Assembly (NCBI GenBank): GCA_021555075.1 | Contig: JAKGBX010000003.1 | Location: 1-64,000 of the forward strand | Direction: 5' to 3' | Source of the DNA: Rhodobacteraceae bacterium LMO-JJ12 | Lineage (GTDB): Bacteria > Pseudomonadota > Alphaproteobacteria > Rhodobacterales > Rhodobacteraceae | DNA: 64,000 nucleotides | Part shown: piece by piece, positions 1 through 64,000 of the stretch | Position numbering within the stretch: the first letter of the stretch is position 1 | Layout: each line of letters begins with the position of its first letter | Made by a program: the position numbers and the translations under genes | The notes under the pieces: model-generated | Database searches by the model: none | What the model was told of the DNA's origin: nothing | The model's input: the letters and a program-made list of their open reading frames with translations, nothing else

Positions 1-351
1 CTGCGCGGCATCGACCGTGAAGGTGTTGAGCGTGGGCAGGTTCTCTGCAAGCCCGGTTCGGTGACCCCGCACACGAAATTCGAAGCCGAAGCCTATATCC
101 TGACCAAGGATGAAGGTGGTCGTCACACGCCGTTCTTCGCCAACTATCGTCCGCAGTTCTACTTCCGCACGACCGACGTGACCGGAACGGTAACGCTGCC
201 GGAAGGCACTGAAATGGTGATGCCGGGCGACAACCTGAAGTTTGAGGTTGAACTGATCGCTCCGATCGCGATGGAAGACGGTCTGCGTTTCGCCATCCGT
301 GAAGGCGGCCGCACCGTTGGTGCCGGCGTCGTATCCAAAGTCATCGAATAA
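1..351 (+). CDS. tuf: Elongation factor Tu, C-terminal part (cut by window edge)
   Basis: The frame is open from base 1 and encodes the last 116 residues of EF-Tu, covering domains II-III, before a TAA stop. EF-Tu is the cytoplasmic GTPase that delivers aminoacyl-tRNA to the ribosome. The end has the family pattern: PHTKFEAE, the [13 protein letters not shown] stretch, [12 protein letters not shown] and the [20 protein letters not shown]-type tail. The GTPase domain lies outside the window, so this is truncation by the window edge and not a pseudogene. Position directly before rpsJ is the usual str-S10 arrangement. Confidence 0.97.
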
Positions 352-356
352 TTTGT

Positions 357-380
357 AGGGTGGGTTGCAAGACCCACCCT
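357..380 (+). terminator. Hairpin after tuf
   Basis: A perfect 9-bp inverted repeat (357-365 with 372-380, loop of 6) begins six bases after the tuf stop. It is preceded by GTAG and lacks a T-run, so it could be a weak terminator, an RNA-stabilising 3' end or a REP-like palindrome. A second, 7-bp palindrome with a GGCC end follows near 399-415. Confidence 0.5.
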
Positions 381-452
381 GCGGGTTCGACGAGGGGGGC
401 CGGATGATCCGGCCTTCCTCCTATCAACTCCAACGCCGCGAAAGGCAAAAAT

Positions 453-761
453 ATGCAATCGCAAAATATCCGCATCCGGCTCAAGGCCTTTGACTACCGC
501 GTACTGGACGCCAGCACGCAGGAAATCGTCAATACCGCCAAGCGCACAGGTGCCCAGGTGCGCGGGCCGATCCCGCTGCCGAACAAGATCGAAAAATTCA
601 CCGTTCTGCGTAGTCCGCACGTGAACAAGAAATCGCGCGACCAGTTCGAGATCCGCACGCACAAGCGTCTCTTGGACATCGTCGACCCCACCCCGCAGAC
701 CGTTGACGCGCTGATGAAGCTCGACCTCGCCGCGGGCGTGGACGTTCAGATTTCAGTTTGA
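453..761 (+). CDS. rpsJ: 30S ribosomal protein S10
   Basis: The 102-residue protein matches S10 in length and in its core ([14 protein letters not shown] near the start, GPIPLP at about 37-42, [14 protein letters not shown] at about 67-80). S10 sits in the 30S head and also serves as NusE in transcription antitermination. It is the first gene of the S10 cluster and is followed 14 bases later by rplC. The start is an ATG after an A/G-rich stretch (cgcgaaaggc). Confidence 0.98.
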
Positions 762-775
762 GGGGGGCAGTAGAG

Positions 776-1642
776 ATGTTGCGCTCAGGCGTTATCGCAA
801 AGAAAGTCGGCATGACCCGGCTTTTCATGGAAGACGGAAAACAGATTCCTGTGACCGTTCTTCAATTGGACAAACTGCAGGTCGTGGACCAGCGTACCGC
901 TGAACGAGATGGCTATACCGCCGTCCAACTCGGCGCAGGTACAGCCAAGGTCAAGCGCACCAGCCAAGCCATGCGCGGCCACTTCGCGGCTGCCAAGGTT
1001 GAACCGAAACGCAAAGTCGCAGAGTTCCGTGTCACGCCCGAAGCTCTCATCGCCATTGGCGAAGAGATCACGGCGAATCACTACTTTGAAGGCCAGTATG
1101 TCGATGTGTCCGGCACGTCGATTGGTAAAGGCTTTCAGGGTGCCATGAAGCGTCACAACTTTGGTGGTCTCCGGGCCAGCCACGGTGTGTCGATCAGCCA
1201 CCGTTCGCACGGCTCGACAGGGCAGTGTCAGGACCCGGGCAAAGTCTTCAAAGGCAAGAAAATGGCCGGTCACATGGGCGCTGCCCGTGTCACCACGCAG
1301 AACCTGCAGGTCGTTCGCACCGACGCCGATCGTGGTCTTATCATGATCAAAGGCGCCGTTCCCGGCTCCAAAGGTGGTTGGGTTACGGTCAAGGATGCGG
1401 TGAAAAAGCCGTTCCCTGAAAATGCGATCCTGCCCGCTGCTTTGAAATCGGATGCTGAAGCTGCCGCCAAGGCCGCCGAAGAAGCCGCTGCTGCCGCAGC
1501 CGCTGAAGCCGAGGCCGCCGCAGCCGCCGCCGCAGAGGCCGAACAGGCCGCTCTGGATGCTGCAGAAGCCGCGGAGGCCAAGGTCGACATCGTTGCCGAA
1601 GCTCAAGCAGCTGAAGCCGAGAAGAAGGAAGGCGAGGAATGA
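776..1642 (+). CDS. rplC: 50S ribosomal protein L3 with Ala/Glu-rich tail
   Basis: L3 is an early assembly protein of the large subunit. The start chosen is the ATG at 776 ([14 protein letters not shown]), which matches L3 family N-termini; an upstream start in the same frame would overlap rpsJ. The first 220 or so residues are normal L3, including [10 protein letters not shown] and [20 protein letters not shown]. After that comes a tail of about 65 residues made almost only of Ala and Glu with a Lys/Glu end, predicted as a long helix. The protein is 288 residues against about 209 in E. coli. Similar tails occur in related alphaproteobacteria. The stop overlaps rplD (ATGA). Confidence 0.97.
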
Positions 1643-2256
1643 AACTCGACGTGATCAAACTGGACGGCAACAAAGCCGGTTCGGTCGAACTGGACGAGGC
1701 CCTGTTCGGGCTCGAGCCACGCGCCGATATCCTGCATCGTGTTGTCCGCTGGCAGCGCAACAATGCGCAAGCTGGCACTCACAAGGTCAAGACGCGCTCG
1801 GAAGTGAAATATTCGACCAAGAAGATCTATCGCCAAAAAGGCACCGGTGGCGCACGCCACGGCGCCCGCTCGGCACCGATCTTTCGCGGTGGTGGTGTCT
1901 ATAAGGGCCCGGTTGTTCGCAGCCATGGCCACGATCTGCCGAAGAAATTTCGCAAGCTGGGGCTGATGCACGCTCTGTCCGCAAAATTCAAAGCGGGTGA
2001 GCTGGTGATCATCGAGAATGCCGAGTCAGAAGGTAAAACCAGTGCGCTGGCCAAGCAGGTGAAAAACCTTGGTTGGAAACGTGCGCTGATCATCGATGGC
2101 GCGGAAGTCAACGAAGGCTTCCTGCAAGCGGCCCGTAACATCGAAGGTCTGGATATCCTGCCGTCGATGGGCGCAAACGTCTATGATATCCTCAAGCGTG
2201 ACACTCTGGTGATCACCAAAGCGGGTATCGAAGCACTGGAGGCTCGTTTGAAATGA
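1639..2256 (+). CDS. rplD: 50S ribosomal protein L4
   Basis: The 205-residue protein has the L4 globular start ([10 protein letters not shown]) and the extended loop with KTRSEV, the [21 protein letters not shown] motif region at about 70-90, which reaches into the peptide exit tunnel. In E. coli L4 also represses the S10 operon; no such control can be read here. It overlaps rplC upstream and rplW downstream by 4 bases each, so translation is likely coupled. Confidence 0.98.
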
Positions 2257-2549
2257 GTGCGAAAGCTCAACATTACGACGTGATCCGCAAGCCGATCATC
2301 ACCGAGAAATCGACCATGGCGTCGGAAAACGGTGCGGTTGTGTTCGAGGTCGATATCGCAGCCAACAAACCCCAGATCAAAGAGGCGGTTGAAACGCTCT
2401 TTGGGGTGAAGGTGAAAGCGGTCAACACCACGATCACCAAGGGCAAGGTCAAGCGGTTCCGCGGCCAACTGGGCAAGCGGAAAGACGTCAAGAAGGCCTA
2501 CGTTACCCTGGAAGAGGGAAACACTATCGACGTGTCCACAGGACTCTGA
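2253..2549 (+). CDS. rplW: 50S ribosomal protein L23
   Basis: The 98-residue protein has the L23 signatures [14 protein letters not shown] near the N-terminus and [20 protein letters not shown]-type residues near the C-terminus. L23 lines the tunnel exit and docks trigger factor and SRP. It overlaps rplD by 4 bases and is followed by a strong terminator, so it appears to close the first transcription block of the S10 cluster. Confidence 0.98.
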
Positions 2550-2571
2550 TAGGAAGCCGCGAATCTGGCTC

Positions 2572-2605
2572 ATGGCCCCGGGTTTCACCGGGGCCATAGC
2601 TTTTT
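2572..2605 (+). terminator. Rho-independent terminator between rplW and rplB
   Basis: A perfect 10-bp stem (2572-2581 with 2588-2597) with a 6-base loop is followed by AGCTTTTT. It lies 22 bases after the rplW stop inside a 188-base gap. This is a complete intrinsic terminator in the middle of the S10 cluster, so rplB probably has its own promoter in 2606-2737 or the site acts as an attenuator. Confidence 0.8.
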
Positions 2606-2737
2606 AAGTCGGGGACCTTAGGGGCCCTATATCTCGGTCACCCATGGCGATTTCTACGAAATCCGCCTCGGGGGGCTTAACATAGGCGGGGCTTTCCCAA
2701 TATCGGGCCCGTCACAAGCAAACGGAAGACAGAAAGC

Positions 2738-3580
2738 ATGGCACTCAAGTCGTATAAGCCGACGACGCCGGGCCAGCGTGGGCTGGTGCTGATCGACCGT
2801 TCGGAGCTTTGGAAAGGTCGTCCGGTCAAATCACTCACTGAGGGTTTGACCAAATCGGGCGGTCGGAACAACACCGGACGGATCACGATGCGCCGCACAG
2901 GCGGCGGGGCAAAGCGTCTCTATCGTATCGTCGATTTCAAACGTAACAGACGTGACTCTTCGGCGGTCGTCGAGCGGATCGAATACGATCCCAACCGGAC
3001 AGCCTTTATCGCGCTGGTACGGTATGAAGATGGTGAACAGTCCTATATCCTGGCGCCGCAGCGTCTGGCGATTGGCGATCAGGTGATCGCGTCGGCCAAG
3101 GCCGATATCAAGCCGGGTAACGCGATGCCGTTTTCGGGCATGCCGATCGGCACGATCGTTCACAACATCGAGTTGAAACCCGGCAAGGGCGGACAGATCG
3201 CACGCGCCGCTGGCACCTATGCCCAGTTTGTTGGTCGTGATGGCGGTTATGCGCAAATCCGGCTCAGCTCGGGCGAACTGCGTCTGGTGCGTCAGGAATG
3301 CATGGCCACCGTTGGTGCCGTGTCCAACCCCGACAACAGCAACCAGAACTACGGCAAGGCCGGTCGCATGCGCCACAAGGGCATCCGCCCGAGCGTTCGT
3401 GGTGTTGTGATGAACCCGATCGATCACCCGCATGGTGGTGGTGAGGGTCGCACGTCTGGTGGTCGTCACCCGGTGACACCGTGGGGCAAGCCGACCAAGG
3501 GTGCGCGCACTCGGAACAAGAACAAAGCGTCCAGCAAGCTGATCATCCGCTCGCGGCACGCCAAGAAGAAGGGACGCTGA
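2738..3580 (+). CDS. rplB: 50S ribosomal protein L2
   Basis: The 280-residue protein is full-length L2, a 23S rRNA-binding protein needed for subunit joining and the peptidyl transferase centre. It shows [15 protein letters not shown] at the start, the [18 protein letters not shown] region at about 48-66 and the conserved [16 protein letters not shown] segment near 220-235 with the functionally important His. The start ATG follows a GGAAGA ribosome-binding site. It begins a second block (rplB-rpsS-rplV-rpsC-rplP). Confidence 0.98.
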
Positions 3581-3583
3581 TAG

Positions 3584-3862
3584 ATGTCTCGCTCTGTTTG
3601 GAAAGGCCCATTTGTCGACAGCTACGTGCTCAAGAAAGCCGAAGCTGCGCGCGAGTCGGGCCGCAACGACGTTATCAAGATCTGGTCGCGTCGCTCCACC
3701 ATCCTGCCCCAGTTCGTGGGCCTCACTTTCGGCGTCTACAATGGCAAGAAACATATCCCGGTCAACGTGTCCGAAGATATGATCGGCCAGAAGTTCGGTG
3801 AGTATTCGCCGACGCGGACCTATTACGGTCACGCAGCCGACAAAAAAGCGAAACGGAAGTAA
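3584..3862 (+). CDS. rpsS: 30S ribosomal protein S19
   Basis: The 92-residue protein has the S19 pattern [12 protein letters not shown] at the start, [19 protein letters not shown] in the middle and [16 protein letters not shown] at the end. S19 is in the 30S head and contacts S13 and the A-site tRNA. It starts 3 bases after the rplB stop and is 3 bases before rplV. Confidence 0.98.
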
Positions 3863-3865
3863 GTC

Positions 3866-4246
3866 ATGAGCAAGGATAAAAATCCCCGCCGCGTGGCCGA
3901 TAACGAAGCAATGGCGAAAACCCGCATGCTCCGTACTTCCCCGCAAAAGCTGAATCTGGTCGCACAGATGATCCGTGGCAAGAAGGTGGACAAGGCCCTT
4001 ACGGACCTGACGTTCTCCAAGAAGCGGATCGCACAGGACGTGAAGAAATGCCTTCAATCCGCGATTGCCAACGCCGAAAACAACCATAACCTTGATGTCG
4101 ACGAACTCGTCGTGGCCGAGGCATGGGTGGGCAAGAACCTGACCATGAAACGCGGTCGCCCGCGGGCCCGTGGCCGGTTTGGCAAGATCATGAAGCCGTT
4201 TGCGGAACTGACGATCAAAGTGCGTCAAAATGAGGAGCAAGCCTGA
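3866..4246 (+). CDS. rplV: 50S ribosomal protein L22
   Basis: The 126-residue protein has the L22 core ([18 protein letters not shown] at about 25-42, the [24 protein letters not shown]-type beta-hairpin that lines the exit tunnel). There is a short charged N-terminal extension before [10 protein letters not shown] that is common in alphaproteobacteria. The TGA stop shares its last base with the rpsC start (TGATG). Confidence 0.98.
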
Positions 4247-4953
4247 TGGGTAACAAAGTCAATCCGATCGGCATGCGCCTTCAGGTCAACCGCACCTGGG
4301 ACAGCCGCTGGTTCGCGAATACCAAGGATTACGGCGATCTTCTGCTGGAAGACCTGGCGATCCGCGAGTTCATCAAGAAAGAGTGCAAGCAGGCGGGTGT
4401 TGCCCGTGTGATCATCGAGCGTCCGCACAAGAAGTGCCGCGTTACGATCCACACTGCGCGTCCGGGTGTCATCATCGGCAAGAAAGGTGCAGACATTGAA
4501 GTTCTGCGCAAGAAACTGGCCGCGATGACCGACAGCGAGTTGCACCTCAACATCGTCGAAGTCCGCAAGCCCGAGCTTGACGCGCAATTGGTGGCCGAGA
4601 GCATCGCCCAACAGCTTGAGCGTCGGGTCAGCTTCCGCCGTGCGATGAAACGGAGCGTGCAGAACGCCATGCGTATGGGTGCCCTCGGCATCCGGGTAAA
4701 CGTCGCGGGTCGCCTTGGCGGCGCCGAGATTGCCCGGACCGAATGGTATCGCGAAGGCCGTGTGCCGTTGCATACGCTGCGTGCCGACATCGACTATGCC
4801 GGCGCCGAAGCGATGACGGCTTATGGCATCATCGGGATCAAGGTCTGGATCTTCAAAGGCGAGATCATGGAGCATGACCCCCAAGCGCGTGACCGCAAGG
4901 CACAGGAACTCCAGGACGGTCCGGCCCCACGTGGCGCCGGTGGCCGCCGCTAA
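4246..4953 (+). CDS. rpsC: 30S ribosomal protein S3
   Basis: The 235-residue protein is S3, part of the mRNA entry channel. The type-2 KH domain is visible with its GxxG loop ([17 protein letters not shown] near 76-92), and the C-terminal domain has [26 protein letters not shown]-type residues. The C-terminus ends in a short Gly/Arg-rich tail. Translation is likely coupled to rplV through the TGATG junction. Confidence 0.98.
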
Positions 4954-4965
4954 GGAGATAAAGAG

Positions 4966-5379
4966 ATGCTTCAACCAAAGCGCACTAAATTCCGCAAGCA
5001 GCACAAAGGCCGGATCAAGGGACTCGCCAAAGGCGGTTCCGATCTGAACTTCGGCTCTTTTGGCCTCAAGGCGACCCAACCCGAGCGTGTGACAGCCCGT
5101 CAGATCGAAGCGGCCCGCCGCGCGATGACGCGCCACATGAAACGTCAGGGTCGTGTCTGGATCCGGATTTTCCCGGATGTGCCGGTCTCCTCCAAACCCA
5201 CCGAAGTTCGGATGGGTAAGGGTAAAGGCTCGGTCGACTTCTGGGCCTGCAAGGTCAAACCTGGCCGTGTGATGTTCGAGATTGACGGTGTTGACGAAGA
5301 CGTCGCACGCGAGGCTCTGCGCCTTGCCGCGATGAAACTTCCGATCAAGACACGCATCGTCGTTCGCGAAGACTGGTAA
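4966..5379 (+). CDS. rplP: 50S ribosomal protein L16
   Basis: The 137-residue protein is L16, which contacts the A-site tRNA and the peptidyl transferase centre. It starts [16 protein letters not shown], carries [19 protein letters not shown] in the middle, and ends in the RIVVRE motif. The start follows an AAGGAG-type site. In most bacteria rpmC comes next; here a terminator and two genes on the other strand intervene. Confidence 0.98.
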
Positions 5380-5470
5380 AGGCCGAAAGCGCCTACGCGC
5401 TTTTGGACCAGTGCGGTGCAGGCAGTTTCGCAGAAGCTGTCCGGGCCGCACCCCGGTGAAGAAAAATGGC

Positions 5471-5502
5471 CCCCCGTGCGAGAGATCGCGCGGGGGCTTT
5501 TG
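5471..5502 (+). terminator. Rho-independent terminator after rplP
   Basis: A 10-bp stem with one G-T pair (5471-5480 with 5487-5496, loop of 6) is followed by CTTTTGATTT. It lies about 90 bases after rplP and just before the convergent sulfotransferase gene, and ends the rplB-rplP block. Confidence 0.75.
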
Positions 5503-5568
5503 ATTTGGTGGTTCGTTTTCGTAGTGAGTTACGGTGATTGAAATCTGCCCATCCGGGGCGACAAGGTC

Positions 5569-6465
5569 TCACTCAAATTTCAAACGCCCAAGGCTATCCC
5601 CTGATGCGGTTTCCGCGACGTCGACAGCATAAAGCCGCGTCGCCAAGGCTTGTACCCGCGCATCCGCCCGCAGCGCCTTGATGGGGAAGGTGGAGTTATC
5701 CGACACGCTCAATACTGCGTTCAGGATGTCGCGCTCTGGCGATGTTGTGTCTGTTGCATGATGTCGCTCGGCGATCATTTCAAAAGCGGGCAATTGGTTG
5801 AACGGTGTCTGGACCAGATCGAGATCTTTGGCCAAGCCGTTCAGCCCGCGAAACAAATCATCGGTATCGACGTTCAATGTGATCACCCGTTCAAAATTCA
5901 TTGCCCAAGCGGGGTGGGTTTGAGCGCAGAGATGTTGATCAATCGGTGAGGGAAGAAGAAGCGGCTTGCCATCCAGAAACGCACCCAACTCTGCGATGGA
6001 CATACCTTCAGCGCCAATATCACGCCCGACAAACGCGTTGATCTCTGCGCGCATGACCTTCCGACGCAGGACATGGCGGAAAATTGACACGAAACGCGCC
6101 GTCGGATCGCGGGTGACGCGCAGAAGGGTGAACCCTGCGCCATTGCTCTTGGCAACCTGTCTGGCGGCGTGGTGGTAGGTTGCGCTGTGGTAATACACGC
6201 GGCCGCGAAAATCATGTGGCCAGCGGCTGAAATACTGTGACGCTTCCAGCAGCCCCTCCTGATAGAGAAACCACAAGAGAACCTGTGTGCACGCCGATTT
6301 CGGAGACCATGAAACAACCAGTGGCGCCCCTGTGGCGATCAAAGGCCGGGCGCCAGCCATCAACGGGTGATCAGCGTCGATACCTTCCGGCGGTTTCGGC
6401 CCGCTGCGGCGCGGTGTTGGTTCTTCAACGGTGCGGCGAAAAAGACGGCGCACTCTCACCCCCAC
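5569..6465 (-). CDS. Sulfotransferase family protein
   Basis: The 298-residue protein looks like a PAPS-dependent sulfotransferase of the carbohydrate/type-2 kind. The 5'-phosphosulfate loop is SWSPKSACT at residues 52-60 and the 3'-phosphate site is RVTRDPTARFVSIFRHV at 116-132. No signal peptide is evident, so it would act in the cytoplasm; the acceptor is unknown. The GTG start at 6465 overlaps the upstream oxygenase stop, and two further in-frame GTG codons lie 6 and 12 bases downstream, so the exact start is open. It forms a two-gene operon with the oxygenase, inserted in opposite orientation in the ribosomal cluster. PAPS could come from the Sat-CysC enzyme encoded at 35.9 kb. Confidence 0.82.
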   Translation of the reverse strand: MGVRVRRLFRRTVEEPTPRRSGPKPPEGIDADHPLMAGARPLIATGAPLVVSWSPKSACTQVLLWFLYQEGLLEASQYFSRWPHDFRGRVYYHSATYHHAARQVAKSNGAGFTLLRVTRDPTARFVSIFRHVLRRKVMRAEINAFVGRDIGAEGMSIAELGAFLDGKPLLLPSPIDQHLCAQTHPAWAMNFERVITLNVDTDDLFRGLNGLAKDLDLVQTPFNQLPAFEMIAERHHATDTTSPERDILNAVLSVSDNSTFPIKALRADARVQALATRLYAVDVAETASGDSLGRLKFE

Positions 6466-7076
6466 CGATAATTGAAGCTCACCGAAATCCGATCTTCTTG
6501 TGCGCCGTTCATTGGTACCTCGTGGCGTAGCCAGCTTTCCCAGAGCAGCACATCCCCCACCTTGGGGGTGACATAGATGAACTGCCGCAACTCCTGCCGT
6601 GCGTCCTTCTTCCGGGTGGGGGAGGCCATCATCCGGGCCGAGCGGGGGTCCTCCAGCTTCAAGGCCGACGCACCGTCAGGCATCGCCACATATGTGGTAC
6701 CGGAAATCACCGAATGTGGGTGGATATGCGAGGAATGGGTGCCGCCTTCGGGCAGGATGTTGATCCATAGGTCTTCAAGTTTGAGCTTGCGTCCGTCGAG
6801 ATCGAACTCCAGATCCTCGGCAAAGGCCGCGACATGCTTGTTCAGCACCTTTTTCAGATCCTTGAAGATCGGAAAGCGCCAGGGCAGATCGGTGAGCGAA
6901 GCATAGGACGTATAGCCGGGATAGCCATTGTCGTCGCACCACGTCTGACCGGCCTCATCCTCCTCGGCAATCGCCCAGCAGGATGTTTCCAGTTCTTCCG
7001 GATCTATAGGCTTGCCAAGCTCGCTGAGGGCAGCGCGGTAGAGACGGGTGACGAAGAGGGAATCTATTTGTGCCAT
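6456..7076 (-). CDS. 2OG-Fe(II) oxygenase-type protein (TIGR02466-like)
   Basis: The 206-residue protein resembles the TIGR02466 family, a branch of the 2-oxoglutarate/Fe(II) oxygenases with unknown substrate. Candidate metal ligands are in HSSHIHPHS (His117, His119) and in WLRHEVPMN (His185), with Arg196 in RISVSFNYRW placed like the 2OG-binding Arg. The usual HxD acidic ligand is not obvious, so the exact ligand set is uncertain. It is followed by an overlapping sulfotransferase gene and sits between rplP and rpmC. The start ATG is at 7076, in a 198-base divergent region shared with rpmC. A role in modifying a ribosomal or other protein is a guess from location only. Confidence 0.75.
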   Translation of the reverse strand: MAQIDSLFVTRLYRAALSELGKPIDPEELETSCWAIAEEDEAGQTWCDDNGYPGYTSYASLTDLPWRFPIFKDLKKVLNKHVAAFAEDLEFDLDGRKLKLEDLWINILPEGGTHSSHIHPHSVISGTTYVAMPDGASALKLEDPRSARMMASPTRKKDARQELRQFIYVTPKVGDVLLWESWLRHEVPMNGAQEDRISVSFNYRWG

Positions 7077-7122
7077 AGCGGTGTATTTACCTTAGTGTTA
7101 GCTCTAGGGCGAGAGGCAGAAT

Positions 7123-7141
7123 GGTGGGCAGATTGCCCACC
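7123..7141. repeat. Short GGTGGGCA palindrome
   Basis: A perfect 8-bp inverted repeat (7123-7130 with 7134-7141, loop GAT) lies between the divergent oxygenase gene and rpmC. It resembles the hairpins at 357-380 and 11585-11600 and may belong to the same dispersed family. Confidence 0.45.
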
Positions 7142-7274
7142 TTGCGAAGTTTTCCCCGAAAGGGCTTGCCACATGCCGACCCCCGGTGTATTGCGCAGCC
7201 TTCACCCCAGAACTCCACTGGAATCAGGGTGACCTTTCGGGGCCCTCCAGTGATGTTGAAAAGGAATATAAGGC

Positions 7275-7478
7275 ATGACCGCCAAAGACCTGCGTGACAA
7301 GACGCCGGATCAGCTCCGCGAGGAACTGGCCAATCTTAAAAAAGAGAGCTTCAACCTGCGTTTTCAGCAAGCTACGAGCCAGCTGGAAAATACTGCGCGT
7401 ATGCGCATTGTAAAGCGCGAGACCGCGCGCGTGTTGACCATTCTCAACCAGAAAGCCGCGCAAGCGGCCGCTGAATAA
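7275..7478 (+). CDS. rpmC: 50S ribosomal protein L29
   Basis: The 67-residue protein has the L29 pattern: [24 protein letters not shown] at the start, then [22 protein letters not shown] and [11 protein letters not shown]29 lies near the tunnel exit beside L23. It starts the spc-type block after the minus-strand insertion, with its own GGAATATAAGGC leader, so a promoter in 7077-7274 is expected. Confidence 0.97.
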
Positions 7479-7490
7479 GGAGCCTGACAG

Positions 7491-7721
7491 ATGCCCAAGC
7501 GAATTCTCACAGGCACCGTGACCAGCGACGCCAACGCCCAAACCGTAACCGTGTCGGTCGAGCGCCGCTTCACGCACCCGGTTCTCAAGAAAACCATTCG
7601 TAAGTCCAAGAAATACCGGGCGCACGATGAACAGAACGCTTTCAAGGTCGGTGACAAAGTTCGCATCATCGAATGCGCACCGAAATCGAAAACGAAACGT
7701 TGGGAGGTTCTGGAGGCGTAA
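7491..7721 (+). CDS. rpsQ: 30S ribosomal protein S17
   Basis: The 76-residue protein matches S17 with [13 protein letters not shown] at the start, then [27 protein letters not shown] and the [20 protein letters not shown] segment. S17 is a primary 16S rRNA binder in the 30S body. It follows rpmC by 12 bases with an AAGGAG site. Confidence 0.98.
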
Positions 7722-7800
7722 GCCGACAGAGCCTTTTGGCATATTCGAAACCCTGGGGAAATCGCCACGGATCGGCGCCCCATAGGTCGGGAGAAACCAA

Positions 7801-8169
7801 ATGATCCAGATGCAGACCAACCTGGATGTTGCTGACAACAGCGGCGCTCGCCGCGTTCAGTGCATCAAGGTTCTGGGTGGTTCCAAGCGGAAATACGCGA
7901 GTGTCGGTGACATTATCGTAGTATCCGTAAAGGAAGCCATCCCGCGCGGTCGCGTGAAAAAAGGCGACGTGCGCAAAGCCGTCGTCGTGCGCACCGCCAA
8001 GGAAGTTCGTCGTGACGACGGCACCGCGATCCGTTTTGATCGCAACGCCGCCGTGATCCTCGGAAACAACATGGAGCCAGTCGGCACCCGTATCTTCGGG
8101 CCAGTGGTTCGTGAGTTGCGCGCGAAGAACTTCATGAAGATCATCTCGCTTGCGCCGGAGGTGCTGTGA
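7801..8169 (+). CDS. rplN: 50S ribosomal protein L14
   Basis: The 122-residue protein is typical L14: [17 protein letters not shown] at the start, the [22 protein letters not shown] segment and [13 protein letters not shown] near the end. L14 forms an intersubunit bridge and is the site of RsfS binding. A 79-base gap separates it from rpsQ; its leader is GGGAGAAACCAA. Confidence 0.98.
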
Positions 8170-8170
8170 C

Positions 8171-8482
8171 ATGGCTGCTAAATTGAAAAAAGGCGACAAG
8201 GTCGTCGTGCTGACCGGCAAGGACAAGGGCAAGCAGGGGTCTATCACCTCGGTTGATCCGTCTGCCGGTAAGGCCGTGGTGGAGGGCATCAACATGGCCA
8301 TCCGTCACACCCGTCAGAGCCAGACAGCCCAGGGCGGGCGCATCCCCAAAGCGATGCCGATTGCCCTCAGCAATCTGGCCCTGCTTGACAAGAACGGCAA
8401 ACCCACCCGCGTTGGCTTCAAGATCGAAGGCGACAAGAAAGTGCGTTACGCCAAGACCACGGGGGACGTGATCGATGCTTGA
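8171..8482 (+). CDS. rplX: 50S ribosomal protein L24
   Basis: The 103-residue protein contains the KOW motif near the N-terminus ([19 protein letters not shown]) and the [13 protein letters not shown] segment of L24, an assembly initiator of the 50S subunit. The start is the ATG at 8171, one base after the rplN stop; a longer in-frame reading from 8150 has no family support. The 3' end overlaps rplE by 8 bases. Confidence 0.97.
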
Positions 8483-9038
8483 TGCTGCAACTTATACCCC
8501 ACGTCTGAAGGCCGCTTACAACGACACCATTCGTCCCGCGCTGAAAGAAGAATTCAGCTACGGCAACGACATGATGATCCCGCGGCTGGAAAAGATCGTG
8601 CTGAACATCGGCTGTGGCCGTGCGGCTGTGAAAGACTCCAAGAAAGCCAAATCGGCTGTTGAGGATCTGACGCTGATCGCCGGTCAAAAGGCGTTGATGA
8701 CCATTGCCAAAAATTCCATCGCCGGTTTTCGCGTTCGCGAAGGCATGCCGATGGGTGCCAAGGTCACGCTGCGCGGCAACCGGATGTATGAATTCCTCGA
8801 CCGGCTGATCACCATTGCAATGCCTCGCGTTCGCGACTTCCGCGGCGTTTCGGGCAAGAGCTTTGATGGACGTGGCAACTATGCCATGGGCCTGAAAGAA
8901 CACCTCGTCTTCCCCGAGATCAACTTCGACAAAATCGAAGAGAACTGGGGTCTGGACATCGTGATCGCAACCACCGCGAAAACCGACGCGGAAGCCAAGA
9001 GCCTGTTGAAAGCCTTCAACATGCCCTTCAACAGCTGA
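8475..9038 (+). CDS. rplE: 50S ribosomal protein L5
   Basis: The 187-residue protein has the L5 signatures [45 protein letters not shown]-type residues and the [11 protein letters not shown] segment. L5 binds 5S rRNA with L18. It overlaps rplX by 8 bases. Confidence 0.98.
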
Positions 9039-9059
9039 TCCGCGGGAGGAATTAGAGAT

Positions 9060-9365
9060 ATGGCCAAGAAATCCATGATCGAACGCGAAGCAAAGCGCCA
9101 AAAGCTGGTGGAGAAGTATGCCGCCAAACGCGCCGAGCTCAAAGCAATCATCAACGACCAGGAAAAGCCGATGGAGGATCGCTTCCGCGCTTCTCTGAAA
9201 CTGGCGAAACTGCCGCGCAACAGCTCGGCAACCCGCCTTCACAACCGCTGCCAGCTCACCGGGCGTCCGCATGCTTACTACCGTAAGCTCAAGGTCAGCC
9301 GGATCGCGCTGCGCGAGCTGGGGTCTGCTGGTCAGATCCCCGGCCTGGTGAAATCGAGCTGGTAA
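9060..9365 (+). CDS. rpsN: 30S ribosomal protein S14 (zinc-free type)
   Basis: The 101-residue protein is the long S14 form without the CxxC zinc ribbon: [16 protein letters not shown] at the start, [31 protein letters not shown]-type residues and [18 protein letters not shown] at the end. S14 belongs to the 30S head. The start follows GGGAGGAATTAGAG. Confidence 0.98.
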
Positions 9366-9375
9366 GGAGAGAGAT

Positions 9376-9768
9376 ATGAACGATCCTATCGGCGATATGC
9401 TCACCCGTATCCGCAACTCGCAGATGCGTGGCAAATCAACCGTTTCCACTCCGGCGTCAAAGATCCGCGCCTGGGTTCTGGATGTGCTGGCCGACGAAGG
9501 CTACATCCGCGGTTATGAAAAAGGCACCGATGCCCTGGGTCACCCGACCCTGGAAATCAGCCTGAAATACTTTGATGGCACTCCTGTCATTCGCGAACTG
9601 AAGCGGGTCTCCAAACCCGGTCGTCGCGTTTACATGGGCGTCAAGGATGTCCCTTCGGTCCGTCAGGGTCTCGGGGTATCGATTGTCAGCACATCCAAGG
9701 GTGTGATGTCGGATGCAAGCGCACGCGCAGCCAATGTTGGCGGCGAAGTGCTCTGCACGGTGTTCTAA
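9376..9768 (+). CDS. rpsH: 30S ribosomal protein S8
   Basis: The 130-residue protein is S8: [16 protein letters not shown] at the start, the [11 protein letters not shown] segment and the [20 protein letters not shown] region at the end. In E. coli S8 represses the spc operon by binding its mRNA near rplE; a similar site was not looked for in detail here. It sits 10 bases after rpsN. Confidence 0.98.
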
Positions 9769-9778
9769 GGAGAGCGAT

Positions 9779-10312
9779 ATGTCTCGTATTGGTAAAAAAC
9801 CAGTCGGTCTGCCCTCGGGCGTCAGCGCCGCAGTCTCCGGTCAGACCATCGAAATCAAGGGTCCTAAAGACACACAGACTTTCACGGCCACTGATGATAT
9901 TACGCTTCGCGTCGAAGACAACACCATCTCGATCATTCCACGTGGCAAGTCCAAGCGGGCACGCCAGCAATGGGGCATGAGCCGCTCTGTTGTCGCCAAC
10001 ATGGTGCAGGGCTGTTCGGAAGGTTTCAAGAAAGAGCTTGAAATCAACGGCGTTGGCTATCGTGCGCAAATGCAGGGCAACACTCTGAAACTCGCGCTTG
10101 GCCTCAGCCATGATGTGAACTTTGAAGTGCCTGATGGTGTGACGGTAACCTGCCCCAAGCAGACCGAAATCGTTGTTGAAGGCACCGACATCCAACTCGT
10201 TGGTCAGGTTGCGGCGAATATCCGCGAATGGCGCAAGCCCGAGCCCTACAAAGGCAAAGGCATCAAATACAAAGACGAGTATATCTTCCGCAAGGAAGGC
10301 AAGAAGAAGTAA
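9779..10312 (+). CDS. rplF: 50S ribosomal protein L6
   Basis: The 177-residue protein is L6: [15 protein letters not shown] at the start, the [27 protein letters not shown] segment and the signature [24 protein letters not shown]-type end. The start ATG at 9779 follows AAGGAGAG; an upstream in-frame start inside rpsH is not used by the family. Confidence 0.98.
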
Positions 10313-10323
10313 GGACCAGACAG

Positions 10324-10683
10324 ATGGCAAACAGCAAACGGACCCTGTTCCTCAAGCGCCGCCTGCGCGTCCGGAACAAGCTTCGCAAGGTGAACGCGGG
10401 CAAGATGCGCCTTTCCGTTCACCGTTCGAACAAGAATATCAGCTGTCAGCTGATCGACGATGTTCAGGGTGTTACCCTGGCCTCTGCCTCCTCGCTCGAA
10501 AAAGATCTCGGCGTGACGGGCAAGAACAACGTCGAAGCAGCAGCCAAGGTGGGATCAGCCATCGCAGAACGCGCCAAAAAGGCGGGTGTAAGCGAGTGCT
10601 ATTTCGACCGTGGTGGCTTCCTCTATCATGGCAAGGTGAAGGCTCTGGCCGACGCTGCGCGTGAAGGCGGACTGAAAATCTAA
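10324..10683 (+). CDS. rplR: 50S ribosomal protein L18
   Basis: The 119-residue protein is L18, the main 5S rRNA partner: basic N-terminus [21 protein letters not shown], then [19 protein letters not shown] and the [24 protein letters not shown] end. The start is the ATG at 10324, 11 bases after rplF; a longer in-frame reading would run back into rplF. Confidence 0.98.
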
Positions 10684-10802
10684 GAGACTGCGGGCGTCGC
10701 CAGAGGTGACGCCCCGATGATCCGGGCTTTGGGTGATCTATGCCCAGCACCAGGATTGGCAAACTACGGCGCTGACCCGCGCCAGGACTATGGAGATGCC
10801 TG

Positions 10803-11375
10803 ATGGCACGAGAAGGACAACAACGGGGCCGTGGCCCACGTCGTGAGGAAACCCCCGAATTCGCCGACCGCCTGGTCGCGATCAACCGGGTCAGCAAAAC
10901 CGTGAAAGGTGGTAAACGCTTTGGCTTTGCTGCTCTCGTGGTGGTTGGTGATCAAAAAGGTCGCGTCGGTTTCGGCAAAGGCAAGGCGAAAGAGGTCCCC
11001 GAGGCCATTCGCAAAGCCACGGAGCAAGCCAAGCGCCAGATGATCCGCGTGCCGCTGCGCGAAGGTCGCACGCTGCACCACGATATGGAAGGTCGCCACG
11101 GCGCCGGTAAAGTCGTGATGCGGACCGCCCCTGAGGGCACCGGGATCATCGCCGGTGGTCCGATGCGCGCCGTGTTCGAGATGCTGGGCATCAAGGACGT
11201 TGTGTCAAAATCGCTCGGTTCGCAGAACCCCTATAACATGATCCGCGCCACCATTGACGGCCTGCAAAAAGAAAGCAGCCCCCGCATGGTGGCCCAACGT
11301 CGCGGCAAAAAAGTGGCCGACATTCTGGGCAAAGGTGATGCACCTGCCGCTCAGCCTGCCGACGCTGACGCATAA
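10803..11375 (+). CDS. rpsE: 30S ribosomal protein S5
   Basis: The 190-residue protein is S5, involved in decoding accuracy. It shows [21 protein letters not shown] at about 20-40, [22 protein letters not shown] and the [20 protein letters not shown] segment. A short Ala/Asp-rich tail ends it. The 119 bases upstream hold a hairpin with a GGGCGTC/GACGCCC stem, but no T-run. Confidence 0.98.
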
Positions 11376-11387
11376 GGAGCGCGAGTT

Positions 11388-11576
11388 ATGGCTAAAACCA
11401 TCGTTGTAAAACAGATCGGTTCTCCGATCCGCCGCCCCGCCAAACAGCGCCAGACGCTGATCGGGCTGGGCCTCAACAAGATGCACAAGACCCGCGAGCT
11501 GGAAGATACCCCTTCCGTGCGCGGCATGGTCGCCAAGATCCCGCATATGGTTGAGATCATCGAAGAAAAAGGTTGA
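11388..11576 (+). CDS. rpmD: 50S ribosomal protein L30
   Basis: The 62-residue protein is L30: [36 protein letters not shown], with a C-terminal [14 protein letters not shown]. It follows rpsE by 12 bases (AAGGAGCG site) and is followed by a strong terminator instead of the usual immediate rplO. Confidence 0.97.
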
Positions 11577-11619
11577 GTGTGGTGGTGGGCTAGGGCCCAC
11601 GCTGCGTGAGATTTGAGAG

Positions 11620-11654
11620 CGCCCCGCAGGAAGCTGCGGGGCGTTCGCTATTTC
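11620..11654 (+). terminator. Rho-independent terminator after rpmD
   Basis: A perfect 10-bp GC stem (11620-11629 with 11634-11643, loop GAAG, a stable tetraloop) is followed by TTCGCTATTT. A smaller palindrome, GTGGGC/GCCCAC at 11585-11600, lies just upstream. Confidence 0.75.
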
Positions 11655-11945
11655 GTCTGCAACGAAAAATTTGAACCGCTAAGCCTGAAATTTAACAGAC
11701 CTTCCTGGGCCGAGGGCGTCGAGCCATTTTCAAAAGTTAGCTATACAATTCCCAATTGCAGAGGGTGAACCTATGAGGGAAAACGACGCGTCATCACCAT
11801 TTTGATACATAACGCAGCGGCAATTCCTCCATGCTGGATAAATGCTGTCACGACAGGCGCCTGTCGGTTTTTGGCGATATTCACGAAAAGAAAACGGCTT
11901 TGCGTGGGCGCGATGCCTGAAGTTATTCCAGCCCGTGCTTCGCGC

Positions 11946-12014
11946 GGGCAGCGCCCGAACCGCCCCCACGGGGCGGGCGCTTTCAGCACCAGCCCCTCGG
12001 TTCGGGCGCTGCCC
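11946..12014. repeat. Long inverted repeat, REP-like
   Basis: Perfect 17-bp arms (11946-11962 and 11998-12014) enclose a 35-base GC-rich centre that has its own CCCC/GGGG pairing. The total is 69 bases of strong secondary structure. The arm centre, with CAGCGCCCG, is typical of dispersed extragenic palindromes in roseobacters, judged from memory; no second copy was seen in this window. Confidence 0.65.
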
Positions 12015-12165
12015 TCCGAAACCACATCACTGCCACCCCTTGATCCCTCTCTTCATCCCGTCTATAGCCCCCGGGTGGCCCAGTGCCACACGACTCAATC
12101 AACCAAGAAACGCCGCGTTTGGCTCCCTTCGCTTCATGGGCCAATTCCGGCAAAGGAGAAGCGAT

Positions 12166-12639
12166 ATGAAACTTAATGAACTGCGCGACAATCCCGGCGC
12201 AACCAAATCCCGCAAGCGTGTTGGCCGTGGCCCCGGCTCTGGCATGGGTAAGACCGCCGGTCGCGGTATCAAAGGTCAGAAATCCCGTTCGGGTGTGGCG
12301 ATCAAGGGTTTTGAAGGCGGGCAAATGCCGCTCTATCAACGCCTGCCCAAGCGTGGCTTCAACAAGCCGAACCGCAAGAAATTTGCCGTGATCAACCTCG
12401 GCCTGATCCAGAAATTCGTCGATGCCAAAACGCTCGACGCGTCCAAAGCCATCACCGAAGACGTGCTCGTCGAAACCGGTGTCGTGCGTCGCAAACTTGA
12501 CGGTGTGCGCGTGCTGGCCAAGGGTGAGATCAGCGCCAAACTGAACCTCGAAGTGACCGGCGCGTCGAAAGCCGCTGTCGAAGCGGTAGAGAAAGCCGGT
12601 GGGTCGCTCAAGGTCACAGCTGCGCAAGCTGCTGAATAA
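12166..12639 (+). CDS. rplO: 50S ribosomal protein L15
   Basis: The 157-residue protein is L15: [39 protein letters not shown]-type Gly/Arg/Lys-rich N-terminus, then [18 protein letters not shown] and the C-terminal globular part ending in an Ala-rich tail. The ATG at 12166 follows AAAGGAGAAGCGAT. It begins the rplO-secY-adk block. Confidence 0.97.
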
Positions 12640-12744
12640 GAGGTTGTTCCCGGCCCTCGCGGGCCTTACATAACCTCCAGTTTTCCAAAAGCGCCGCCGG
12701 GCCGGGAAACCGCCTTGGCGGCGCATGCATGAAAGAGACCGAGA

Positions 12745-14106
12745 ATGGTATCTGCTGCCGAACAAATGGCCGCCAACACGAGCTGGGCGGCGCTGGGCAA
12801 AGCCAGCGACCTGCGCAATCGCATCCTGTTCACGCTGGGACTTCTGATCGTTTACCGGCTGGGCACGTTCATTCCCGTGCCGGGAATCGACGGCCAGGCG
12901 CTGCGCGACTTCATGGAAGGCGCAGGGCAGGGGATCGGTGGCATCCTGACGATGTTTACCGGTGGTGCGCTTGGCCGGATGGGGATTTTTGCCCTCGGCA
13001 TCATGCCCTACATCTCGGCCTCGATCATTGTTCAACTGCTGGCCTCGATGGTGCCTGCGCTGGAACAGATGAAGAAAGAGGGCGAACAAGGCCGCAAGAA
13101 GATGAACCAGTGGACCCGCTATGGCACGGTCTTTCTGGCCACCTTGCAGTCCTACGGCCTTGCCAAAAGCCTTGAAGCGGGTGATCTCGCCACTGATCCG
13201 GGCTTCTTCTTTGTCGCGTCCACCATGATCACGCTGATCGGCGGCACGATGTTCCTGATGTGGCTGGGCGAACAGATCACCGCGCGCGGCATCGGCAACG
13301 GTATCTCGCTCATCATCTTTGTTGGTATCATCGCAGAAGTTCCCGCCGCGCTGGCACAGTTCTTCAGCCAGGGGCGTTCGGGCATCATCAGCCCTGCCGT
13401 GATCGTTGGCGTCATCATCATGGTGATCGCCACCATTGCCTTTGTCGTGTTCATGGAGCGTGCGCTTCGCAAGATCCATATTCAATACCCGCGCCGTCAG
13501 GTCGGCATGAAGGTTTATGATGGCGGCTCAAGCCATCTTCCGGTCAAGGTCAACCCGGCGGGCGTGATCCCGGCGATCTTTGCCAGCTCCCTGCTTTTGC
13601 TGCCGGTTACGATCAGCACCTTCTCGGGCAATCAGACCGGCCCGATCATGTCCACGCTGCTGGCCTATTTCGGCCCCGGACAGCCGCTTTATCTGGCGTT
13701 CTTCGTCGGGATGATCGTGTTCTTCACCTACTTCTATACGTTCAACGTCAGCTTCAAACCTGACGAAGTCGCCGACAATCTGAAGAATCAGAACGGCTTT
13801 GTTCCTGGTATCCGCCCCGGCAAGAAGACCGCCGAATATCTGGAATTTGTGGTCAACCGCGTGTTGGTGCTTGGCTCGGCCTATCTTGCGGCGGTCTGTC
13901 TGCTGCCCGAAATCCTGCGCAGCCAGATGGCGATTCCGTTCTATTTTGGCGGCACCTCGGTGCTGATCGTGGTCTCGGTTACGATGGACACGATCCAGCA
14001 GGTGCAAAGCCACCTTCTGGCGCATCAATATGAAGGCTTGATTGAAAAGTCGCAGTTGTCCGGCAAGGGGCGGCGGCGCAAGAAGAAAGGACCGGCCCGC
14101 CGATGA
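12745..14106 (+). CDS. secY: Preprotein translocase subunit SecY
   Basis: The 453-residue inner-membrane protein is the channel of the SecYEG translocon. Ten membrane segments are visible, starting with [23 protein letters not shown] and including [18 protein letters not shown] and the loop [23 protein letters not shown]. The C-terminus is basic ([13 protein letters not shown]). It overlaps adk by 4 bases, a conserved secY-adk junction. Confidence 0.98.
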
Positions 14107-14747
14107 ACATCATTCTGCTCGGACCGCCGGGCGCCGGAAAAGGCACCCAGGCGCGGCATCTTGTTGAGACCCGCAATATGATCCAGCTTTCAACCGGCGA
14201 TATGCTGCGCGAAGCCAAGGACAGCGGCACCGAGATGGGCAAACGCGTGGCCGAAGTGATGGCCCGGGGCGAGTTGGTGACGGATGAGATCGTGATCGGC
14301 CTGATCCGTGAAAAGCTGGAAGGCGACAAGAAGGGCGGCGTCATCTTTGACGGTTTTCCACGCACATTGGCCCAGGCGGATGCTTTGGCCGAACTTCTGA
14401 GCGAGACCGGCGAAGGCCTCGATGCCGTGATCGAAATGCGGGTTGATGACGATGCGCTCGTCGATCGCATCACCGGGCGCTACACCTGCGGCAATTGTGG
14501 CGAAGTCTATCACAAGACCACGAAGCCCGAGGCGGTGAGCGGCACCTGCGACAAATGCGGTGCCTCGGATATGCAGCGCCGCGCAGATGACAACGAAGAG
14601 TCGCTGCGCACCCGGCTGATGGAATACTACAAGAAGACCTCGCCGCTGATCGGCTATTACTATGCCAAGGGGCAACTGAGTTCGGTTGATGGTCTTGGCG
14701 AGATTGCCGACGTGCAAAACGCGATTTCTGCGGCGTTGGATAGCTGA
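14103..14747 (+). CDS. adk: Adenylate kinase, zinc-LID type
   Basis: The 214-residue enzyme interconverts ATP + AMP and 2 ADP in the cytoplasm. The P-loop is GPPGAGKGT at residues 7-15, the NMP-binding signature is [10 protein letters not shown] at 82-91, and the LID domain carries four cysteines (129, 132, 149, 152) that should hold a structural zinc, unlike E. coli Adk. ATG overlaps the secY stop. Confidence 0.98.
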
Positions 14748-14752
14748 CTTGA

Positions 14753-14784
14753 TCACCTTTTCCCCGAGGCGTGGGAAAAGGTGA
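14753..14784 (+). terminator. Hairpin after adk
   Basis: A perfect 12-bp inverted repeat (14753-14764 with 14773-14784, loop of 8) begins 6 bases after the adk stop. It has no T-run after it, so it may be a weak or bidirectional terminator or an RNA 3'-end stabiliser. Confidence 0.5.
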
Positions 14785-14907
14785 AACCTCGCGAATGGCG
14801 GTGGTTTGTCTTTGCTCCCGCTTCCTGAACATAGCTGCGCCGCGCTTCTCCGCCGCTGTGTCTATGCGAAGATTCAAGGGTCAAATCGGGTGCGAAGTAC
14901 TTCCCCC

Positions 14908-14936
14908 TTGACGCCTCACGCAATACCTCCTAACCA
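14908..14936 (+). promoter_or_regulatory. Candidate sigma-70 promoter for the alpha operon
   Basis: TTGACG at 14908-14913 and TAACCA at 14931-14936 are separated by 17 bases. The -35 box is good and the -10 box is weak. It lies 160 bases upstream of rpsM, after the adk hairpin. Confidence 0.35.
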
Positions 14937-15095
14937 GCGCTATCTCGCATGAGAAACCGATTCTTTTTGGGTCGCACCCGGAAGGAATGACAACCTCGAA
15001 TTCAGCTGCGGCCCGGAGCGAAAAAAACGCCTCGGGCTTACGTTGTGAAAAAAGGGTCTGGCATTACGGACCCGCAACGCAAAGGAAAGTGACAC

Positions 15096-15464
15096 GTGGC
15101 ACGTATTGCCGGCGTAAACATCCCGACCCACAAACGGGTCCCGATCGCCCTGACTTATATCACCGGAATTGGCCATACTTCGGCCAAGGCTATCTGTGAA
15201 GCCGTGAACATCGACGCCGCGCGTCGCGTGAACGAGCTCAGCGATGCCGAAGTTCTCGCCATTCGCGAACATATCGACGCCAATTTTGCGGTCGAAGGCG
15301 ATCTTCGCCGCGAGACCCAGATGAACATCAAGCGTCTGATGGACCTTGGCTGCTATCGTGGCCTGCGCCACCGTCGCAACCTGCCGGTTCGCGGTCAGCG
15401 CACTCACACCAACGCACGCACCCGCAAAGGCCCCGCACGGGCCATTGCCGGCAAGAAGAAATAA
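15096..15464 (+). CDS. rpsM: 30S ribosomal protein S13
   Basis: The 122-residue protein is S13, in the 30S head at the subunit interface. It starts with GTG ([15 protein letters not shown]) after an AAAGGAAAG site and has [14 protein letters not shown], the helix-hairpin-helix region, and the basic [23 protein letters not shown] tail. Confidence 0.98.
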
Positions 15465-15478
15465 GGGAGGGCTGAACA

Positions 15479-15868
15479 ATGGCACGCGATACCAAACGCA
15501 CCAAGAAGAAGGTCTCCAAGAACATCGCCGCAGGTGTGGCGCATGTGAACTCTTCTTTCAACAACACCAAGATCCTGATTTCGGACGTCCAAGGCAACGC
15601 AATTGCCTGGTCCTCGTCGGGCACCATGGGCTTCAAAGGCTCGCGCAAGTCGACGCCTTACGCGGCGCAGATGGCCGCTGAAGATGCCGGTCGCAAGGCA
15701 CAGGAACACGGTGTGAAAACCCTTGAAGTCGAAGTGCAGGGCCCCGGCTCTGGCCGCGAGAGCGCATTGCGCGCATTGGCCGCTGTTGGTTTCAACATCA
15801 CCTCGATCCGTGATGTGACCCCGATGGCCCACAACGGCTGTCGCCCGCCGAAACGCCGTCGGGTCTGA
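15479..15868 (+). CDS. rpsK: 30S ribosomal protein S11
   Basis: The 129-residue protein is S11, in the 30S platform: [38 protein letters not shown] and the [20 protein letters not shown] end, where Asn in HNG is a known isoaspartate site in E. coli S11. It follows rpsM by 14 bases. Confidence 0.98.
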
Positions 15869-15981
15869 TCGTTTGAGAATACCACGGGGCCTGGCAAACA
15901 TGCCGGGCCTCGTGACGTCATTTTAACCTCGGGCGTCTTTTGCCTACGGACATGGGGCAGAAGACAGGAATGGAGGGACGC

Positions 15982-16998
15982 ATGATCCATAAGAATTGGC
16001 AGGAACTGATCAAACCCACGCAGCTTGACGTCAAGCCGGGCAATGACCCGACCCGTCAGGCGACCATCGTGGCCGAACCGCTGGAACGCGGCTTTGGTCT
16101 CACGCTGGGCAACGCGCTGCGCCGGGTTCTGATGAGCTCGCTGCAAGGTGCCGCAATCACTTCGGTGCAGATCGACAACGTGCTGCACGAGTTCAGCAGC
16201 GTGGCCGGTGTGCGCGAAGACGTGACCGACATCGTGTTGAACCTCAAGGGTGTCTCTGTGCGCATGGATGTCGAAGGCCCGAAACGGCTTTCGGTCAATG
16301 CCAAGGGGCCGGGTGTTGTTACCGCTGGTGACATCTCCGACAGTGCTGGCATCGAGATTTTGAACCGCGACCATGTGATCTGCCACCTCGATGAGGGTGC
16401 CGATCTCTACATGGAACTGACGGTTAATACCGGTAACGGTTATGTCGCGGCCGACAAGAACAAGCCTGAAGATGCGCCCATCGGTCTGATTCCGATCGAC
16501 GCGATCTATTCGCCGGTCAAGCGTGTTTCCTATGACGTGCAGCCGACCCGCGAAGGTCAGGTTCTCGACTATGACAAGCTGACCATGAAGATCGATACCG
16601 ATGGTTCGATCACGCCGGATGATGCGCTGGCGTTTGCCGCGCGCATTCTGCAGGATCAACTGTCGATCTTCGTGAACTTTGAAGAGCCCGAAGCAGCCGG
16701 CCGTCAGGAAGAAGACGACGGACTGGAATTCAACCCGCTTCTGCTCAAGAAAGTCGACGAGTTGGAACTGTCGGTCCGTTCGGCCAACTGCCTCAAGAAC
16801 GACAACATCGTTTACATCGGCGATCTGATCCAGAAAACCGAAGCCGAGATGCTGCGCACTCCGAACTTCGGTCGCAAGTCGCTGAACGAGATCAAGGAAG
16901 TGCTCTCGGGCATGGGTCTGCATCTCGGGATGGACGTCGAAGATTGGCCGCCAGACAACATCGAAGATCTGGCCAAGAAATTCGAAGACGCGTTCTAA
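15982..16998 (+). CDS. rpoA: RNA polymerase alpha subunit
   Basis: The 338-residue protein has the N-terminal dimerisation domain (residues 1 to about 235, with [21 protein letters not shown]) and the C-terminal domain that binds UP elements and activators ([19 protein letters not shown], then [17 protein letters not shown]). The start ATG at 15982 ([12 protein letters not shown]) matches the family; an upstream in-frame start is not supported. Confidence 0.98.
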
Positions 16999-17004
16999 GA
17001 ATTC

Positions 17005-17030
17005 GTAGGCCGGGGTTGCCCTCGGCCTAC
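17005..17030. repeat. GTAGG-headed palindrome after rpoA
   Basis: GTAGGCCG (17005-17012) and CGGCCTAC (17023-17030) form an 8-bp stem extended by GGG/CCC pairing in the loop. It sits 6 bases after rpoA and resembles the GTAG-headed hairpin after tuf. Confidence 0.45.
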
Positions 17031-17128
17031 ATCACCATCCGGGCACACTGCCCCAAGGAGAGTTGCTGACACGCATCGGCAGCCAGACAAAGCAAAACCG
17101 CCCGTAGAGGGCATAAGGAGTAAGACAC

Positions 17129-17557
17129 ATGCGTCACGCAAAAGGCTATCGCCGCCTCAACCGCACCCACGAGCACCGCAAGGCGCTTTTCTCGAACATG
17201 TCCGGCTCGCTGATCGAGCACGAACAGATCAAGACGACCCTGCCCAAAGCCAAAGAACTCAAGCGGATCATGGACAAGCTGATCACGCTCGGCAAACGCG
17301 GCGACCTGCACGCCCGCCGTCAGGCCGCGTCTCAGCTCAAGCAAGACAAAGACGTCGCCAAGCTGTTCGAAGTTCTCGGCCCGCGCTACAAAGAGCGTCA
17401 GGGTGGCTACACCCGCGTGCTCAAAGCGGGTTTCCGCTATGGTGACATGGCGCCGATGGCAATCATCGAACTGGTCGATCGCGACCCTGCTGCCAAAGGC
17501 GCTGCCGACAAGGCCCGTGTCGAAGCAGAAGCTGAAGCCGAGATGAACGAGGGCTAA
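17129..17557 (+). CDS. rplQ: 50S ribosomal protein L17
   Basis: The 142-residue protein is L17: [24 protein letters not shown] at the start, the [15 protein letters not shown] segment and [15 protein letters not shown]. About 20 extra Ala/Glu-rich residues extend the C-terminus. It closes the alpha cluster. Confidence 0.98.
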
Positions 17558-17585
17558 GCCCCGCTTTCACCGCGAATTTCCGAAG

Positions 17586-17611
17586 CCCCCGCCCCAACCG
17601 GCGGGGGTTTT
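17586..17611 (+). terminator. Rho-independent terminator after rplQ
   Basis: A perfect 8-bp GC stem (17586-17593 with 17600-17607, loop of 6) is followed by TTTT. It lies 28 bases after rplQ. Confidence 0.85.
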
Positions 17612-17700
17612 GCGTTGACGCTCGTTGTGTGACACCCTCGGTCTGCTTGCATTTCTACCTTCCGCTCCGCATATCAGAACGCAAGACATTGGAGACCCTC

Positions 17701-19083
17701 ATGGTTCGCATCCTGATCCTGATCCTTGCCTTTCTGGCCGCGCCGTTGGCCGCCGAGACCCGAGTGCCGGCCTCGCAAGCTGAAATCACACTCGGCTTCG
17801 CGCCTCTGGTGAAACAGGCCGCGCCTGCTGTGGTTAATATTTATGCCAAGCGCGTTGTGCAGGTGCGCCAATCAAATCCGTTTATCAATGATCCCTTCTT
17901 CAATGATTTCTTTCAGGGCTTTGGAACGCCGCGGCCGCAGGTGCAAAACAGCCTCGGCTCGGGCGTGATCCTGACCGAAGAAGGCATTGCAGTGTCAAAT
18001 TACCATGTCGTCGGGCAGGCCACCGATATCCGCGTCGTGCTCAATGACCGTCGCGAGTATGACGCCAGCATCCTTTTGGCCGACAAGGAAAGCGATCTGG
18101 CCATCCTGCAGATCGAAGACGCGCCTGATTTGCCCTTCTTGGCCCTGCGTGACAGCGAAACGCTCGAAGTGGGCGAGCTGGTGTTGGCCATCGGCAACCC
18201 CTTTGGCGTTGGCCAGACCGTGACCAGTGGCATCGTCTCGGGGCTGGCGCGTTCCGGCACCGCCACAGGAAGCGCGCGCGGCTATTTCATTCAGACTGAC
18301 GCGGCGATCAATCCGGGCAACTCCGGCGGCGCGCTGATTGATGTGAACGGCGCGCTTATCGGCATCAACACCCGTATTCTGTCGCATTCTGGCGGCTCCA
18401 ACGGCATCGGCTTTGCCATCCCGTCGGCTCTCGTTCAGCGGTTCGTTGAGCAGGCACACAAGGGCGAGTCCCGCTTCATCCGCCCTTGGGCCGGGATGAA
18501 TGGACAACCGGTCGATCCCGATATCGCCAACAGCCTTGGGCTGGCGGTCCCTCAGGGCATCGTGATCTCCGATCTGCACGCCGTCAGCCCGTTTCTGGCC
18601 GCGGGTTTGCGTCCCGGCGATGTGATTACCGCGGTTAACGGGCAGACGGTGAACACCCCTGATGAGATGGTCTTTCGCATGACGGTCGCGGGGCTTGGAA
18701 ATACCGTTTCCATCACCCGCGTGCGCGATGGCGAGGCCAGCGAGATCGCCGTCAACCTGATCGCCGCCCCTGATGAGCCACCGCGCAACACGTTGCGCAC
18801 ATCGCGCCGCGCCGCAATACCAGAGCTTGAGATCGCCAATATCAACCCCGCCGTGTTGGCCGAATTCGGTCTGCCGCTCAATGCTTCGGGGGTGGTGATC
18901 ACCGATCCCGGCCCGGCGGGGCCGCGCGCCGGCTTGGCACGTGGCGATGTGTTGCGCGCCATCAACGACGTGGCGCTAACAGATACGGCACAGGCCGAAG
19001 CGCTGCTGGGCAAGACATCACGCTGGCTGTCACTTGAGGTGCAGCGCGGCAATCAACGCCATGTGCTGCGTTTCCGCCTCTGA
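17701..19083 (+). CDS. Periplasmic DegP/HtrA-type serine protease with two PDZ domains
   Basis: The 460-residue protein has a signal peptide (residues 1-18, cleavage likely after LAA) and a trypsin-like domain with the triad His102 (NYHVVG), Asp132 (ESDLAIL) and Ser208 (NPGNSGGAL). Two PDZ domains follow at about 265-360 and 375-460. It should degrade or hold misfolded envelope proteins. The start at ATG 17701 is chosen because the signal peptide begins there; an upstream start would add 24 residues without support. It lies behind the rplQ terminator and has its own leader. It could equally be called DegQ or DegS-like, but DegS has one PDZ. Confidence 0.92.
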   Translation: MVRILILILAFLAAPLAAETRVPASQAEITLGFAPLVKQAAPAVVNIYAKRVVQVRQSNPFINDPFFNDFFQGFGTPRPQVQNSLGSGVILTEEGIAVSNYHVVGQATDIRVVLNDRREYDASILLADKESDLAILQIEDAPDLPFLALRDSETLEVGELVLAIGNPFGVGQTVTSGIVSGLARSGTATGSARGYFIQTDAAINPGNSGGALIDVNGALIGINTRILSHSGGSNGIGFAIPSALVQRFVEQAHKGESRFIRPWAGMNGQPVDPDIANSLGLAVPQGIVISDLHAVSPFLAAGLRPGDVITAVNGQTVNTPDEMVFRMTVAGLGNTVSITRVRDGEASEIAVNLIAAPDEPPRNTLRTSRRAAIPELEIANINPAVLAEFGLPLNASGVVITDPGPAGPRAGLARGDVLRAINDVALTDTAQAEALLGKTSRWLSLEVQRGNQRHVLRFRL

Positions 19084-19170
19084 GCGCACCCAAGCCCAAG
19101 GCGGCGCATTTCCCCGCCAGCACAAACGCGCTATGCAAGAGTGGCTCATAGCTGCCAGGACCTGCTTTAG

Positions 19171-20487
19171 ATGACCGATCTTTTTGATACCGCACCTGCG
19201 CCTGATGGCGCTCCGGCCAAGGGGCCGCGTCCTCTGGCGGATCGTCTGCGCCCTGCCACGCTGGCCGAGGTGATCGGCCAGGATCATATCCTCGGAGCGG
19301 AGGGGCCGTTGGGCGTCATGCTCGAGTCCGGCTCACTGTCGTCGCTGATCCTCTGGGGGCCGCCGGGTGTTGGCAAGACCACCATCGCGCGGCTTCTGGC
19401 CGCTGAGACGGATCTGCACTTCGTCCAGATCAGCGCTATTTTTACCGGTGTGCCCGAGTTGCGCCGCGTCTTTGAGGCCGCCAAACACCGTCGCTCCAAC
19501 GGTCAGGGCACGCTGCTTTTCGTTGATGAAATTCACCGCTTCAACAAGGCGCAACAGGACGGCTTTCTGCCCCATATGGAAGACGGTACCATCCTTCTGG
19601 TCGGCGCCACCACGGAAAACCCCAGCTTTGAACTCAACGCCGCTCTGCTCTCGCGCGCCCAGGTGCTCACCCTCAAACGTCTCGATCTCGCGGCGCTTGA
19701 ACGGTTGGCACAACGCGCGGAAAAGGTGCTTGGCAAAGCCCTGCCGCTAGACGGGTCAGCGCGCGAGGCGCTGCTTGAGATGGCTGATGGCGATGGCCGC
19801 ACAATTCTCAACCTGGTCGAACAGGTTGCGGCATGGAAGGTCTCGGGCAAGCTCGACCGCGATGCACTTTCCACCCGCCTGATGCGACGGGCGGCGAAAT
19901 ACGACAAATCCGGCGAGGAACATTACAATCTGATGTCGGCGCTGCATAAATCGGTGCGCGGCTCCGATCCCGATGCGGCGCTCTATTGGCTGGCGCGCAT
20001 GCTCACAGGCGGCGAAGACCCGCGCTATCTTGCCCGCCGCATTACCCGCATGGCGGTGGAAGACATCGGGCTGGCCGACCCACAGGCCCAAACCCATTGT
20101 CTGCATGCCTGGGAAGTTTTTGAACGCCTCGGCAGCCCCGAAGGCGAATTGGCGCTGGCGCAGGCGGTGATCTATCTTGCCCTCGCCCCCAAATCCAACG
20201 CTGGCTACGCCGCCTACAAAGCAGCAATGGTGCAGGCGAAGAAAACCGGCTCCGAGCCGCCCCCCAAACACATCCTCAACGCCCCCACCAAGTTGATGAA
20301 AGACGAAGGGTATGGCGCGGGCTATGCCTATGACCATGACGCCAAGGATGGTTTTTCCGGACAGAACTACTTCCCCGATGGGGTCAAGCGCCCGGTACTT
20401 TACCAGCCGGTCGAGCGCGGCTTTGAACGCGAACTCAAGAAGCGCCTTGACTGGTTCACCAAGCAACGGCTTGAGCGGGGCAGTTGA
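19171..20487 (+). CDS. rarA: Replication-associated recombination protein A (AAA+ ATPase)
   Basis: The 438-residue protein belongs to the RarA/MgsA/WRNIP1 family, which acts at stalled replication forks. It has LADRLRPATLAEVIGQDH near the N-terminus, Walker A GPPGVGKTT at 63-71, Walker B LLFVDEIHRFNKAQQD, sensor-1 LVGATTENPSFELN and the C-terminal tetramerisation region with EDIGLADPQA and YLALAPKSNAGYAA. It follows the protease gene by 87 bases. Confidence 0.95.
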   Translation: MTDLFDTAPAPDGAPAKGPRPLADRLRPATLAEVIGQDHILGAEGPLGVMLESGSLSSLILWGPPGVGKTTIARLLAAETDLHFVQISAIFTGVPELRRVFEAAKHRRSNGQGTLLFVDEIHRFNKAQQDGFLPHMEDGTILLVGATTENPSFELNAALLSRAQVLTLKRLDLAALERLAQRAEKVLGKALPLDGSAREALLEMADGDGRTILNLVEQVAAWKVSGKLDRDALSTRLMRRAAKYDKSGEEHYNLMSALHKSVRGSDPDAALYWLARMLTGGEDPRYLARRITRMAVEDIGLADPQAQTHCLHAWEVFERLGSPEGELALAQAVIYLALAPKSNAGYAAYKAAMVQAKKTGSEPPPKHILNAPTKLMKDEGYGAGYAYDHDAKDGFSGQNYFPDGVKRPVLYQPVERGFERELKKRLDWFTKQRLERGS

Positions 20488-20520
20488 CCCCTTCATCTTG
20501 CCAAAAGTATCCCGGGGGGT

Positions 20521-20574
20521 GCGGGGGGCTGGCCCCCCGCTTTTACCTGTGGTGCGGGGGGCTGGCCCCCCCGC
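20521..20574. repeat. Two tandem GC hairpins (REP-like)
   Basis: Two near-identical units, each with a stem GCGGGGGG / CCCCCCGC and loop CTGG, lie at 20521-20540 and 20554-20574, each preceded by GT or GGT. The second has one extra C. The preceding text (CATCTTGCCAAAAGTATCCCGGGG, 20493-20516 region) is of a kind I remember as frequent after genes in roseobacters. It fills the 171-base gap between rarA and crcB. Confidence 0.6.
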
Positions 20575-20658
20575 CGTTACGTCTGGCGCGCGTCACCGAC
20601 CCTGCGCCCCGCCCTTGCCAGCTTGACAAACCGCCCGCCCCCTGAGACAGACCAGCCC

Positions 20659-21039
20659 ATGGTCACAACCCTTCTTCAGGTCGCCCTTGGCGGCGCTATT
20701 GGCGCTTCTGCCCGCTATCTTACGTCAATCGGCGCGATGCGGCTGATGGGTCCGGGTTTCCCGTGGGGAACGCTGGCGGTAAACGTGATCGGCTCATTCC
20801 TGATGGGTGTTCTGGTCGTAGCACTGGCTTACAAGGACGGCAGCACGCGGCTGGCCCCCTTCTTGATGACAGGGATCCTGGGTGGCTTTACCACTTTCTC
20901 GGCCTTTTCGCTTGATACGATTGCAATCTTTGAGCGTGGAGAAGTGGTGCTGGCCTGTTTCTATGTGGTGGCCTCAGTCCTGTTATCGCTCGGGGCAATT
21001 GTGCTGGCGATGTATCTGACACGGGGGTTTTACACATGA
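20659..21039 (+). CDS. crcB: Fluoride channel CrcB/Fluc
   Basis: The 126-residue protein has four membrane segments and the Fluc signatures GGAIGASARYL near the start, NVIGSFLMGVL and GGFTTFSAFSLDT, which line the fluoride pore in the dual-topology dimer. The start ATG at 20659 gives the usual length. No fluoride riboswitch was recognised upstream; the gap holds GC hairpin repeats. It overlaps rluC by 4 bases. Confidence 0.93.
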   Translation: MVTTLLQVALGGAIGASARYLTSIGAMRLMGPGFPWGTLAVNVIGSFLMGVLVVALAYKDGSTRLAPFLMTGILGGFTTFSAFSLDTIAIFERGEVVLACFYVVASVLLSLGAIVLAMYLTRGFYT

Positions 21040-22085
21040 GCAAAGTTCAAAACGTGACGATCGAGGCCGGAGAAGGCGACCAGAGGCTTGATCGCTGGTT
21101 TCGCCGTCGCTTCCCGCATGTGCCCCAGGGGCGTATCGAAAAAATGTGCCGCAAGGGCGATTTGCGGGTTGATGGCGCGCGGGTGAAAACCTCGACTCGT
21201 GTCGAGGAAGGCCAGAATGTGCGCATCCCGCCGCTGCCCGAGCCCGGCGAAATCCCGAGAAACCCTGCGCAAAACGTGCATGTCTCCGCCGCCGACGCCA
21301 GAATGATGCAGGATGCCGTGCTCTGGCGCGACGATCATATCATCGCGATCAACAAGCCTCCCGGCCTGCCGTCTCAGGGGGGGTCGAAACAGACCCGTCA
21401 TGTCGATGGCCTCTCCGAGGCGCTGCGTTTTGACGTCGATGAAAAACCCCGCCTGGTGCATCGGCTCGACAAGGACACTTCGGGCGTGCTCCTTTTGGCC
21501 CGCACGCGGGCGATGGCCGCCGCCCTGACGGCCGCGATGCGCCATCGTGAAACGCGCAAGATCTATTGGGCCGTGGTGGCCGGTGTGCCGCATCCCTATC
21601 TTGGTGAAATCAAATATGGGCTGGTCAAGGCGCCGGGCCACGGTGCCAAGGGCGAGGGTGAAAAGATGCTTTGCCTGCATCCGCGCGACGTCGAGAAGAC
21701 CTATGGCGCCAAGCGTGCGATCACCCAGTATGCCACGCTCTACAGGGTGGCCAGCCGTGCCGCCTGGGTGGCGATGGAGCCGATTACGGGGCGCACCCAC
21801 CAACTGCGTGCACATATGGCCGAAATCGGACACCCGATCATCGGTGACGGCAAATATGGCGGCTCGGGCCAGGAAAACATGGGCGATGGCTGGGGCGCGC
21901 AACTGGGCGGGATCATCTCGAACAAGCTGCACCTGCACGCCCGGATGATGCGTTTCGAACATCCGGTCACGCGCAAGTTGATCACCATCACGGCACCGCT
22001 ACCCGACCATATGGCCGCCACGTTCGACAATCTGGGTTGGGCGCCTGACATGGCCGCCGAAGACCCGTTCGAGGCGATGCCATGA
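21036..22085 (+). CDS. rluC: Pseudouridine synthase, RluC/RluD family
   Basis: The 349-residue enzyme isomerises uridines of 23S rRNA. An S4 RNA-binding domain spans about 10-65, and the catalytic motif HRLDKDTSG puts the nucleophile at Asp145. The KIYWAVV, GRTHQLRAHMA and HPIIGDGKYG motifs are present. RluC is preferred over RluD by overall look, with moderate certainty. It overlaps crcB and the HAD gene by 4 bases each. Confidence 0.9.
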   Translation: MSKVQNVTIEAGEGDQRLDRWFRRRFPHVPQGRIEKMCRKGDLRVDGARVKTSTRVEEGQNVRIPPLPEPGEIPRNPAQNVHVSAADARMMQDAVLWRDDHIIAINKPPGLPSQGGSKQTRHVDGLSEALRFDVDEKPRLVHRLDKDTSGVLLLARTRAMAAALTAAMRHRETRKIYWAVVAGVPHPYLGEIKYGLVKAPGHGAKGEGEKMLCLHPRDVEKTYGAKRAITQYATLYRVASRAAWVAMEPITGRTHQLRAHMAEIGHPIIGDGKYGGSGQENMGDGWGAQLGGIISNKLHLHARMMRFEHPVTRKLITITAPLPDHMAATFDNLGWAPDMAAEDPFEAMP

Positions 22086-22765
22086 GCACGCAACTGCGGC
22101 TGGCGGTTTTTGATGTCGATGGCACCCTGGCCGATAGTCAGAGCGAAATCGTCTCTGCCATGACCGCCGCCTTTGAGGGTGAAAACCTGCCCGCACCCTT
22201 GCGCGCCGAAATCCTCGCAATCGTCGGCCTGTCGCTGGATCAGGCAATGGCCCGCTTGGCGCCCGATCTTCCCGAGGCGCGCCGGACTGCGCTTGTTGCG
22301 GGTTATCGATCCGCCTATTTTCACCAGCGCCAGATGCAGGGCGCGTCACCGCTCTATGATGGTGCGCTCGACGCGCTGGAAACACTTGCCCGCGATCCGT
22401 TCCTGCTTATGGGTGTGGCCACCGGCAAATCGAAACGTGGCCTTGATGCGCTGATCGAAGCGCATGATCTGACGCGGTTCTTTGTCACCCGACAGGTGGC
22501 AGATTTCCACCCGTCCAAACCGCACCCCGCAATGCTACAGGCGGCCCTTGATGAGGCCGGGGTAGGGGCCTCTGACGCGGTGATGATCGGCGACACCACG
22601 TTTGACATGGAAATGGCGCGCGCGGCGGGGACCTGTGCAATCGGGGTCAACTGGGGCTACCACCCGGCTGAATCGCTCGATGCGGCGCTGGTGATCTCGG
22701 GGTTTTCGCAATTGCCGCGAGCGATAGATACCGTTCTGCCCTTGAAAGCGGAGAATCGTCTATGA
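22082..22765 (+). CDS. HAD-family phosphatase, phosphoglycolate phosphatase-like
   Basis: The 227-residue protein has HAD motif I DVDGTLADS (Asp11 nucleophile, Asp13), motif II ATGKSK, a Lys in HPSKPHPAM (motif III) and motif IV MIGDTTFDMEMA. A helical cap lies between motifs I and II, as in Gph-like members. The substrate is not certain; in roseobacters such genes beside rluC are annotated simply as HAD hydrolases. It overlaps both neighbours by 4 bases. Confidence 0.87.
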   Translation: MSTQLRLAVFDVDGTLADSQSEIVSAMTAAFEGENLPAPLRAEILAIVGLSLDQAMARLAPDLPEARRTALVAGYRSAYFHQRQMQGASPLYDGALDALETLARDPFLLMGVATGKSKRGLDALIEAHDLTRFFVTRQVADFHPSKPHPAMLQAALDEAGVGASDAVMIGDTTFDMEMARAAGTCAIGVNWGYHPAESLDAALVISGFSQLPRAIDTVLPLKAENRL

Positions 22766-23475
22766 GTGTAAAGAAAATCAAGCGGTTTTGGAAAGAAGCC
22801 ACCGTCGCGCCCCTGGACGACGGATTTACCGTTCTGCTTGACGGGCGCGCGCTGCAAACCCCGGCCAAGCAACCTTTGGTGGTGCCGATGGATGCGCTGG
22901 CGGCACGGATTGCGGCCGAATGGGACGCTCAGGAGGGTGAGGTTGACCCGATGGCCATGCCGTTCACCCGGTCGGCCAATGCGGCCATCGACAAGGTGCG
23001 CGTGCAGCATGCAGAAGTGGCCGACCTTATAGCCGCCTATGGCGACGCTGATCTCCTATGCTATCGCGCCGAAACGCCTCAAGAGCTTGTGGCGCGACAG
23101 CAAGCCGGGTGGGATCCGCTTCTTGAATGGGCGCGTGATGATCAAGGGATTGATCTCAGGTATTTTTCCGGTGTCATACACCAACCGCAAAGCTCCGAGG
23201 CTTTGGGCCGCATTGCGGCCCTGACGCGGGCAATGGATGCCTATGAATTGACCGCATTTCATGACCTGGTCAGCCTCAGCGGCTCGTATGTGCTTGGTCT
23301 GGCTGCGGCGCGCAGGCAGCAACCAGCGACGGCGCTCTGGGATTTGTCGCGCATCGACGAGACCTGGCAGGAGGAGCAATGGGGCGCCGACGAAGAAGCC
23401 ACGGCCATGGCCGCGATCAAACGCACCGCTTTCTTGCACGCGGCAGATCTGTTTCGGATCGCGTCCCAGAGCTGA
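22762..23475 (+). CDS. ATP12 family chaperone (F1-ATPase assembly)
   Basis: The 237-residue protein matches the ATP12 family, which binds the F1 alpha subunit before hexamer assembly. Recognisable parts are VKKIKRFWKEATVAPLDDG at the start, FTVLLDGRALQTPAK, PMDALAARIAAEWDAQ and the DLLCYRAE motif near residue 94. The family is found in alphaproteobacteria and mitochondria, which supports the taxonomic reading. It is the last gene of the crcB-rluC-HAD-ATP12 set. Confidence 0.92.
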   Translation: MSVKKIKRFWKEATVAPLDDGFTVLLDGRALQTPAKQPLVVPMDALAARIAAEWDAQEGEVDPMAMPFTRSANAAIDKVRVQHAEVADLIAAYGDADLLCYRAETPQELVARQQAGWDPLLEWARDDQGIDLRYFSGVIHQPQSSEALGRIAALTRAMDAYELTAFHDLVSLSGSYVLGLAAARRQQPATALWDLSRIDETWQEEQWGADEEATAMAAIKRTAFLHAADLFRIASQS

Positions 23476-23694
23476 TCGAGGTTTACCTTTGGTAAATTGC
23501 TTGAAAAGCGAGCTGAAAGTCCAAACTCCCCGATTGCAATCATTCTTTCTGCTGATGAAACGCTTGACGTTTTGCGATGAATCCGACCAGACTTGTCTGC
23601 ATTGAAGGGGCAGCAACCCTTCGAAATTCGAACCCGGCTGGGACAGCCGGAGAATATCGCCTGCAAAACGGCGGACAATCAGGAAGAGGTAAAA

Positions 23695-24714
23695 ATGAAA
23701 AGAACCGTATTTCTCGGCGCACTAACAGTAGCAGGTTTGACCGCCGGAGTCGCTGCTGCTGGTACGCTTGATGACGTAAAAGCCCGTGGCAAGCTGAACT
23801 GTGGTGTTTCAACTGGCCTTGCCGGTTTCTCCCTGCCTGACGCCAATGGCGAATGGAAAGGTTTTGACGTTGATGTGTGCCGCGCTGTTGCGGCTGCCGT
23901 TCTTGGCGACTCCAAGGCAGTTGAGTTCGTGCCGACAACTGGCAAAACCCGGTTCACCGCGCTCGCCTCTGGCGAGATCGACCTGTTGGCTCGTAACACA
24001 ACCTGGACTTTCTCGCGCGATGTCGATCTCAAGTTCACCTTCATTGGCGTGAACTACTATGACGGCCAAGGCTTCATGGTGCCAAAATCGCTCGGCGTCA
24101 GCTCGGCGAAAGAGCTTGATGGCTCGACCGTCTGCATTCAGACCGGCACCACGACCGAGTTGAACCTCGCGGATTTCTTCCGCACGAATAACATCAGCTA
24201 TGAGCCGGTTCCGATTGAAACCAACGCCGAAGCACAACAGCAGTATCTCGCTGGCGCTTGCGACGTTTACACCACCGACGCATCCGGCCTGGCCGCAACG
24301 CGTGCAACTTTCGAAAATCCGGGCGATCACATCGTTCTGCCCGAAATCATCTCGAAAGAGCCGCTTGGCCCGCTCGTGCGTCATGGGGACGACGAATGGG
24401 GCGACGTGGCGCGCTGGACGCTGAACGCGCTGATCGCAGCCGAAGAGCTCGGCATCACATCGGCCAATATCGGCGAGATGTCGGCGGCTGCGGGCAACAA
24501 CCCCGAGATCAACCGTCTGCTCGGCACCGAAGGCAACCTCGGCGAGATGCTCGGCCTCAGTGCTGATTGGGCCAAGAATGCGATCATGGCCGGTGGCAAC
24601 TATGGCGAGCTTTTCGAGAAGAACATCGGTGAATCGACACCGATCGGCATCTCGCGTGGTCTCAACGCACAGTGGACCAATGGCGGGCTGATCTACGCAC
24701 CGCCGTTCCGCTAA
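23695..24714 (+). CDS. aapJ: General L-amino acid ABC transporter, substrate-binding protein
   Basis: The 339-residue periplasmic protein has a signal peptide (residues 1-22) and a type-II amino-acid-binding fold: GVSTGLAGFSLPD, GFDVDVCRAVAAAVLGD, TRFTALASGEIDLLARN and QQYLAGACDVYTTDASGLAATR. It fits AapJ/BztA, the receptor for Glu, Asp, Gln and other L-amino acids. The ATG at 23695 is chosen because the signal peptide starts there (site GAGGTAAAA). A hairpin terminator separates it from aapQ, which would let the receptor be made in excess. Confidence 0.94.
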   Translation: MKRTVFLGALTVAGLTAGVAAAGTLDDVKARGKLNCGVSTGLAGFSLPDANGEWKGFDVDVCRAVAAAVLGDSKAVEFVPTTGKTRFTALASGEIDLLARNTTWTFSRDVDLKFTFIGVNYYDGQGFMVPKSLGVSSAKELDGSTVCIQTGTTTELNLADFFRTNNISYEPVPIETNAEAQQQYLAGACDVYTTDASGLAATRATFENPGDHIVLPEIISKEPLGPLVRHGDDEWGDVARWTLNALIAAEELGITSANIGEMSAAAGNNPEINRLLGTEGNLGEMLGLSADWAKNAIMAGGNYGELFEKNIGESTPIGISRGLNAQWTNGGLIYAPPFR

Positions 24715-24724
24715 GACTTGAGGG

Positions 24725-24754
24725 AAAGGGCGCGGATCACTTCCGCGCCCTTTT
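24725..24754 (+). terminator. Terminator/attenuator between aapJ and aapQ
   Basis: A perfect 12-bp stem (24725-24736 with 24742-24753, loop of 5) ends in TTTT. It begins 10 bases after the aapJ stop. Such partial terminators between receptor and permease genes are common in ABC importer operons. Confidence 0.8.
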
Positions 24755-24835
24755 CCAAACCAAAGAAGCGGGCTTTTTCGAGCGGGGCAAACCTCGCCGA
24801 TGATAGGGTCCGGGCAACAGACAGGGACGTCGCCT

Positions 24836-26539
24836 ATGACAACGCTTACCGACCCTCCGAGCGAGGGATTTCGGCTATCGCAACTCATCTATGACACGCG
24901 CTACCGATCCATGACGATCCAGGTTGTCGCGCTGATCGGTTTTCTTTTACTAATTGGCTGGCTGATATCCAACACGGCGCAGAATCTTTCTGATCTCGGC
25001 AAGGAACCGTCGTTTCGGTTTCTGAGTGAGCCCGCAGGTTATGACATTAACCAGCGTCTGATCGACTACAACAACCAGCACTCGCATTTCCGTGCCGCCA
25101 TTGCCGGTATCCTCAACACCCTTCTGGTGGCGGCCCTTGGTTGTATCGCGGCCACTGTGCTTGGTGTGCTGATCGGCGTCCTGCGTCTTTCCAAGAACTG
25201 GCTCGTGTCGCGGCTGATGGCGATCTATGTTGAAATCTTCCGCAATGTGCCCGTGCTGCTCTGGATCGTTTTCATCATGGCGATTCTGATTGAAAGCTTA
25301 CCGCATCCCAAAGAATTCCGAGGCGATCCGCCCAATTCTTCGATGTGGCTGTTTGATTCGCTGGCGTTTTCCAATCAGGGTGTGTTTATCCCGCGCATCG
25401 TCCCGGCCAGTTATTTCTGGGTTCTGATTCTGGCCGTGATCTGTTCACTACTGGGCATCCGTTATTTGCGAAAACGTGCTGCTCGGATTCAGGAGCAGAC
25501 CGGCCAACGCCCTAAAACGTTGCTGGCTTCGCTGGGTCTTGTCATTGTCCCTTTTGGTTTGGCTTTCCTGGCGGTCTCGGCCGTCACCACACAGCGTCAA
25601 CAGGCCTATATCGCCGGGGGCGTTGCAGGGGTTGATACCCTGTCGGCCTTTGCGGAAGAAAAGGGCGCTATCTCTTATTGCCACTCTGGTGGTGACGCGG
25701 CCTCGCTGAACGGGCTGCGATATCTTGTGGCGTCCGAAGTGCCGCAGCGGCGACGCCAATACTTCAGCCCAAATGCTTCGCTTAATGCGATGGCAGAGGG
25801 GAAATGCGATCTGATGGTCGTGAGTGCAAACCGCATCGACGCCACTCTGAACGACATCAAAGAACGCTGCTTTGCCACGTCCACCGCACATCTTGATCGT
25901 GTGAGCGAAAAGGCACGTGAAGTCATTGCCGCTGGTGGCAAGGATGTCGACAAGGCGCGCGCCCAGATTGAAACCAACTCAAAGCTGATCATCAGGGCCC
26001 GTGAAACCTGTGAAGCCATGCCGCTTTCAGTGCTTCCCGCTGATTTCACCGAAGGCAAGGCGATTGAAGTTGAACTCCCTGCGATTACCGAAAAAGGTAT
26101 TCCGCGGTTTGAGGGCGGCACTCATCTGCGCAACTCACTGATCGCGCTCTGGATCGCCCTTTCGCTCTATACGGCGGCCTTCATCGCTGAAATCGTGCGC
26201 GCGGGGATCATGGCAATCAGCTCCGGTCAGACCGAAGCGGCAGCGGCGCTTGGATTGCGCTCCAAGCGTATCATGAGCCTTGTGGTTCTGCCCCAGGCGC
26301 TCCGGGTGATTATTCCGCCATTGATTTCTCAATACCTGAACCTGACCAAGAACAGCTCTTTGGCAATTGCCGTAGGGTATATGGACATTACAGGCACTCT
26401 GATGGGCATCACGCTCAACCAGACAGGTCGAGAACTGGAAACGGTGCTGTTGGGCATGCTGATCTATCTCACCATCTCGCTTAGCATCTCAGCGGTGATG
26501 AACTGGTATAACAACCGAATGAAATTGGTGGAGCGGTAA
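24836..26539 (+). CDS. aapQ: General L-amino acid ABC transporter permease AapQ, with inserted domain
   Basis: The 567-residue membrane protein has the His/Glu/Gln permease features: first helix at about 27-45, NTLLVAALGCIAATVLGVLIGV, EIFRNVPVLLWIVF and the EAA loop EAAAALGLRSKRIM near 467-480. AapQ/BztB proteins are normally about 400 residues. Here residues about 255-415 form an extra hydrophilic segment between membrane parts, with CHSGGDAASLNG and AMAEGKCDLMVVSANRID, which looks faintly like one lobe of an amino-acid-binding protein. The start ATG 24836 follows CAGGGACG. Confidence 0.9.
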   Translation: MTTLTDPPSEGFRLSQLIYDTRYRSMTIQVVALIGFLLLIGWLISNTAQNLSDLGKEPSFRFLSEPAGYDINQRLIDYNNQHSHFRAAIAGILNTLLVAALGCIAATVLGVLIGVLRLSKNWLVSRLMAIYVEIFRNVPVLLWIVFIMAILIESLPHPKEFRGDPPNSSMWLFDSLAFSNQGVFIPRIVPASYFWVLILAVICSLLGIRYLRKRAARIQEQTGQRPKTLLASLGLVIVPFGLAFLAVSAVTTQRQQAYIAGGVAGVDTLSAFAEEKGAISYCHSGGDAASLNGLRYLVASEVPQRRRQYFSPNASLNAMAEGKCDLMVVSANRIDATLNDIKERCFATSTAHLDRVSEKAREVIAAGGKDVDKARAQIETNSKLIIRARETCEAMPLSVLPADFTEGKAIEVELPAITEKGIPRFEGGTHLRNSLIALWIALSLYTAAFIAEIVRAGIMAISSGQTEAAAALGLRSKRIMSLVVLPQALRVIIPPLISQYLNLTKNSSLAIAVGYMDITGTLMGITLNQTGRELETVLLGMLIYLTISLSISAVMNWYNNRMKLVER

Positions 26540-26540
26540 T

Positions 26541-28391
26541 ATGAGCGACACACATGCCGAAACTGTCGCCTTTGTGCGCGACACTATGCTTCCCGAACGC
26601 GAGCCTCCTGCGTCGACGACCGGGGCCGTTGGGTGGATGCGCCAGAATCTGTTTTCCGGCGTTTTGAACTCTGCGCTGACGGTGCTGTCGCTGTTGTTCG
26701 TTCTCTATGTGCTTGCGACGGTATTACCTTGGATCATGTCGCCGACATGGAACGCAGCGTCGCTGACTGAATGCCGCGCGCTCTTGCTTGAAATTGGCCG
26801 CGAAGGGCATTTTAGCGGAGCTTGCTGGGGGGTGATCCGGGATCGTTGGGTTCAGCTTTTCTTTGGTTTTTACCCTGCGGACCTCTATTGGCGCCCAATT
26901 CTGGCCTTTCTGCTTCTCGCCGTAGCTCTGGCGCCGGTCCTGTTTTCTGACAAGGTTCCGGCAAAGCTGCTGTGGTTCACGGCGGTCTATCCGCTGATCT
27001 TCCCATGGCTTCTTTGGGGGGGCGCGGTCTGGGTGCCGCTTTTGGTGCTTCTCGGTTTGGTTCTGGCTTTTGCAATCTACAAACTGGTCGAGAGCCGGAC
27101 TTCTTCGTTGATGGCGATCATCGTTGCGACGATCTTTGTTGCGGCTTGGTTTGTCTGGGGGCTCGCGGCGGTTTCGGGGGCGACAAACACTGCCGTCGGC
27201 ACAGCTCGGATTGATAGCAGGCTTGTGCAGCTGAATTCCGATATCGAAGCTCTGAGCGCTGACTCCACGCGCTTGGATGCTGAAATCAAAGAAACTCAGG
27301 CCAGCATTAATGAAGCCCTGAAAGTCGGAGACGATGCCCTCGCATCCGGTGAAGGTGCTTATGCTGCGCTGATCGACAAGGTCAAACCGGAGCGTGTTAC
27401 GCTGGCAAACCTGCGCACTGAGAAAAACGTGGTCGATACGCAGCTTTCGGATATGGAAACGCTCAAGCGGCGAATCCTCGATATGCCCGCGCTTGAAGAA
27501 AAACTACCCGCCCTGCGCGACGCCGCAGCACAAGCTCGGGCAGCTTTGCCCGATACTGTCTCACACATACATACCGAAAACGGTCTCAAGGCGTTCAAGG
27601 TTCGGATTGTTGCGGAAGACCTCGATATTCCGGCCGGCGATGTCGATGCCTTGGAAGAAGCGCTCAAGCTCGAAAGCGATGCGAAATCGACGCAGTCGAC
27701 CATCGACATGACCTATGCCGACGTCGCCCGCATCGGGCTGCGGCCCGTGCAAAGTCGCGATTTCGGGGGAATGATGCTGTCGCTTACTATCGGGGTCGTG
27801 GCCATCGCCATATCTCTACCGCTGGGGATTCTTCTGGCGCTGGGTCGGCAATCCGATCTGCCGCTTCTGAAGTCGCTCTGTGTTGGCTTTATCGAGTTCA
27901 TTCGCGGTGTGCCGCTGATCACGCTGCTGTTCGTCGCCTCGACGCTTTTGAACATCTTCCTGCCGCCAGGCACGAGCTTTGATATCATCCTGCGGGTGAT
28001 CATCATGGCCACGCTGTTTGCCTCTGCCTATATGGCCGAAGTGATCCGCGGCGGCCTTGCTGCTCTGCCCACGGGTCAGTACGAAGGGGCCGATAGTCTT
28101 GGCCTCAACTATTGGCAGGCACAGCGCCTGATCATAATGCCGCAGGCGTTGAAAATCTCGATCCCAGGCATCGTTTCCACATTCATCGGGCTGTTCAAGG
28201 ATACCACGCTGGTGTCGATCATTGGTCTGCTCGATCCGCTCGGGCTCAGCACCGCGATTCGGGCTGATTCGGCCTGGAACGGTATCGTCTGGGAGATCTA
28301 CGGGTTCATCGCGCTGATGTTCTTCATCTTCTGTTTCTCCATGTCCCGCTATTCCATGTATCTGGAGCGCAAGCTCCATACCGGTCGCTAA
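26541..28391 (+). CDS. aapM: General L-amino acid ABC transporter permease AapM, with coiled-coil insert
   Basis: The 616-residue permease pairs with AapQ. It has at least five N-terminal hydrophobic segments (41-66, 119-135, 145-180, 188-212) and the C-terminal permease core with [17 protein letters not shown] and the EAA-like loop [16 protein letters not shown]. Between about 220 and 400 lies a charged, helix-rich insert with heptad-like Leu spacing ([19 protein letters not shown], then [18 protein letters not shown]), predicted as coiled coil. Known AapM/BztC proteins are about 380-435 residues. It starts one base after aapQ. Confidence 0.9.
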
Positions 28392-28401
28392 GGAGGCCCC
28401 T

Positions 28402-29193
28402 ATGTCACAACTTGCAACCGAACGTGAAATCGACCGCTCGAAGATGCAGGTGAGCGACGAAGTCGCCATCGAAATCACCAATATGAACAAGTGGTATGGC
28501 ACATTCCATGTGCTGCGCGACATCAACCTTACCGTGCAGCAGGGCGAACGGATCGTTATCGCGGGTCCGTCAGGCTCGGGTAAATCGACGCTGATCCGCT
28601 GCATCAACGCGCTGGAAGAACATCAGCAGGGCAAGATCGTGGTCGATGGCACGGTGCTTTCGAACGATCTCAAGAACATCGACAAGATCCGCCGCGAGGT
28701 CGGCATGGTGTTCCAGCATTTCAACCTCTTCCCGCATCTCAGCATTCTCGACAATCTGACTCTCGCGCCGATCTGGGTGCGCAAGATCCCCCGTCGCGAG
28801 GCCGAGGAAACCGCGATGCACTATCTCGAAAAGGTCAAGATCCCCGAACAGGCCGACAAATTCCCCGGCCAACTCTCGGGTGGTCAGCAACAGCGGGTGG
28901 CGATTGCCCGCAGCCTGTGTATGCAGCCCCGGATCATGCTGTTTGACGAACCCACCTCGGCGCTTGACCCCGAGATGATCAAGGAAGTTCTCGACACGAT
29001 GATCGAGCTGGCGGAAGAAGGCATGACCATGCTCTGCGTGACCCACGAGATGGGTTTTGCCCGTCAGGTCGCCAACCGCGTGATTTTTATGGATGCTGGC
29101 CAAATCATCGAACAGAACGAGCCGGAAGAGTTCTTCAACAACCCGCAGAGCGAACGCACCAAGCTGTTCCTCAGCCAGATTCTGGGTCACTGA
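28402..29193 (+). CDS. aapP: General L-amino acid ABC transporter, ATP-binding protein
   Basis: The 263-residue ATPase has Walker [10 protein letters not shown] at 55-63, a Q-loop in [11 protein letters not shown], signature LSGGQQQ at 158-164, Walker [14 protein letters not shown] and the H-loop VTHEM. The family is the polar-amino-acid (GlnQ/HisP) class. An N-terminal extension of about 20 residues precedes the core. It follows aapM by 10 bases and ends the operon. Confidence 0.95.
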
Positions 29194-29212
29194 ACGCGGG
29201 ACTATCGCAGCG

Positions 29213-29246
29213 AAACGGGCAGGGGCGTTTCCCTGCCCGTTTTCTA
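29213..29246 (+). terminator. Rho-independent terminator after aapP
   Basis: A perfect 12-bp stem (29213-29224 with 29231-29242, loop of 6) is followed by T-rich sequence. It lies 19 bases after aapP, before the convergent methyltransferase gene. Confidence 0.85.
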
Positions 29247-29268
29247 TTTCGAGCAGGGTTTTGCCAAG

Positions 29269-30483
29269 CTAACTCCGCCGCAAGAGCACGATCCGATTGG
29301 TGTTGGTGCCCTTGGTTCCATTCGAGATGCCCCAGCAATTGGCCGTCTTGGTGAAATCCTGATCATTCACCATCACGCCGAGCCGCTCAAACGGCAGCCC
29401 CGCCGCCGCCGCCCAGACCAGCCGCTCAAGCAAAACCTTGCCGCCACGCACCTCGCCGACCTCGAACGCGACATGCCCGCCGGGGCGCAGAATGCGGGCC
29501 TGTTCGCGCAGCACCTCATGCACCATTTCGCTCCAGGCATCCTGCGTGCGCAGCATCGCAATATTTACCCCGGCGGGGTCGATCCCGGCAAACCAACAGC
29601 GCAGCCAGTTGTCGGCGGCGTAATTCACCACATCCAGAAACGGCGGCGAGGTAACGACCAGATCGACGGACCCGCCATCAATCCCGTGCGTCTCGTCGGC
29701 CGCACCGGTGAAAAACTGCGCGCGCACGCCGTTTTCTGCCGCGCCCTGCCGCAAGAGCGATTTGGCCTTCTTCAGGATGATGGCCGCCACATCCTTTTGC
29801 GGCGGCGTCACGCCCAGCTTTGCGTTGATCCGAAGTTGCGATTTGAGCGAGACCGCTTGATTAGGTGGCATGGATCGGCCCGAGAAAAAACCCGGCGAAT
29901 GCCCACTTAGCCGGTTCAGCGCGATCATACGGATCCAGTCGGTTGTCGGATCAAGGCTCCCGTCCGCCGCAACCCGCCCGGCGATCCATTCCTTCAACTG
30001 CTCCAGATGGCTCAGCGTCACCGGGTGATAAAATGCCTCCAATTCGGGCTGTAGCGGGGCGCGCTCCTGCCAGTCGATTTCGGCAAGGGTTTCTTGCAAC
30101 TTCTCGACACTCATCGGCACGGTGCGGGGGCGCGCCAACATGGTCGAAAGCGGGTTCACGTCATTGCCGATCACATCGCGCCCCAAGAGCGCCGCTTCAA
30201 TCGGCGTGGTGCCGCGCCCCATGAAGGGGTCATGCACCGTGTCGCCCGGCCGCGTCAGGCGCTGGATGAAAAATGCCGGCAGTTGTGCCTTGAAACAGGC
30301 GCGATAGGAAATCTCGTGCAGCGCATGCGAACGGCGCTGCTCCGATGTCCAATACTCGTTGACGAAATATGGGATGTCGCCATCCAAGAGTTCTTCCGTC
30401 TGGCGGCCAAACTCCGAAAACCCGCGTAATTTATCCAGAAAATCCACCTGCGTTTCGTTCGCTTTCGACAGGGGATGCTGCAT
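29269..30483 (-). CDS. Orphan DNA methyltransferase, N4-C/N6-A type
   Basis: The 404-residue protein has AdoMet motif I DPFMGRGTT at 85-93 and catalytic motif IV TSPPF at 276-280, with about 185 residues between them that could hold the target-recognition region. TSPPF favours cytosine-N4 methylation but N6-adenine is possible. It is not CcrM, which has DPPY first. No restriction endonuclease gene is adjacent, so it is an orphan by context. It lies between aapP and purK, both housekeeping genes. A 10-bp palindrome sits 27 bases upstream of its ATG. Recognition sequence and role are unknown. Confidence 0.83.
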   Translation of the reverse strand: MQHPLSKANETQVDFLDKLRGFSEFGRQTEELLDGDIPYFVNEYWTSEQRRSHALHEISYRACFKAQLPAFFIQRLTRPGDTVHDPFMGRGTTPIEAALLGRDVIGNDVNPLSTMLARPRTVPMSVEKLQETLAEIDWQERAPLQPELEAFYHPVTLSHLEQLKEWIAGRVAADGSLDPTTDWIRMIALNRLSGHSPGFFSGRSMPPNQAVSLKSQLRINAKLGVTPPQKDVAAIILKKAKSLLRQGAAENGVRAQFFTGAADETHGIDGGSVDLVVTSPPFLDVVNYAADNWLRCWFAGIDPAGVNIAMLRTQDAWSEMVHEVLREQARILRPGGHVAFEVGEVRGGKVLLERLVWAAAAGLPFERLGVMVNDQDFTKTANCWGISNGTKGTNTNRIVLLRRS

Positions 30484-30509
30484 CCATAAGACTCCGATTA
30501 CGCGAGACT

Positions 30510-30536
30510 CACTTCTACAGTATGGTTGTAGAAGTG
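30510..30536. promoter_or_regulatory. Palindrome between methyltransferase start and purK end
   Basis: CACTTCTACA (30510-30519) and TGTAGAAGTG (30527-30536) form a perfect 10-bp inverted repeat with a 7-base centre. It lies right after purK on the minus strand and 27 bases before the methyltransferase start. It lacks a T-run, so it may be an operator or a weak terminator. Confidence 0.45.
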
Positions 30537-30538
30537 GC

Positions 30539-31615
30539 TCAAATTTTTGCGGTCACCACGCGATTTACATGCCCCATCTTTCGCCCGGGTTTCACGTCCG
30601 CTTTGCCATAGAGGTGAAGCGCGCAATTTGGTGCACGTGCAAGCTCTGGCACCTGTGCCATATCGTCGCCAATCAGGTTCTCCATCACCACATCGCAATA
30701 CCGCCCGCCATCACCCAGAGACCAGCCAGCAACCGCGCGGATATGCTGCTCGAACTGATCCACAGTGCAGCCCTGTTGCGTCCAATGGCCGGAATTATGC
30801 ACCCTCGGCGCGATTTCGTTGACGATCAGCCCCTGCGGTGTGACGAAAAGCTCAACCCCCAATACCCCGACATAATCAAGCGCGTTAAGAATTCCCGCAG
30901 CAATCAACACCGCATCGCTGCGCTGGCTTGGCGACAGCCGCGCAGGTACCGTCGTCGTGCGCAAAATTCCATCCCGGTGCACGTTCTCGCCGGGATCAAA
31001 ACACGCAACTTCGCCGCTTACGCCTCTTGCCGCGATGACCGAAACCTCGTGCGAGAATTCCACGAACCCTTCCAGAACTGACGGCGCGCCTTGCATCGCG
31101 GCCCATGCCTCGGCCACATCGCCCGCAGCCGAGAGTCGCGCCTGTCCCTTGCCGTCATAGCCCATGCGGCAGGTTTTCAGAATCGCAGGTGCGCCGATAT
31201 CGCCAAGAGCGGCCTCCAGATCGGCTTGGGAATTCACCGCCCTATAGGGGGCCAGTTTAAGGCCCAGCTTACTCAGGAAATCCTTCTCGATGATGCGGTC
31301 CTGACTCACCCGCAGCGCCTCGCGGCCGGGGCGAATGGGTTTCATCTTTTCAAGGATATCGAGGGCCGAAGTCGGGATGTTCTCAAACTCATAGGTGATC
31401 ACATCGACGCTTTCGCCAAACCGGCGCAGCGCTGCTTGGTCGTTATAGTCGGCGTGCACATGTTGATCGGCTACATGACTGGCCGGGCAATCGGCGCCCG
31501 GCTCAAATATCACGGTCTTGAGGCCCAGTCGCGCCGCCGCCACCGACAGCATCCGCCCCAGTTGCCCGCCGCCCAATATGCCAATCACAGATCCCTGCGC
31601 CAACGCGTTACTCAT
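30539..31615 (-). CDS. purK: 5-(carboxyamino)imidazole ribonucleotide synthase
   Basis: The 358-residue ATP-grasp enzyme makes N5-CAIR from AIR, bicarbonate and ATP in purine synthesis. It shows [21 protein letters not shown] at the N-terminus, [28 protein letters not shown] and [14 protein letters not shown]. The start ATG 31615 overlaps the purE end by 8 bases, so the pair is one operon; a longer in-frame reading upstream would lie inside purE. Confidence 0.96.
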
Positions 31616-32096
31616 CGCTTGGAACCTCGGGGATCGAGGCTGCCAAATCCGCGCGCCATGCATCCAGCCGCCCTGCCAGCGCGGCATCGCTCACCGCCAG
31701 AATACCCGCCGCCATCAGCCCGGCATTGGCCGCGCCGGCCGCGCCGATCGCCATGGTGGCCACGGGAAAACCTTTGGGCATCTGCACGATGGAATAGAGG
31801 CTATCGACACCCGAAAGCGCCTTGGTCTGCACCGGCACGCCGATCACAGGCACGCGGGTCTTGGACGCCATCATGCCGGGCAGATGCGCCGCCCCGCCAG
31901 CACCCGCGATAATCACATGCAAACCGCGCTCAACTGCGCTGCGCCCATACTCCCACAACCGGTCAGGCGTGCGATGCGCCGAGACGATCCGTGTCTCATA
32001 GGCAATGCCCAACTCGTCCAGAATATCGGCCGCTTGTTTCATCGTGGGCCAATCCGATTGGCTGCCCATAATGATGCCCACTTTCACGTCGCTCAT
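31608..32096 (-). CDS. purE: N5-CAIR mutase (class I PurE)
   Basis: The 162-residue enzyme converts N5-CAIR to CAIR, downstream of PurK. Typical residues are [14 protein letters not shown], the [10 protein letters not shown] segment and [13 protein letters not shown]. The start ATG at 32096 is preferred (MSDVKVGI) over one 15 bases upstream. Confidence 0.96.
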
Positions 32097-32155
32097 GATC
32101 TGTCCCTGCAAAGGCTCGTTTTCGGGAAAAACCGCACTATAGGGATTAATCCGGC

Positions 32156-32380
32156 TCAGGCAATGATATCCGGGGTCAGACGATCTTCGAGGATGGCGAT
32201 CACGTCTTTCAGTCGCAATTTCTGCTTCTTCAACCGCCTGACAGTCAGCTGATCTGCCGTGCCCTTTTCCTCCAGCGCCCGGATTGCTTCGTCCAGATCG
32301 CGGTGCTCACAACGGAACACTTCCAGTTCCACACGCAGCACGTCATCGTTTTTCATCGAGATATCGCTGGGCGCGTTCAT
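32156..32380 (-). CDS. YdcH/DUF465 family protein
   Basis: The 74-residue protein matches DUF465 (YdcH): short, charged, helical, with a C-terminal [21 protein letters not shown] segment that is the family hallmark. The middle is predicted to form a coiled coil. Function is unknown. It lies upstream of purE on the same strand with a 59-base gap. Confidence 0.85.
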
Positions 32381-32444
32381 ACCGGCATGATTCCTTCTCT
32401 TCGGCTGTATCTAAGATACTGATTTACCGAGATTAGGCAAAGCC

Positions 32445-32473
32445 CTTGCGCATGCCCGCCGACACTCCCATAT
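32445..32473 (+). promoter_or_regulatory. Candidate RpoH (sigma-32) promoter of hsp20
   Basis: CTTGCGC at 32445-32451 and TCCCATAT at 32466-32473 are spaced by 14 bases. This matches the sigma-32 pattern CTTGAAA-N13/15-CCCCATNT with the core CTTG and CCCAT intact. The predicted start near 32480 leaves a leader of about 65 bases before the hsp20 ATG. Confidence 0.6.
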
Positions 32474-32544
32474 TCCTCTTAGGCGGCTGCCATAACGGGG
32501 CCGCGAATACATGTGTCGCTTGAACCGTAAAAGGGCCCGTGTCG

Positions 32545-32958
32545 ATGACGAAACTTACCTTGGGGTCACACCCCTATCTCCTTGGCTTCGATCAGCTTGA
32601 GCGTCTGCTTGAGCGCAATGCCAAATCCGGTAACGAGGGCTATCCGCCCTTCAATATCGAACAAACCTCGGAGAATTCTTATCGTATCACGCTGGCCGTG
32701 GCCGGGTTTGGAGAGGATGATCTGGCGATCACCGTCGAGGACCGCCAGTTGGTCATCCGCGGACGCCAATCTGACGACTACGAAGGTCGCGTCTTCCTGC
32801 ATCGCGGGATTGCCGGACGCCAGTTTCAGCGTAGCTTCGTTTTGGCCGATGGTGTCGAAGTGGGCGAGGCCGTGATGGAGAATGGGCTCCTGCACGTCGA
32901 TCTCACCCGCGCGAAACCCGATGCGGTGGTGCAAACGGTGCAGATTAGAAAGGGGTAA
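32545..32958 (+). CDS. Small heat-shock protein Hsp20 (IbpA-like)
   Basis: The protein (137 residues from ATG 32545; 139 if GTG 32539 is used) is a small heat-shock chaperone that holds unfolded proteins. The alpha-crystallin domain spans about 33-130, with YRITLAVAGFGEDDLAITVED, LHRGIAGRQFQRSFVLADGVEV and the GLLHVDL strand. The N-terminus LTLGSHPYLLGFDQLERL is typical of class A alphaproteobacterial IbpA proteins. It is followed by DUF1150 after 5 bases. Confidence 0.93.
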   Translation: MTKLTLGSHPYLLGFDQLERLLERNAKSGNEGYPPFNIEQTSENSYRITLAVAGFGEDDLAITVEDRQLVIRGRQSDDYEGRVFLHRGIAGRQFQRSFVLADGVEVGEAVMENGLLHVDLTRAKPDAVVQTVQIRKG

Positions 32959-32963
32959 CGCTC

Positions 32964-33191
32964 ATGCATACCAAATATGAATTCCAGGACGTGCAGGACA
33001 ATCGGATCGTCTATGTCCGCAAGGTCGCGGTGAAAGATCTACCAGCCGAGGTGCGCGAGCAAGTGGGCGGGCTTGATAGCCTCTATGCGGTCCACCGCGC
33101 CGATGGTGAACAACTCGCGCTGGTGCGTGACCGTGCGTTGGCCTTCGTGTTGGCCCGCCAGAACGATCTCGCCCCGGTTACGGTGCACTGA
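32964..33191 (+). CDS. DUF1150 family protein
   Basis: The 75-residue protein matches DUF1150, a small alphaproteobacterial family with unknown function that often follows hsp20. It has IVYVRKVAVKDLPAEV and the end pattern ADGEQLALVRDRALAFVLARQNDLAPVTVH-type residues. Cotranscription with hsp20 (5-base gap) suggests a heat-shock link. Confidence 0.88.
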   Translation: MHTKYEFQDVQDNRIVYVRKVAVKDLPAEVREQVGGLDSLYAVHRADGEQLALVRDRALAFVLARQNDLAPVTVH

Positions 33192-33267
33192 TCACTGATC
33201 TGCGGGTATTTGGATCGGGGCGCGCCGGGCCGGAATAGCTCCCGGCCCCTGCGCTGAACGGTCAGAC

Positions 33268-34611
<1,344 letters not shown>

Positions 34612-34898
34612 TTATGCTTGAACCTCTACCTTTGACAAGATTGCTGTTTTTTCGATCAGATCGCCGCTTTTTAGGGCGTTTTATAAACCGAGGACAATAG
34701 GCGCTTACGCGATGGCACGGATTTCCCCTTCGCATTCCTGCGCTTATTTGCCTCATGGGGTTGAACCGTCACCGATCGCTTGTGACCAATTGTCGCGCCG
34801 CGGCGCGTCTCAGGCGGTCAATTTCCCAAACAGAAGGCGGGGTTTACCCCGTAGTCCTTGGCTGCCACTCTCAAAATTGGTTTAACGAAGGACAAAAC

Positions 34899-35867
34899 AT
34901 GTTCACCAAATCCGAGCTTGAAGACGCGCATGCACTCGTTTCCCGTTTCATGGCGCCCACCCCGGCGCATGACTGGCCGCTTCTGGCCGAGGCATTGGGA
35001 GCGACATGCATTGTCAAACATGAGAATCACGCGCCCACCGGTGCCTTCAAGGTGCGTGGCGGGATTACGTTTCTGGACTGGCTCAAACGCACCCACCCCG
35101 AGATGCAGGGCATCGTGACCGCGACTCGCGGCAATCATGGCCAATCACAGGCGCGCGCGGCGGTCGCCATGGGGCTGCGCGCGAAAATCGTCGTGCCGCA
35201 CGGCAATTCCGCCGAGAAAAACGCCGCCATGCGCGCCTTCGGGGCCGAGTTGATCGAACATGGCGCCGATTTTGACGAAGCGCGCGAAGAAGCCATGCGC
35301 ATGGCCGAGTCCGAGCCCCTTTTCCCGGTTCCCCCATTCCATACCGAGCTTGTGCGCGGCGTGGCCACCTATGGCTATGAGTTGTTCAACGCGCACCCTG
35401 ATCTCGATGTGGTCTATGTGCCGATCGGCTGTGGCTCGGGGCTGTGCGGCACCATCGCGGCGCGCGATGCGCTGGGCGCGCGGGCTGAAATCGTCGGTGT
35501 CGTGGCCGAGGGAGCGGCAGGCGCCAAGCTATCGCTCCAGGCTGGGCATCTGGTTGAAACCAACAGTGCCGATACCTTTGCCGATGGCATGGCGGTGCGC
35601 ATCCCGGTGCAGGCGGCGTTTGATATCTATTCAGAGAAAGCCCACCACATCGGCGCAGTCTCGGATGACGAGATCGCCGCCGCCATCCGCCTCTATTACA
35701 GCGCCACGCACAATCTGGCCGAAGGGGCAGGGGCGGCAGCGCTGGCGCTCGCTCTCAAGGAAAAAGACAGCCTCAGGGGCCGCAAGGTGGGCGTGGTCCT
35801 GTCGGGCGGCAATATTGACCGGCCGCTCTATCAAATCGTGCTCGCCGGTGGCACACCACACGCCTGA
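34899..35867 (+). CDS. PLP-dependent threonine/serine dehydratase
   Basis: The 322-residue protein is a fold-type II PLP enzyme. The Schiff-base Lys is in HAPTGAFKVRGG near residue 50, a Gly-rich phosphate loop is CGSGLCG near 183-189, and a C-terminal LSGGNID is present. It lacks the regulatory domain of biosynthetic IlvA, so a catabolic or EutB-like role (ectoine-type ammonia-lyase) is possible. The start ATG 34899 follows AAGGACAAAAC; the frame is open further upstream without family support. Confidence 0.85.
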   Translation: MFTKSELEDAHALVSRFMAPTPAHDWPLLAEALGATCIVKHENHAPTGAFKVRGGITFLDWLKRTHPEMQGIVTATRGNHGQSQARAAVAMGLRAKIVVPHGNSAEKNAAMRAFGAELIEHGADFDEAREEAMRMAESEPLFPVPPFHTELVRGVATYGYELFNAHPDLDVVYVPIGCGSGLCGTIAARDALGARAEIVGVVAEGAAGAKLSLQAGHLVETNSADTFADGMAVRIPVQAAFDIYSEKAHHIGAVSDDEIAAAIRLYYSATHNLAEGAGAAALALALKEKDSLRGRKVGVVLSGGNIDRPLYQIVLAGGTPHA

Positions 35868-35874
35868 ACAAACG

Positions 35875-35909
35875 AAAGCCCCCGAACCTTGAAAGGGGCC
35901 GGGGGCTTT
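35875..35909. terminator. Bidirectional terminator between convergent genes
   Basis: AAAGCCCCCG (35875-35884) and CGGGGGCTTT (35900-35909) form a perfect 10-bp stem with A-rich and T-rich sides, able to end transcription from both the dehydratase gene and the Sat-CysC gene. Confidence 0.8.
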
Positions 35910-35931
35910 GCCAAACGTCGTTCCAAAGGGC

Positions 35932-38010
35932 TTATTGCGCTGCAATCAGCCCCATGCTCTCAAGTTTGAGAATGACTTGATGGGCGCAATTGTCGACATC
36001 CACATTCTCGGTTTCAACCCGCAGTTCCGGATTTTCGGGAACATCATAAGGGTCTGAAATCCCTGTGAATTCCTTGATCTTTCCTTCGCGGGCCAGCTTG
36101 TAAAGCCCCTTGCGGTCGCGCCGTTCGCATTCCTCGATCGTGGTCGCCACATGCACTTCGATAAAGGCTCCGAAGGCTTCGATATCCTCGCGCACCGCGC
36201 GCCGCGTGGTGGCATAGGGGGCAATCGGCGCACAGAGCGCAATGCCGCCATTCTTGGTGATCTCACTGGCGACATAACCGATGCGGCGAATGTTGAGATC
36301 GCGGTGCTCCTTGGAAAAGCCCAACTCCGAGCTGAGATTCTTACGCACGACATCGCCATCCAGAAGCGTCACCGGGCGCCCGCCCATCTCCATCAGCTTG
36401 ACCATCAACGCATTGGCAATGGTCGATTTTCCCGATCCCGAGAAGCCGGTGAAGAAAACGGTAAAGCCCTGCTGGCTGCGCGGCGGGCGTGTCTTGCGCA
36501 ATTCCTTGACCACTTCGGGAAACGAGAACCACTCCGGAATCTCCAACCCTTCCTGAAGGCGGCGACGCAACTCGGTGCCTGAAATGTTCAGGATTGTCAC
36601 CTTATCCTTGTCCACGATTTCATCGGCGGGCTCGTATTGCGCGCGCTCCTGCACATAGACCATATGTTTGAAATCGACCATCTCACAGCCGATTTCCGCT
36701 TGATGCTCGCGAAACAGATCCTGCGCGTCATAGGGACCGTAAAAATCCTCGCCCTTCGAGTTTTTGCCCGGCCCGGCATGGTCGCGCCCGACAATGAAAT
36801 GGGTGCAGCCATGGTTGGCGCGGATCAGCCCATGCCAAACGGCTTCGCGTGGACCAGCCATGCGCATCGCCAGGTTCAGCAGGCTCATCGAAGTGGTTGA
36901 GGATGGGTATTTGTCCAGCACCGCCTCGTAACAACGCACACGGGTGAAGTGATCGACATCACCCGGTTTGGTCATACCGACAACCGGATGGATCAGCAGG
37001 TTGGCCTGCGCCTCGCGCGCGGCGCGAAAGGTCAACTCCTGGTGCGCGCGGTGCAGCGGGTTGCGAGTTTGGAACGCCACCACCTTGCGCCAGCCCAGCT
37101 TGCGGAAATAGGCGCGCAATTCGTTCGGCGTGTCGCGCCGTCCGCGAAAATCGTAATGCACCGGCTGTTGAATGCCAACGACCGGCCCGCCCAGATATAC
37201 GTTGCCCGCCGTGTTATGCAGATAGTTCACCGCCGGATGCGCGCTGTCATCGGCGCCAAACACCTTTTCCGCCTCGCGTGCTTTATCCGGGGTCCAACGG
37301 TCGGTCAGGGTCATTGTGGCAAGGATCACACCTTCCTGATCGCGCAGCGCAATATCCTGTCCAACTTCGATTTTCTCAGCAAACTCTTCGTTCACATCCA
37401 GCGTGATGGGCATCGGCCAAAGACGGCCATCGGCCAGCCGCATGTTCTCGACCACACCATCATAGTCCTTTTCCGTCAGAAAGCCTTTGAGCGGATGGAA
37501 GCCACCATTCATCAGCAGTTCCAGATCGCAGATCTGGCGCGGCGTCAGATCCCAGGAGACGAGATCGGCCGCATCGCGCTTGAGCTTCTGGGCGCTTTCG
37601 GCGGAAACAAAGAGTTCCGGAATGGGAGCAAGTTGGTTTTGCATGATTTGGGTCCTGTGGTTGAAATTCGTCAAATTGCTGGTTGTGCCGGTCAGTTCGG
37701 CATGCAGTGCGTCGTATTCTGCCAGTTTCCTGGCAAGGAATTGGTCGGTCAGGCGGGTCTTTTCCGCCGCGCCCTTGACGGTCAGGGCATAGGCATATCG
37801 CTGGCGCTGATCCGGCCCCGATCGTTGGCTGGTCCTGACAAAACCAGCCTCGATCGCGGCGCGCAGTTGCGCGTTGAGCCGTCCCAGGCTGATGCCAAGC
37901 GCCGTGGCGGTCTGGCGCTGCGACGCGTCCGGCGCCAGATCAAGCTGGCGCAACAGGCGGAAGCGCAGGTCGTCTTCCAGCATCGGCGATTTTGGGTCGG
38001 TCGGGGTCAT
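35932..38010 (-). CDS. ATP sulfurylase-APS kinase with N-terminal winged-helix domain
   Basis: The open frame encodes 692 residues. Residues about 10-115 look like a MarR/EPS-associated winged-helix regulator (LRFRLLRQLDLAPDASQRQTA region, LGISLGRLNAQLRAAIEAGFV). From Met123 the protein is a bifunctional sulfate-activating enzyme: ATP sulfurylase with QTRNPLHRAHQ and VGRDHAGPG, then APS kinase with P-loop FTGFSGSGKST. It makes APS and PAPS from sulfate. An internal ATG at 37644, with AGGA 8 bases upstream, would give the usual 570-residue enzyme alone. So this is either a true fusion or a regulator and enzyme read in one frame with internal initiation. Confidence 0.88.
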   Translation of the reverse strand: MTPTDPKSPMLEDDLRFRLLRQLDLAPDASQRQTATALGISLGRLNAQLRAAIEAGFVRTSQRSGPDQRQRYAYALTVKGAAEKTRLTDQFLARKLAEYDALHAELTGTTSNLTNFNHRTQIMQNQLAPIPELFVSAESAQKLKRDAADLVSWDLTPRQICDLELLMNGGFHPLKGFLTEKDYDGVVENMRLADGRLWPMPITLDVNEEFAEKIEVGQDIALRDQEGVILATMTLTDRWTPDKAREAEKVFGADDSAHPAVNYLHNTAGNVYLGGPVVGIQQPVHYDFRGRRDTPNELRAYFRKLGWRKVVAFQTRNPLHRAHQELTFRAAREAQANLLIHPVVGMTKPGDVDHFTRVRCYEAVLDKYPSSTTSMSLLNLAMRMAGPREAVWHGLIRANHGCTHFIVGRDHAGPGKNSKGEDFYGPYDAQDLFREHQAEIGCEMVDFKHMVYVQERAQYEPADEIVDKDKVTILNISGTELRRRLQEGLEIPEWFSFPEVVKELRKTRPPRSQQGFTVFFTGFSGSGKSTIANALMVKLMEMGGRPVTLLDGDVVRKNLSSELGFSKEHRDLNIRRIGYVASEITKNGGIALCAPIAPYATTRRAVREDIEAFGAFIEVHVATTIEECERRDRKGLYKLAREGKIKEFTGISDPYDVPENPELRVETENVDVDNCAHQVILKLESMGLIAAQ

Positions 38011-38124
38011 TCGGGTCTGCTCAAAGTGTGTTCATTCGTGAACGCACTCCGTATCTTGCAATTCCCGCCTTCGGGCAATGCTTGATTTCGCGAAACTATG
38101 CGGCGTGACCATTCGGCAACGCAA

Positions 38125-38151
38125 AACGCCCCGCGTTATACGCGGGGCGTT
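38125..38151 (-). terminator. Rho-independent terminator after trxB
   Basis: A perfect 11-bp stem (38125-38135 with 38141-38151, loop TTATA) lies 39 bases downstream of the trxB stop on the minus strand and is followed on that strand by TTTTGCGTT. Confidence 0.8.
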
Positions 38152-38189
38152 GGTCGATACTTTAATGTCCTGTTTTCAGGGCGGTGGGT

Positions 38190-39134
38190 TCACGCGCCCT
38201 GTTCGGCCAGAAACCTTTCAGCCTCAAGCGCTGCCATACAGCCCATTCCAGCGCTGGTCACCGCTTGGCGATATTTGTGATCGGTCAGATCACCTGCGGC
38301 AAATACGCCCGGAATTGACGTTTCGGTGCTATCGGGCTTGGTCACGACATAGCCGCCCATATGAGTTTCCAGAACATCCTTGACCAGTTCGCTGGCAGGC
38401 GCATGGCCGATGGCGATGAAAACGCCCGTGCAAGGGATTTCCTTGATCTCACCAGTCTCGACGTGTTTGACCTTTACGCCAGTCACACCCTTTGGGTTAT
38501 CGTCGCCAACCACTTCTTCCAGTTGGTGGAACCAAAGCGTTTCGATCTTGGGGTTCTTGAACAGCCGGTCTTGCAAGATCTTCTCGCTACGCAGCTCATC
38601 GCGGCGATGAATCAGCGTTACCTTGCTTGCGAAATTGGTCAGGAACAAAGCCTCTTCCACCGCCGTGTTACCGCCGCCAATGACAACAATCTCCTGGCCC
38701 CGGTAAAAGAAACCATCACAGGTTGCACAGGCGCTCACTCCAAACCCTTTGAACGCTTCTTCGCTCTCCAGCCCAAGCCATTTGGCGCGCGCGCCCGTCG
38801 CAAGGATCACGGCATCGCAGTTATAGGTGGTGCCGCTGTCGCCCTTGGCGGTGAAGGGGCGCTTGGACAGGTCGAGATCGGTGATGATGTCGCCGATGAT
38901 CTCGGTGCCAACGGCGCGCGCATGTGCCTCCATCCGCACCATCAGATCGGGGCCCTGCACCTCGGTATCGCCGGGCCAGTTTTCAACCTCGGTCGTGGTG
39001 GTCAACTGCCCGCCCGGCTCGATCCCCTGCACCAGGATCGGTTCCAGCATGGCGCGGCTGGCATAGACTGCCGCCGTATAGCCCGCGGGCCCCGACCCGA
39101 TGATCAGAACCTTAGTGTGCCGTGTCTCGCCCAT
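38190..39134 (-). CDS. trxB: Thioredoxin reductase (NADPH)
   Basis: The 314-residue flavoenzyme reduces thioredoxin. The FAD motif is [16 protein letters not shown] near 16, the redox pair is in [10 protein letters not shown], the NADPH motif is [16 protein letters not shown], and the C-terminal FAD site is [11 protein letters not shown]. The start ATG at 39134 ([13 protein letters not shown]) gives the standard length. It is divergent from the Lrp-family gene. Confidence 0.97.
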
Positions 39135-39356
39135 CTCTTGCCCTCGTGCTGGAATCTCTATCGCAAGCGATATAGCGTTCGACCCCGGCACATGAAACCC
39201 CTGCCCACAGACCTGCGCGCAGCCGCGTCACCGAAATGGTGCCGCCATCTTGGTGGAATATGCTTGCACCTCAGAAAATTACCCTTGCGCGAAACATTAT
39301 TGCGCGTAAATAACGCGGTGCTATAACATCTGCAAATCCAAGAAAGAGAGCGTCGC

Positions 39357-39857
39357 ATGGCTGGTTCCCGCCTTGATCCGATTGATCGCAAGATTCTCGC
39401 CGAGCTTCAGGCAGACGGGCGCATGACCAATGTCGAGTTGGCCAAGCGGGTGGGCATTTCCGCGCCGCCCTGCCTGCGCCGGGTCCGTACACTGGAAGAG
39501 CAGGGTTTCATCCGTGGCTACCATGCCGAAGTCGATCCGCGCTCATTGGGCTTTGAGGTTCAGGTTTTCGCCATGGTCGGGCTGGTCAGCCAAGCCGAGG
39601 CGGACCTTACGAGGTTCGAAGCGCGCTGCCGTGATTGGCCGCTGGTGCGCGAGTGTCACATGCTCAACGGCGAGGTGGATTTCATCCTCAAATGCGTGGC
39701 ACCGGACCTATCGACCTTTCAAAGCTTCCTTACCGAGGAATTGACCGCAGCGGACAACGTTGCCTCGGTAAAAACCTCTCTGGTGATCCGCTGCGCCAAG
39801 GACGAACCCGGCGTTCCCTTTGACGTGATGGAAGACCGCCTGTCGCGCTCTGCCTGA
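39357..39857 (+). CDS. Lrp/AsnC family transcriptional regulator
   Basis: The 166-residue protein has an N-terminal helix-turn-helix (LDPIDRKILAELQADGRMTNVELAKRVGIS, about 6-35) and a C-terminal RAM ligand-binding domain with ECHMLNGEVDFILKCVA. The regulated genes are unknown; candidates are itself and the divergent trxB. It is followed by a 177-base gap to the molybdenum hydroxylase genes, with its own promoter there, so it need not belong to the catabolic operon. Confidence 0.92.
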   Translation: MAGSRLDPIDRKILAELQADGRMTNVELAKRVGISAPPCLRRVRTLEEQGFIRGYHAEVDPRSLGFEVQVFAMVGLVSQAEADLTRFEARCRDWPLVRECHMLNGEVDFILKCVAPDLSTFQSFLTEELTAADNVASVKTSLVIRCAKDEPGVPFDVMEDRLSRSA

Positions 39858-39961
39858 GCCTGCCACCCCGGCGCGGCGTTTATCACTCTGATTGCATGCT
39901 CATTCTTTGCGCTTCATGGCGCTGCTTCATGCCGAATCCGACGTGGGCTTACTAAAACCTT

Positions 39962-39991
39962 TTGACACGACTCGCTTTCCCTCCATATCAT
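39962..39991 (+). promoter_or_regulatory. Sigma-70-type promoter of the Mo-hydroxylase/Hnr operon
   Basis: A perfect TTGACA (39962-39967) and TATCAT (39986-39991) are spaced by 18 bases. The predicted start near 39998 leaves a leader of about 37 bases before the TTG start of the first gene. A TTCGT/ACGAA inverted repeat (39991-40013) overlaps the predicted transcription start and could bind the cluster's MarR regulator. Confidence 0.6.
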
Positions 39992-40034
39992 TCGTGTACA
40001 AACAGTTAACGAACAGGTCCGCAGGGGGACGATA

Positions 40035-40862
40035 TTGAACTATCATGCGCCGGATAACCTGGACGAGGCACTCGAGATCATGGCCCTTGGCGGGGTGACT
40101 CCAGTGGCGGGTGGAACCGATTTCTATCCCGCGATGGGGTCGGGCGGGCCGCGTCAAAGCCTGCTTGATCTCACGCGAGTCAAATACCTGCGCGGCATCG
40201 TGCGCGATGGCGACCAATGGCGTATCGGTGCCGCAACCCGCTGGAGCGACATCCTGCAGGCCGACTTGCCAGCGGCTTTCGATGGGTTGAAAGCCGCCGC
40301 ACGCGAGGTCGGCAGCGTGCAGATCCAGAATGCCGGCACGGTGGCGGGCAACCTCTGCAATGCCTCCCCGGCGGCGGATGGCGTGCCGCCCCTGTTGGTG
40401 CTTGACGCCGAAGTCGAACTGGCATGCGCCGCCGGAACGCGCCGCATGCCACTCACCGATTTCCTCACGGGCGTGCGACAGACAGCACTTGCGCCGGACG
40501 AGCTGATGATCGGCCTTTATCTTCCCAATCCCCCCGAGGGCGCTTTGGGGCGGTTTTCCAAGCTCGGCAGCCGCCGGTATCTGGTGATTTCAATCGCTAT
40601 GACGGCTGCTCTGCTGCGTCTCGATTCCAAGGGCAGGTTTGATATAGCGCGCATCGCCGTGGGGGCTTGCTCGCCGGTGGCGCTTAGGCTTGCCGCTTTG
40701 GAGGCCGCACTTATCGGGCAAAAGCCCGGTGATGTTGACATAACCCAAGAGCATCTCGCGCCGCTTTCGCCGATCGACGATGTGCGCGGCACGGCGGGCT
40801 ACCGTCTTGAATCTGCACGCGAGATGTTGGCGCGACTGATCTGCGAGGGCTGGAATGGATAG
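40035..40862 (+). CDS. Mo-hydroxylase FAD-binding subunit (CoxM/XdhB-like)
   Basis: The 275-residue protein is the medium subunit of a xanthine-oxidase-family enzyme. FAD motifs are VAGGTDFYPAM near 33 and GTVAGNLCNASPAADGVPPLL near 98-118. It passes electrons from the Fe-S centres of the next gene product to an acceptor. The start is an unusual TTG after GCAGGGGGACGA; no better start lies in frame downstream because the conserved NYHAP start would be lost. It overlaps the next gene by 8 bases. Confidence 0.9.
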   Translation: MNYHAPDNLDEALEIMALGGVTPVAGGTDFYPAMGSGGPRQSLLDLTRVKYLRGIVRDGDQWRIGAATRWSDILQADLPAAFDGLKAAAREVGSVQIQNAGTVAGNLCNASPAADGVPPLLVLDAEVELACAAGTRRMPLTDFLTGVRQTALAPDELMIGLYLPNPPEGALGRFSKLGSRRYLVISIAMTAALLRLDSKGRFDIARIAVGACSPVALRLAALEAALIGQKPGDVDITQEHLAPLSPIDDVRGTAGYRLESAREMLARLICEGWNG

Positions 40863-43593
40863 CCGCGTGACACCTGAAACAACCTTCACCCTCAATGGTC
40901 ACCGCGTCAGCGTCGCGCCCCGCGTCGGCGAGCGTTTGTCGGAAAGCCTGCGCGAACGCCTCGGTGCGCGTGACGTGAAAATCGGCTGTAACGCGGGCGA
41001 TTGCGGCGCCTGCACCGTTCTGGTCGATGGCGCGCCGGTCTGTTCCTGCCTGATGCCCGCGCAACAGGCGGCAGGGAGCAAGGTTGAGACTCTGGCCGGG
41101 CTTTACGCCGACGAGCCACTGGCGCGCAGTCTTGCCGCAAGGTTCGAAGCGCGCGGCGCGGCGCAATGCGGCATCTGCACGCCGGGCATGATGGTCTCGG
41201 CTGTGGCGCTCTTGCGCACATCGCCCGCACCCGATGAAACCGCCGTCAAGGATGCGCTGGGCGGTGTGCTTTGTCGCTGCACCGGCTATGCCAAGATCAT
41301 CGACGCTGTGATGGATCGTGGGTTTGCCGCCGGGGCCGATGCCCAAGGCCACGCCGGAGCGGCGATTGCCAAGCTCGACAGCGGCCCGAAGGTGCGCGGC
41401 ACCGAACAGTTCGGCGATGATGTCGCCCCGCCTGATGCGCTGGTGATCAAGATCATCCGTAGCCCCCACGCCCACGCACGCTTTGCTTTCGGGGATCTCG
41501 ATGGTTTCGCCGCGCGGCCCGGCATCAAAGCGGTTCTGAGCGCAGACGACATTCCGGGAACCAACCTCTTCGGGGTGATCCCCGCCTTCATAGATCAGCC
41601 GGTTTTCGCCGTTGAAGAGACCCGCTTTCGTGGCGAGGCCGTGGCCGCCGTTGTGGGCGAGGCCGATGTGATGGCCCAATTTGATGCCGAAGATTTCCCG
41701 ATTGTCTGGACGCAATTGCCCGACACCCAAAGCGTCCCGGCGGCGATGGCAGAGGATGCGCCCCGCCTGCACGAAACCCGCGAAGGCAATGTGATGTGCG
41801 GCGGTTTTGTCGCTCATGGCGATGCCGAGTCTGCGCTGGCCCGCGCCGCCGTGCTGGCCGAGGGGCATTTCACCACCAGCTTTGTCGAGCACGCCTATAT
41901 CGAGCCCGAAGCCGGGTTCGCCCAAATCGTCAATGACCGCGTCGAAGTCCACGCCTGCACACAAGCGCCGGTGATGGATCTTGATACGCTCGAGATGGTG
42001 CTCGGCATGGACCGCTCCCGCATCCGCGTTGTGCCTACCGCAACGGGCGGCGGATTTGGCTCCAAGCTCGACGTTTCGGTTCAGCCCTATCTGGCACTTG
42101 CTGCGCTGAAAACCGGGCGGCCCGTGCGGCTGACGTATGAACGTCGTGAATCGATGCAATCGACCACCAAGCGCCACCCGGCAGAGATGAGCGTCAAGAT
42201 TGGCGCCGATGCGACGGGTCGCATCTGTGGCATGCGCTTTGATGGTCTCTTCAATACCGGTGCCTACGCCAGTTGGGGGCCGACAGTGGCCAATCGTGTG
42301 CCGGTGCATGCCTCGGGACCTTACGCCGTGGCCGATTACCGGGCCGAGGCAAAAGGCATTCACACCCATTGCCCGCCTTCCGGGGCGTTTCGCGGCTTTG
42401 GCGTGCCGCAGGCGGCGGTTGCGCAGGAAAGCCTTTATGATGCGCTGGCCGATCAACTGAACATCGACCGGCTCGAATTCCGCATCCTCAACGCGCTCGA
42501 AAACGGCACCCCGACCGTCTGTGGACAGGTGTTTGAGCAAGGCGTCGGCATCAAGGCCTGCCTTGAGGCACTACGCCCGGCTTGGCAGGCAGAGCGCGCC
42601 GAGGCGGCAAAGTTCAACGCTGATGGCGGCACCATTCGCCGCGGTGTCGGTCTGGCGGCGGGCTGGTACGGATGTGGCAACACGTCGCTGCCCAACCCCT
42701 CGACGATCAAGGCCGGGCTGCGCGCCGATGGGCAGATCGTGTTGCATCAGGGTGCGGCAGATATCGGGCAGGGCTCCAACACCGTAATCGCTCAGATTTT
42801 CGCCACCGCGCTGGGCGTGCCTGTGGGCGCGCTTGCGCTGATCGGCGGTGATACCGATGTGACACCCGACGCCGGCAAAACTTCGGCCTCGCGTCAGACC
42901 TTTGTTTCGGGCAACGCCGCGCGACTGACCGGCGAAGCTTTGCGCACCGAAATCCTGCAACGCGCTAATGCAGGCGAGGGGGCCGAGATCATACCCCGCG
43001 CAGGCGGGTTGACGGTGCGCGATGGCGGCCGAGTGCATGAAATCGACCTTTCCGCGCTGTCACCAGACGACGAAGGCTATGTGCTGCGCGCGCAGGAATC
43101 CTATGACCCCCCGACCAAACCGCTCGATGCCAATGGTCAGGGCATTCCATATGCCCAGTTCGGCTATGCCGCGCATCTTTGTGTTTTGGAGGTCGACACC
43201 GCGCTCGGCACTGTCAAACCGCTGAAATTCGTTGCGGCCCATGATCTGGGCAAGGCCATCAACCCGCTTCTGGTCGAGGGCCAGGTGGAAGGCGGTATCG
43301 CGCAGGGTCTCGGCATGGCCTTGATGGAGGAATACCTGCCCGGACGCACAGAGAACCTGCATGATTACCTGATCCCGACGGTGGGCGACATGCCCCCGGT
43401 CGAAACGCTGATTATCGAGGATCCCGACGCGCACGGACCTTATGGCGCCAAGGGATTGGGCGAACATGTCCTGATCCCGACCGCGCCCGCGATCCTGAAC
43501 GCAATCCGCGATGCGACCGGGGTGCAGGTCACGCGTCTGCCGGTGACGCCATCGCGGCTCCGTGCTGCCCTGAGGGAGATCACGGATGTCTGA
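40855..43593 (+). CDS. Mo-hydroxylase with fused 2Fe-2S and molybdopterin subunits
   Basis: The 912-residue protein joins a small two-cluster subunit to a large Mo subunit. Cluster ligands are Cys45, 50, 53, 65 and Cys105, 108, 140, 142. The large part starts near 165 and has ATGGGFGSKLD, CPPSGAFRGFG and a C-terminal KGLGE whose Glu fits the catalytic base. The enzyme should hydroxylate an aromatic N-heterocycle or similar substrate with water-derived oxygen. These subunits are usually separate. No XdhC-type maturation gene is in the window. The substrate is not known; nicotinate-like compounds are suggested by the next gene. Confidence 0.9.
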   Translation: MDSRVTPETTFTLNGHRVSVAPRVGERLSESLRERLGARDVKIGCNAGDCGACTVLVDGAPVCSCLMPAQQAAGSKVETLAGLYADEPLARSLAARFEARGAAQCGICTPGMMVSAVALLRTSPAPDETAVKDALGGVLCRCTGYAKIIDAVMDRGFAAGADAQGHAGAAIAKLDSGPKVRGTEQFGDDVAPPDALVIKIIRSPHAHARFAFGDLDGFAARPGIKAVLSADDIPGTNLFGVIPAFIDQPVFAVEETRFRGEAVAAVVGEADVMAQFDAEDFPIVWTQLPDTQSVPAAMAEDAPRLHETREGNVMCGGFVAHGDAESALARAAVLAEGHFTTSFVEHAYIEPEAGFAQIVNDRVEVHACTQAPVMDLDTLEMVLGMDRSRIRVVPTATGGGFGSKLDVSVQPYLALAALKTGRPVRLTYERRESMQSTTKRHPAEMSVKIGADATGRICGMRFDGLFNTGAYASWGPTVANRVPVHASGPYAVADYRAEAKGIHTHCPPSGAFRGFGVPQAAVAQESLYDALADQLNIDRLEFRILNALENGTPTVCGQVFEQGVGIKACLEALRPAWQAERAEAAKFNADGGTIRRGVGLAAGWYGCGNTSLPNPSTIKAGLRADGQIVLHQGAADIGQGSNTVIAQIFATALGVPVGALALIGGDTDVTPDAGKTSASRQTFVSGNAARLTGEALRTEILQRANAGEGAEIIPRAGGLTVRDGGRVHEIDLSALSPDDEGYVLRAQESYDPPTKPLDANGQGIPYAQFGYAAHLCVLEVDTALGTVKPLKFVAAHDLGKAINPLLVEGQVEGGIAQGLGMALMEEYLPGRTENLHDYLIPTVGDMPPVETLIIEDPDAHGPYGAKGLGEHVLIPTAPAILNAIRDATGVQVTRLPVTPSRLRAALREITDV

Positions 43594-43655
43594 GTCGAAT
43601 TCCGGCGCATGTTTCAAACCGATTTCGGCGACCGAAATCGGCAAGGGAGGCTTCC

Positions 43656-45140
43656 ATGACAAGTGAGAGAGCGAAAGTCGAAAAGATCCGCTGCGATGCC
43701 TGCCCGGTGATGTGTTTCATCGCCGAGGGTAAATCCGGCGCCTGCGACCGCTATGCCAATCACGCAGGCGAATTGGTGCGCCTTGATCCGCTGACCGTGA
43801 TCGAAATGACCTCCGAGAAGCTGGTGCCGTTTCTTCAGGGCGATGAGGCGGGCGATTGGGACGGCGATATCGTCAAGGGCCAGCGCCGCTTTGTCACCGC
43901 TGTCGGCGCGGGCACCACCTATCCCGATTACAAACCCGCCCCTTTCATCGTCTCTCAGGAGGTCGAAGGCGTCGATATGGTCACGGTCGTGACCGAAGGC
44001 ATCTTCTCTTATTGCGGCGCTAAGGTGAAAATCGACACCGACCGCCATCTCGGCGATGAACGCGACGTTGTGCGGGTAGATGGCGAACCCATCGGCCATG
44101 TGATGACCTCGGAATACGGCTCGAAAATGCTGTCGCTGGGCGGGGTCGAACACCTCACTGGCGGCTCCAAGAAAGAAGGCCGCGTGACCTGTGATGCATT
44201 GATGCAGCTGTGCAATCGGGAGCCCGTCACCATGGTGATCGGCGAAGAAGGCCACTCGATTGAAGTTGTTGTGCAAGCTGGCCAGCCACCCATCGTAAAC
44301 GGTGTGCCCGAAAAACTGATGCGCGTCGGCTGTGGCTCGGCCGCCATCGGGATGTTTGCCAAGCAATGGTGCGACATTGTCGACGAAGTCGTCGTCGTCG
44401 ATGACCACATCACCGGCGTGCTCAGCGAACATTCGGCGGGCCAGGTCCTCGGCGTGCCGCCCACCGGCATCAAGATCAAAGGCCGCCGTTCGACCCCCGG
44501 ACGCTATTTTCAGGTGGCCGAGCCGGGCCTTGGCTGGGGCGGCACCGATATCGAAGACCCGTTGACCATTCTGGGTGATTGGAAACCCAACGTGGCTTGG
44601 GAGGGGCTGCGCCTCTTCATGGTTTCCACAACGGGCGAACAATGGGCCTATTTCGAGCTTGACGCCGACCTTGTGCCACAGCCAAAATCTGCCCCCGAAG
44701 CCGTGCGCGCCAGCGCAGAACGCATTGCCGAGAACTGTGAACCCTCGATTTGTTCGGTGCTCTTCATGGGCGGTGCAGGCGGCAGCTTGCGTGCGGGTGT
44801 AACCGAAAACCCCGTGCGCCTTACCCGCTCTGTGCGCCAGGCCCTCACCCGGGTCAGCTGTGGCGGAGCCGAAGCCTACGTTTGGCCCGGCGGCGGCATC
44901 ACGGTGATGGCGGATGTTATGGAGATGCCCTCCAACGCTTTCGGTTATGTGCCCACACCCGCCATCGTCGCCCCGATCGAATTCACCATGCGGGTCAGCG
45001 ACTACGCGGCCCTGGGCGGTCACACCAAGGAAATCAGGGCCGTCGACACAGTGGTGAGCGACGCAACCCGCAAGGTTGGTCCAAGCGCAGCAGGCCATGA
45101 CCCCAACGCACGCGGCCATTACCGCTGGGAGGACAAATGA
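43656..45140 (+). CDS. 6-Hydroxynicotinate-reductase-like protein
   Basis: The 494-residue protein resembles proteins annotated as 6-hydroxynicotinate reductase (Hnr), which in Eubacterium barkeri reduces the ring of 6-hydroxynicotinate with ferredoxin. A cysteine set C13-x2-C16-x3-C20-x9-C30 near the N-terminus could bind an Fe-S cluster; more Cys occur at 120, 180, 186, 226 and 239. The name rests on memory of the family and has not been checked by alignment. Its place after a Mo-hydroxylase matches the order hydroxylate, then reduce. It overlaps the UPF0280 gene by 4 bases. Confidence 0.75.
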   Translation: MTSERAKVEKIRCDACPVMCFIAEGKSGACDRYANHAGELVRLDPLTVIEMTSEKLVPFLQGDEAGDWDGDIVKGQRRFVTAVGAGTTYPDYKPAPFIVSQEVEGVDMVTVVTEGIFSYCGAKVKIDTDRHLGDERDVVRVDGEPIGHVMTSEYGSKMLSLGGVEHLTGGSKKEGRVTCDALMQLCNREPVTMVIGEEGHSIEVVVQAGQPPIVNGVPEKLMRVGCGSAAIGMFAKQWCDIVDEVVVVDDHITGVLSEHSAGQVLGVPPTGIKIKGRRSTPGRYFQVAEPGLGWGGTDIEDPLTILGDWKPNVAWEGLRLFMVSTTGEQWAYFELDADLVPQPKSAPEAVRASAERIAENCEPSICSVLFMGGAGGSLRAGVTENPVRLTRSVRQALTRVSCGGAEAYVWPGGGITVMADVMEMPSNAFGYVPTPAIVAPIEFTMRVSDYAALGGHTKEIRAVDTVVSDATRKVGPSAAGHDPNARGHYRWEDK

Positions 45141-45982
45141 GCTTTTCCAGCGCGCGCCTCTCCGGTGATCGGCTGCATTTGCAGCATGGGCCGATTGATC
45201 TGGTAATCGGCGCAGACGGCGCGCGAGAGCGGGCTTTTGCGGCGGCTGAAGCCGCGTTTGATGGCCTGCTCGAAGCCCTGGTGGATGAACTGGACGTGTT
45301 GCGCCAGCCATTGAGCGCCGACAGCGCACCCCATGGCCCCGTGGCAAGACGCATGACGCAGGCGGTGGCGCGCCATCGCGGTTTTGTTACGCCAATGGCG
45401 TCTGTTGCGGGCGCCGTGGCCGACCATATGCTGGCGGCGATGGTCGCGGCGGGCGGCTTGCGGCGCGCCTATGTGAACAATGGCGGAGATATTGCGCTGT
45501 ATCTGGCCGCTAACGAGAGGTTTCGCCTCGCCATGGCCGGGCTCGATGGTGCCGGGCTTGGCGCGATCGAGATTACCCCGAACCAAGGCATTGCAGGGAT
45601 CGCCACCAGCGGGCAGGGCGGGCGCAGCCTGTCTTTCGGCATCGCCGAAAGCGTGACGGTTTTGGCATGCGACGCCGCCGCCGCAGATGTAGCGGCAACG
45701 CTGATTGCCAATGCGGTCGATCTGCCCGATCACGGCGCGATTTCACGCGCGCCAGCCACCGAGCTTCGCCCCGACAGCGATCTCGGCGAACGTTTGGTGG
45801 TCGCTCATGTCGGGCCACTAAGCGATAATGATGTTGACCAAGCCCTGATGCGCGGGGCCAAGGCAGCCAATACCATGCGACAAGCCGGTTTGATCCATGC
45901 TGCGGCGCTGTTCCTGCGTGGGCAGAACCGGGTTGTAGGGCCAATCGGACGAGTAGAACTAAAGGAAACAGAATATGCCTGA
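45137..45982 (+). CDS. UPF0280 family protein (ApbE-like)
   Basis: The 281-residue protein belongs to UPF0280, which shares its fold with ApbE FMN transferases. A conserved core is TPMASVAGAVADHML near 85-99 and AYVNNGGDIALYL near 111-123, equivalent to the ApbE VNxGGDI stretch. In this setting it might flavinylate or otherwise mature the Hnr-like protein, or act as an enzyme of the pathway. It overlaps both neighbours (4 and 8 bases), so it is surely cotranscribed. Confidence 0.82.
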   Translation: MSFSSARLSGDRLHLQHGPIDLVIGADGARERAFAAAEAAFDGLLEALVDELDVLRQPLSADSAPHGPVARRMTQAVARHRGFVTPMASVAGAVADHMLAAMVAAGGLRRAYVNNGGDIALYLAANERFRLAMAGLDGAGLGAIEITPNQGIAGIATSGQGGRSLSFGIAESVTVLACDAAAADVAATLIANAVDLPDHGAISRAPATELRPDSDLGERLVVAHVGPLSDNDVDQALMRGAKAANTMRQAGLIHAAALFLRGQNRVVGPIGRVELKETEYA

Positions 45983-46562
45983 ACTCAAATTGAGAAAAAC
46001 CATCGAGAGTCTTGAAGAGATTTGGCACGAGGGCGGTGAGCCGGTGAAAACCCCTTACCGCCGGGCCTGGGCCATGGCGGTGATTGCCAACCCCTTTGCC
46101 GGAAAATATGCGCCCGATATTCAGCCCTTCATGGAAGAGTTGAAACCTTTGGGCCTCCAACTGGCCACCCGGCTGATCGAATTGATGGGCGGGGCCGAGA
46201 AGGTCGAAGGTTATGGCAAAGGCGCAATCGTCGGCAGCGCAGGCGAGGTTGAACATGGCGCGCTCTGGCATGCGCCGGGCGGCTATGCGATGCGCGAATT
46301 GTTGGGAGAAGAGCGTTCCAAAGCCATCGTGCCTTCGACCAAGAAGGTTGGCGGCGTTGGCGCGCGTCTCGATGTGCCCGTGACCCATATCACCGCCTCT
46401 TATGTGCGCTCGCACTTTGATTCTATCGAAGTGGGCTGCAACGACGCACCGCGCGCCGATGAAATGGCACTGGTGCTGGTGATGACCAATGGCGCGCGGG
46501 TTCATAACCGCGCTGGTGGTCTGGAAGCGGGTGCGATCAAGGGAGAGGATGGGTTGAAATGA
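45975..46562 (+). CDS. DUF1185 (amino acid synthesis family) protein, copy 1
   Basis: The 195-residue protein belongs to PF06684/DUF1185. Conserved parts are VIANPFAGKYAPDI near 36-49, GYGKGAIVG, EVEHGALWHAPGG, IVPSTKK, GARLDVPVTH, YVRSHFDSIEV and NDAPRADEMALVLVM. No signal peptide or membrane segment. The family name reflects a chorismate-mutase-like fold and not a proven role. It is the first of two tandem paralogues. Confidence 0.85.
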   Translation: MPELKLRKTIESLEEIWHEGGEPVKTPYRRAWAMAVIANPFAGKYAPDIQPFMEELKPLGLQLATRLIELMGGAEKVEGYGKGAIVGSAGEVEHGALWHAPGGYAMRELLGEERSKAIVPSTKKVGGVGARLDVPVTHITASYVRSHFDSIEVGCNDAPRADEMALVLVMTNGARVHNRAGGLEAGAIKGEDGLK

Positions 46563-47143
46563 AGGCGAAGATCAGAAAAATCGTCGTAACGGTAGAAGAA
46601 ACACTGCGCGAAATGGGCCGCGAGATCACACCGCCCACGCGCAAGGCCGTGGCCGTTGCCGTGATTGAAAACCCCTTCGCCGGACGTTACGAAGAAGACC
46701 TCAGCAACCTGATGGAAATCGGTGCCGAACTTGGCGGTATCTTAGGTGAACGCTGCGTTCAGGCACTTGGCATCACGCCCGAAGAAGCCGAATCCTACGG
46801 CAAATCCGCCATGGTTGGCGAAAATGGCGAACTTGAACATGCCGCCGCAATCCTGCACCCCAAGTTGGGTGCACCGCTCAGGAAGGCCGTCGAGAAGGGC
46901 GCCGCGCTGGTTCCGTCCTCCAAAAAAATGGGCAGCCCCGGCCAGGTGCTTGATGTGCCTCTGGGGCACAAGGATGCGGCCTATGTGCGCAGCCATTTTG
47001 ACGGAATCGAAGTGACCATAAACGACGCACCGCGCGCTAACGAAATCATGGTGGCTGTTGCTGTCACTGATAGCGGGCGTCCTTTGCCGCGTGTCGGCGG
47101 ACTCGAAGCAAAAGATGCGGAGGGTAAAGACGGGTTGCGCTGA
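46559..47143 (+). CDS. DUF1185 (amino acid synthesis family) protein, copy 2
   Basis: The 194-residue protein is a paralogue of the preceding one and keeps every block: VIENPFAGRYEEDL, SYGKSAMVG, ELEHAAAILHPKLG, LVPSSKK, GQVLDVPLGH, YVRSHFDGIEV and NDAPRANEIMVAVAV. The two are diverged but alignable across their whole length, so they may form a hetero-oligomer. ATGA overlap with copy 1. A TTTTGGCC/GGCCAAAA hairpin (47154-47175) follows. Confidence 0.85.
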   Translation: MKAKIRKIVVTVEETLREMGREITPPTRKAVAVAVIENPFAGRYEEDLSNLMEIGAELGGILGERCVQALGITPEEAESYGKSAMVGENGELEHAAAILHPKLGAPLRKAVEKGAALVPSSKKMGSPGQVLDVPLGHKDAAYVRSHFDGIEVTINDAPRANEIMVAVAVTDSGRPLPRVGGLEAKDAEGKDGLR

Positions 47144-47153
47144 GGCGCAATCC

Positions 47154-47175
47154 TTTTGGCCTAACACGGCCAAAA
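47154..47175 (+). terminator. Hairpin between DUF1185 and the receptor gene
   Basis: A perfect 8-bp stem (47154-47161 with 47168-47175, loop TAACAC) lies in the 109-base gap before the substrate-binding protein gene. It has no T-run and may mark an mRNA processing point or a weak terminator. Confidence 0.45.
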
Positions 47176-47252
47176 CACAATAATGGGCTGGTAAGAGCCT
47201 GAAAAACATTAAAACAATGAAACCAACCAACATGACCACAGGGAGACGTGAC

Positions 47253-48467
47253 ATGAAACTAACCAAACGCAAACTATTGGGCGCATTGGCCGCCCTGCCG
47301 ATGCTGGGTCTTATGCCCGGCGCAGCCATGGCACAGGACACGATCATCATCGGTGAGATCAATTCCTATACCCGCATGGCCGCCTTTACCGAGCCTTACA
47401 AGAAGGGCTGGGAACTCGCGGTCGAAGAGATCAACGCCGCAGGTGGCGTCAACGGCAAGATGCTCGAAGTGATCAGCCGCGACGACACCGGCGATCCCGC
47501 CACCGCGATCCGCATCGCGGAAGAATTGGTTTCCAAAGACGGCGCGGTGATGCTGTTTGGCACGTTCCTTTCCAACATTGGCCTCGCTGTCGCGGATTTT
47601 GCCAAACAGAAAGAAGTGCTGTTCCTCGCTTCCGAACCGCTGACCGATGCGCTCGTCTGGTCCAAAGGCAACAAATATACTTACCGTCTGCGCCCATCAA
47701 CACACATGCAGGCGGCAATGCTGGCTGAACAGGCGGCCAAGCTGAACAAGAAGAAATGGGCCACCATCGCGCCAAACTATGCCTATGGAACGGATGCGGT
47801 AAAGGCCTTCAAAACCGAACTGACCAAGCTGCAACCGGATGTGGAATGGGTGGCCGAACAATGGCCGCCAGTGTTCAAGATCGACGCCGGTTCAACCGTG
47901 CGCGCGCTGGAACAGGCCAAGCCCGACGCGATCTACAACGTGACCTTCGGCGGTGATCTGTCGAAATTCGTGCGCGAAGGCAGCTTGCGCTTCCTCTTTG
48001 AAGACCGCACCGTCGTATCGCTTCTCACGGGCGAGCCGGAATATCTCGACCCGCTCGGCGAAGAAACCCCCGAGGGTTGGATCGTCACCGGCTATCCGGC
48101 GGCCCAGATCGACACCCCGGAGCACAAAGCCTTCCTGACCGCCTATGAAGCGCGCTGGGGCGAAGTGCCGAAAACCGGCTCGATCGTTGGTTATAACTCG
48201 GTGCTGGCAATCAAGGCGGCGCTGGAAAAAGCCGGATCGACCGAAACAGAAGCCCTGCGCGAAGCGATGGAAGGGCTCGAAGTGCCAAGCTCGCCCACCG
48301 GTCCGTTCATGTTCCGCGCGGCGGATCATCAATCAACCATGGGTGCCTATGTCGGTCTCACCGCCAAGAAAGACGGCATGGGTGTGATGACCGATTGGTC
48401 CTACGCTGATGGCGCGGCCTATCTTCCCAGCGAAGAAGAAGCGGCCAAAATGCGTCCGGCGGAATAA
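47253..48467 (+). CDS. ABC transporter substrate-binding protein (LivK-like)
   Basis: The 404-residue protein has a signal peptide (1-27, ending AAMA before QDTIIIGE) and a type-I periplasmic binding fold with GWELAVEEINAAGGVNGKMLEVI, DDTGDPATAIRIAEELVSKD and APNYAYGTDAVKAFK. It would capture the substrate of the catabolic cluster; the branched-chain family also binds aromatic acids and amides. The ATG at 47253 is chosen for the signal peptide and the CAGGGAGA site. Confidence 0.92.
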   Translation: MKLTKRKLLGALAALPMLGLMPGAAMAQDTIIIGEINSYTRMAAFTEPYKKGWELAVEEINAAGGVNGKMLEVISRDDTGDPATAIRIAEELVSKDGAVMLFGTFLSNIGLAVADFAKQKEVLFLASEPLTDALVWSKGNKYTYRLRPSTHMQAAMLAEQAAKLNKKKWATIAPNYAYGTDAVKAFKTELTKLQPDVEWVAEQWPPVFKIDAGSTVRALEQAKPDAIYNVTFGGDLSKFVREGSLRFLFEDRTVVSLLTGEPEYLDPLGEETPEGWIVTGYPAAQIDTPEHKAFLTAYEARWGEVPKTGSIVGYNSVLAIKAALEKAGSTETEALREAMEGLEVPSSPTGPFMFRAADHQSTMGAYVGLTAKKDGMGVMTDWSYADGAAYLPSEEEAAKMRPAE

Positions 48468-48481
48468 TCTTCAAACACCAT

Positions 48482-48507
48482 ACCGGGGCGGTGCAGACTG
48501 CCCCGGT
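48482..48507 (+). terminator. Attenuator-like hairpin after the receptor gene
   Basis: ACCGGGGC (48482-48489) and GCCCCGGT (48500-48507) form a perfect 8-bp stem followed by TATTCG. It lies 14 bases after the receptor gene and could raise receptor over permease levels, as at aapJ. Confidence 0.55.
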
Positions 48508-48563
48508 TATTCGTATTCGTAAAAAAATCGCGACCTAACGCGAAATGAACAGGGACGGGCGAA

Positions 48564-50423
48564 ATGGGTTTTTATTTTGCACAATTGCTGACGGGGCTGG
48601 CGAATGCGTCGTCGCTCTTTCTGATTGCCTGCGGGCTGTCGATTATTTTTGGCGTCACGCGGATCGTCAATTTCGCCCATGGCTCGTTCTACATGGTCGG
48701 GGCCTATCTGGCCTATACGCTGGTCACCACGCTTGATGGCGGCGTCTTCGGTTTCTGGTTTGCGGTGCTGGCGGCGGCGGTAATCGTGGGGGTGGTCGGG
48801 CTGATCATCGAAATGACCATCCTGCGACGGATTTATCATGCGCCGGAACTGTTCCAACTGGTCGCCACCTTCGGCGTGGTGCTGATCTTTCAGGATGCAA
48901 CGCTGGCGATCTGGGGAGCGGAAGACCTGCTTGGTCCGCGCGCTCCCGGGCTTGATCGGGCGGTGCGCATAATAGGCGAGCCGATCCCGGAATATGATCT
49001 GGCACTGATTTTCATCGGTCCGCTGGTACTGGGCGCGATCTGGCTGTTGTTCCATCGCACGCGCTGGGGGATTTTGGTGCGCGCCGCGACACAAGACCGC
49101 GACATGGTTGACGCACTCGGCGTCAATCAGGCGTGGCTGTTCTCGGGTGTCTTCATGCTGGGGGCCGCGCTTGCAGGTCTCGGCGGTGCGCTGCAAATCC
49201 CGCGCGAAGCGGCAAACCTGCACATGGACCTGTCGGTCATTGGCGAAGCTTTTGTGGTCGTGGTGATCGGCGGTATGGGGTCGGTCTCGGGCGCGTTTGT
49301 CGCCGCCATCCTGATTTCGGTGCTCAACGCCTTTGCCATTCTTGTCTTTCCGCAGATTTCGATCGTTCTGCCTTTCATCGTCATGGCCGTGGTGCTGATC
49401 CTGCGCCCGCATGGCCTGTTTGGCAAACCGGGCAGCGAACATGGTTCACCCGTCGACCCGGAAGCGCCCCTGCGCCTTCTGTCGCCCCGCGCCGCGATGG
49501 TGCTGATGGCGTTGATCTTCACACTGGCGCTCAGCCCGGCGGTGCTCAGCGACTTTTCCACGATCCTGCTGGTTGATGTCATGGTGGCGACGCTTTTTGC
49601 GGTGTCGCTGCACTTCATGATGGGGCTGGGCGGGATGGTGTCCTTTGGTCACGCAGCCTATTTCGGTGTTGGCGCCTATGGCACGGCAATGGCGGTGAAA
49701 TTCTTCGGCCTTTCGATGCTGCCCGCAATGCTGCTGGGGCCGCTGGCCGCCGCACTTGCGGCGCTGTTCTTTGGCTGGTTCTGCGTGCGGCTTTCCGGCG
49801 TATATCTCGCCATGCTAACGCTTGCGGCGGCACAGATTCTTTGGGGGGTCACCTTCCAGTGGCAGGAATTCACCGGCGGCGATGATGGCATCCTCGGTGT
49901 CTGGCCGGCAGCATGGGCCAATTCGGATCAGGTATTCTTCTATATTGCCTTCGTGCTTTGTATCGGCGGCATCCTGTTCTTGCGCCGGGTCGCCCATTCG
50001 CCCTTCGGCTATGGCCTGCGCGGTATCCGCGACAGCGATATTCGCGCCGAGGCGATCGGCATGGATGTAAAGCTGCATCAATGGATGGGGTTTGCGCTTG
50101 CCGGTGCGGTGGCCGGTATTGCGGGCAGTGTCTTTGCCTTTTCCAAGGGATCTGTTTTCCCCGATGCACTTGGGATCGGGCAATCGGTAGATGGGCTGAT
50201 CATGGTGCTTCTGGGCGGTATTCACGCGCTGGCCGGACCGATTTTTGGCGCGGTTGCCTTTGTGATGATCGAAGATTGGGTGAGCCGACTAGACTACTGG
50301 CGCTTCATTTTCGGTGCGATCATTCTCGTTGTGGTGTTGATTGCGCCTGATGGTATCGCAGGTGGGGTGGATCGGTTGTTGCGCGTTCTAAGGCTTCGAC
50401 GGGATGAGGAGGGCGTGGCATGA
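48564..50423 (+). CDS. Fused LivH-LivM branched-chain-type permease
   Basis: The 619-residue membrane protein joins both permeases of a HAAT importer. The LivH half (1 to about 290) has [28 protein letters not shown] and [16 protein letters not shown]; the LivM half (about 310-619) has [36 protein letters not shown] and [15 protein letters not shown]. These are usually two genes. It overlaps the livG-like gene by 4 bases. Confidence 0.93.
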
Positions 50424-51193
50424 ATGTTCTGGAAGTGCGCGGTCTGTCCAAGAGTTTTGGCGGCCTTGTAGCGGTCTCGGATGTGTCCTTCGACCTGGGG
50501 AAGGGCGAGTTTCTGGCGCTGATCGGTCCCAACGGGGCGGGCAAGACCACCTGTTTCAACATGCTTAACGGTTATCTCAAGCCGGATCGCGGGTCGGTGA
50601 AGCTGGAGGGGGCGGAACTGACTGGCAAGCGGCCGCGCAAGATCTGGCGTATGGGGGTGGGGCGGACGTTTCAAATCACCCGCACGTTTCTGTCGATGAC
50701 GGTGCGCGAGAATGTGCAGATGGCGCTTCTGTCGCATCACCGGCGGATGTTCGATCTGCTCAGCCGCGCGACAAAGGCCTATGTCGACGAGGCCGATGCA
50801 CTGCTGGACTTGGTGTCAATGAGGGCGCAGGGCGGGCGGGCGTGTTCCGAACTGGCGTATGGTGACCTCAAGCGGCTGGAATTGGCGATTGCCCTTGCGC
50901 ATGACCCGGCGCTTTTGCTGATGGATGAACCGACGGCGGGCATGGCGCCTTCCGAGCGGATTGCGCTGATGGAGTTGACCGCGGGGATTGTGGCAGAGCG
51001 CGGCGTCAGCGTGCTGTTTACCGAGCATGACATGGATGTGGTTTTTGCCCATGCGCATCGTATCCTGGTGCTGAACCGCGGCATGTTGATCGCCGAAGGC
51101 ACCGGGCCTGAAATTCGCGAAAATGCGATGGTGCAGGAGGTCTACCTCGGCGGTGGGACGCTGTTTGAAAAGGCGGAGGGTGCAGATGCTTGA
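50420..51193 (+). CDS. ABC transporter ATP-binding protein (LivG-like)
   Basis: The 257-residue ATPase has Walker [10 protein letters not shown] near 35-43, the extended Q-loop region with [12 protein letters not shown] typical of LivG, signature [13 protein letters not shown] and Walker [16 protein letters not shown]. It pairs with the next gene product to drive the fused permease. It overlaps that gene by 8 bases. Confidence 0.93.
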
Positions 51194-51887
51194 GGTAAAA
51201 GACCTGACGGCGCGATACGGGCGGGCGCAGATCCTGAACGGAATGAGCCTTGATCTGGCCGGGCAGGAAGTTGTGGCGCTTCTGGGCCGCAATGGCGCGG
51301 GCAAGACAACGACGATGAAATGCATCATGGGGCTGGTCGTCACCAAGGCGGGCACGATCCGTTATGACGGGCAATCGCTGATGAAGCTGCCGCCGCATAT
51401 GATCTGCCGCGCTGGTATCGGCTATGTCCCCGAGGAGCGGCGGATTTTCCCCGACCTGACGGTTGAGGAAAACCTCGAAGTTGGTCGCCGCCCGCCGCGC
51501 GAAGGTGCGCCGGAATGGACGATCGAGCATCTCTATGAGCTGTTTCCCAATCTGGCCGAGCGGCGCAGCAACCTCGGCAAACAGATGTCGGGCGGCGAAC
51601 AGCAAATGCTGAGCATTGCGCGCACGCTGATGGGAAATCCGAAGGCGGTGCTGCTTGACGAGCCTTCCGAGGGCATCGCGCCGGTGATCGTGGAACAAAT
51701 GGCGCGGGTAATTGGCGAGTTGAAAAGCGAAGGCCTGTCGGTACTGCTGAGCGAACAGAACCTGCATTTTGCGCGAGCCGTTTCTGACCGTGCGATCATC
51801 ATCGAGAAGGGTTCGCTGCGCTTTGAAGGAAGCTTTGCCGAGCTTGATGCCAAGCCCGAAATCAGCCAGCAATACCTCGCGGTCTGA
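51186..51887 (+). CDS. ABC transporter ATP-binding protein (LivF-like)
   Basis: The 233-residue ATPase has Walker A GRNGAGKTT near 34-42, the LivF-type GIGYVPEERRIFPDLTVEENL, signature MSGGEQQML and Walker B AVLLDEPSEGIAP. The start ATG at 51186 lies inside the end of the livG-like gene; a longer in-frame reading is not needed. Confidence 0.93.
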   Translation: MLEVKDLTARYGRAQILNGMSLDLAGQEVVALLGRNGAGKTTTMKCIMGLVVTKAGTIRYDGQSLMKLPPHMICRAGIGYVPEERRIFPDLTVEENLEVGRRPPREGAPEWTIEHLYELFPNLAERRSNLGKQMSGGEQQMLSIARTLMGNPKAVLLDEPSEGIAPVIVEQMARVIGELKSEGLSVLLSEQNLHFARAVSDRAIIIEKGSLRFEGSFAELDAKPEISQQYLAV

Positions 51888-51889
51888 GG

Positions 51890-52309
51890 ATGGCTGACGC
51901 GCGCTATATCCTTGATGAGCAAGTCGGATATCTGCTCCGGCTGGCCTATCAACGTCATGCGGCGATCTTTCAGGCCCACACGCTCGAAGGGCTGACGGCG
52001 CAGCAATTCGCGGCGCTGGTGCGGATCGGCGAGGAAGGAGAGGTCTCGCAGAACCGGTTGGGGCGGTTGGCGGCGATGGATGTCGCCACGATCAAGGGCG
52101 TGGCCGACCGGCTCAGACTGAAGGGCCTGACATGCGTCGCACCCGATCCCGACGACAAGCGCCGTATGCTGATCACGCTGTCACAAGAAGGCCGCGCGTT
52201 GCTCAAGCGGATGTGTGACGTGGGCTTTGAGATCAGCAACGAGACATTGGCTCCGCTGACAAAAGCCGAACGCATCACTTTCATGGAGCTTCTCAAGAAG
52301 CTGACGTGA
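51890..52309 (+). CDS. MarR-family transcriptional regulator
   Basis: The 139-residue protein has the MarR winged helix: FAALVRIGEEGEVSQNRLGRLAAMDVATIKGVADRLRLKGL (about 43-83), then the wing DPDDKRRMLITLSQEG. It begins 2 bases after the livF-like gene, so it is the last gene of the catabolic operon and probably its local, ligand-sensing regulator. A candidate operator is at 39991-40013. Confidence 0.9.
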   Translation: MADARYILDEQVGYLLRLAYQRHAAIFQAHTLEGLTAQQFAALVRIGEEGEVSQNRLGRLAAMDVATIKGVADRLRLKGLTCVAPDPDDKRRMLITLSQEGRALLKRMCDVGFEISNETLAPLTKAERITFMELLKKLT

Positions 52310-52441
52310 CGGCGTGTCCTACGCCAGATCAAAAGATACGTCTGGTGCGCAGCTTTGGCCTGACTCAGATCAAGGACAACGCCAGCGCCTTCAAAGACAC
52401 TACGGTTGAAAGTGATCTGGTCTTGAAGGAAGGGACTGCCC

Positions 52442-52624
52442 ATGTTGCGACTTGCTCTGATCGTGCATCTGTTTGTCGGCTCGACGCTCGCCGGGAGCGC
52501 CATGATTGTTGCGCTGGTGGCCGGCTGGGACACGTTGCAACCGCTGGTGATCGCCGCATTTGTCGGCTGGCTGCTGTCCATCCCGACAAGCTGGGTTCTG
52601 GCGCGAAAGATCGAGAGCCTCTAA
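52442..52624 (+). CDS. Small two-helix membrane protein
   Basis: The 60-residue protein has two hydrophobic helices (about 4-28 and 33-53) and a short basic end (ARKIESL). Short proteins like this are labelled CTP synthetase in many Rhodobacterales genomes, a label that has no sequence basis. It probably sits near the CTP synthetase gene in relatives or got its name by transfer. The start ATG follows GGAAGGGACTGCCC. Confidence 0.65.
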   Translation: MLRLALIVHLFVGSTLAGSAMIVALVAGWDTLQPLVIAAFVGWLLSIPTSWVLARKIESL

Positions 52625-52702
52625 AGCATCTTCTCGGGGCGCTTTAACACGCTGAAACGCCGGGGCATGCACGACAAATCTCTGCTGCAAGCGGTCGCCG
52701 GA

Positions 52703-53464
52703 TCAGGTGTGATCGAGCCATCCGCGCACGGCCGCTTCAAATTCGCGTGGCTTTTCGGCGTGCAACCAATGGCCCGCCCCCGGAATTTTCATGAACCGCG
52801 CCTGCGGAAACAGCGCCTTGATCCGCGGGCGATGTTCGGCACTGACATATTGGCTCTCGCCTCCCGAGAGAAACAGCACCGGTTTGTCGAATTGCGCTTC
52901 GATTTGCGGAAATGACAGGATCTTGGGCATCTCGCGGTCCAGCGTGTCGAGATTAAGCCGCCAGCGCTTGCCCGCCACGTCAAGCGATTGCAGGAAAAAC
53001 GCGGCCAGCGCCGGGTCTTCCAGCCGTGGTTCAAGCTGCGCACCCGCGTCCGAGCGGCTTTTGATCGCCGACAGGTCAACAGCGCGCATCGCTTCGATGT
53101 TGTGGCTCTGTTGATGGGTGTAAGGCACTGGCGCGATATCGGCCACGATCAGCCGGTTGACCCGCTCGGGATGCGCAAGCGCCAGCATCATGGCCGCTTT
53201 GCCGCCCATCGAATGGCCCATCACATCCATCGCCCCGCCATTGGCCGCAATCACTTCGGCCAGATCACCCGCCATGTCATCATAGCCGTGGCTGTCAAAC
53301 CAGGGCGAGGTGCCATGATTGCGCATATCCGCCGCGATCACGGGGCGCACGTCGGAGAGCCGTTTTGAAATGACACCCCAGTTGCGGGCCGAACCAAAAA
53401 GGCCATGCGCAATCAGCAGCGGGGCTGTGTCGGTGATGGTGCCATGGTGGATCGTATTGAGCAT
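52703..53464 (-). CDS. Alpha/beta hydrolase (YbfF-like esterase)
   Basis: The 253-residue protein has the alpha/beta hydrolase fold: oxyanion HGLFGSARNWG near 20-30, nucleophile elbow GHSMGG with Ser85, and the catalytic His in GAGHWLHAEKP near the C-terminus. DMRNHGTSP near 46-54 is typical of YbfF-type acyl esterases. The start ATG 53464 (MLNTIHHG) is preferred over one 54 bases upstream. No signal peptide. The substrate is unknown. Confidence 0.87.
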   Translation of the reverse strand: MLNTIHHGTITDTAPLLIAHGLFGSARNWGVISKRLSDVRPVIAADMRNHGTSPWFDSHGYDDMAGDLAEVIAANGGAMDVMGHSMGGKAAMMLALAHPERVNRLIVADIAPVPYTHQQSHNIEAMRAVDLSAIKSRSDAGAQLEPRLEDPALAAFFLQSLDVAGKRWRLNLDTLDREMPKILSFPQIEAQFDKPVLFLSGGESQYVSAEHRPRIKALFPQARFMKIPGAGHWLHAEKPREFEAAVRGWLDHT

Positions 53465-53553
53465 GACCAAGCAATAGCGCCCGCCGCGCCCCTGAGCAAC
53501 CAGAGGAAAACTGCGCATTTCACGGCGCGCTGAAAGCCGGTAGTGTGCCGCTC

Positions 53554-53928
53554 ATGAGCGAATCGACCGACATTCCCCGCCTTGCCGCCGATATCGACAC
53601 GCGGCTAGAGAAAGGCTTCGGGCGGCGGCGTGGCACGCTTGTCAAACGCCTGCGCCGGGCGGGTGGCGGCGTGCCAAAATGGCTGGTGCGCGATGCGGTT
53701 CTGATTGGCCAGGCGGTCGAACTCGACAGTCACCCCAAATTGCGCAAGCGGGTGGATGGTGCGGCCGTAAAGGCGGCGCATGACCGGATCTTGCGCCATC
53801 TCGACGGGATCAACCTGCATGAGAAACGCAAGGATTTCTGGCTTGGCCTGGCGGGCAGCATGGCCTTCAATATCCTTGCAATCGTGGCGCTGGTGGTTCT
53901 GGTGTTGAAATGGCGCGGGTTGATCTGA
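53554..53928 (+). CDS. Hypothetical protein with C-terminal membrane helix
   Basis: The 124-residue protein has a basic, helical N-terminal part (residues 1-95, many Arg/Lys) and one membrane helix at about 97-119, so it is likely a tail-anchored inner-membrane protein with the basic part in the cytoplasm. I do not recognise the family, though VPKWLVRDAVLIGQAVELDSHPKLRKRV may be a conserved core. Start ATG at 53554 (MSESTD), with GTG 53545 possible. It is convergent with the SPOR protein gene. Confidence 0.7.
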   Translation: MSESTDIPRLAADIDTRLEKGFGRRRGTLVKRLRRAGGGVPKWLVRDAVLIGQAVELDSHPKLRKRVDGAAVKAAHDRILRHLDGINLHEKRKDFWLGLAGSMAFNILAIVALVVLVLKWRGLI

Positions 53929-53968
53929 GCGCGAAAACGAAGATCCAAATCTTGCTCCTGCAAAGCAA

Positions 53969-53991
53969 AGGGCGGGGAAAGCCCCCGCCCT
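53969..53991. terminator. Terminator hairpin between convergent genes
   Basis: AGGGCGGGG (53969-53977) and CCCCGCCCT (53983-53991) form a perfect 9-bp stem with loop AAAGC between the membrane protein gene and the SPOR protein gene. There is no long T-run. Confidence 0.6.
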
Positions 53992-54022
53992 GCGTCATTC
54001 TCAAATTATCGCTAATTCCGCT

Positions 54023-55429
54023 CTAGCGCACAAAGGCGTCGCTAAACCCGGCACTGCGCGCCTTGTTCAGCGCGGCACCCAATTGATTGGGGGCAAATGG
54101 TCCGGCCAGAACGATACGATAGGTCTTGCCGCCTTTGGTCAGCCGCCCCAACCGCGCGGGCATGCCCATACTTTTCAGCCGTGACGCTGTGCGCTGGGCA
54201 TTGGCTTCTACCCCAAAGGTGCCAACCTGCACGAACCGGCCCTTTGCAGGAGCGGCGGGGGCCGTGCGTTTGACCGATTTGGTCGCCACTATGGCCTTTT
54301 TCGGCGCCGATCTGCGCACCACTTTTTGGGCCGTCTGGGGTGCCATCGCCGTGTCGCTGATGGCCGCGTCATACCCGGCGGCGCGCATTTCGTCATAGCT
54401 GTGATACGGATACATGAGGCCGGGATACTTGTGCGTCACCACCAACCCGGTCGAGCGGACATAGAGCTTGCGCGGCACGGTTCGCGTCCAGGCGAGCCCC
54501 GAAGCATAAATACCGTCAAACGTCTGGTGGCCACGTTGCTCGTTCAGCCGGTCGTCTTTCCAGACCGGGCGATAGCCATCGGGAATCGGGCTTTCCACCT
54601 TGGACGCCTGTTGCTGCTCCCAGACATGACGCGGCGCCACGCGCACCTGACCGCCAATCGGGGCAGGCGCTGCTGGGCTTTGGTGCACAACGCGGCGCTG
54701 GACACGAACCGGCTCACCGCCGCGCATGACCGTCACAGGTTCACGACGGATCACCGTGACATGCGGGTCGCTCTGCGGACCACAGCGCACCGGCATGCCG
54801 TCGGTGCTGACACCGGCGTAATAGCGGCTGATCCCGGTGACTCCCTCGCAAGATGTCACCTTGGTCGGCGGTGCGAGACGTCGCGCGTTGCCCGAGACAG
54901 GTGTCGGCGCGGCTTTCACCACCGGTTTGACAGCTGCGGGTTGCACCGGCTTCGCCGGAGTGACCTGCACCACCTTGCGGGCGGGTCGCGGTGTCGGCGC
55001 GACGGGTTTCGCCTTCACAGGGGCCGCCTTGGGCGCCACGCGAACAGGCGCGGCCTTGGGCGCTTGGGTGACAACCTGAACCGGTTTTGCAACCGGTTTG
55101 ACCGCTGGTTTGGGCGCCGGTTTCGGTTCGATCACCGGGACGGGTTTGGCGGGCGCCTGCACCGGCGGCGTCGCGCTCTTGGCCAGGCTCGGCTGATAGC
55201 CGCACAGTACCCCACGGTCGCGCGTCACGCGCGGCACCCAGTTGGTCATCCCATCGATGCCGGCGCGGATATACACGCAGCCACGGCTGTCGACGTATTG
55301 CTTACCGGTGTAAGATGCTGGCGGATATTCAGCCGGTATTTCGGCCTCGCGCAGCGTTTTGGCCTCGGCGGTTATCAGGCCCATGGATACAGCGATTACA
55401 CTAACCGCAAGAACTCTCGTAAATTTCAT
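54023..55429 (-). CDS. SPOR-domain envelope protein with Pro/Ala/Lys linker
   Basis: The 468-residue protein has a signal peptide (1-23, ending AEA), a short Cys-containing region (YVDSRGCVYIRAGIDG near 40-55), a long Pro/Ala/Lys/Val-rich linker at about 85-190, a middle part and a C-terminal SPOR domain (GRFVQVGTFGVEANAQRTASRLKSMG, then YRIVLAGPF). SPOR domains bind denuded glycan strands at the septum, so a periplasmic cell-division or lipoprotein-like role is likely. The start ATG at 55429 is chosen for the signal peptide. Confidence 0.88.
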   Translation of the reverse strand: MKFTRVLAVSVIAVSMGLITAEAKTLREAEIPAEYPPASYTGKQYVDSRGCVYIRAGIDGMTNWVPRVTRDRGVLCGYQPSLAKSATPPVQAPAKPVPVIEPKPAPKPAVKPVAKPVQVVTQAPKAAPVRVAPKAAPVKAKPVAPTPRPARKVVQVTPAKPVQPAAVKPVVKAAPTPVSGNARRLAPPTKVTSCEGVTGISRYYAGVSTDGMPVRCGPQSDPHVTVIRREPVTVMRGGEPVRVQRRVVHQSPAAPAPIGGQVRVAPRHVWEQQQASKVESPIPDGYRPVWKDDRLNEQRGHQTFDGIYASGLAWTRTVPRKLYVRSTGLVVTHKYPGLMYPYHSYDEMRAAGYDAAISDTAMAPQTAQKVVRRSAPKKAIVATKSVKRTAPAAPAKGRFVQVGTFGVEANAQRTASRLKSMGMPARLGRLTKGGKTYRIVLAGPFAPNQLGAALNKARSAGFSDAFVR

Positions 55430-55534
55430 GCCTTGCCCCCACAAGATGTAGGGGTAGATTGCCCCATTGCGACTAGTGAGTAAACCCGCTTCACCGCTCA
55501 ATCAGCAATCTATCCACAATTTATTTACGCTTGG

Positions 55535-56179
55535 TTACTTGGTGCCGAACATCCTGTCACCTGCATCACCCAATCCCGGCACAATATAGCCTTTTTCGTT
55601 CAGCTGCTTGTCGAGCGCGGCAGTGACAATCGGCACATCCGGGTGTGCCTCTTTCATCCGTGCCACCCCTTCGGGCGCTGCCAGCAGGCAGAGAAAGCGG
55701 ATATTCTTGGCCCCCGCCTCTTTCAAAAGGTCAATCGCCGCGACCGAACTGTTGCCAGTGGCCAGCATCGGATCGACCGCGATCACCAACCGCTCGTCAA
55801 GCTGCGAAGGCACCTTGAAATAGTATTGCACCGGTTGCAGCGTTGCCTCGTCGCGATATAGCCCGACAAAGCCGACCCTCGCCGACGGCACCAGCTCAAG
55901 CATCCCGTCCAAAAGCCCGTTCCCCGCCCGCAGGATCGAGATCAGCGCCAGCTTGCGCCCGGCCAGTGTCGGCGCGTCCATCTCGCAAAGCGGCGTGTCG
56001 ATGGATTTCGTCGTCATCGGCAAGTTGCGCGTCACCTCATACGCCAGAAGCTGACTGATCTCGCGCAGCAGCTGACGAAAAACGGCGGTCGAGGTGTCCT
56101 TCTCGCGCATCAGGGTAAGTTTGTGTTGCACCAGCGGGTGTTTCACAACGGTCAGATGGTCATTCAGGTTGGGGTTCAT
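55535..56179 (-). CDS. upp: Uracil phosphoribosyltransferase
   Basis: The 214-residue enzyme makes UMP from uracil and PRPP. It shows [38 protein letters not shown] and the PRPP motif [16 protein letters not shown], and the uracil-recognition [12 protein letters not shown] near the end. ATGA overlap with add makes it the last gene of the salvage operon. Confidence 0.97.
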
Positions 56180-57174
56180 AGGGCCTCCAGCTTGTCTTTA
56201 AGGGTATCTTTCAGACGCGTGCGGGTCGCCTCGTCGCAAAAGGCCGCCGCCAGCGCAGTATCGTTCAGTTCGCCAAAATCCGCCTCGCCCCAGCCATAGG
56301 CGCGCGCCAGTTCCTCATATTCCCGCGTCATCGTGGTGTGAAAGAACGGCGGATCGTCGGTGCTTACACACACCTTTACCCCGGCCTCGCGCAGATTAGC
56401 CAGAGGGTGCGCGGCGATAGATGAAAAAATACCCAGCGCCACGTTCGATCCGGGGCAAACTTCCAGAGTGACACCATCTTCAACCAGCCGCTCAACCAGC
56501 GCCGGATCGCTTGCCGCCCCTATGCCGTGGCCGATCCGTTCCACCCCAAGATCGTCCAGCGCCTGGCGCACGCTTTCTGCCCCGCCCCATTCCCCGGCAT
56601 GTGTGGTCAGGCGCAGCCCCGCCTCGCGCGCGCAATCAAACGCCCAGGCGTAATCGCCCTGTTTTCCAACGCTTTCGTCGCCGCCCATGCCATAACCGCG
56701 AATGAAATCGCCCGCCGTCTCGGCGGCACAGACCGCAATCGGGCGCGCCGCGTCGGGGCCAAAATGGCGGATATTCGTGATGATCCCCTTGAGGATGATG
56801 CCATGCGCCTTTTCGGCCCGTATCGCTGCATCTTCGATCTCGGCCAGATAATCGCGCCAAGCCGAGACATCGCCTCCGCCGCAAAAATCCGGCGACAGGA
56901 ACGTTTCGGCATAGATCACGCCATTTTGCGCCAATTCCTCCAAGATCGCTTGCGTCAGCCGCCCAAAGTCGCGCGGAGTGGTCAAGACGCTGGTCGCCGC
57001 CTCATAGACTTGCAGGAAATGCCCGAAATCGCGAAAGGCATAAGAGCCGTCCTCGGTAAATATCCCCGAAATATCAATGTTCTTTTCCTTGGCCAAACCG
57101 CGAATGAACACTGGCGGCGCAGCGCCTTCCAGATGCAGGTGCAATTCAATCTTGGGATAATCCCGCCACCTCAT
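56176..57174 (-). CDS. add: Adenosine deaminase
   Basis: The 332-residue TIM-barrel enzyme deaminates adenosine to inosine. Zinc ligands are in IELHLHLEG (HxH near 11-13), the catalytic Glu is in THAGE, and the last ligand Asp is in STDDPPFF. The start ATG 57174 overlaps the deoB stop by 4 bases; a longer in-frame reading lies in deoB. Confidence 0.95.
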
Positions 57175-58376
57175 AGAAAACTCTCCCCCGCGCCGCGCTC
57201 GGCCAGCCCCAGATGATGCGCGACACTGGCCCCGATGTCGGCAAACCCGATCAGCCCCAGGCGTCCCACTCCTTTGCCTGCCACCAGAACAGGCACCCGT
57301 TCGCGGGTGTGATCGGTACCGCTCCATGTCGGATCATTGCCGTGATCGGCGGTGATCACCAATATATCGTCTGTCCGCAACCGGGGCAGCAATTTGCCCA
57401 ACTCGGCGTCAAACCATTCCAGCGCCCTTGCATAACCCGAGACATCGCGCCGATGGCCATATTGCGTGTCGAATTCAACGAAATTGGCAAAGGTTAGCGC
57501 GCCGTCTTCCGCCTCGTCCACCAGCCGACCAAGGTGTTCCATAAGCACGCTGTCGGGGCCTTTCACATGATCGCTGATTCCGCGCATCGAGAAAATATCA
57601 CCGATTTTGCCAATCGCATGGGTCGCGCGCCCCGCGCCATGCGCCCAATCCAGCAACGTCGGGGCAGGGGGCGCAATCGCGAAATCCCTGCGGTTCCCGG
57701 TGCGCCTGAAATCGCCCTCTTTACCTTCAAATGGCCGCGCAATGACCCGCCCCACCTTTACCGCATGAAACGCAGGTGCGACCGCTTTGCAGAGTTCAAT
57801 GAGCCGCTCACGCCCGAAATGTCCCTCATGCGCCGCGATCTGCACCACGCTATCGGCCGAGGTGTAAACGATAGGCCAGCCGGTATCGACACTCGCCTGT
57901 CCCAATTGTTCAATCACTTCGGTGCCCGAGGCATGCGCATTGCAAAGCGTGCCATCCACTCCCGCTGCCGTTCGGATCACCGCCAACAGATCATCGGGAA
58001 TCGCCGGCTGTTCGTCGGGAAAGAAATGCCAGTCCCAAGGCACCGGCACGCCTGCAATCTCCCAATGTCCCGACGGCGTATCCTTGCCTTTCGAGATTTC
58101 CGTCGCGGCCCCCCAGCGCCCTTTGGTGACAGCTGGAAGCCCCGTTTCCACACCACTGGCCAGCCGCACGGCTTCACCCATCCCCAGCGCTGCAAGGTTG
58201 GGAATTTCAAGCGGCCCGCTGCGCCCATCCTCGGCCTCACCCGCCGCACAAGCCTGTGCAATATGGCCCACCGTGCAGGCGCCGGTGTCGGGCAGGGTGC
58301 CGTTGAAAAACTGCTCTGCATCCGGCGCGCCGCCGATGCCCACGGAATCCATCACGATCAGGAACGCGCGGCCCAT
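57171..58376 (-). CDS. deoB: Phosphopentomutase
   Basis: The 401-residue enzyme interconverts ribose/deoxyribose 1- and 5-phosphates. Metal sites are in RAFLIVMDSVGIGGAPD at the N-terminus and DILVITADHGNDPTW near the C-terminus, and KGKDTPSGHWEIAG is near 100. The ATG at 58376 shares a base with the deoA stop (TGATG); a GTG one codon earlier is also possible. Confidence 0.96.
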   Translation of the reverse strand: MGRAFLIVMDSVGIGGAPDAEQFFNGTLPDTGACTVGHIAQACAAGEAEDGRSGPLEIPNLAALGMGEAVRLASGVETGLPAVTKGRWGAATEISKGKDTPSGHWEIAGVPVPWDWHFFPDEQPAIPDDLLAVIRTAAGVDGTLCNAHASGTEVIEQLGQASVDTGWPIVYTSADSVVQIAAHEGHFGRERLIELCKAVAPAFHAVKVGRVIARPFEGKEGDFRRTGNRRDFAIAPPAPTLLDWAHGAGRATHAIGKIGDIFSMRGISDHVKGPDSVLMEHLGRLVDEAEDGALTFANFVEFDTQYGHRRDVSGYARALEWFDAELGKLLPRLRTDDILVITADHGNDPTWSGTDHTRERVPVLVAGKGVGRLGLIGFADIGASVAHHLGLAERGAGESFL

Positions 58377-59680
58377 CACCCAACCCTCTCATGGATCAGC
58401 GGCGCCACCTCCGGCGCCTCCCGCCCGATCGTCACCGCAGCGCGCAATTCGGCTTCTGCGCGCGCGGCCGCATCCTCGCGCGCCGCGTGAATCCGGGCGA
58501 TGGCCTGCCCCTTGCTGACCTTGGTGCCCAACGGCAATAGGTCGGACAGGCCCACAGACGGGTCGATCACATCGCCCTCCACCTGTCGCCCGCCGCCAAG
58601 CCCCACCACACACAGCCCCAACGCCTCGCCGTCATACCCGGCGATATAGCCGTCTTCGCGCGCCACAACCTCGCGGATCACCGTCGCCTCGGGCAAGAAC
58701 CGCGCCCATGTTTCGACAAACCGCACCGGCCCGCCCTGCGCCGCGATCATCCGCCCAAATCCTTCGGCGGCGCGGCCATCATTGATACAGTCGGCAATTG
58801 CCTTGGCTCCGGCTTCCACATCCTCGGCAAGCCCGGCATTGGCCAGAACCACGCCCCCCAACGCCGCGGCCAATTCCGCCATCCGTCCGCCCTTGCCTCC
58901 GGTCAGGACCTGCATCACCTCGGTGACTTCCAGGGCATTCCCAAGGCTTGGCACGAGAGGCTGGTTCATGTCCGAAATGATCGCTGTCGTCGGGCATCCG
59001 GCCGCATTGGCCGTTTCCACCAACGATCTTGCCAGCGTTCGCGCCTTCTGCGGCGTTTTCATGAACGCCCCCGTGCCAACCTTCACATCCAACACCAACC
59101 CATCAAGCCCGGCAGCCAGCTTTTTAGACAGGATCGAAGCGGTGATCAGATCAAGGCTCTCCACCGTCGCCGTCACATCGCGGATTGCATAGAGCCGCTT
59201 GTCGGCCGGCGCGATATGGGCCGAAGCCGAAACAATCGCCGCCCCCGCGTCGCGCACCACCGCACGAAATTGCGCCTCATCGAGATCGGTGCGCACGCCG
59301 GGGATTGCCTCGATCTTGTCCAGCGTGCCGCCGGTATGACCCAGCCCCCGGCCCGAAATCATCGGCACATAGGCCCCACAAGCCGCCAGCGCCGGGGCCA
59401 GAACAAGGCTCACACAATCGCCCACCCCACCGGTTGAATGCTTGTCCAAAATCGGCTTGTCGAGACCCCAGTGCAAAACATCGCCGCTATCGCGCATCGC
59501 CAGTGTCAACGCCACACGGCCCTCCACTCCTAGGCCTTTCAAAAGCGCCGCCATGGCGAATGCCCCGGCCTGTGCGTCAGAGACGGAATGATCGGCCAAC
59601 CCATTGGCAAACCACCTTAATTCTTCGCGCGTTGGGGTTACGCCATCGCGCAGATGGGCAATGATCCGGCGTGCATCCAT
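58376..59680 (-). CDS. deoA: Thymidine phosphorylase
   Basis: The 434-residue enzyme splits thymidine or deoxyuridine with phosphate. Typical residues are FANGLADHSVSDAQAGAFAMA near 24-44, DKHSTGGVGD (phosphate binding), GRGLGHTGGTLDKIEAIPG and KKLAAGLDGLVLDVKVGTGAFMK. It overlaps cdd by one base and deoB by one base. Confidence 0.96.
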   Translation of the reverse strand: MDARRIIAHLRDGVTPTREELRWFANGLADHSVSDAQAGAFAMAALLKGLGVEGRVALTLAMRDSGDVLHWGLDKPILDKHSTGGVGDCVSLVLAPALAACGAYVPMISGRGLGHTGGTLDKIEAIPGVRTDLDEAQFRAVVRDAGAAIVSASAHIAPADKRLYAIRDVTATVESLDLITASILSKKLAAGLDGLVLDVKVGTGAFMKTPQKARTLARSLVETANAAGCPTTAIISDMNQPLVPSLGNALEVTEVMQVLTGGKGGRMAELAAALGGVVLANAGLAEDVEAGAKAIADCINDGRAAEGFGRMIAAQGGPVRFVETWARFLPEATVIREVVAREDGYIAGYDGEALGLCVVGLGGGRQVEGDVIDPSVGLSDLLPLGTKVSKGQAIARIHAAREDAAARAEAELRAAVTIGREAPEVAPLIHERVG

Positions 59681-60090
59681 CAGCTATCGCCACCCTCGGC
59701 ATGGCTCATATGATCCAGCGCAAACGCGCCGGGCAAAAGCTCGGAAATACTATGCCTGCTCTCGGCCCCGCCCGTCGTGGCCAGAGTCACCACAACATGC
59801 CCCGCGCCAAACTCCGCCAACTTCTGACGGCAGCCGCCACAGGGTGGCACGGGATGCGGGCTGTCGGCGATCACGGCCACGTCGATCAGCTCGGTTTCCC
59901 CCGCCGCCACCATCGCCGCAATCGCCCCCGCTTCGGCGCAGGTGCCCTCGGGATAGGCGGCGTTCTCGACATTGCAGCCGACATAGATCGTCCCGGATTT
60001 CCCCCGCACCGCCGCGCCCACCTTGAAGTGCGAATAGGGAACATAGGCATTTTCCCGCACGGCCCGCGCGGCATCGAGAAGCGGCATCAT
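59680..60090 (-). CDS. cdd: Cytidine deaminase
   Basis: The 136-residue enzyme deaminates cytidine and deoxycytidine. Zinc-site residues are in NAAYPEGTCAEAGAI (Cys and catalytic Glu) and PPCGGCRQKL (two Cys). YVPYSHFKVGAAV near 17-29 is also diagnostic. Start ATG at 60090 overlaps the cupin gene stop; a second Met follows. Confidence 0.95.
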   Translation of the reverse strand: MMPLLDAARAVRENAYVPYSHFKVGAAVRGKSGTIYVGCNVENAAYPEGTCAEAGAIAAMVAAGETELIDVAVIADSPHPVPPCGGCRQKLAEFGAGHVVVTLATTGGAESRHSISELLPGAFALDHMSHAEGGDS

Positions 60091-61178
60091 CGGCCCTCCA
60101 CTGTGGTTGCAAAATCACCGGGCAGCGCCACCTCAAGCAACTGCAAATCGCTCGATGCGCCGCTCAGCCGGGTCTTCATCTCCGGCGGAATGACAAAGGC
60201 ATCGCCCTTTTCAAGCGCATGTGTGGGCTGGCCTTCACCGCTCAGCGTCACCGCGCCCGCCATAACATAACCGAACAGGATATCTGCATCGTGACGCGCC
60301 CAGACCGGCTCGCCTTCGCCGGGTCGCACCACCCAGACTCCGGCCACATTGCCGGTGTTGCACGCAATCGTTGTGTCGCGCGCCTCAAAGCCGGGCAGGC
60401 GATGTGCGCCCCATTTGGCCTTGGCCCCGATATCATGGACAAACCGCTGCCCGCTCCATTCCCTCTCGGGGCGCAGCTCGGGCGTCGGCAGGCTCATCTC
60501 GTGATCAATCTCGGTCACATGATCGGCCGGAACCCCGATCTCGATCACCTGCAAATTCTCGCTGGCTTCCATCACTCGATGGCGAATTTCGGGCGGCTGG
60601 ATAAAGCAATCGCCAGGGGTAAGGCGACGCATCCCGCCTTGATCCTCGTAAAGCACATCGACCCAGCCGGAGACGCAAAAGATCAGCTGAAACCCGACCT
60701 TGTGATAATGCACCATGTCAGGCACCGGCCCGGCATCGGGGATGCGGATATGGCTGGCGATGATCGACCCGCCCAGCCGGTCGGGAATAAGATCGCGATA
60801 CTGCATTCCGGCGCGCCCGATGACCCACGGCGCCTCATCGGCCAGTCGGCGCACGACATAGGCATGTTGTGTTTCAGGCAACACCAGCGCAGGGTTCAGC
60901 GCTTCGATTTCCACCCGCGTGCCATTGGGCGCGACAAGGGCGCGCTGCCCATCGGCGAAATCATCAGGATCATCGGTAAGAATACGGATCGTTCCGGGCG
61001 ATTCCTCTGCCCCCTGTTCAAGCCGCAGACGCAGCCCATGGCCGGAAAATACCGCCACGCGCGGGGAATCGGCGGGAAAGATCATGTCCATTCGCATCCC
61101 CAGAACGCCCGTGAAAAACGCGATATCATCCCCTAATTGCTGCGTTGGAAGGCGAATTTCGGCGCGCGTTTCACTCAT
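60087..61178 (-). CDS. VOC-cupin-cupin fusion protein
   Basis: The 363-residue protein has a glyoxalase/VOC-like N-domain (LGDDIAFFTGVLGMRMDMIFPADSP, about 12-120) followed by two cupin domains (about 150-250, with HKVGFQLIFCVSGWVDVLYEDQGG and PGDCFIQPPEIRHRV; and about 270-355, with DADILFGYVMAGAVTL and LEKGDAFVIPPEMK). Metal-binding His residues are clearer in the first cupin (MVHYHKVGFQ). I do not recognise a named function. It opens the nucleoside-salvage operon and overlaps cdd by 4 bases. The start ATG 61178 (MSETRAEI) is chosen over an upstream open frame. Confidence 0.8.
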   Translation of the reverse strand: MSETRAEIRLPTQQLGDDIAFFTGVLGMRMDMIFPADSPRVAVFSGHGLRLRLEQGAEESPGTIRILTDDPDDFADGQRALVAPNGTRVEIEALNPALVLPETQHAYVVRRLADEAPWVIGRAGMQYRDLIPDRLGGSIIASHIRIPDAGPVPDMVHYHKVGFQLIFCVSGWVDVLYEDQGGMRRLTPGDCFIQPPEIRHRVMEASENLQVIEIGVPADHVTEIDHEMSLPTPELRPEREWSGQRFVHDIGAKAKWGAHRLPGFEARDTTIACNTGNVAGVWVVRPGEGEPVWARHDADILFGYVMAGAVTLSGEGQPTHALEKGDAFVIPPEMKTRLSGASSDLQLLEVALPGDFATTVEGR

Positions 61179-61282
61179 GTCATATCCCCTCGACGCCCAA
61201 GTCTGCGCGGGGATACACTCAATTGCAAGATGAGGCATCATGACGCCGGGTAAATCCCCGCCTTCCCCCGACTGAAAAAGTA

Positions 61283-61296
61283 GTTTAACATTAAAC
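61283..61296. promoter_or_regulatory. GTTTAA-CA-TTAAAC palindrome between divergent operons
   Basis: A perfect 6-bp inverted repeat with a 2-base centre lies 26 bases before the maeB start and about 105 bases before the cupin gene start. It may be an operator for one or both operons. Confidence 0.4.
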
Positions 61297-61322
61297 AATC
61301 ATGAATCCCACGAGGCCGCACC

Positions 61323-63602
61323 ATGTCCAGAGACCCCAAGGAAACCCTGCGTCAGGCAGCATTATTCTATCACGAATTTCCCAAACCCGGAAAGCTTGAG
61401 GTCCGCGCCACCAAGCCCTTGGCGAATGGCCGCGATCTGGCGCGCGCCTATTCTCCCGGTGTGGCGGATGCCAGCCTTGAAATCCAATCCGACCCGGCCA
61501 ATGCCCGCCGCTTTACCGCGCGCGGCAACCTAGTGGCGGTGGTCACAAACGGCACGGCGGTGCTCGGCCTTGGCAATATCGGCGCGCTGGCCTCCAAGCC
61601 GGTGATGGAGGGCAAGGCGGTGCTCTTCAAGACCTTCGCGGGGATTGACTGCTTTGACATTGAACTCAACGAATCCGACCCCGAACGCCTCGCCGATATC
61701 GTCTGCGCGCTTGAGCCGACATTCGGCGCGATCAACCTCGAAGACATCAAGGCCCCCGACTGTTTCATCGTCGAGAAGCTCTGCCGCGAGCGGATGAACA
61801 TCCCGGTTTTCCATGATGACCAACATGGCACGGCCATCGTTGTCGGTGCTGCCGCCACCAACGCGCTCTTTGTTGCGGACAAGAAATTTGACGAGATCAA
61901 GGTCGTTTCCACCGGCGGCGGTGCTGCGGGCATCGCCTGTCTCAACATGCTGCTAAAGCTCGGGGTAAAGCGCGAAAACGTCTGGCTCTGCGATATTCAC
62001 GGCCTTGTTTACGCGGGCCGTGCCGAAGATATGAATCCGCAAAAGGCCGCCTTCGCGCAAGAATCCGATCTGCGTACGCTGGATCAGGTGATAGACGGCG
62101 CCGACCTGTTTCTCGGCCTGTCCGGTCCCGGCGTGCTCAACACCGATATGGTCGCGAAGATGACCAAACAGCCGATCATCTTCGCGCTGGCCAACCCCAC
62201 GCCCGAAATCCTGCCCGAAGAGGTCAAGGAAGTTGCCCCCGATGCGATCATCGCCACCGGGCGCAGCGACTATCCCAATCAGGTCAACAACGTACTATGT
62301 TTTCCGTTCATCTTTCGCGGGGCATTGGATGTCGGCGCGACCGAAATCAACGATGAAATGCAGATTGCCTGTATCGAAGGCATTGCCGAACTGGCCCGCA
62401 CCACCACCAGCGCCGAAGCTGCCGCCGCCTATCAGGGCGAACACCTGACCTTTGGGCCGGACTACCTGATTCCCAAACCGTTTGACCCGCGCCTTGTGGC
62501 CATAGTCTCTTCCGCCGTGGCCGAAGCGGCAATGAAAAGCGGTGTGGCCACCCGCGAAATCGAAAACCTTCAGGAATACCGTGAAAAGCTGAATCAGTCA
62601 GTGTTCAAATCCGCGCTGTTGATGCGCCCGGTATTCGAGGCCTCGCGCACGGCCTCGCGCCGGATCGTCTTTGCCGAAGGCGAGGATGACCGCGTGCTGC
62701 GCGCCGCACAGGCGATTCTCGAAGAAACCACCGAGAAGCCAATCCTGATCGGCCGCCCCGAAGTGCTTGAGGCGCGTTGCGTGCGCGACGGGCTGACCAT
62801 TCGTCCGGGGCGCGATTTTCAGGTGGTGAACCCCGAAAACGATCCGCGCTACCGCGATTATTGGGGCAGCTATCATCAGATCATGGCGCGGCGCGGCGTT
62901 TCGCCCGATATCGCCCGCGCGATCATGCGCACCAACACCACGGCCATCGGCGCGATCATGGTGCATCGTGGCGAAGCCGACAGCCTGATCTGCGGCACGT
63001 TCGGCGAATATCGCTGGCACCTGAACTACATCACTCAGGTTTTGGGCAGCGAGACGCTGCGCCCGCATGGCGCGCTGTCGATGATGATCCTCGAAGACGG
63101 CCCGCTTTTCATTGCCGATACCCATGTCTGGAGCAGGCCAAGCCCCGAGCAACTGGCCGAGGTGGCACTCGGCGCGGCCCGCCATGTGCGCCGTTTCGGG
63201 ATCGAGCCGAAACTGGCCTTTTGTTCACAGTCGCAATTCGGCAATCAGGCCGAAGGCTCCGGCAAACGCCTGCGCGATGCACTGGCGCTGCTGGATGCCG
63301 AGCCGCGTGATTTTGCCTATGAGGGCGAAATGAATGTCGATGCCGCGCTCGACCCTGATCTGCGCGCGCGTTTGCTGCCCGAAGGGCGGCTCGACGGCGC
63401 GGCCAACGTTCTGATCTTCGCCCATGCCGATGCCGCCTCTGGCGTGCGAAACATCCTCAAGATGAAGGGCGGCGGGCTCGAAGTCGGACCGATCCTGATG
63501 GGCATGGGCAACCGCGCCCACATCATCACCCCCGGCGTCACCCCGCGCGGATTGCTCAACATGGCCGCCGTGGCCGGCACCCCGGTCGAACACTACGGCT
63601 GA
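61323..63602 (+). CDS. maeB: NADP-dependent malic enzyme with phosphotransacetylase-like domain
   Basis: The 759-residue protein decarboxylates malate to pyruvate with NADP. The malic enzyme part (1 to about 430) has [46 protein letters not shown]-type residues, [20 protein letters not shown] and [12 protein letters not shown]. The C-terminal part (about 440-759) resembles phosphate acetyltransferase, which in MaeB is thought to be regulatory (acetyl-CoA binding). Start ATG 61323 after a palindromic leader. Confidence 0.96.
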
Positions 63603-63638
63603 GGTGATTCTTTGGCTGTACCATTTTGCATCTCTAAG

Positions 63639-63735
63639 TTTGCAAGTTTGCAAAAATGCTGGGATATGCAGGTGAAATTTATAAACCACAGGGCTTTGCA
63701 AAAGTTTGCAGGGTCATTTTGTCGCTTCTTGCAAA
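63639..63735 (+). promoter_or_regulatory. Repeated TTTGCAAA sites upstream of prpE
   Basis: Five half-sites lie in the 226-base gap: TTTGCAA at 63639, TTTGCAAA at 63647, TTTGCAAA at 63695, TTTGCA at 63705 and CTTGCAAA at 63728. A further TTTGCA is at 63625. The motif is the half-site reported for ScfR/RamB-type short-chain acyl-CoA regulators such as PccR of Rhodobacter sphaeroides, which fits control of propionate activation. Confidence 0.65.
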
Positions 63736-63828
63736 TATTGAGCGGTATTGTCCCACAGGGTTGCCTAAGGGCTTGCCCGACGCCATCCTGAAGGCGTAAC
63801 TCCCTACAAAGCTGAGGAGGAGTATACC

Positions 63829-64000
63829 ATGGGATACCGCGAAATCTATGCCGCCTGGAAAGCCGACCCTGAATCGTTCTGGCTGGAGCAGGCCAAGGCG
63901 ATTGATTGGGACGTAGCACCAACAAAGGCGCTCTTTGACAAGGGCAACAACCTTTACGAATGGTTCGCCGACGCCAAGTGTAACACCTGCTGGAACGCGG
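63829..64000 (+). CDS. prpE: Propionyl-CoA synthetase, N-terminal part (cut by window edge)
   Basis: The frame from ATG 63829 encodes 57 residues to the window end, MGYREIYAAWKADPESFWLEQ followed by AIDWDVAPTKALFDKG and NLYEWFADAKCNTCWNA, which fits PrpE of the AMP-forming acyl-CoA synthetases. The site GAGGAGG lies just upstream. The enzyme would make propionyl-CoA from propionate, ATP and CoA. Acetyl-CoA synthetase is an alternative, but DAKCNTCWNA favours PrpE. Truncated by the edge. Confidence 0.8.
   Translation, partial: MGYREIYAAWKADPESFWLEQAKAIDWDVAPTKALFDKGNNLYEWFADAKCNTCWNA

Follow-up and report, generated by a model that had tools for sequence, protein, structure and literature searches.

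We conclude, with a probability of about 0.82, that an eleven-gene set in Rhodobacteraceae bacterium LMO-JJ12 is an operon for nicotinate uptake and degradation of the reductive type, which proceeds through 6-hydroxynicotinate and 1,4,5,6-tetrahydro-6-oxonicotinate (THON). The original prediction, that a Mo hydroxylase, a reductase resembling 6-hydroxynicotinate reductase (Hnr), an importer and a MarR regulator make up one catabolic unit of this kind, is thus supported. The set is the roseobacter form of the alphaproteobacterial nicotinate cluster published for Azorhizobium, Bradyrhizobium, Rhodopseudomonas and SG-6C, the last of which grows on nicotinate and 6-hydroxynicotinate (PMC3511419). 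The two share the THON route; they differ in the enamidase, which is unlinked here, and in the permease, here a LivHM fusion. The text of PMC3511419, as far as it was available, does not name the unknown proteins of its cluster.

Layout and conservation of the operon

Where does the operon begin? It had been placed at 39962 of the window (the whole 64,000-nucleotide stretch analysed). However, the earliest possible start codon of the first frame, considering ATG, GTG and TTG, is the TTG at 40035, and in a reading from 39966 the FAD-subunit family matches start only at residue 23–29. The first gene therefore starts at 40035, and the earlier figure is some 70 bp too early. Open reading frames and family profile matches define eleven plus-strand genes in one row (40035–52309, table 1). 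They overlap at six of their ten junctions, the remaining four gaps being 62, 106, 96 and 2 bp, which bears out the codirectional, mostly overlapping genes originally described. The first half of the permease resembles UrtB and the second UrtC, both below cut-off.

Table 1. Features of the operon, in window positions.
Feature	Position	Strand	Evidence or remark
Imperfect inverted repeat before first gene, candidate regulator site	39960..40002	.	11-nt arms, 21 nt apart, 82% complementary
FAD subunit, nicotinate-dehydrogenase-type Mo hydroxylase	40035..40862	+	PF00941 6.3e-39, PF03450 1.7e-12; TTG start
Fused [2Fe-2S]/molybdopterin subunit, 912 aa	40855..43593	+	Fer2, Fer2_2, Ald_Xan_dh_C, MoCoBD_1, MoCoBD_2
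Hnr, 6-hydroxynicotinate reductase homologue, 494 aa	43656..45140	+	N-terminal CxxCxxxC...C motif, nine conserved Cys
UPF0280 (COG2122), predicted ApbE/Ftp flavin-transferase fold, proposed Hnr maturation factor	45137..45982	+	NF003322; predicted model
DUF1185 / AA_synth paralogue 1	45975..46562	+	PF06684 2.8e-68
DUF1185 / AA_synth paralogue 2, close homologue of solved SPO0826	46559..47143	+	PF06684 6.8e-75; 2QTP E=2.1e-106
ABC substrate-binding protein (LivK type)	47250..48467	+	PF13458 2.8e-67
Fused LivH-LivM permease, 619 aa	48564..50423	+	two BPD_transp_2 stretches
ABC ATPase (LivG type)	50420..51193	+	PF00005 1.4e-29; LivG model best, below cut-off
ABC ATPase (LivF/UrtE type)	51183..51887	+	TIGR03410 4.9e-72, below its cut-off
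MarR regulator, presumed local regulator	51890..52309	+	PF01047 2.9e-7

Is the same gene set found in other genomes? It recurs. Among the named loci that could be assessed, the Mo gene immediately precedes Hnr in 68 of 69 and UPF0280 immediately follows it in 63 of 68; for the class-draw loci the figures are 23 of 26 and 24 of 24. Since this order is repeated across loci, a chance grouping is excluded. The 71 named loci amount to at most 70 independent ones, as L089 and L090 come from opposite ends of a single contig and are probably the same gene. MarR homologues also recur next to the cluster in other loci.

The Mo hydroxylase and the reductase

All the domains of nicotinate dehydrogenase, a member of the xanthine dehydrogenase family, are present: Mo, two [2Fe-2S] and FAD. 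The best PDB match of the C-terminal part of the Mo subunit is 3HRD_B, the nicotinate dehydrogenase of Eubacterium barkeri, with 204.9 bits, the runner-up scoring 150.6. Its Tyr605 aligns with Tyr13 of the E. barkeri NdhM (3HRD_B), a residue that has been modelled as the binder of the nicotinate ring nitrogen, and the surrounding motif [WF]YG[CI]GNT is found in 83 of 85 relatives. On the other hand, the full-length subunit scores best against aldehyde oxidoreductases, which counts against the nicotinate assignment. The E. barkeri Mo subunit is split, whereas that of the window is unsplit and fused to the FeS domain.

The window Hnr is 57–78% identical to 24 relatives, and the annotation ‘6-hydroxynicotinate reductase’ is carried by 16 of the 25 plasmid orthologues listed (63.6–79.1% identical). 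The E. barkeri fermentation cluster has homologues of the nicotinate dehydrogenase and the enamidase in common with LMO-JJ12; for Hnr the connection runs through these annotations and the SG-6C protein, 42% identical to that of E. barkeri (PMC3511419). Nine cysteines (C13, C16, C20, C30, C120, C179, C186, C226 and C361) are kept in at least 90% of 78 Hnr sequences and could hold Fe-S clusters. The window Hnr gave no Pfam match; GCV_T_C was found in 16 of 25 Hnr members (best 3.9e-4), the window protein not among them. A comparison with known folds gave a best phmmer E of 0.12, nothing in a profile search, and nothing at E≤0.001 in Foldseek with a weak predicted model (pLDDT 66.9). This absence of a fold relative does not show that the fold is new.

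Ring opening and later steps

If the operon holds no enamidase, how is THON opened? That none is present, as originally stated, is correct for the eleven-gene cluster but not for the genome. An enamidase is encoded on another contig (G000:C2:676062-677243); it is 67% identical to an Hnr-linked enamidase, its best PDB match is the E. barkeri enamidase 2VUN (1.2e-105), and by analogy it would serve this operon. Elsewhere, 42 of 71 named loci and 7 of 27 class-draw loci include the enamidase in the stretch that was fetched. The eleven genes likewise include no hydroxymethylglutarate dehydrogenase, methyleneglutarate mutase or lyase. Also unlinked in the same genome is a CoA-transferase homologue, 65% identical to one that adjoins the enamidase in four Ruegeria loci. 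The best NCBIfam model for that Ruegeria protein is succinate-glutarate CoA-transferase, below cut-off. To judge from this homology, the later steps probably lead to glutarate, in which they would differ from those of E. barkeri.

We examined co-occurrence in two draws of 190 and 299 genomes, 45 of which together contain Hnr. All 45 have either the enamidase or a caprolactamase-like HyuA, and 43 have just one of the two; G299 and G367 have both. (HyuA was used in these genome-level tests and HyuB left out.) No HyuA of this type was found in the genome of LMO-JJ12 at E≤1e-150. For one representative HyuA and one HyuB of the enamidase-replacing type, the best NCBIfam models are those of the caprolactamase subunits CapA and CapB, but at 498.6 and 348.8 bits against cut-offs of 1000 bits each the two proteins are not members. 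The alternation likely reflects a swap of the ring-opening enzyme and is probably new; a search of one literature library returned no paper tying HyuAB to THON.

UPF0280 as a partner of Hnr

What role might UPF0280 play? The window protein belongs to the family (NF003322, 344.6 bits against a cut-off of 290), which also has matches, below that cut-off, in M. jannaschii and M. acetivorans. If weak fragments are disregarded, identical sets of genomes, 28/190 and 21/299, contain UPF0280 and Hnr. The predicted model of UPF0280 (pLDDT 93.2) resembles DVU1097 at Z 19.6 and ApbE/Ftp flavin transferases at Z 13.8–15.9 over 202–214 residues (rmsd 3.2–3.8), the next fold listed scoring 7.5. By sequence the window protein falls below the Pfam ApbE cut-off (12.1 against 25.6 bits), while at E≤10 the ApbE model matches 14 of 24 family members, at best 2.5e-4. 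D184 and T188 are invariant in 24/24 sequences, with a spacing that we take to fit that of the ApbE metal ligands. The motif D..[ST][GS]A[ST], presumably the ApbE acceptor motif of partner proteins, occurs in none of 78 Hnr proteins.

Because UPF0280 tracks Hnr across genomes and has the flavin-transferase fold, a role in maturation is likelier than a late pathway step, and the original proposal that it supplies such a step is unsupported. Going by the model, UPF0280 is probably a maturation partner of Hnr that most likely attaches or inserts flavin. The connection to Hnr maturation, through co-occurrence and an ApbE-type fold, is probably new; one literature library held no paper tying UPF0280 to Hnr. 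The COG2122 proteins of Desulfovibrio and methanogens (DVU1097, 2O34; MA1715) are of the same family and fold, but their partner is DUF39 with NIL/ferredoxin, whereas UPF0280 here always accompanies Hnr.

DUF1185 paralogues

Both paralogues are clear members of PF06684 (229.3 and 250.8 bits against a cut-off of 27). In a tree of 44 rows from the fetched loci, a subset of all genome matches, paralogue 1 falls in a clade common to enamidase-type and HyuA-type loci, and paralogue 2 in a separate group. We considered whether paralogue 2 is tied to the enamidase, since it occurs in ten of ten enamidase-type class genomes and in the Hnr-free G082. This is a tendency only, because paralogue 2 is also found in HyuA-type Neorhizobium (66%), L114 and L056. 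Nor is DUF1185 always needed, for two Hnr genomes, G066 and G184, have no match.

At what point might DUF1185 act? The nicotinate and trigonelline pathways both meet an alpha-formyl diacid, although the trigonelline route of A. baylyi reportedly attacks the ring oxidatively rather than reductively and has a C4, not a C5, diacid. In Hnr-free genomes DUF1185 adjoins genes for an alpha/beta hydrolase, a luciferase-type monooxygenase, a flavin reductase or an aldehyde dehydrogenase, in trigonelline-like operons. TgnF of Acinetobacter baylyi is described as a homologue of HcdD, itself a BCM-like member of what used to be the DUF1185 family (PMC7913881). The shared diacid, these operons and the relation to TgnF together make it probable that DUF1185 works directly after the opening of the ring. 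The idea that UPF0280 and DUF1185 provide the missing steps is thus unsupported for the former and gains some support for the latter. As replacements for the enamidase, both are rejected in view of the enamidase elsewhere in the genome. Paralogue 2 also matches the solved DUF1185 proteins SPO0826 (2QTP) and BB2672 (3BYQ) at 2.1e-106 and 2.5e-32. From the fold and neighbouring BCAA-type genes the authors of those structures inferred a role in amino-acid metabolism. SPO0826 likewise lies beside BCAA-type ABC genes, but the context of DUF1185 here points to N-heterocycle catabolism.

Alternative readings

Could the substrate or the late steps differ, with UPF0280 and DUF1185 replacing the enamidase and the later E. 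barkeri enzymes? The lack of an enamidase in the 12-kb cluster and of an assigned function for either family suggested as much, but the deduction fails now that an enamidase is known in the same genome. Moreover, of the 42 named loci where the enamidase is linked, 38 have both DUF1185 paralogues anyway, and UPF0280 goes with Hnr also where HyuA is present; we regard this reading as very improbable. It is improbable too, if less extremely so, that the same Mo–Hnr core acts on another pyridine carboxylate or betaine, such as demethylated trigonelline, homarine or picolinate. An upstream N-demethylation would fit the Rieske oxygenase present at 16 of 71 named loci and the ferredoxin reductase present at as many, importers of several different kinds accompany the cluster at related loci, and a 2026 paper concerns a homarine pathway of environmental bacteria. 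However, no Rieske oxygenase is among the eleven genes, trigonelline would enter as nicotinate anyway, and nicotinate is indicated by the enamidase, by the Tyr of nicotinate type and by the growth reported for SG-6C (PMC3511419).

The two remaining alternatives concern parts of the scheme and deserve more weight. HyuA-type genomes might degrade another lactam, so that the pattern represents two substrates and not one swapped step. HyuA of this type does occur in Hnr-free genomes (G114 64%, G127 67% partial, G011 57%), two genomes have both enzymes, and the DUF1185 copy number differs between enamidase-type and HyuA-type; yet the Tyr motif of the Mo subunit is kept in 9/9 HyuA-type proteins examined, and we think this unlikely. 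On the Hnr tree (27 of 28 rows, omitting G028, whose Hnr matches in two adjacent pieces) the enamidase/HyuA label switches at least three times, which speaks for a swap, though the labels cluster more than they do when shuffled. Somewhat more credible, while still not the reading we favour, is that UPF0280 does not transfer flavin, being instead an enzyme of the pathway or a factor that passes on sulfur as persulfide. In Desulfovibrio COG2122 is required for homocysteine synthesis alongside DUF39 and NIL/ferredoxin, with a proposed persulfide role and no agreed function, and its homology to ApbE seemingly stops short of the flavin-binding region (PMC5764234). Hnr, too, is without the presumed acceptor motif. 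Against this stand the clear ApbE/Ftp fold of the model and the invariant D184 and T188.

Proposed pathway

In the nicotinate scheme the ABC system would import the substrate, the Mo enzyme would convert nicotinate to 6-hydroxynicotinate, and Hnr, matured by UPF0280 most likely through flavin attachment or insertion, would reduce this to THON. The enamidase from the other contig would hydrolyse and deaminate THON to 2-formylglutarate. The two DUF1185 proteins may act on the aminomethylene or formyl diacid, by deamination, tautomerisation or decarboxylation. Carbon would then pass by decarboxylation to glutarate and glutaryl-CoA, an exit reportedly described for Azorhizobium. MarR would regulate the operon.

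Significance

The operon itself is ordinary for a described pathway; it is the comparative pattern that makes two long-unassigned families testable. A broader generalization is tempting but tentative, and we consider it rather doubtful as a whole: that UPF0280/COG2122 is a dedicated ApbE-fold cofactor transferase placing flavin at a non-canonical residue of one unusual Fe-S enzyme per lineage (Hnr, or DUF39/NIL-ferredoxin in sulfate reducers and methanogens), that DUF1185/TgnF serves in general the unstable aminomethylene and formyl diacids that opening of a pyridine ring leaves behind, and that the enamidase and HyuAB are interchangeable THON openers. The one-to-one link between UPF0280 and Hnr offers an aerobic, genetically accessible system for the function of COG2122. 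DUF1185 is annotated ‘amino acid synthesis’; the settings in which it occurs here suggest a part in the breakdown of pyridine rings. The alternation of enamidase and HyuA predicts a second, ATP-dependent opening of THON.

The operon and its relatives

Do the eleven codirectional genes belong together? Frame listing and family matches in the window bear out the original prediction that they form one set, an observation we regard as sound, with the start moved from 39962 to a TTG at 40035, the first possible start of its frame and the point at which family matches begin. The description "mostly overlapping" holds for six of the ten junctions. The permease is a single fused LivH–LivM protein of 619 aa. 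The long frame upstream (TIGR04176, 92.2 bits, cut-off 88; NF004040, 1038.7 bits) is either a true fusion or two genes sharing one frame.

Coordinates and surroundings of the features in the window and in fetched loci
Feature	Location	Strand	Remarks
Catabolic operon	window 40035–52309	+	eleven genes
Pyridine-nucleotide-disulfide oxidoreductase (thioredoxin-reductase-like)	upstream neighbour	−	
AsnC-type regulator	upstream neighbour		
Alpha/beta hydrolase	downstream neighbour	−	
N-terminal EPS-associated MarR-like regulator with bifunctional sulfate adenylyltransferase/APS kinase	window 35932–38010	−	one frame
Surroundings of own-genome enamidase	L132:10951–17247 (C2)		DctP-type binding protein with TRAP-like permease frames; SLAC1-family transporter and glutathione S-transferase nearby
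Remote (38–40%) enamidase homologue	L138 (G060:C7), ~9.7–11.5 kb		directly 3' of divergent DUF1185
Rieske oxygenase	L070:15384–16451		
Ferredoxin-reductase-like gene (Granulosicoccaceae)	L105:795–1625; L121:3382–4212		just 5' of Mo hydroxylase

The operon is of an already known kind. An extract of PMC3511419 reports growth of strain SG-6C on nicotinate and 6-hydroxynicotinate, its Hnr sharing 42% identity with the Eubacterium barkeri protein, and the window's gene set fits the nicotinate cluster described there. For the C-terminal region of the Mo subunit, the best PDB match is subunit M of nicotinate dehydrogenase from E. barkeri (204.9 bits; next 150.6). Its Tyr605 aligns with Tyr13 of that subunit, which in a model described in PMC5746545 binds nicotinate at the ring nitrogen; the surrounding motif, [WF]YG[CI]GNT, occurs in 83 of 85 related proteins, among them all nine from HyuA-type loci. 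At whole length the top scores go to aldehyde oxidoreductases (376.5 bits), which share the window protein's fused FeS–Mo layout; in E. barkeri the enzyme consists of separate chains, each with a score of its own (268.2, 204.7 and 110.9 bits).

The same gene set recurs in other genomes. With Hnr as the query, 71 named loci were recovered, from Rhodobacterales, Granulosicoccus, SAR116 and others; two of them (L089 and L090) are the ends of one contig. In 68 of 69 assessable loci the Mo gene lies immediately 5' of Hnr, and in 63 of 68 UPF0280 lies immediately 3'. In four of the five exceptions (L110, L111, L113, L120; Granulosicoccus-type) UPF0280, together with DUF1185, sits at the operon end opposite Hnr; in the fifth, L107, the fetched stretch starts at DUF1185, past the expected position. 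DUF1185 is absent from two loci, single in 14 and present in at least two copies in 50 (n = 66). In the class draw Hnr occurs in 28 of 190 genomes, the other 27 proteins sharing 60–71% identity with that of the window; a remoter tier is absent at E ≤ 0.001. Among the 25 plasmid copies listed, out of 26 matching records, 16 bear the annotation 6-hydroxynicotinate reductase; on the plasmid of Sulfitobacter sp. S190 its neighbours are annotated as UPF0280 family and 'amino acid synthesis family' proteins.

Among the 71 named loci, 16 carry a Rieske oxygenase at 60% identity or above (L070, L077, L082, L086–L090 and others) and 16 a ferredoxin reductase. The oxygenase is possibly an N-demethylase channelling trigonelline into the nicotinate route. 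The ferredoxin-reductase-like protein of L105 and L121, of the same family, may donate electrons to, or accept them from, Hnr or a Rieske partner.

A possible role for UPF0280

UPF0280 occurs in the same 28 of 190 class-draw genomes as Hnr (plus a 55-residue match in G121, 1.9e-5) and, above cut-off, in the same 21 of 299 phylum-draw genomes (plus a weak match in G464). Four Hnr genomes are common to both draws, giving a union of 45; we attach no p-value, since relatedness among genomes would inflate it. Structural matches of the predicted model (pLDDT 93.2) are DVU1097 (Z 19.6) and ApbE/Ftp flavin transferases (Z 13.8–15.9), after which scores drop to 7.5. D184 and T188 are invariant (24/24), with the spacing of the ApbE metal ligands. 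E. barkeri Hnr reportedly carries covalently bound flavin and Fe–S clusters. The shared genomes, the predicted fold and this flavin together suggest that UPF0280 is an Hnr maturation factor. Against this count an extract of PMC5764234, in which COG2122 homology to ApbE seemingly stops short of the flavin-binding region and a persulfide idea is cited, the absence of the ApbE acceptor motif from all 78 Hnr proteins, and the failure of UPF0280 to reach the Pfam ApbE cut-off.

Enamidase or HyuA

Is the ring-opening step missing, as originally predicted from the absence of an enamidase? At the genome level this was wrong. An enamidase-like amidohydrolase (at least 50% identity) lies inside the fetched stretch in 42 of the 71 named loci and in 7 of the 27 from the class draw; the best PDB match of a representative is E. 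barkeri enamidase (5.3e-113). Searched with the linked enamidase, the window's own genome yields a 67% identical homologue on another contig (1.2e-105 to 2VUN, the E. barkeri structure). The transport genes near it could be a second uptake route. In four Ruegeria loci a CoA-transferase adjoins the enamidase on the same strand; the best NCBIfam model for one is succinate–glutarate CoA-transferase (536.9 bits, below the cut-off of 750), and a homologue at 65% identity is encoded in the window's genome. This fits the Azorhizobium nicotinate route, which passes through glutarate according to part of PMC3511419.

How do the other genomes open the ring? Among the 28 class-draw Hnr genomes, 10 have enamidase (at least 67%) and the other 18 HyuA (at least 59%), including G079, from which the HyuA query was taken; at those levels the two never occur together. 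In the enamidase-type genomes HyuA reaches 46% at best, and G104, of the HyuA group, carries a remote enamidase (41%). Some Hnr-free genomes also carry enamidase (G082, 76%; G060, remote, 40%) or the same HyuA (G114, 64%; G127, 67%, partial; G011, 57%, just below the limit). Of 17 further Hnr genomes in the phylum draw, 9 have enamidase (at least 62%), 10 have HyuA (at least 59%) and none lacks both; G299 and G367 have both, theirs being the 62–63% enamidases. Thus all 45 Hnr genomes have at least one and 43 exactly one, at identity limits taken from the data and, for enamidase, looser in the phylum draw. On the Hnr tree (27 rows) the label switches five times, and well-supported branches force three or more of these switches. 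Shuffled labels give a mean of 8.2, so the real ones are still more clustered. For one HyuA and one HyuB, each taken as a representative, the nearest NCBIfam models are caprolactamase subunits, below cut-off. Since the expected Hnr product, 1,4,5,6-tetrahydro-6-oxonicotinate, is a lactam, an ATP-dependent lactamase could plausibly substitute for enamidase.

DUF1185

What might DUF1185 do? It adjoins an alpha/beta hydrolase in Hnr-free L134, L143 and L144 and in L147 (a second DUF1185 of Hnr genome G105), where flavin reductase, luciferase-type monooxygenase and aldehyde dehydrogenase also occur in varying completeness; L137, L139 and L148 have single members of the set (ten neighbouring proteins were checked against Pfam, the rest judged by eye). 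Their likeness to the tgn genes suggests that these loci are trigonelline operons. In G060, which has no Hnr match, DUF1185 is paired with the remote enamidase. On the DUF1185 tree (44 rows) a paralogue-1 clade joins eight enamidase-type and eight HyuA-type rows; paralogue 2 forms a loosely resolved group, the trigonelline-like rows have a clade of their own, and there are others besides.

Conservation of Gly-Glu-x-Glu-His, His, Asp-Ala-Pro and Arg suggests that DUF1185 is an enzyme. According to an extract of PMC7913881, TgnF is a homologue of HcdD, which is BCM-like and belongs to the former DUF1185, and TgnF stimulates succinate-semialdehyde oxidation; with HcdD the authors did not observe such stimulation. 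The enamidase product is 2-formylglutarate (PMC9304392), and we infer 2-formylsuccinate in the trigonelline route. DUF1185 might then act at this formyl-diacid stage, by deamination, tautomerisation or decarboxylation, a tentative reading to which we give a probability of about 0.4. Hnr genomes G066 and G184, which have no DUF1185 match, weigh against an essential role. What gives the operon its interest is the alternation of enamidase and HyuA, together with roles for UPF0280 and DUF1185 that can be put to the test.
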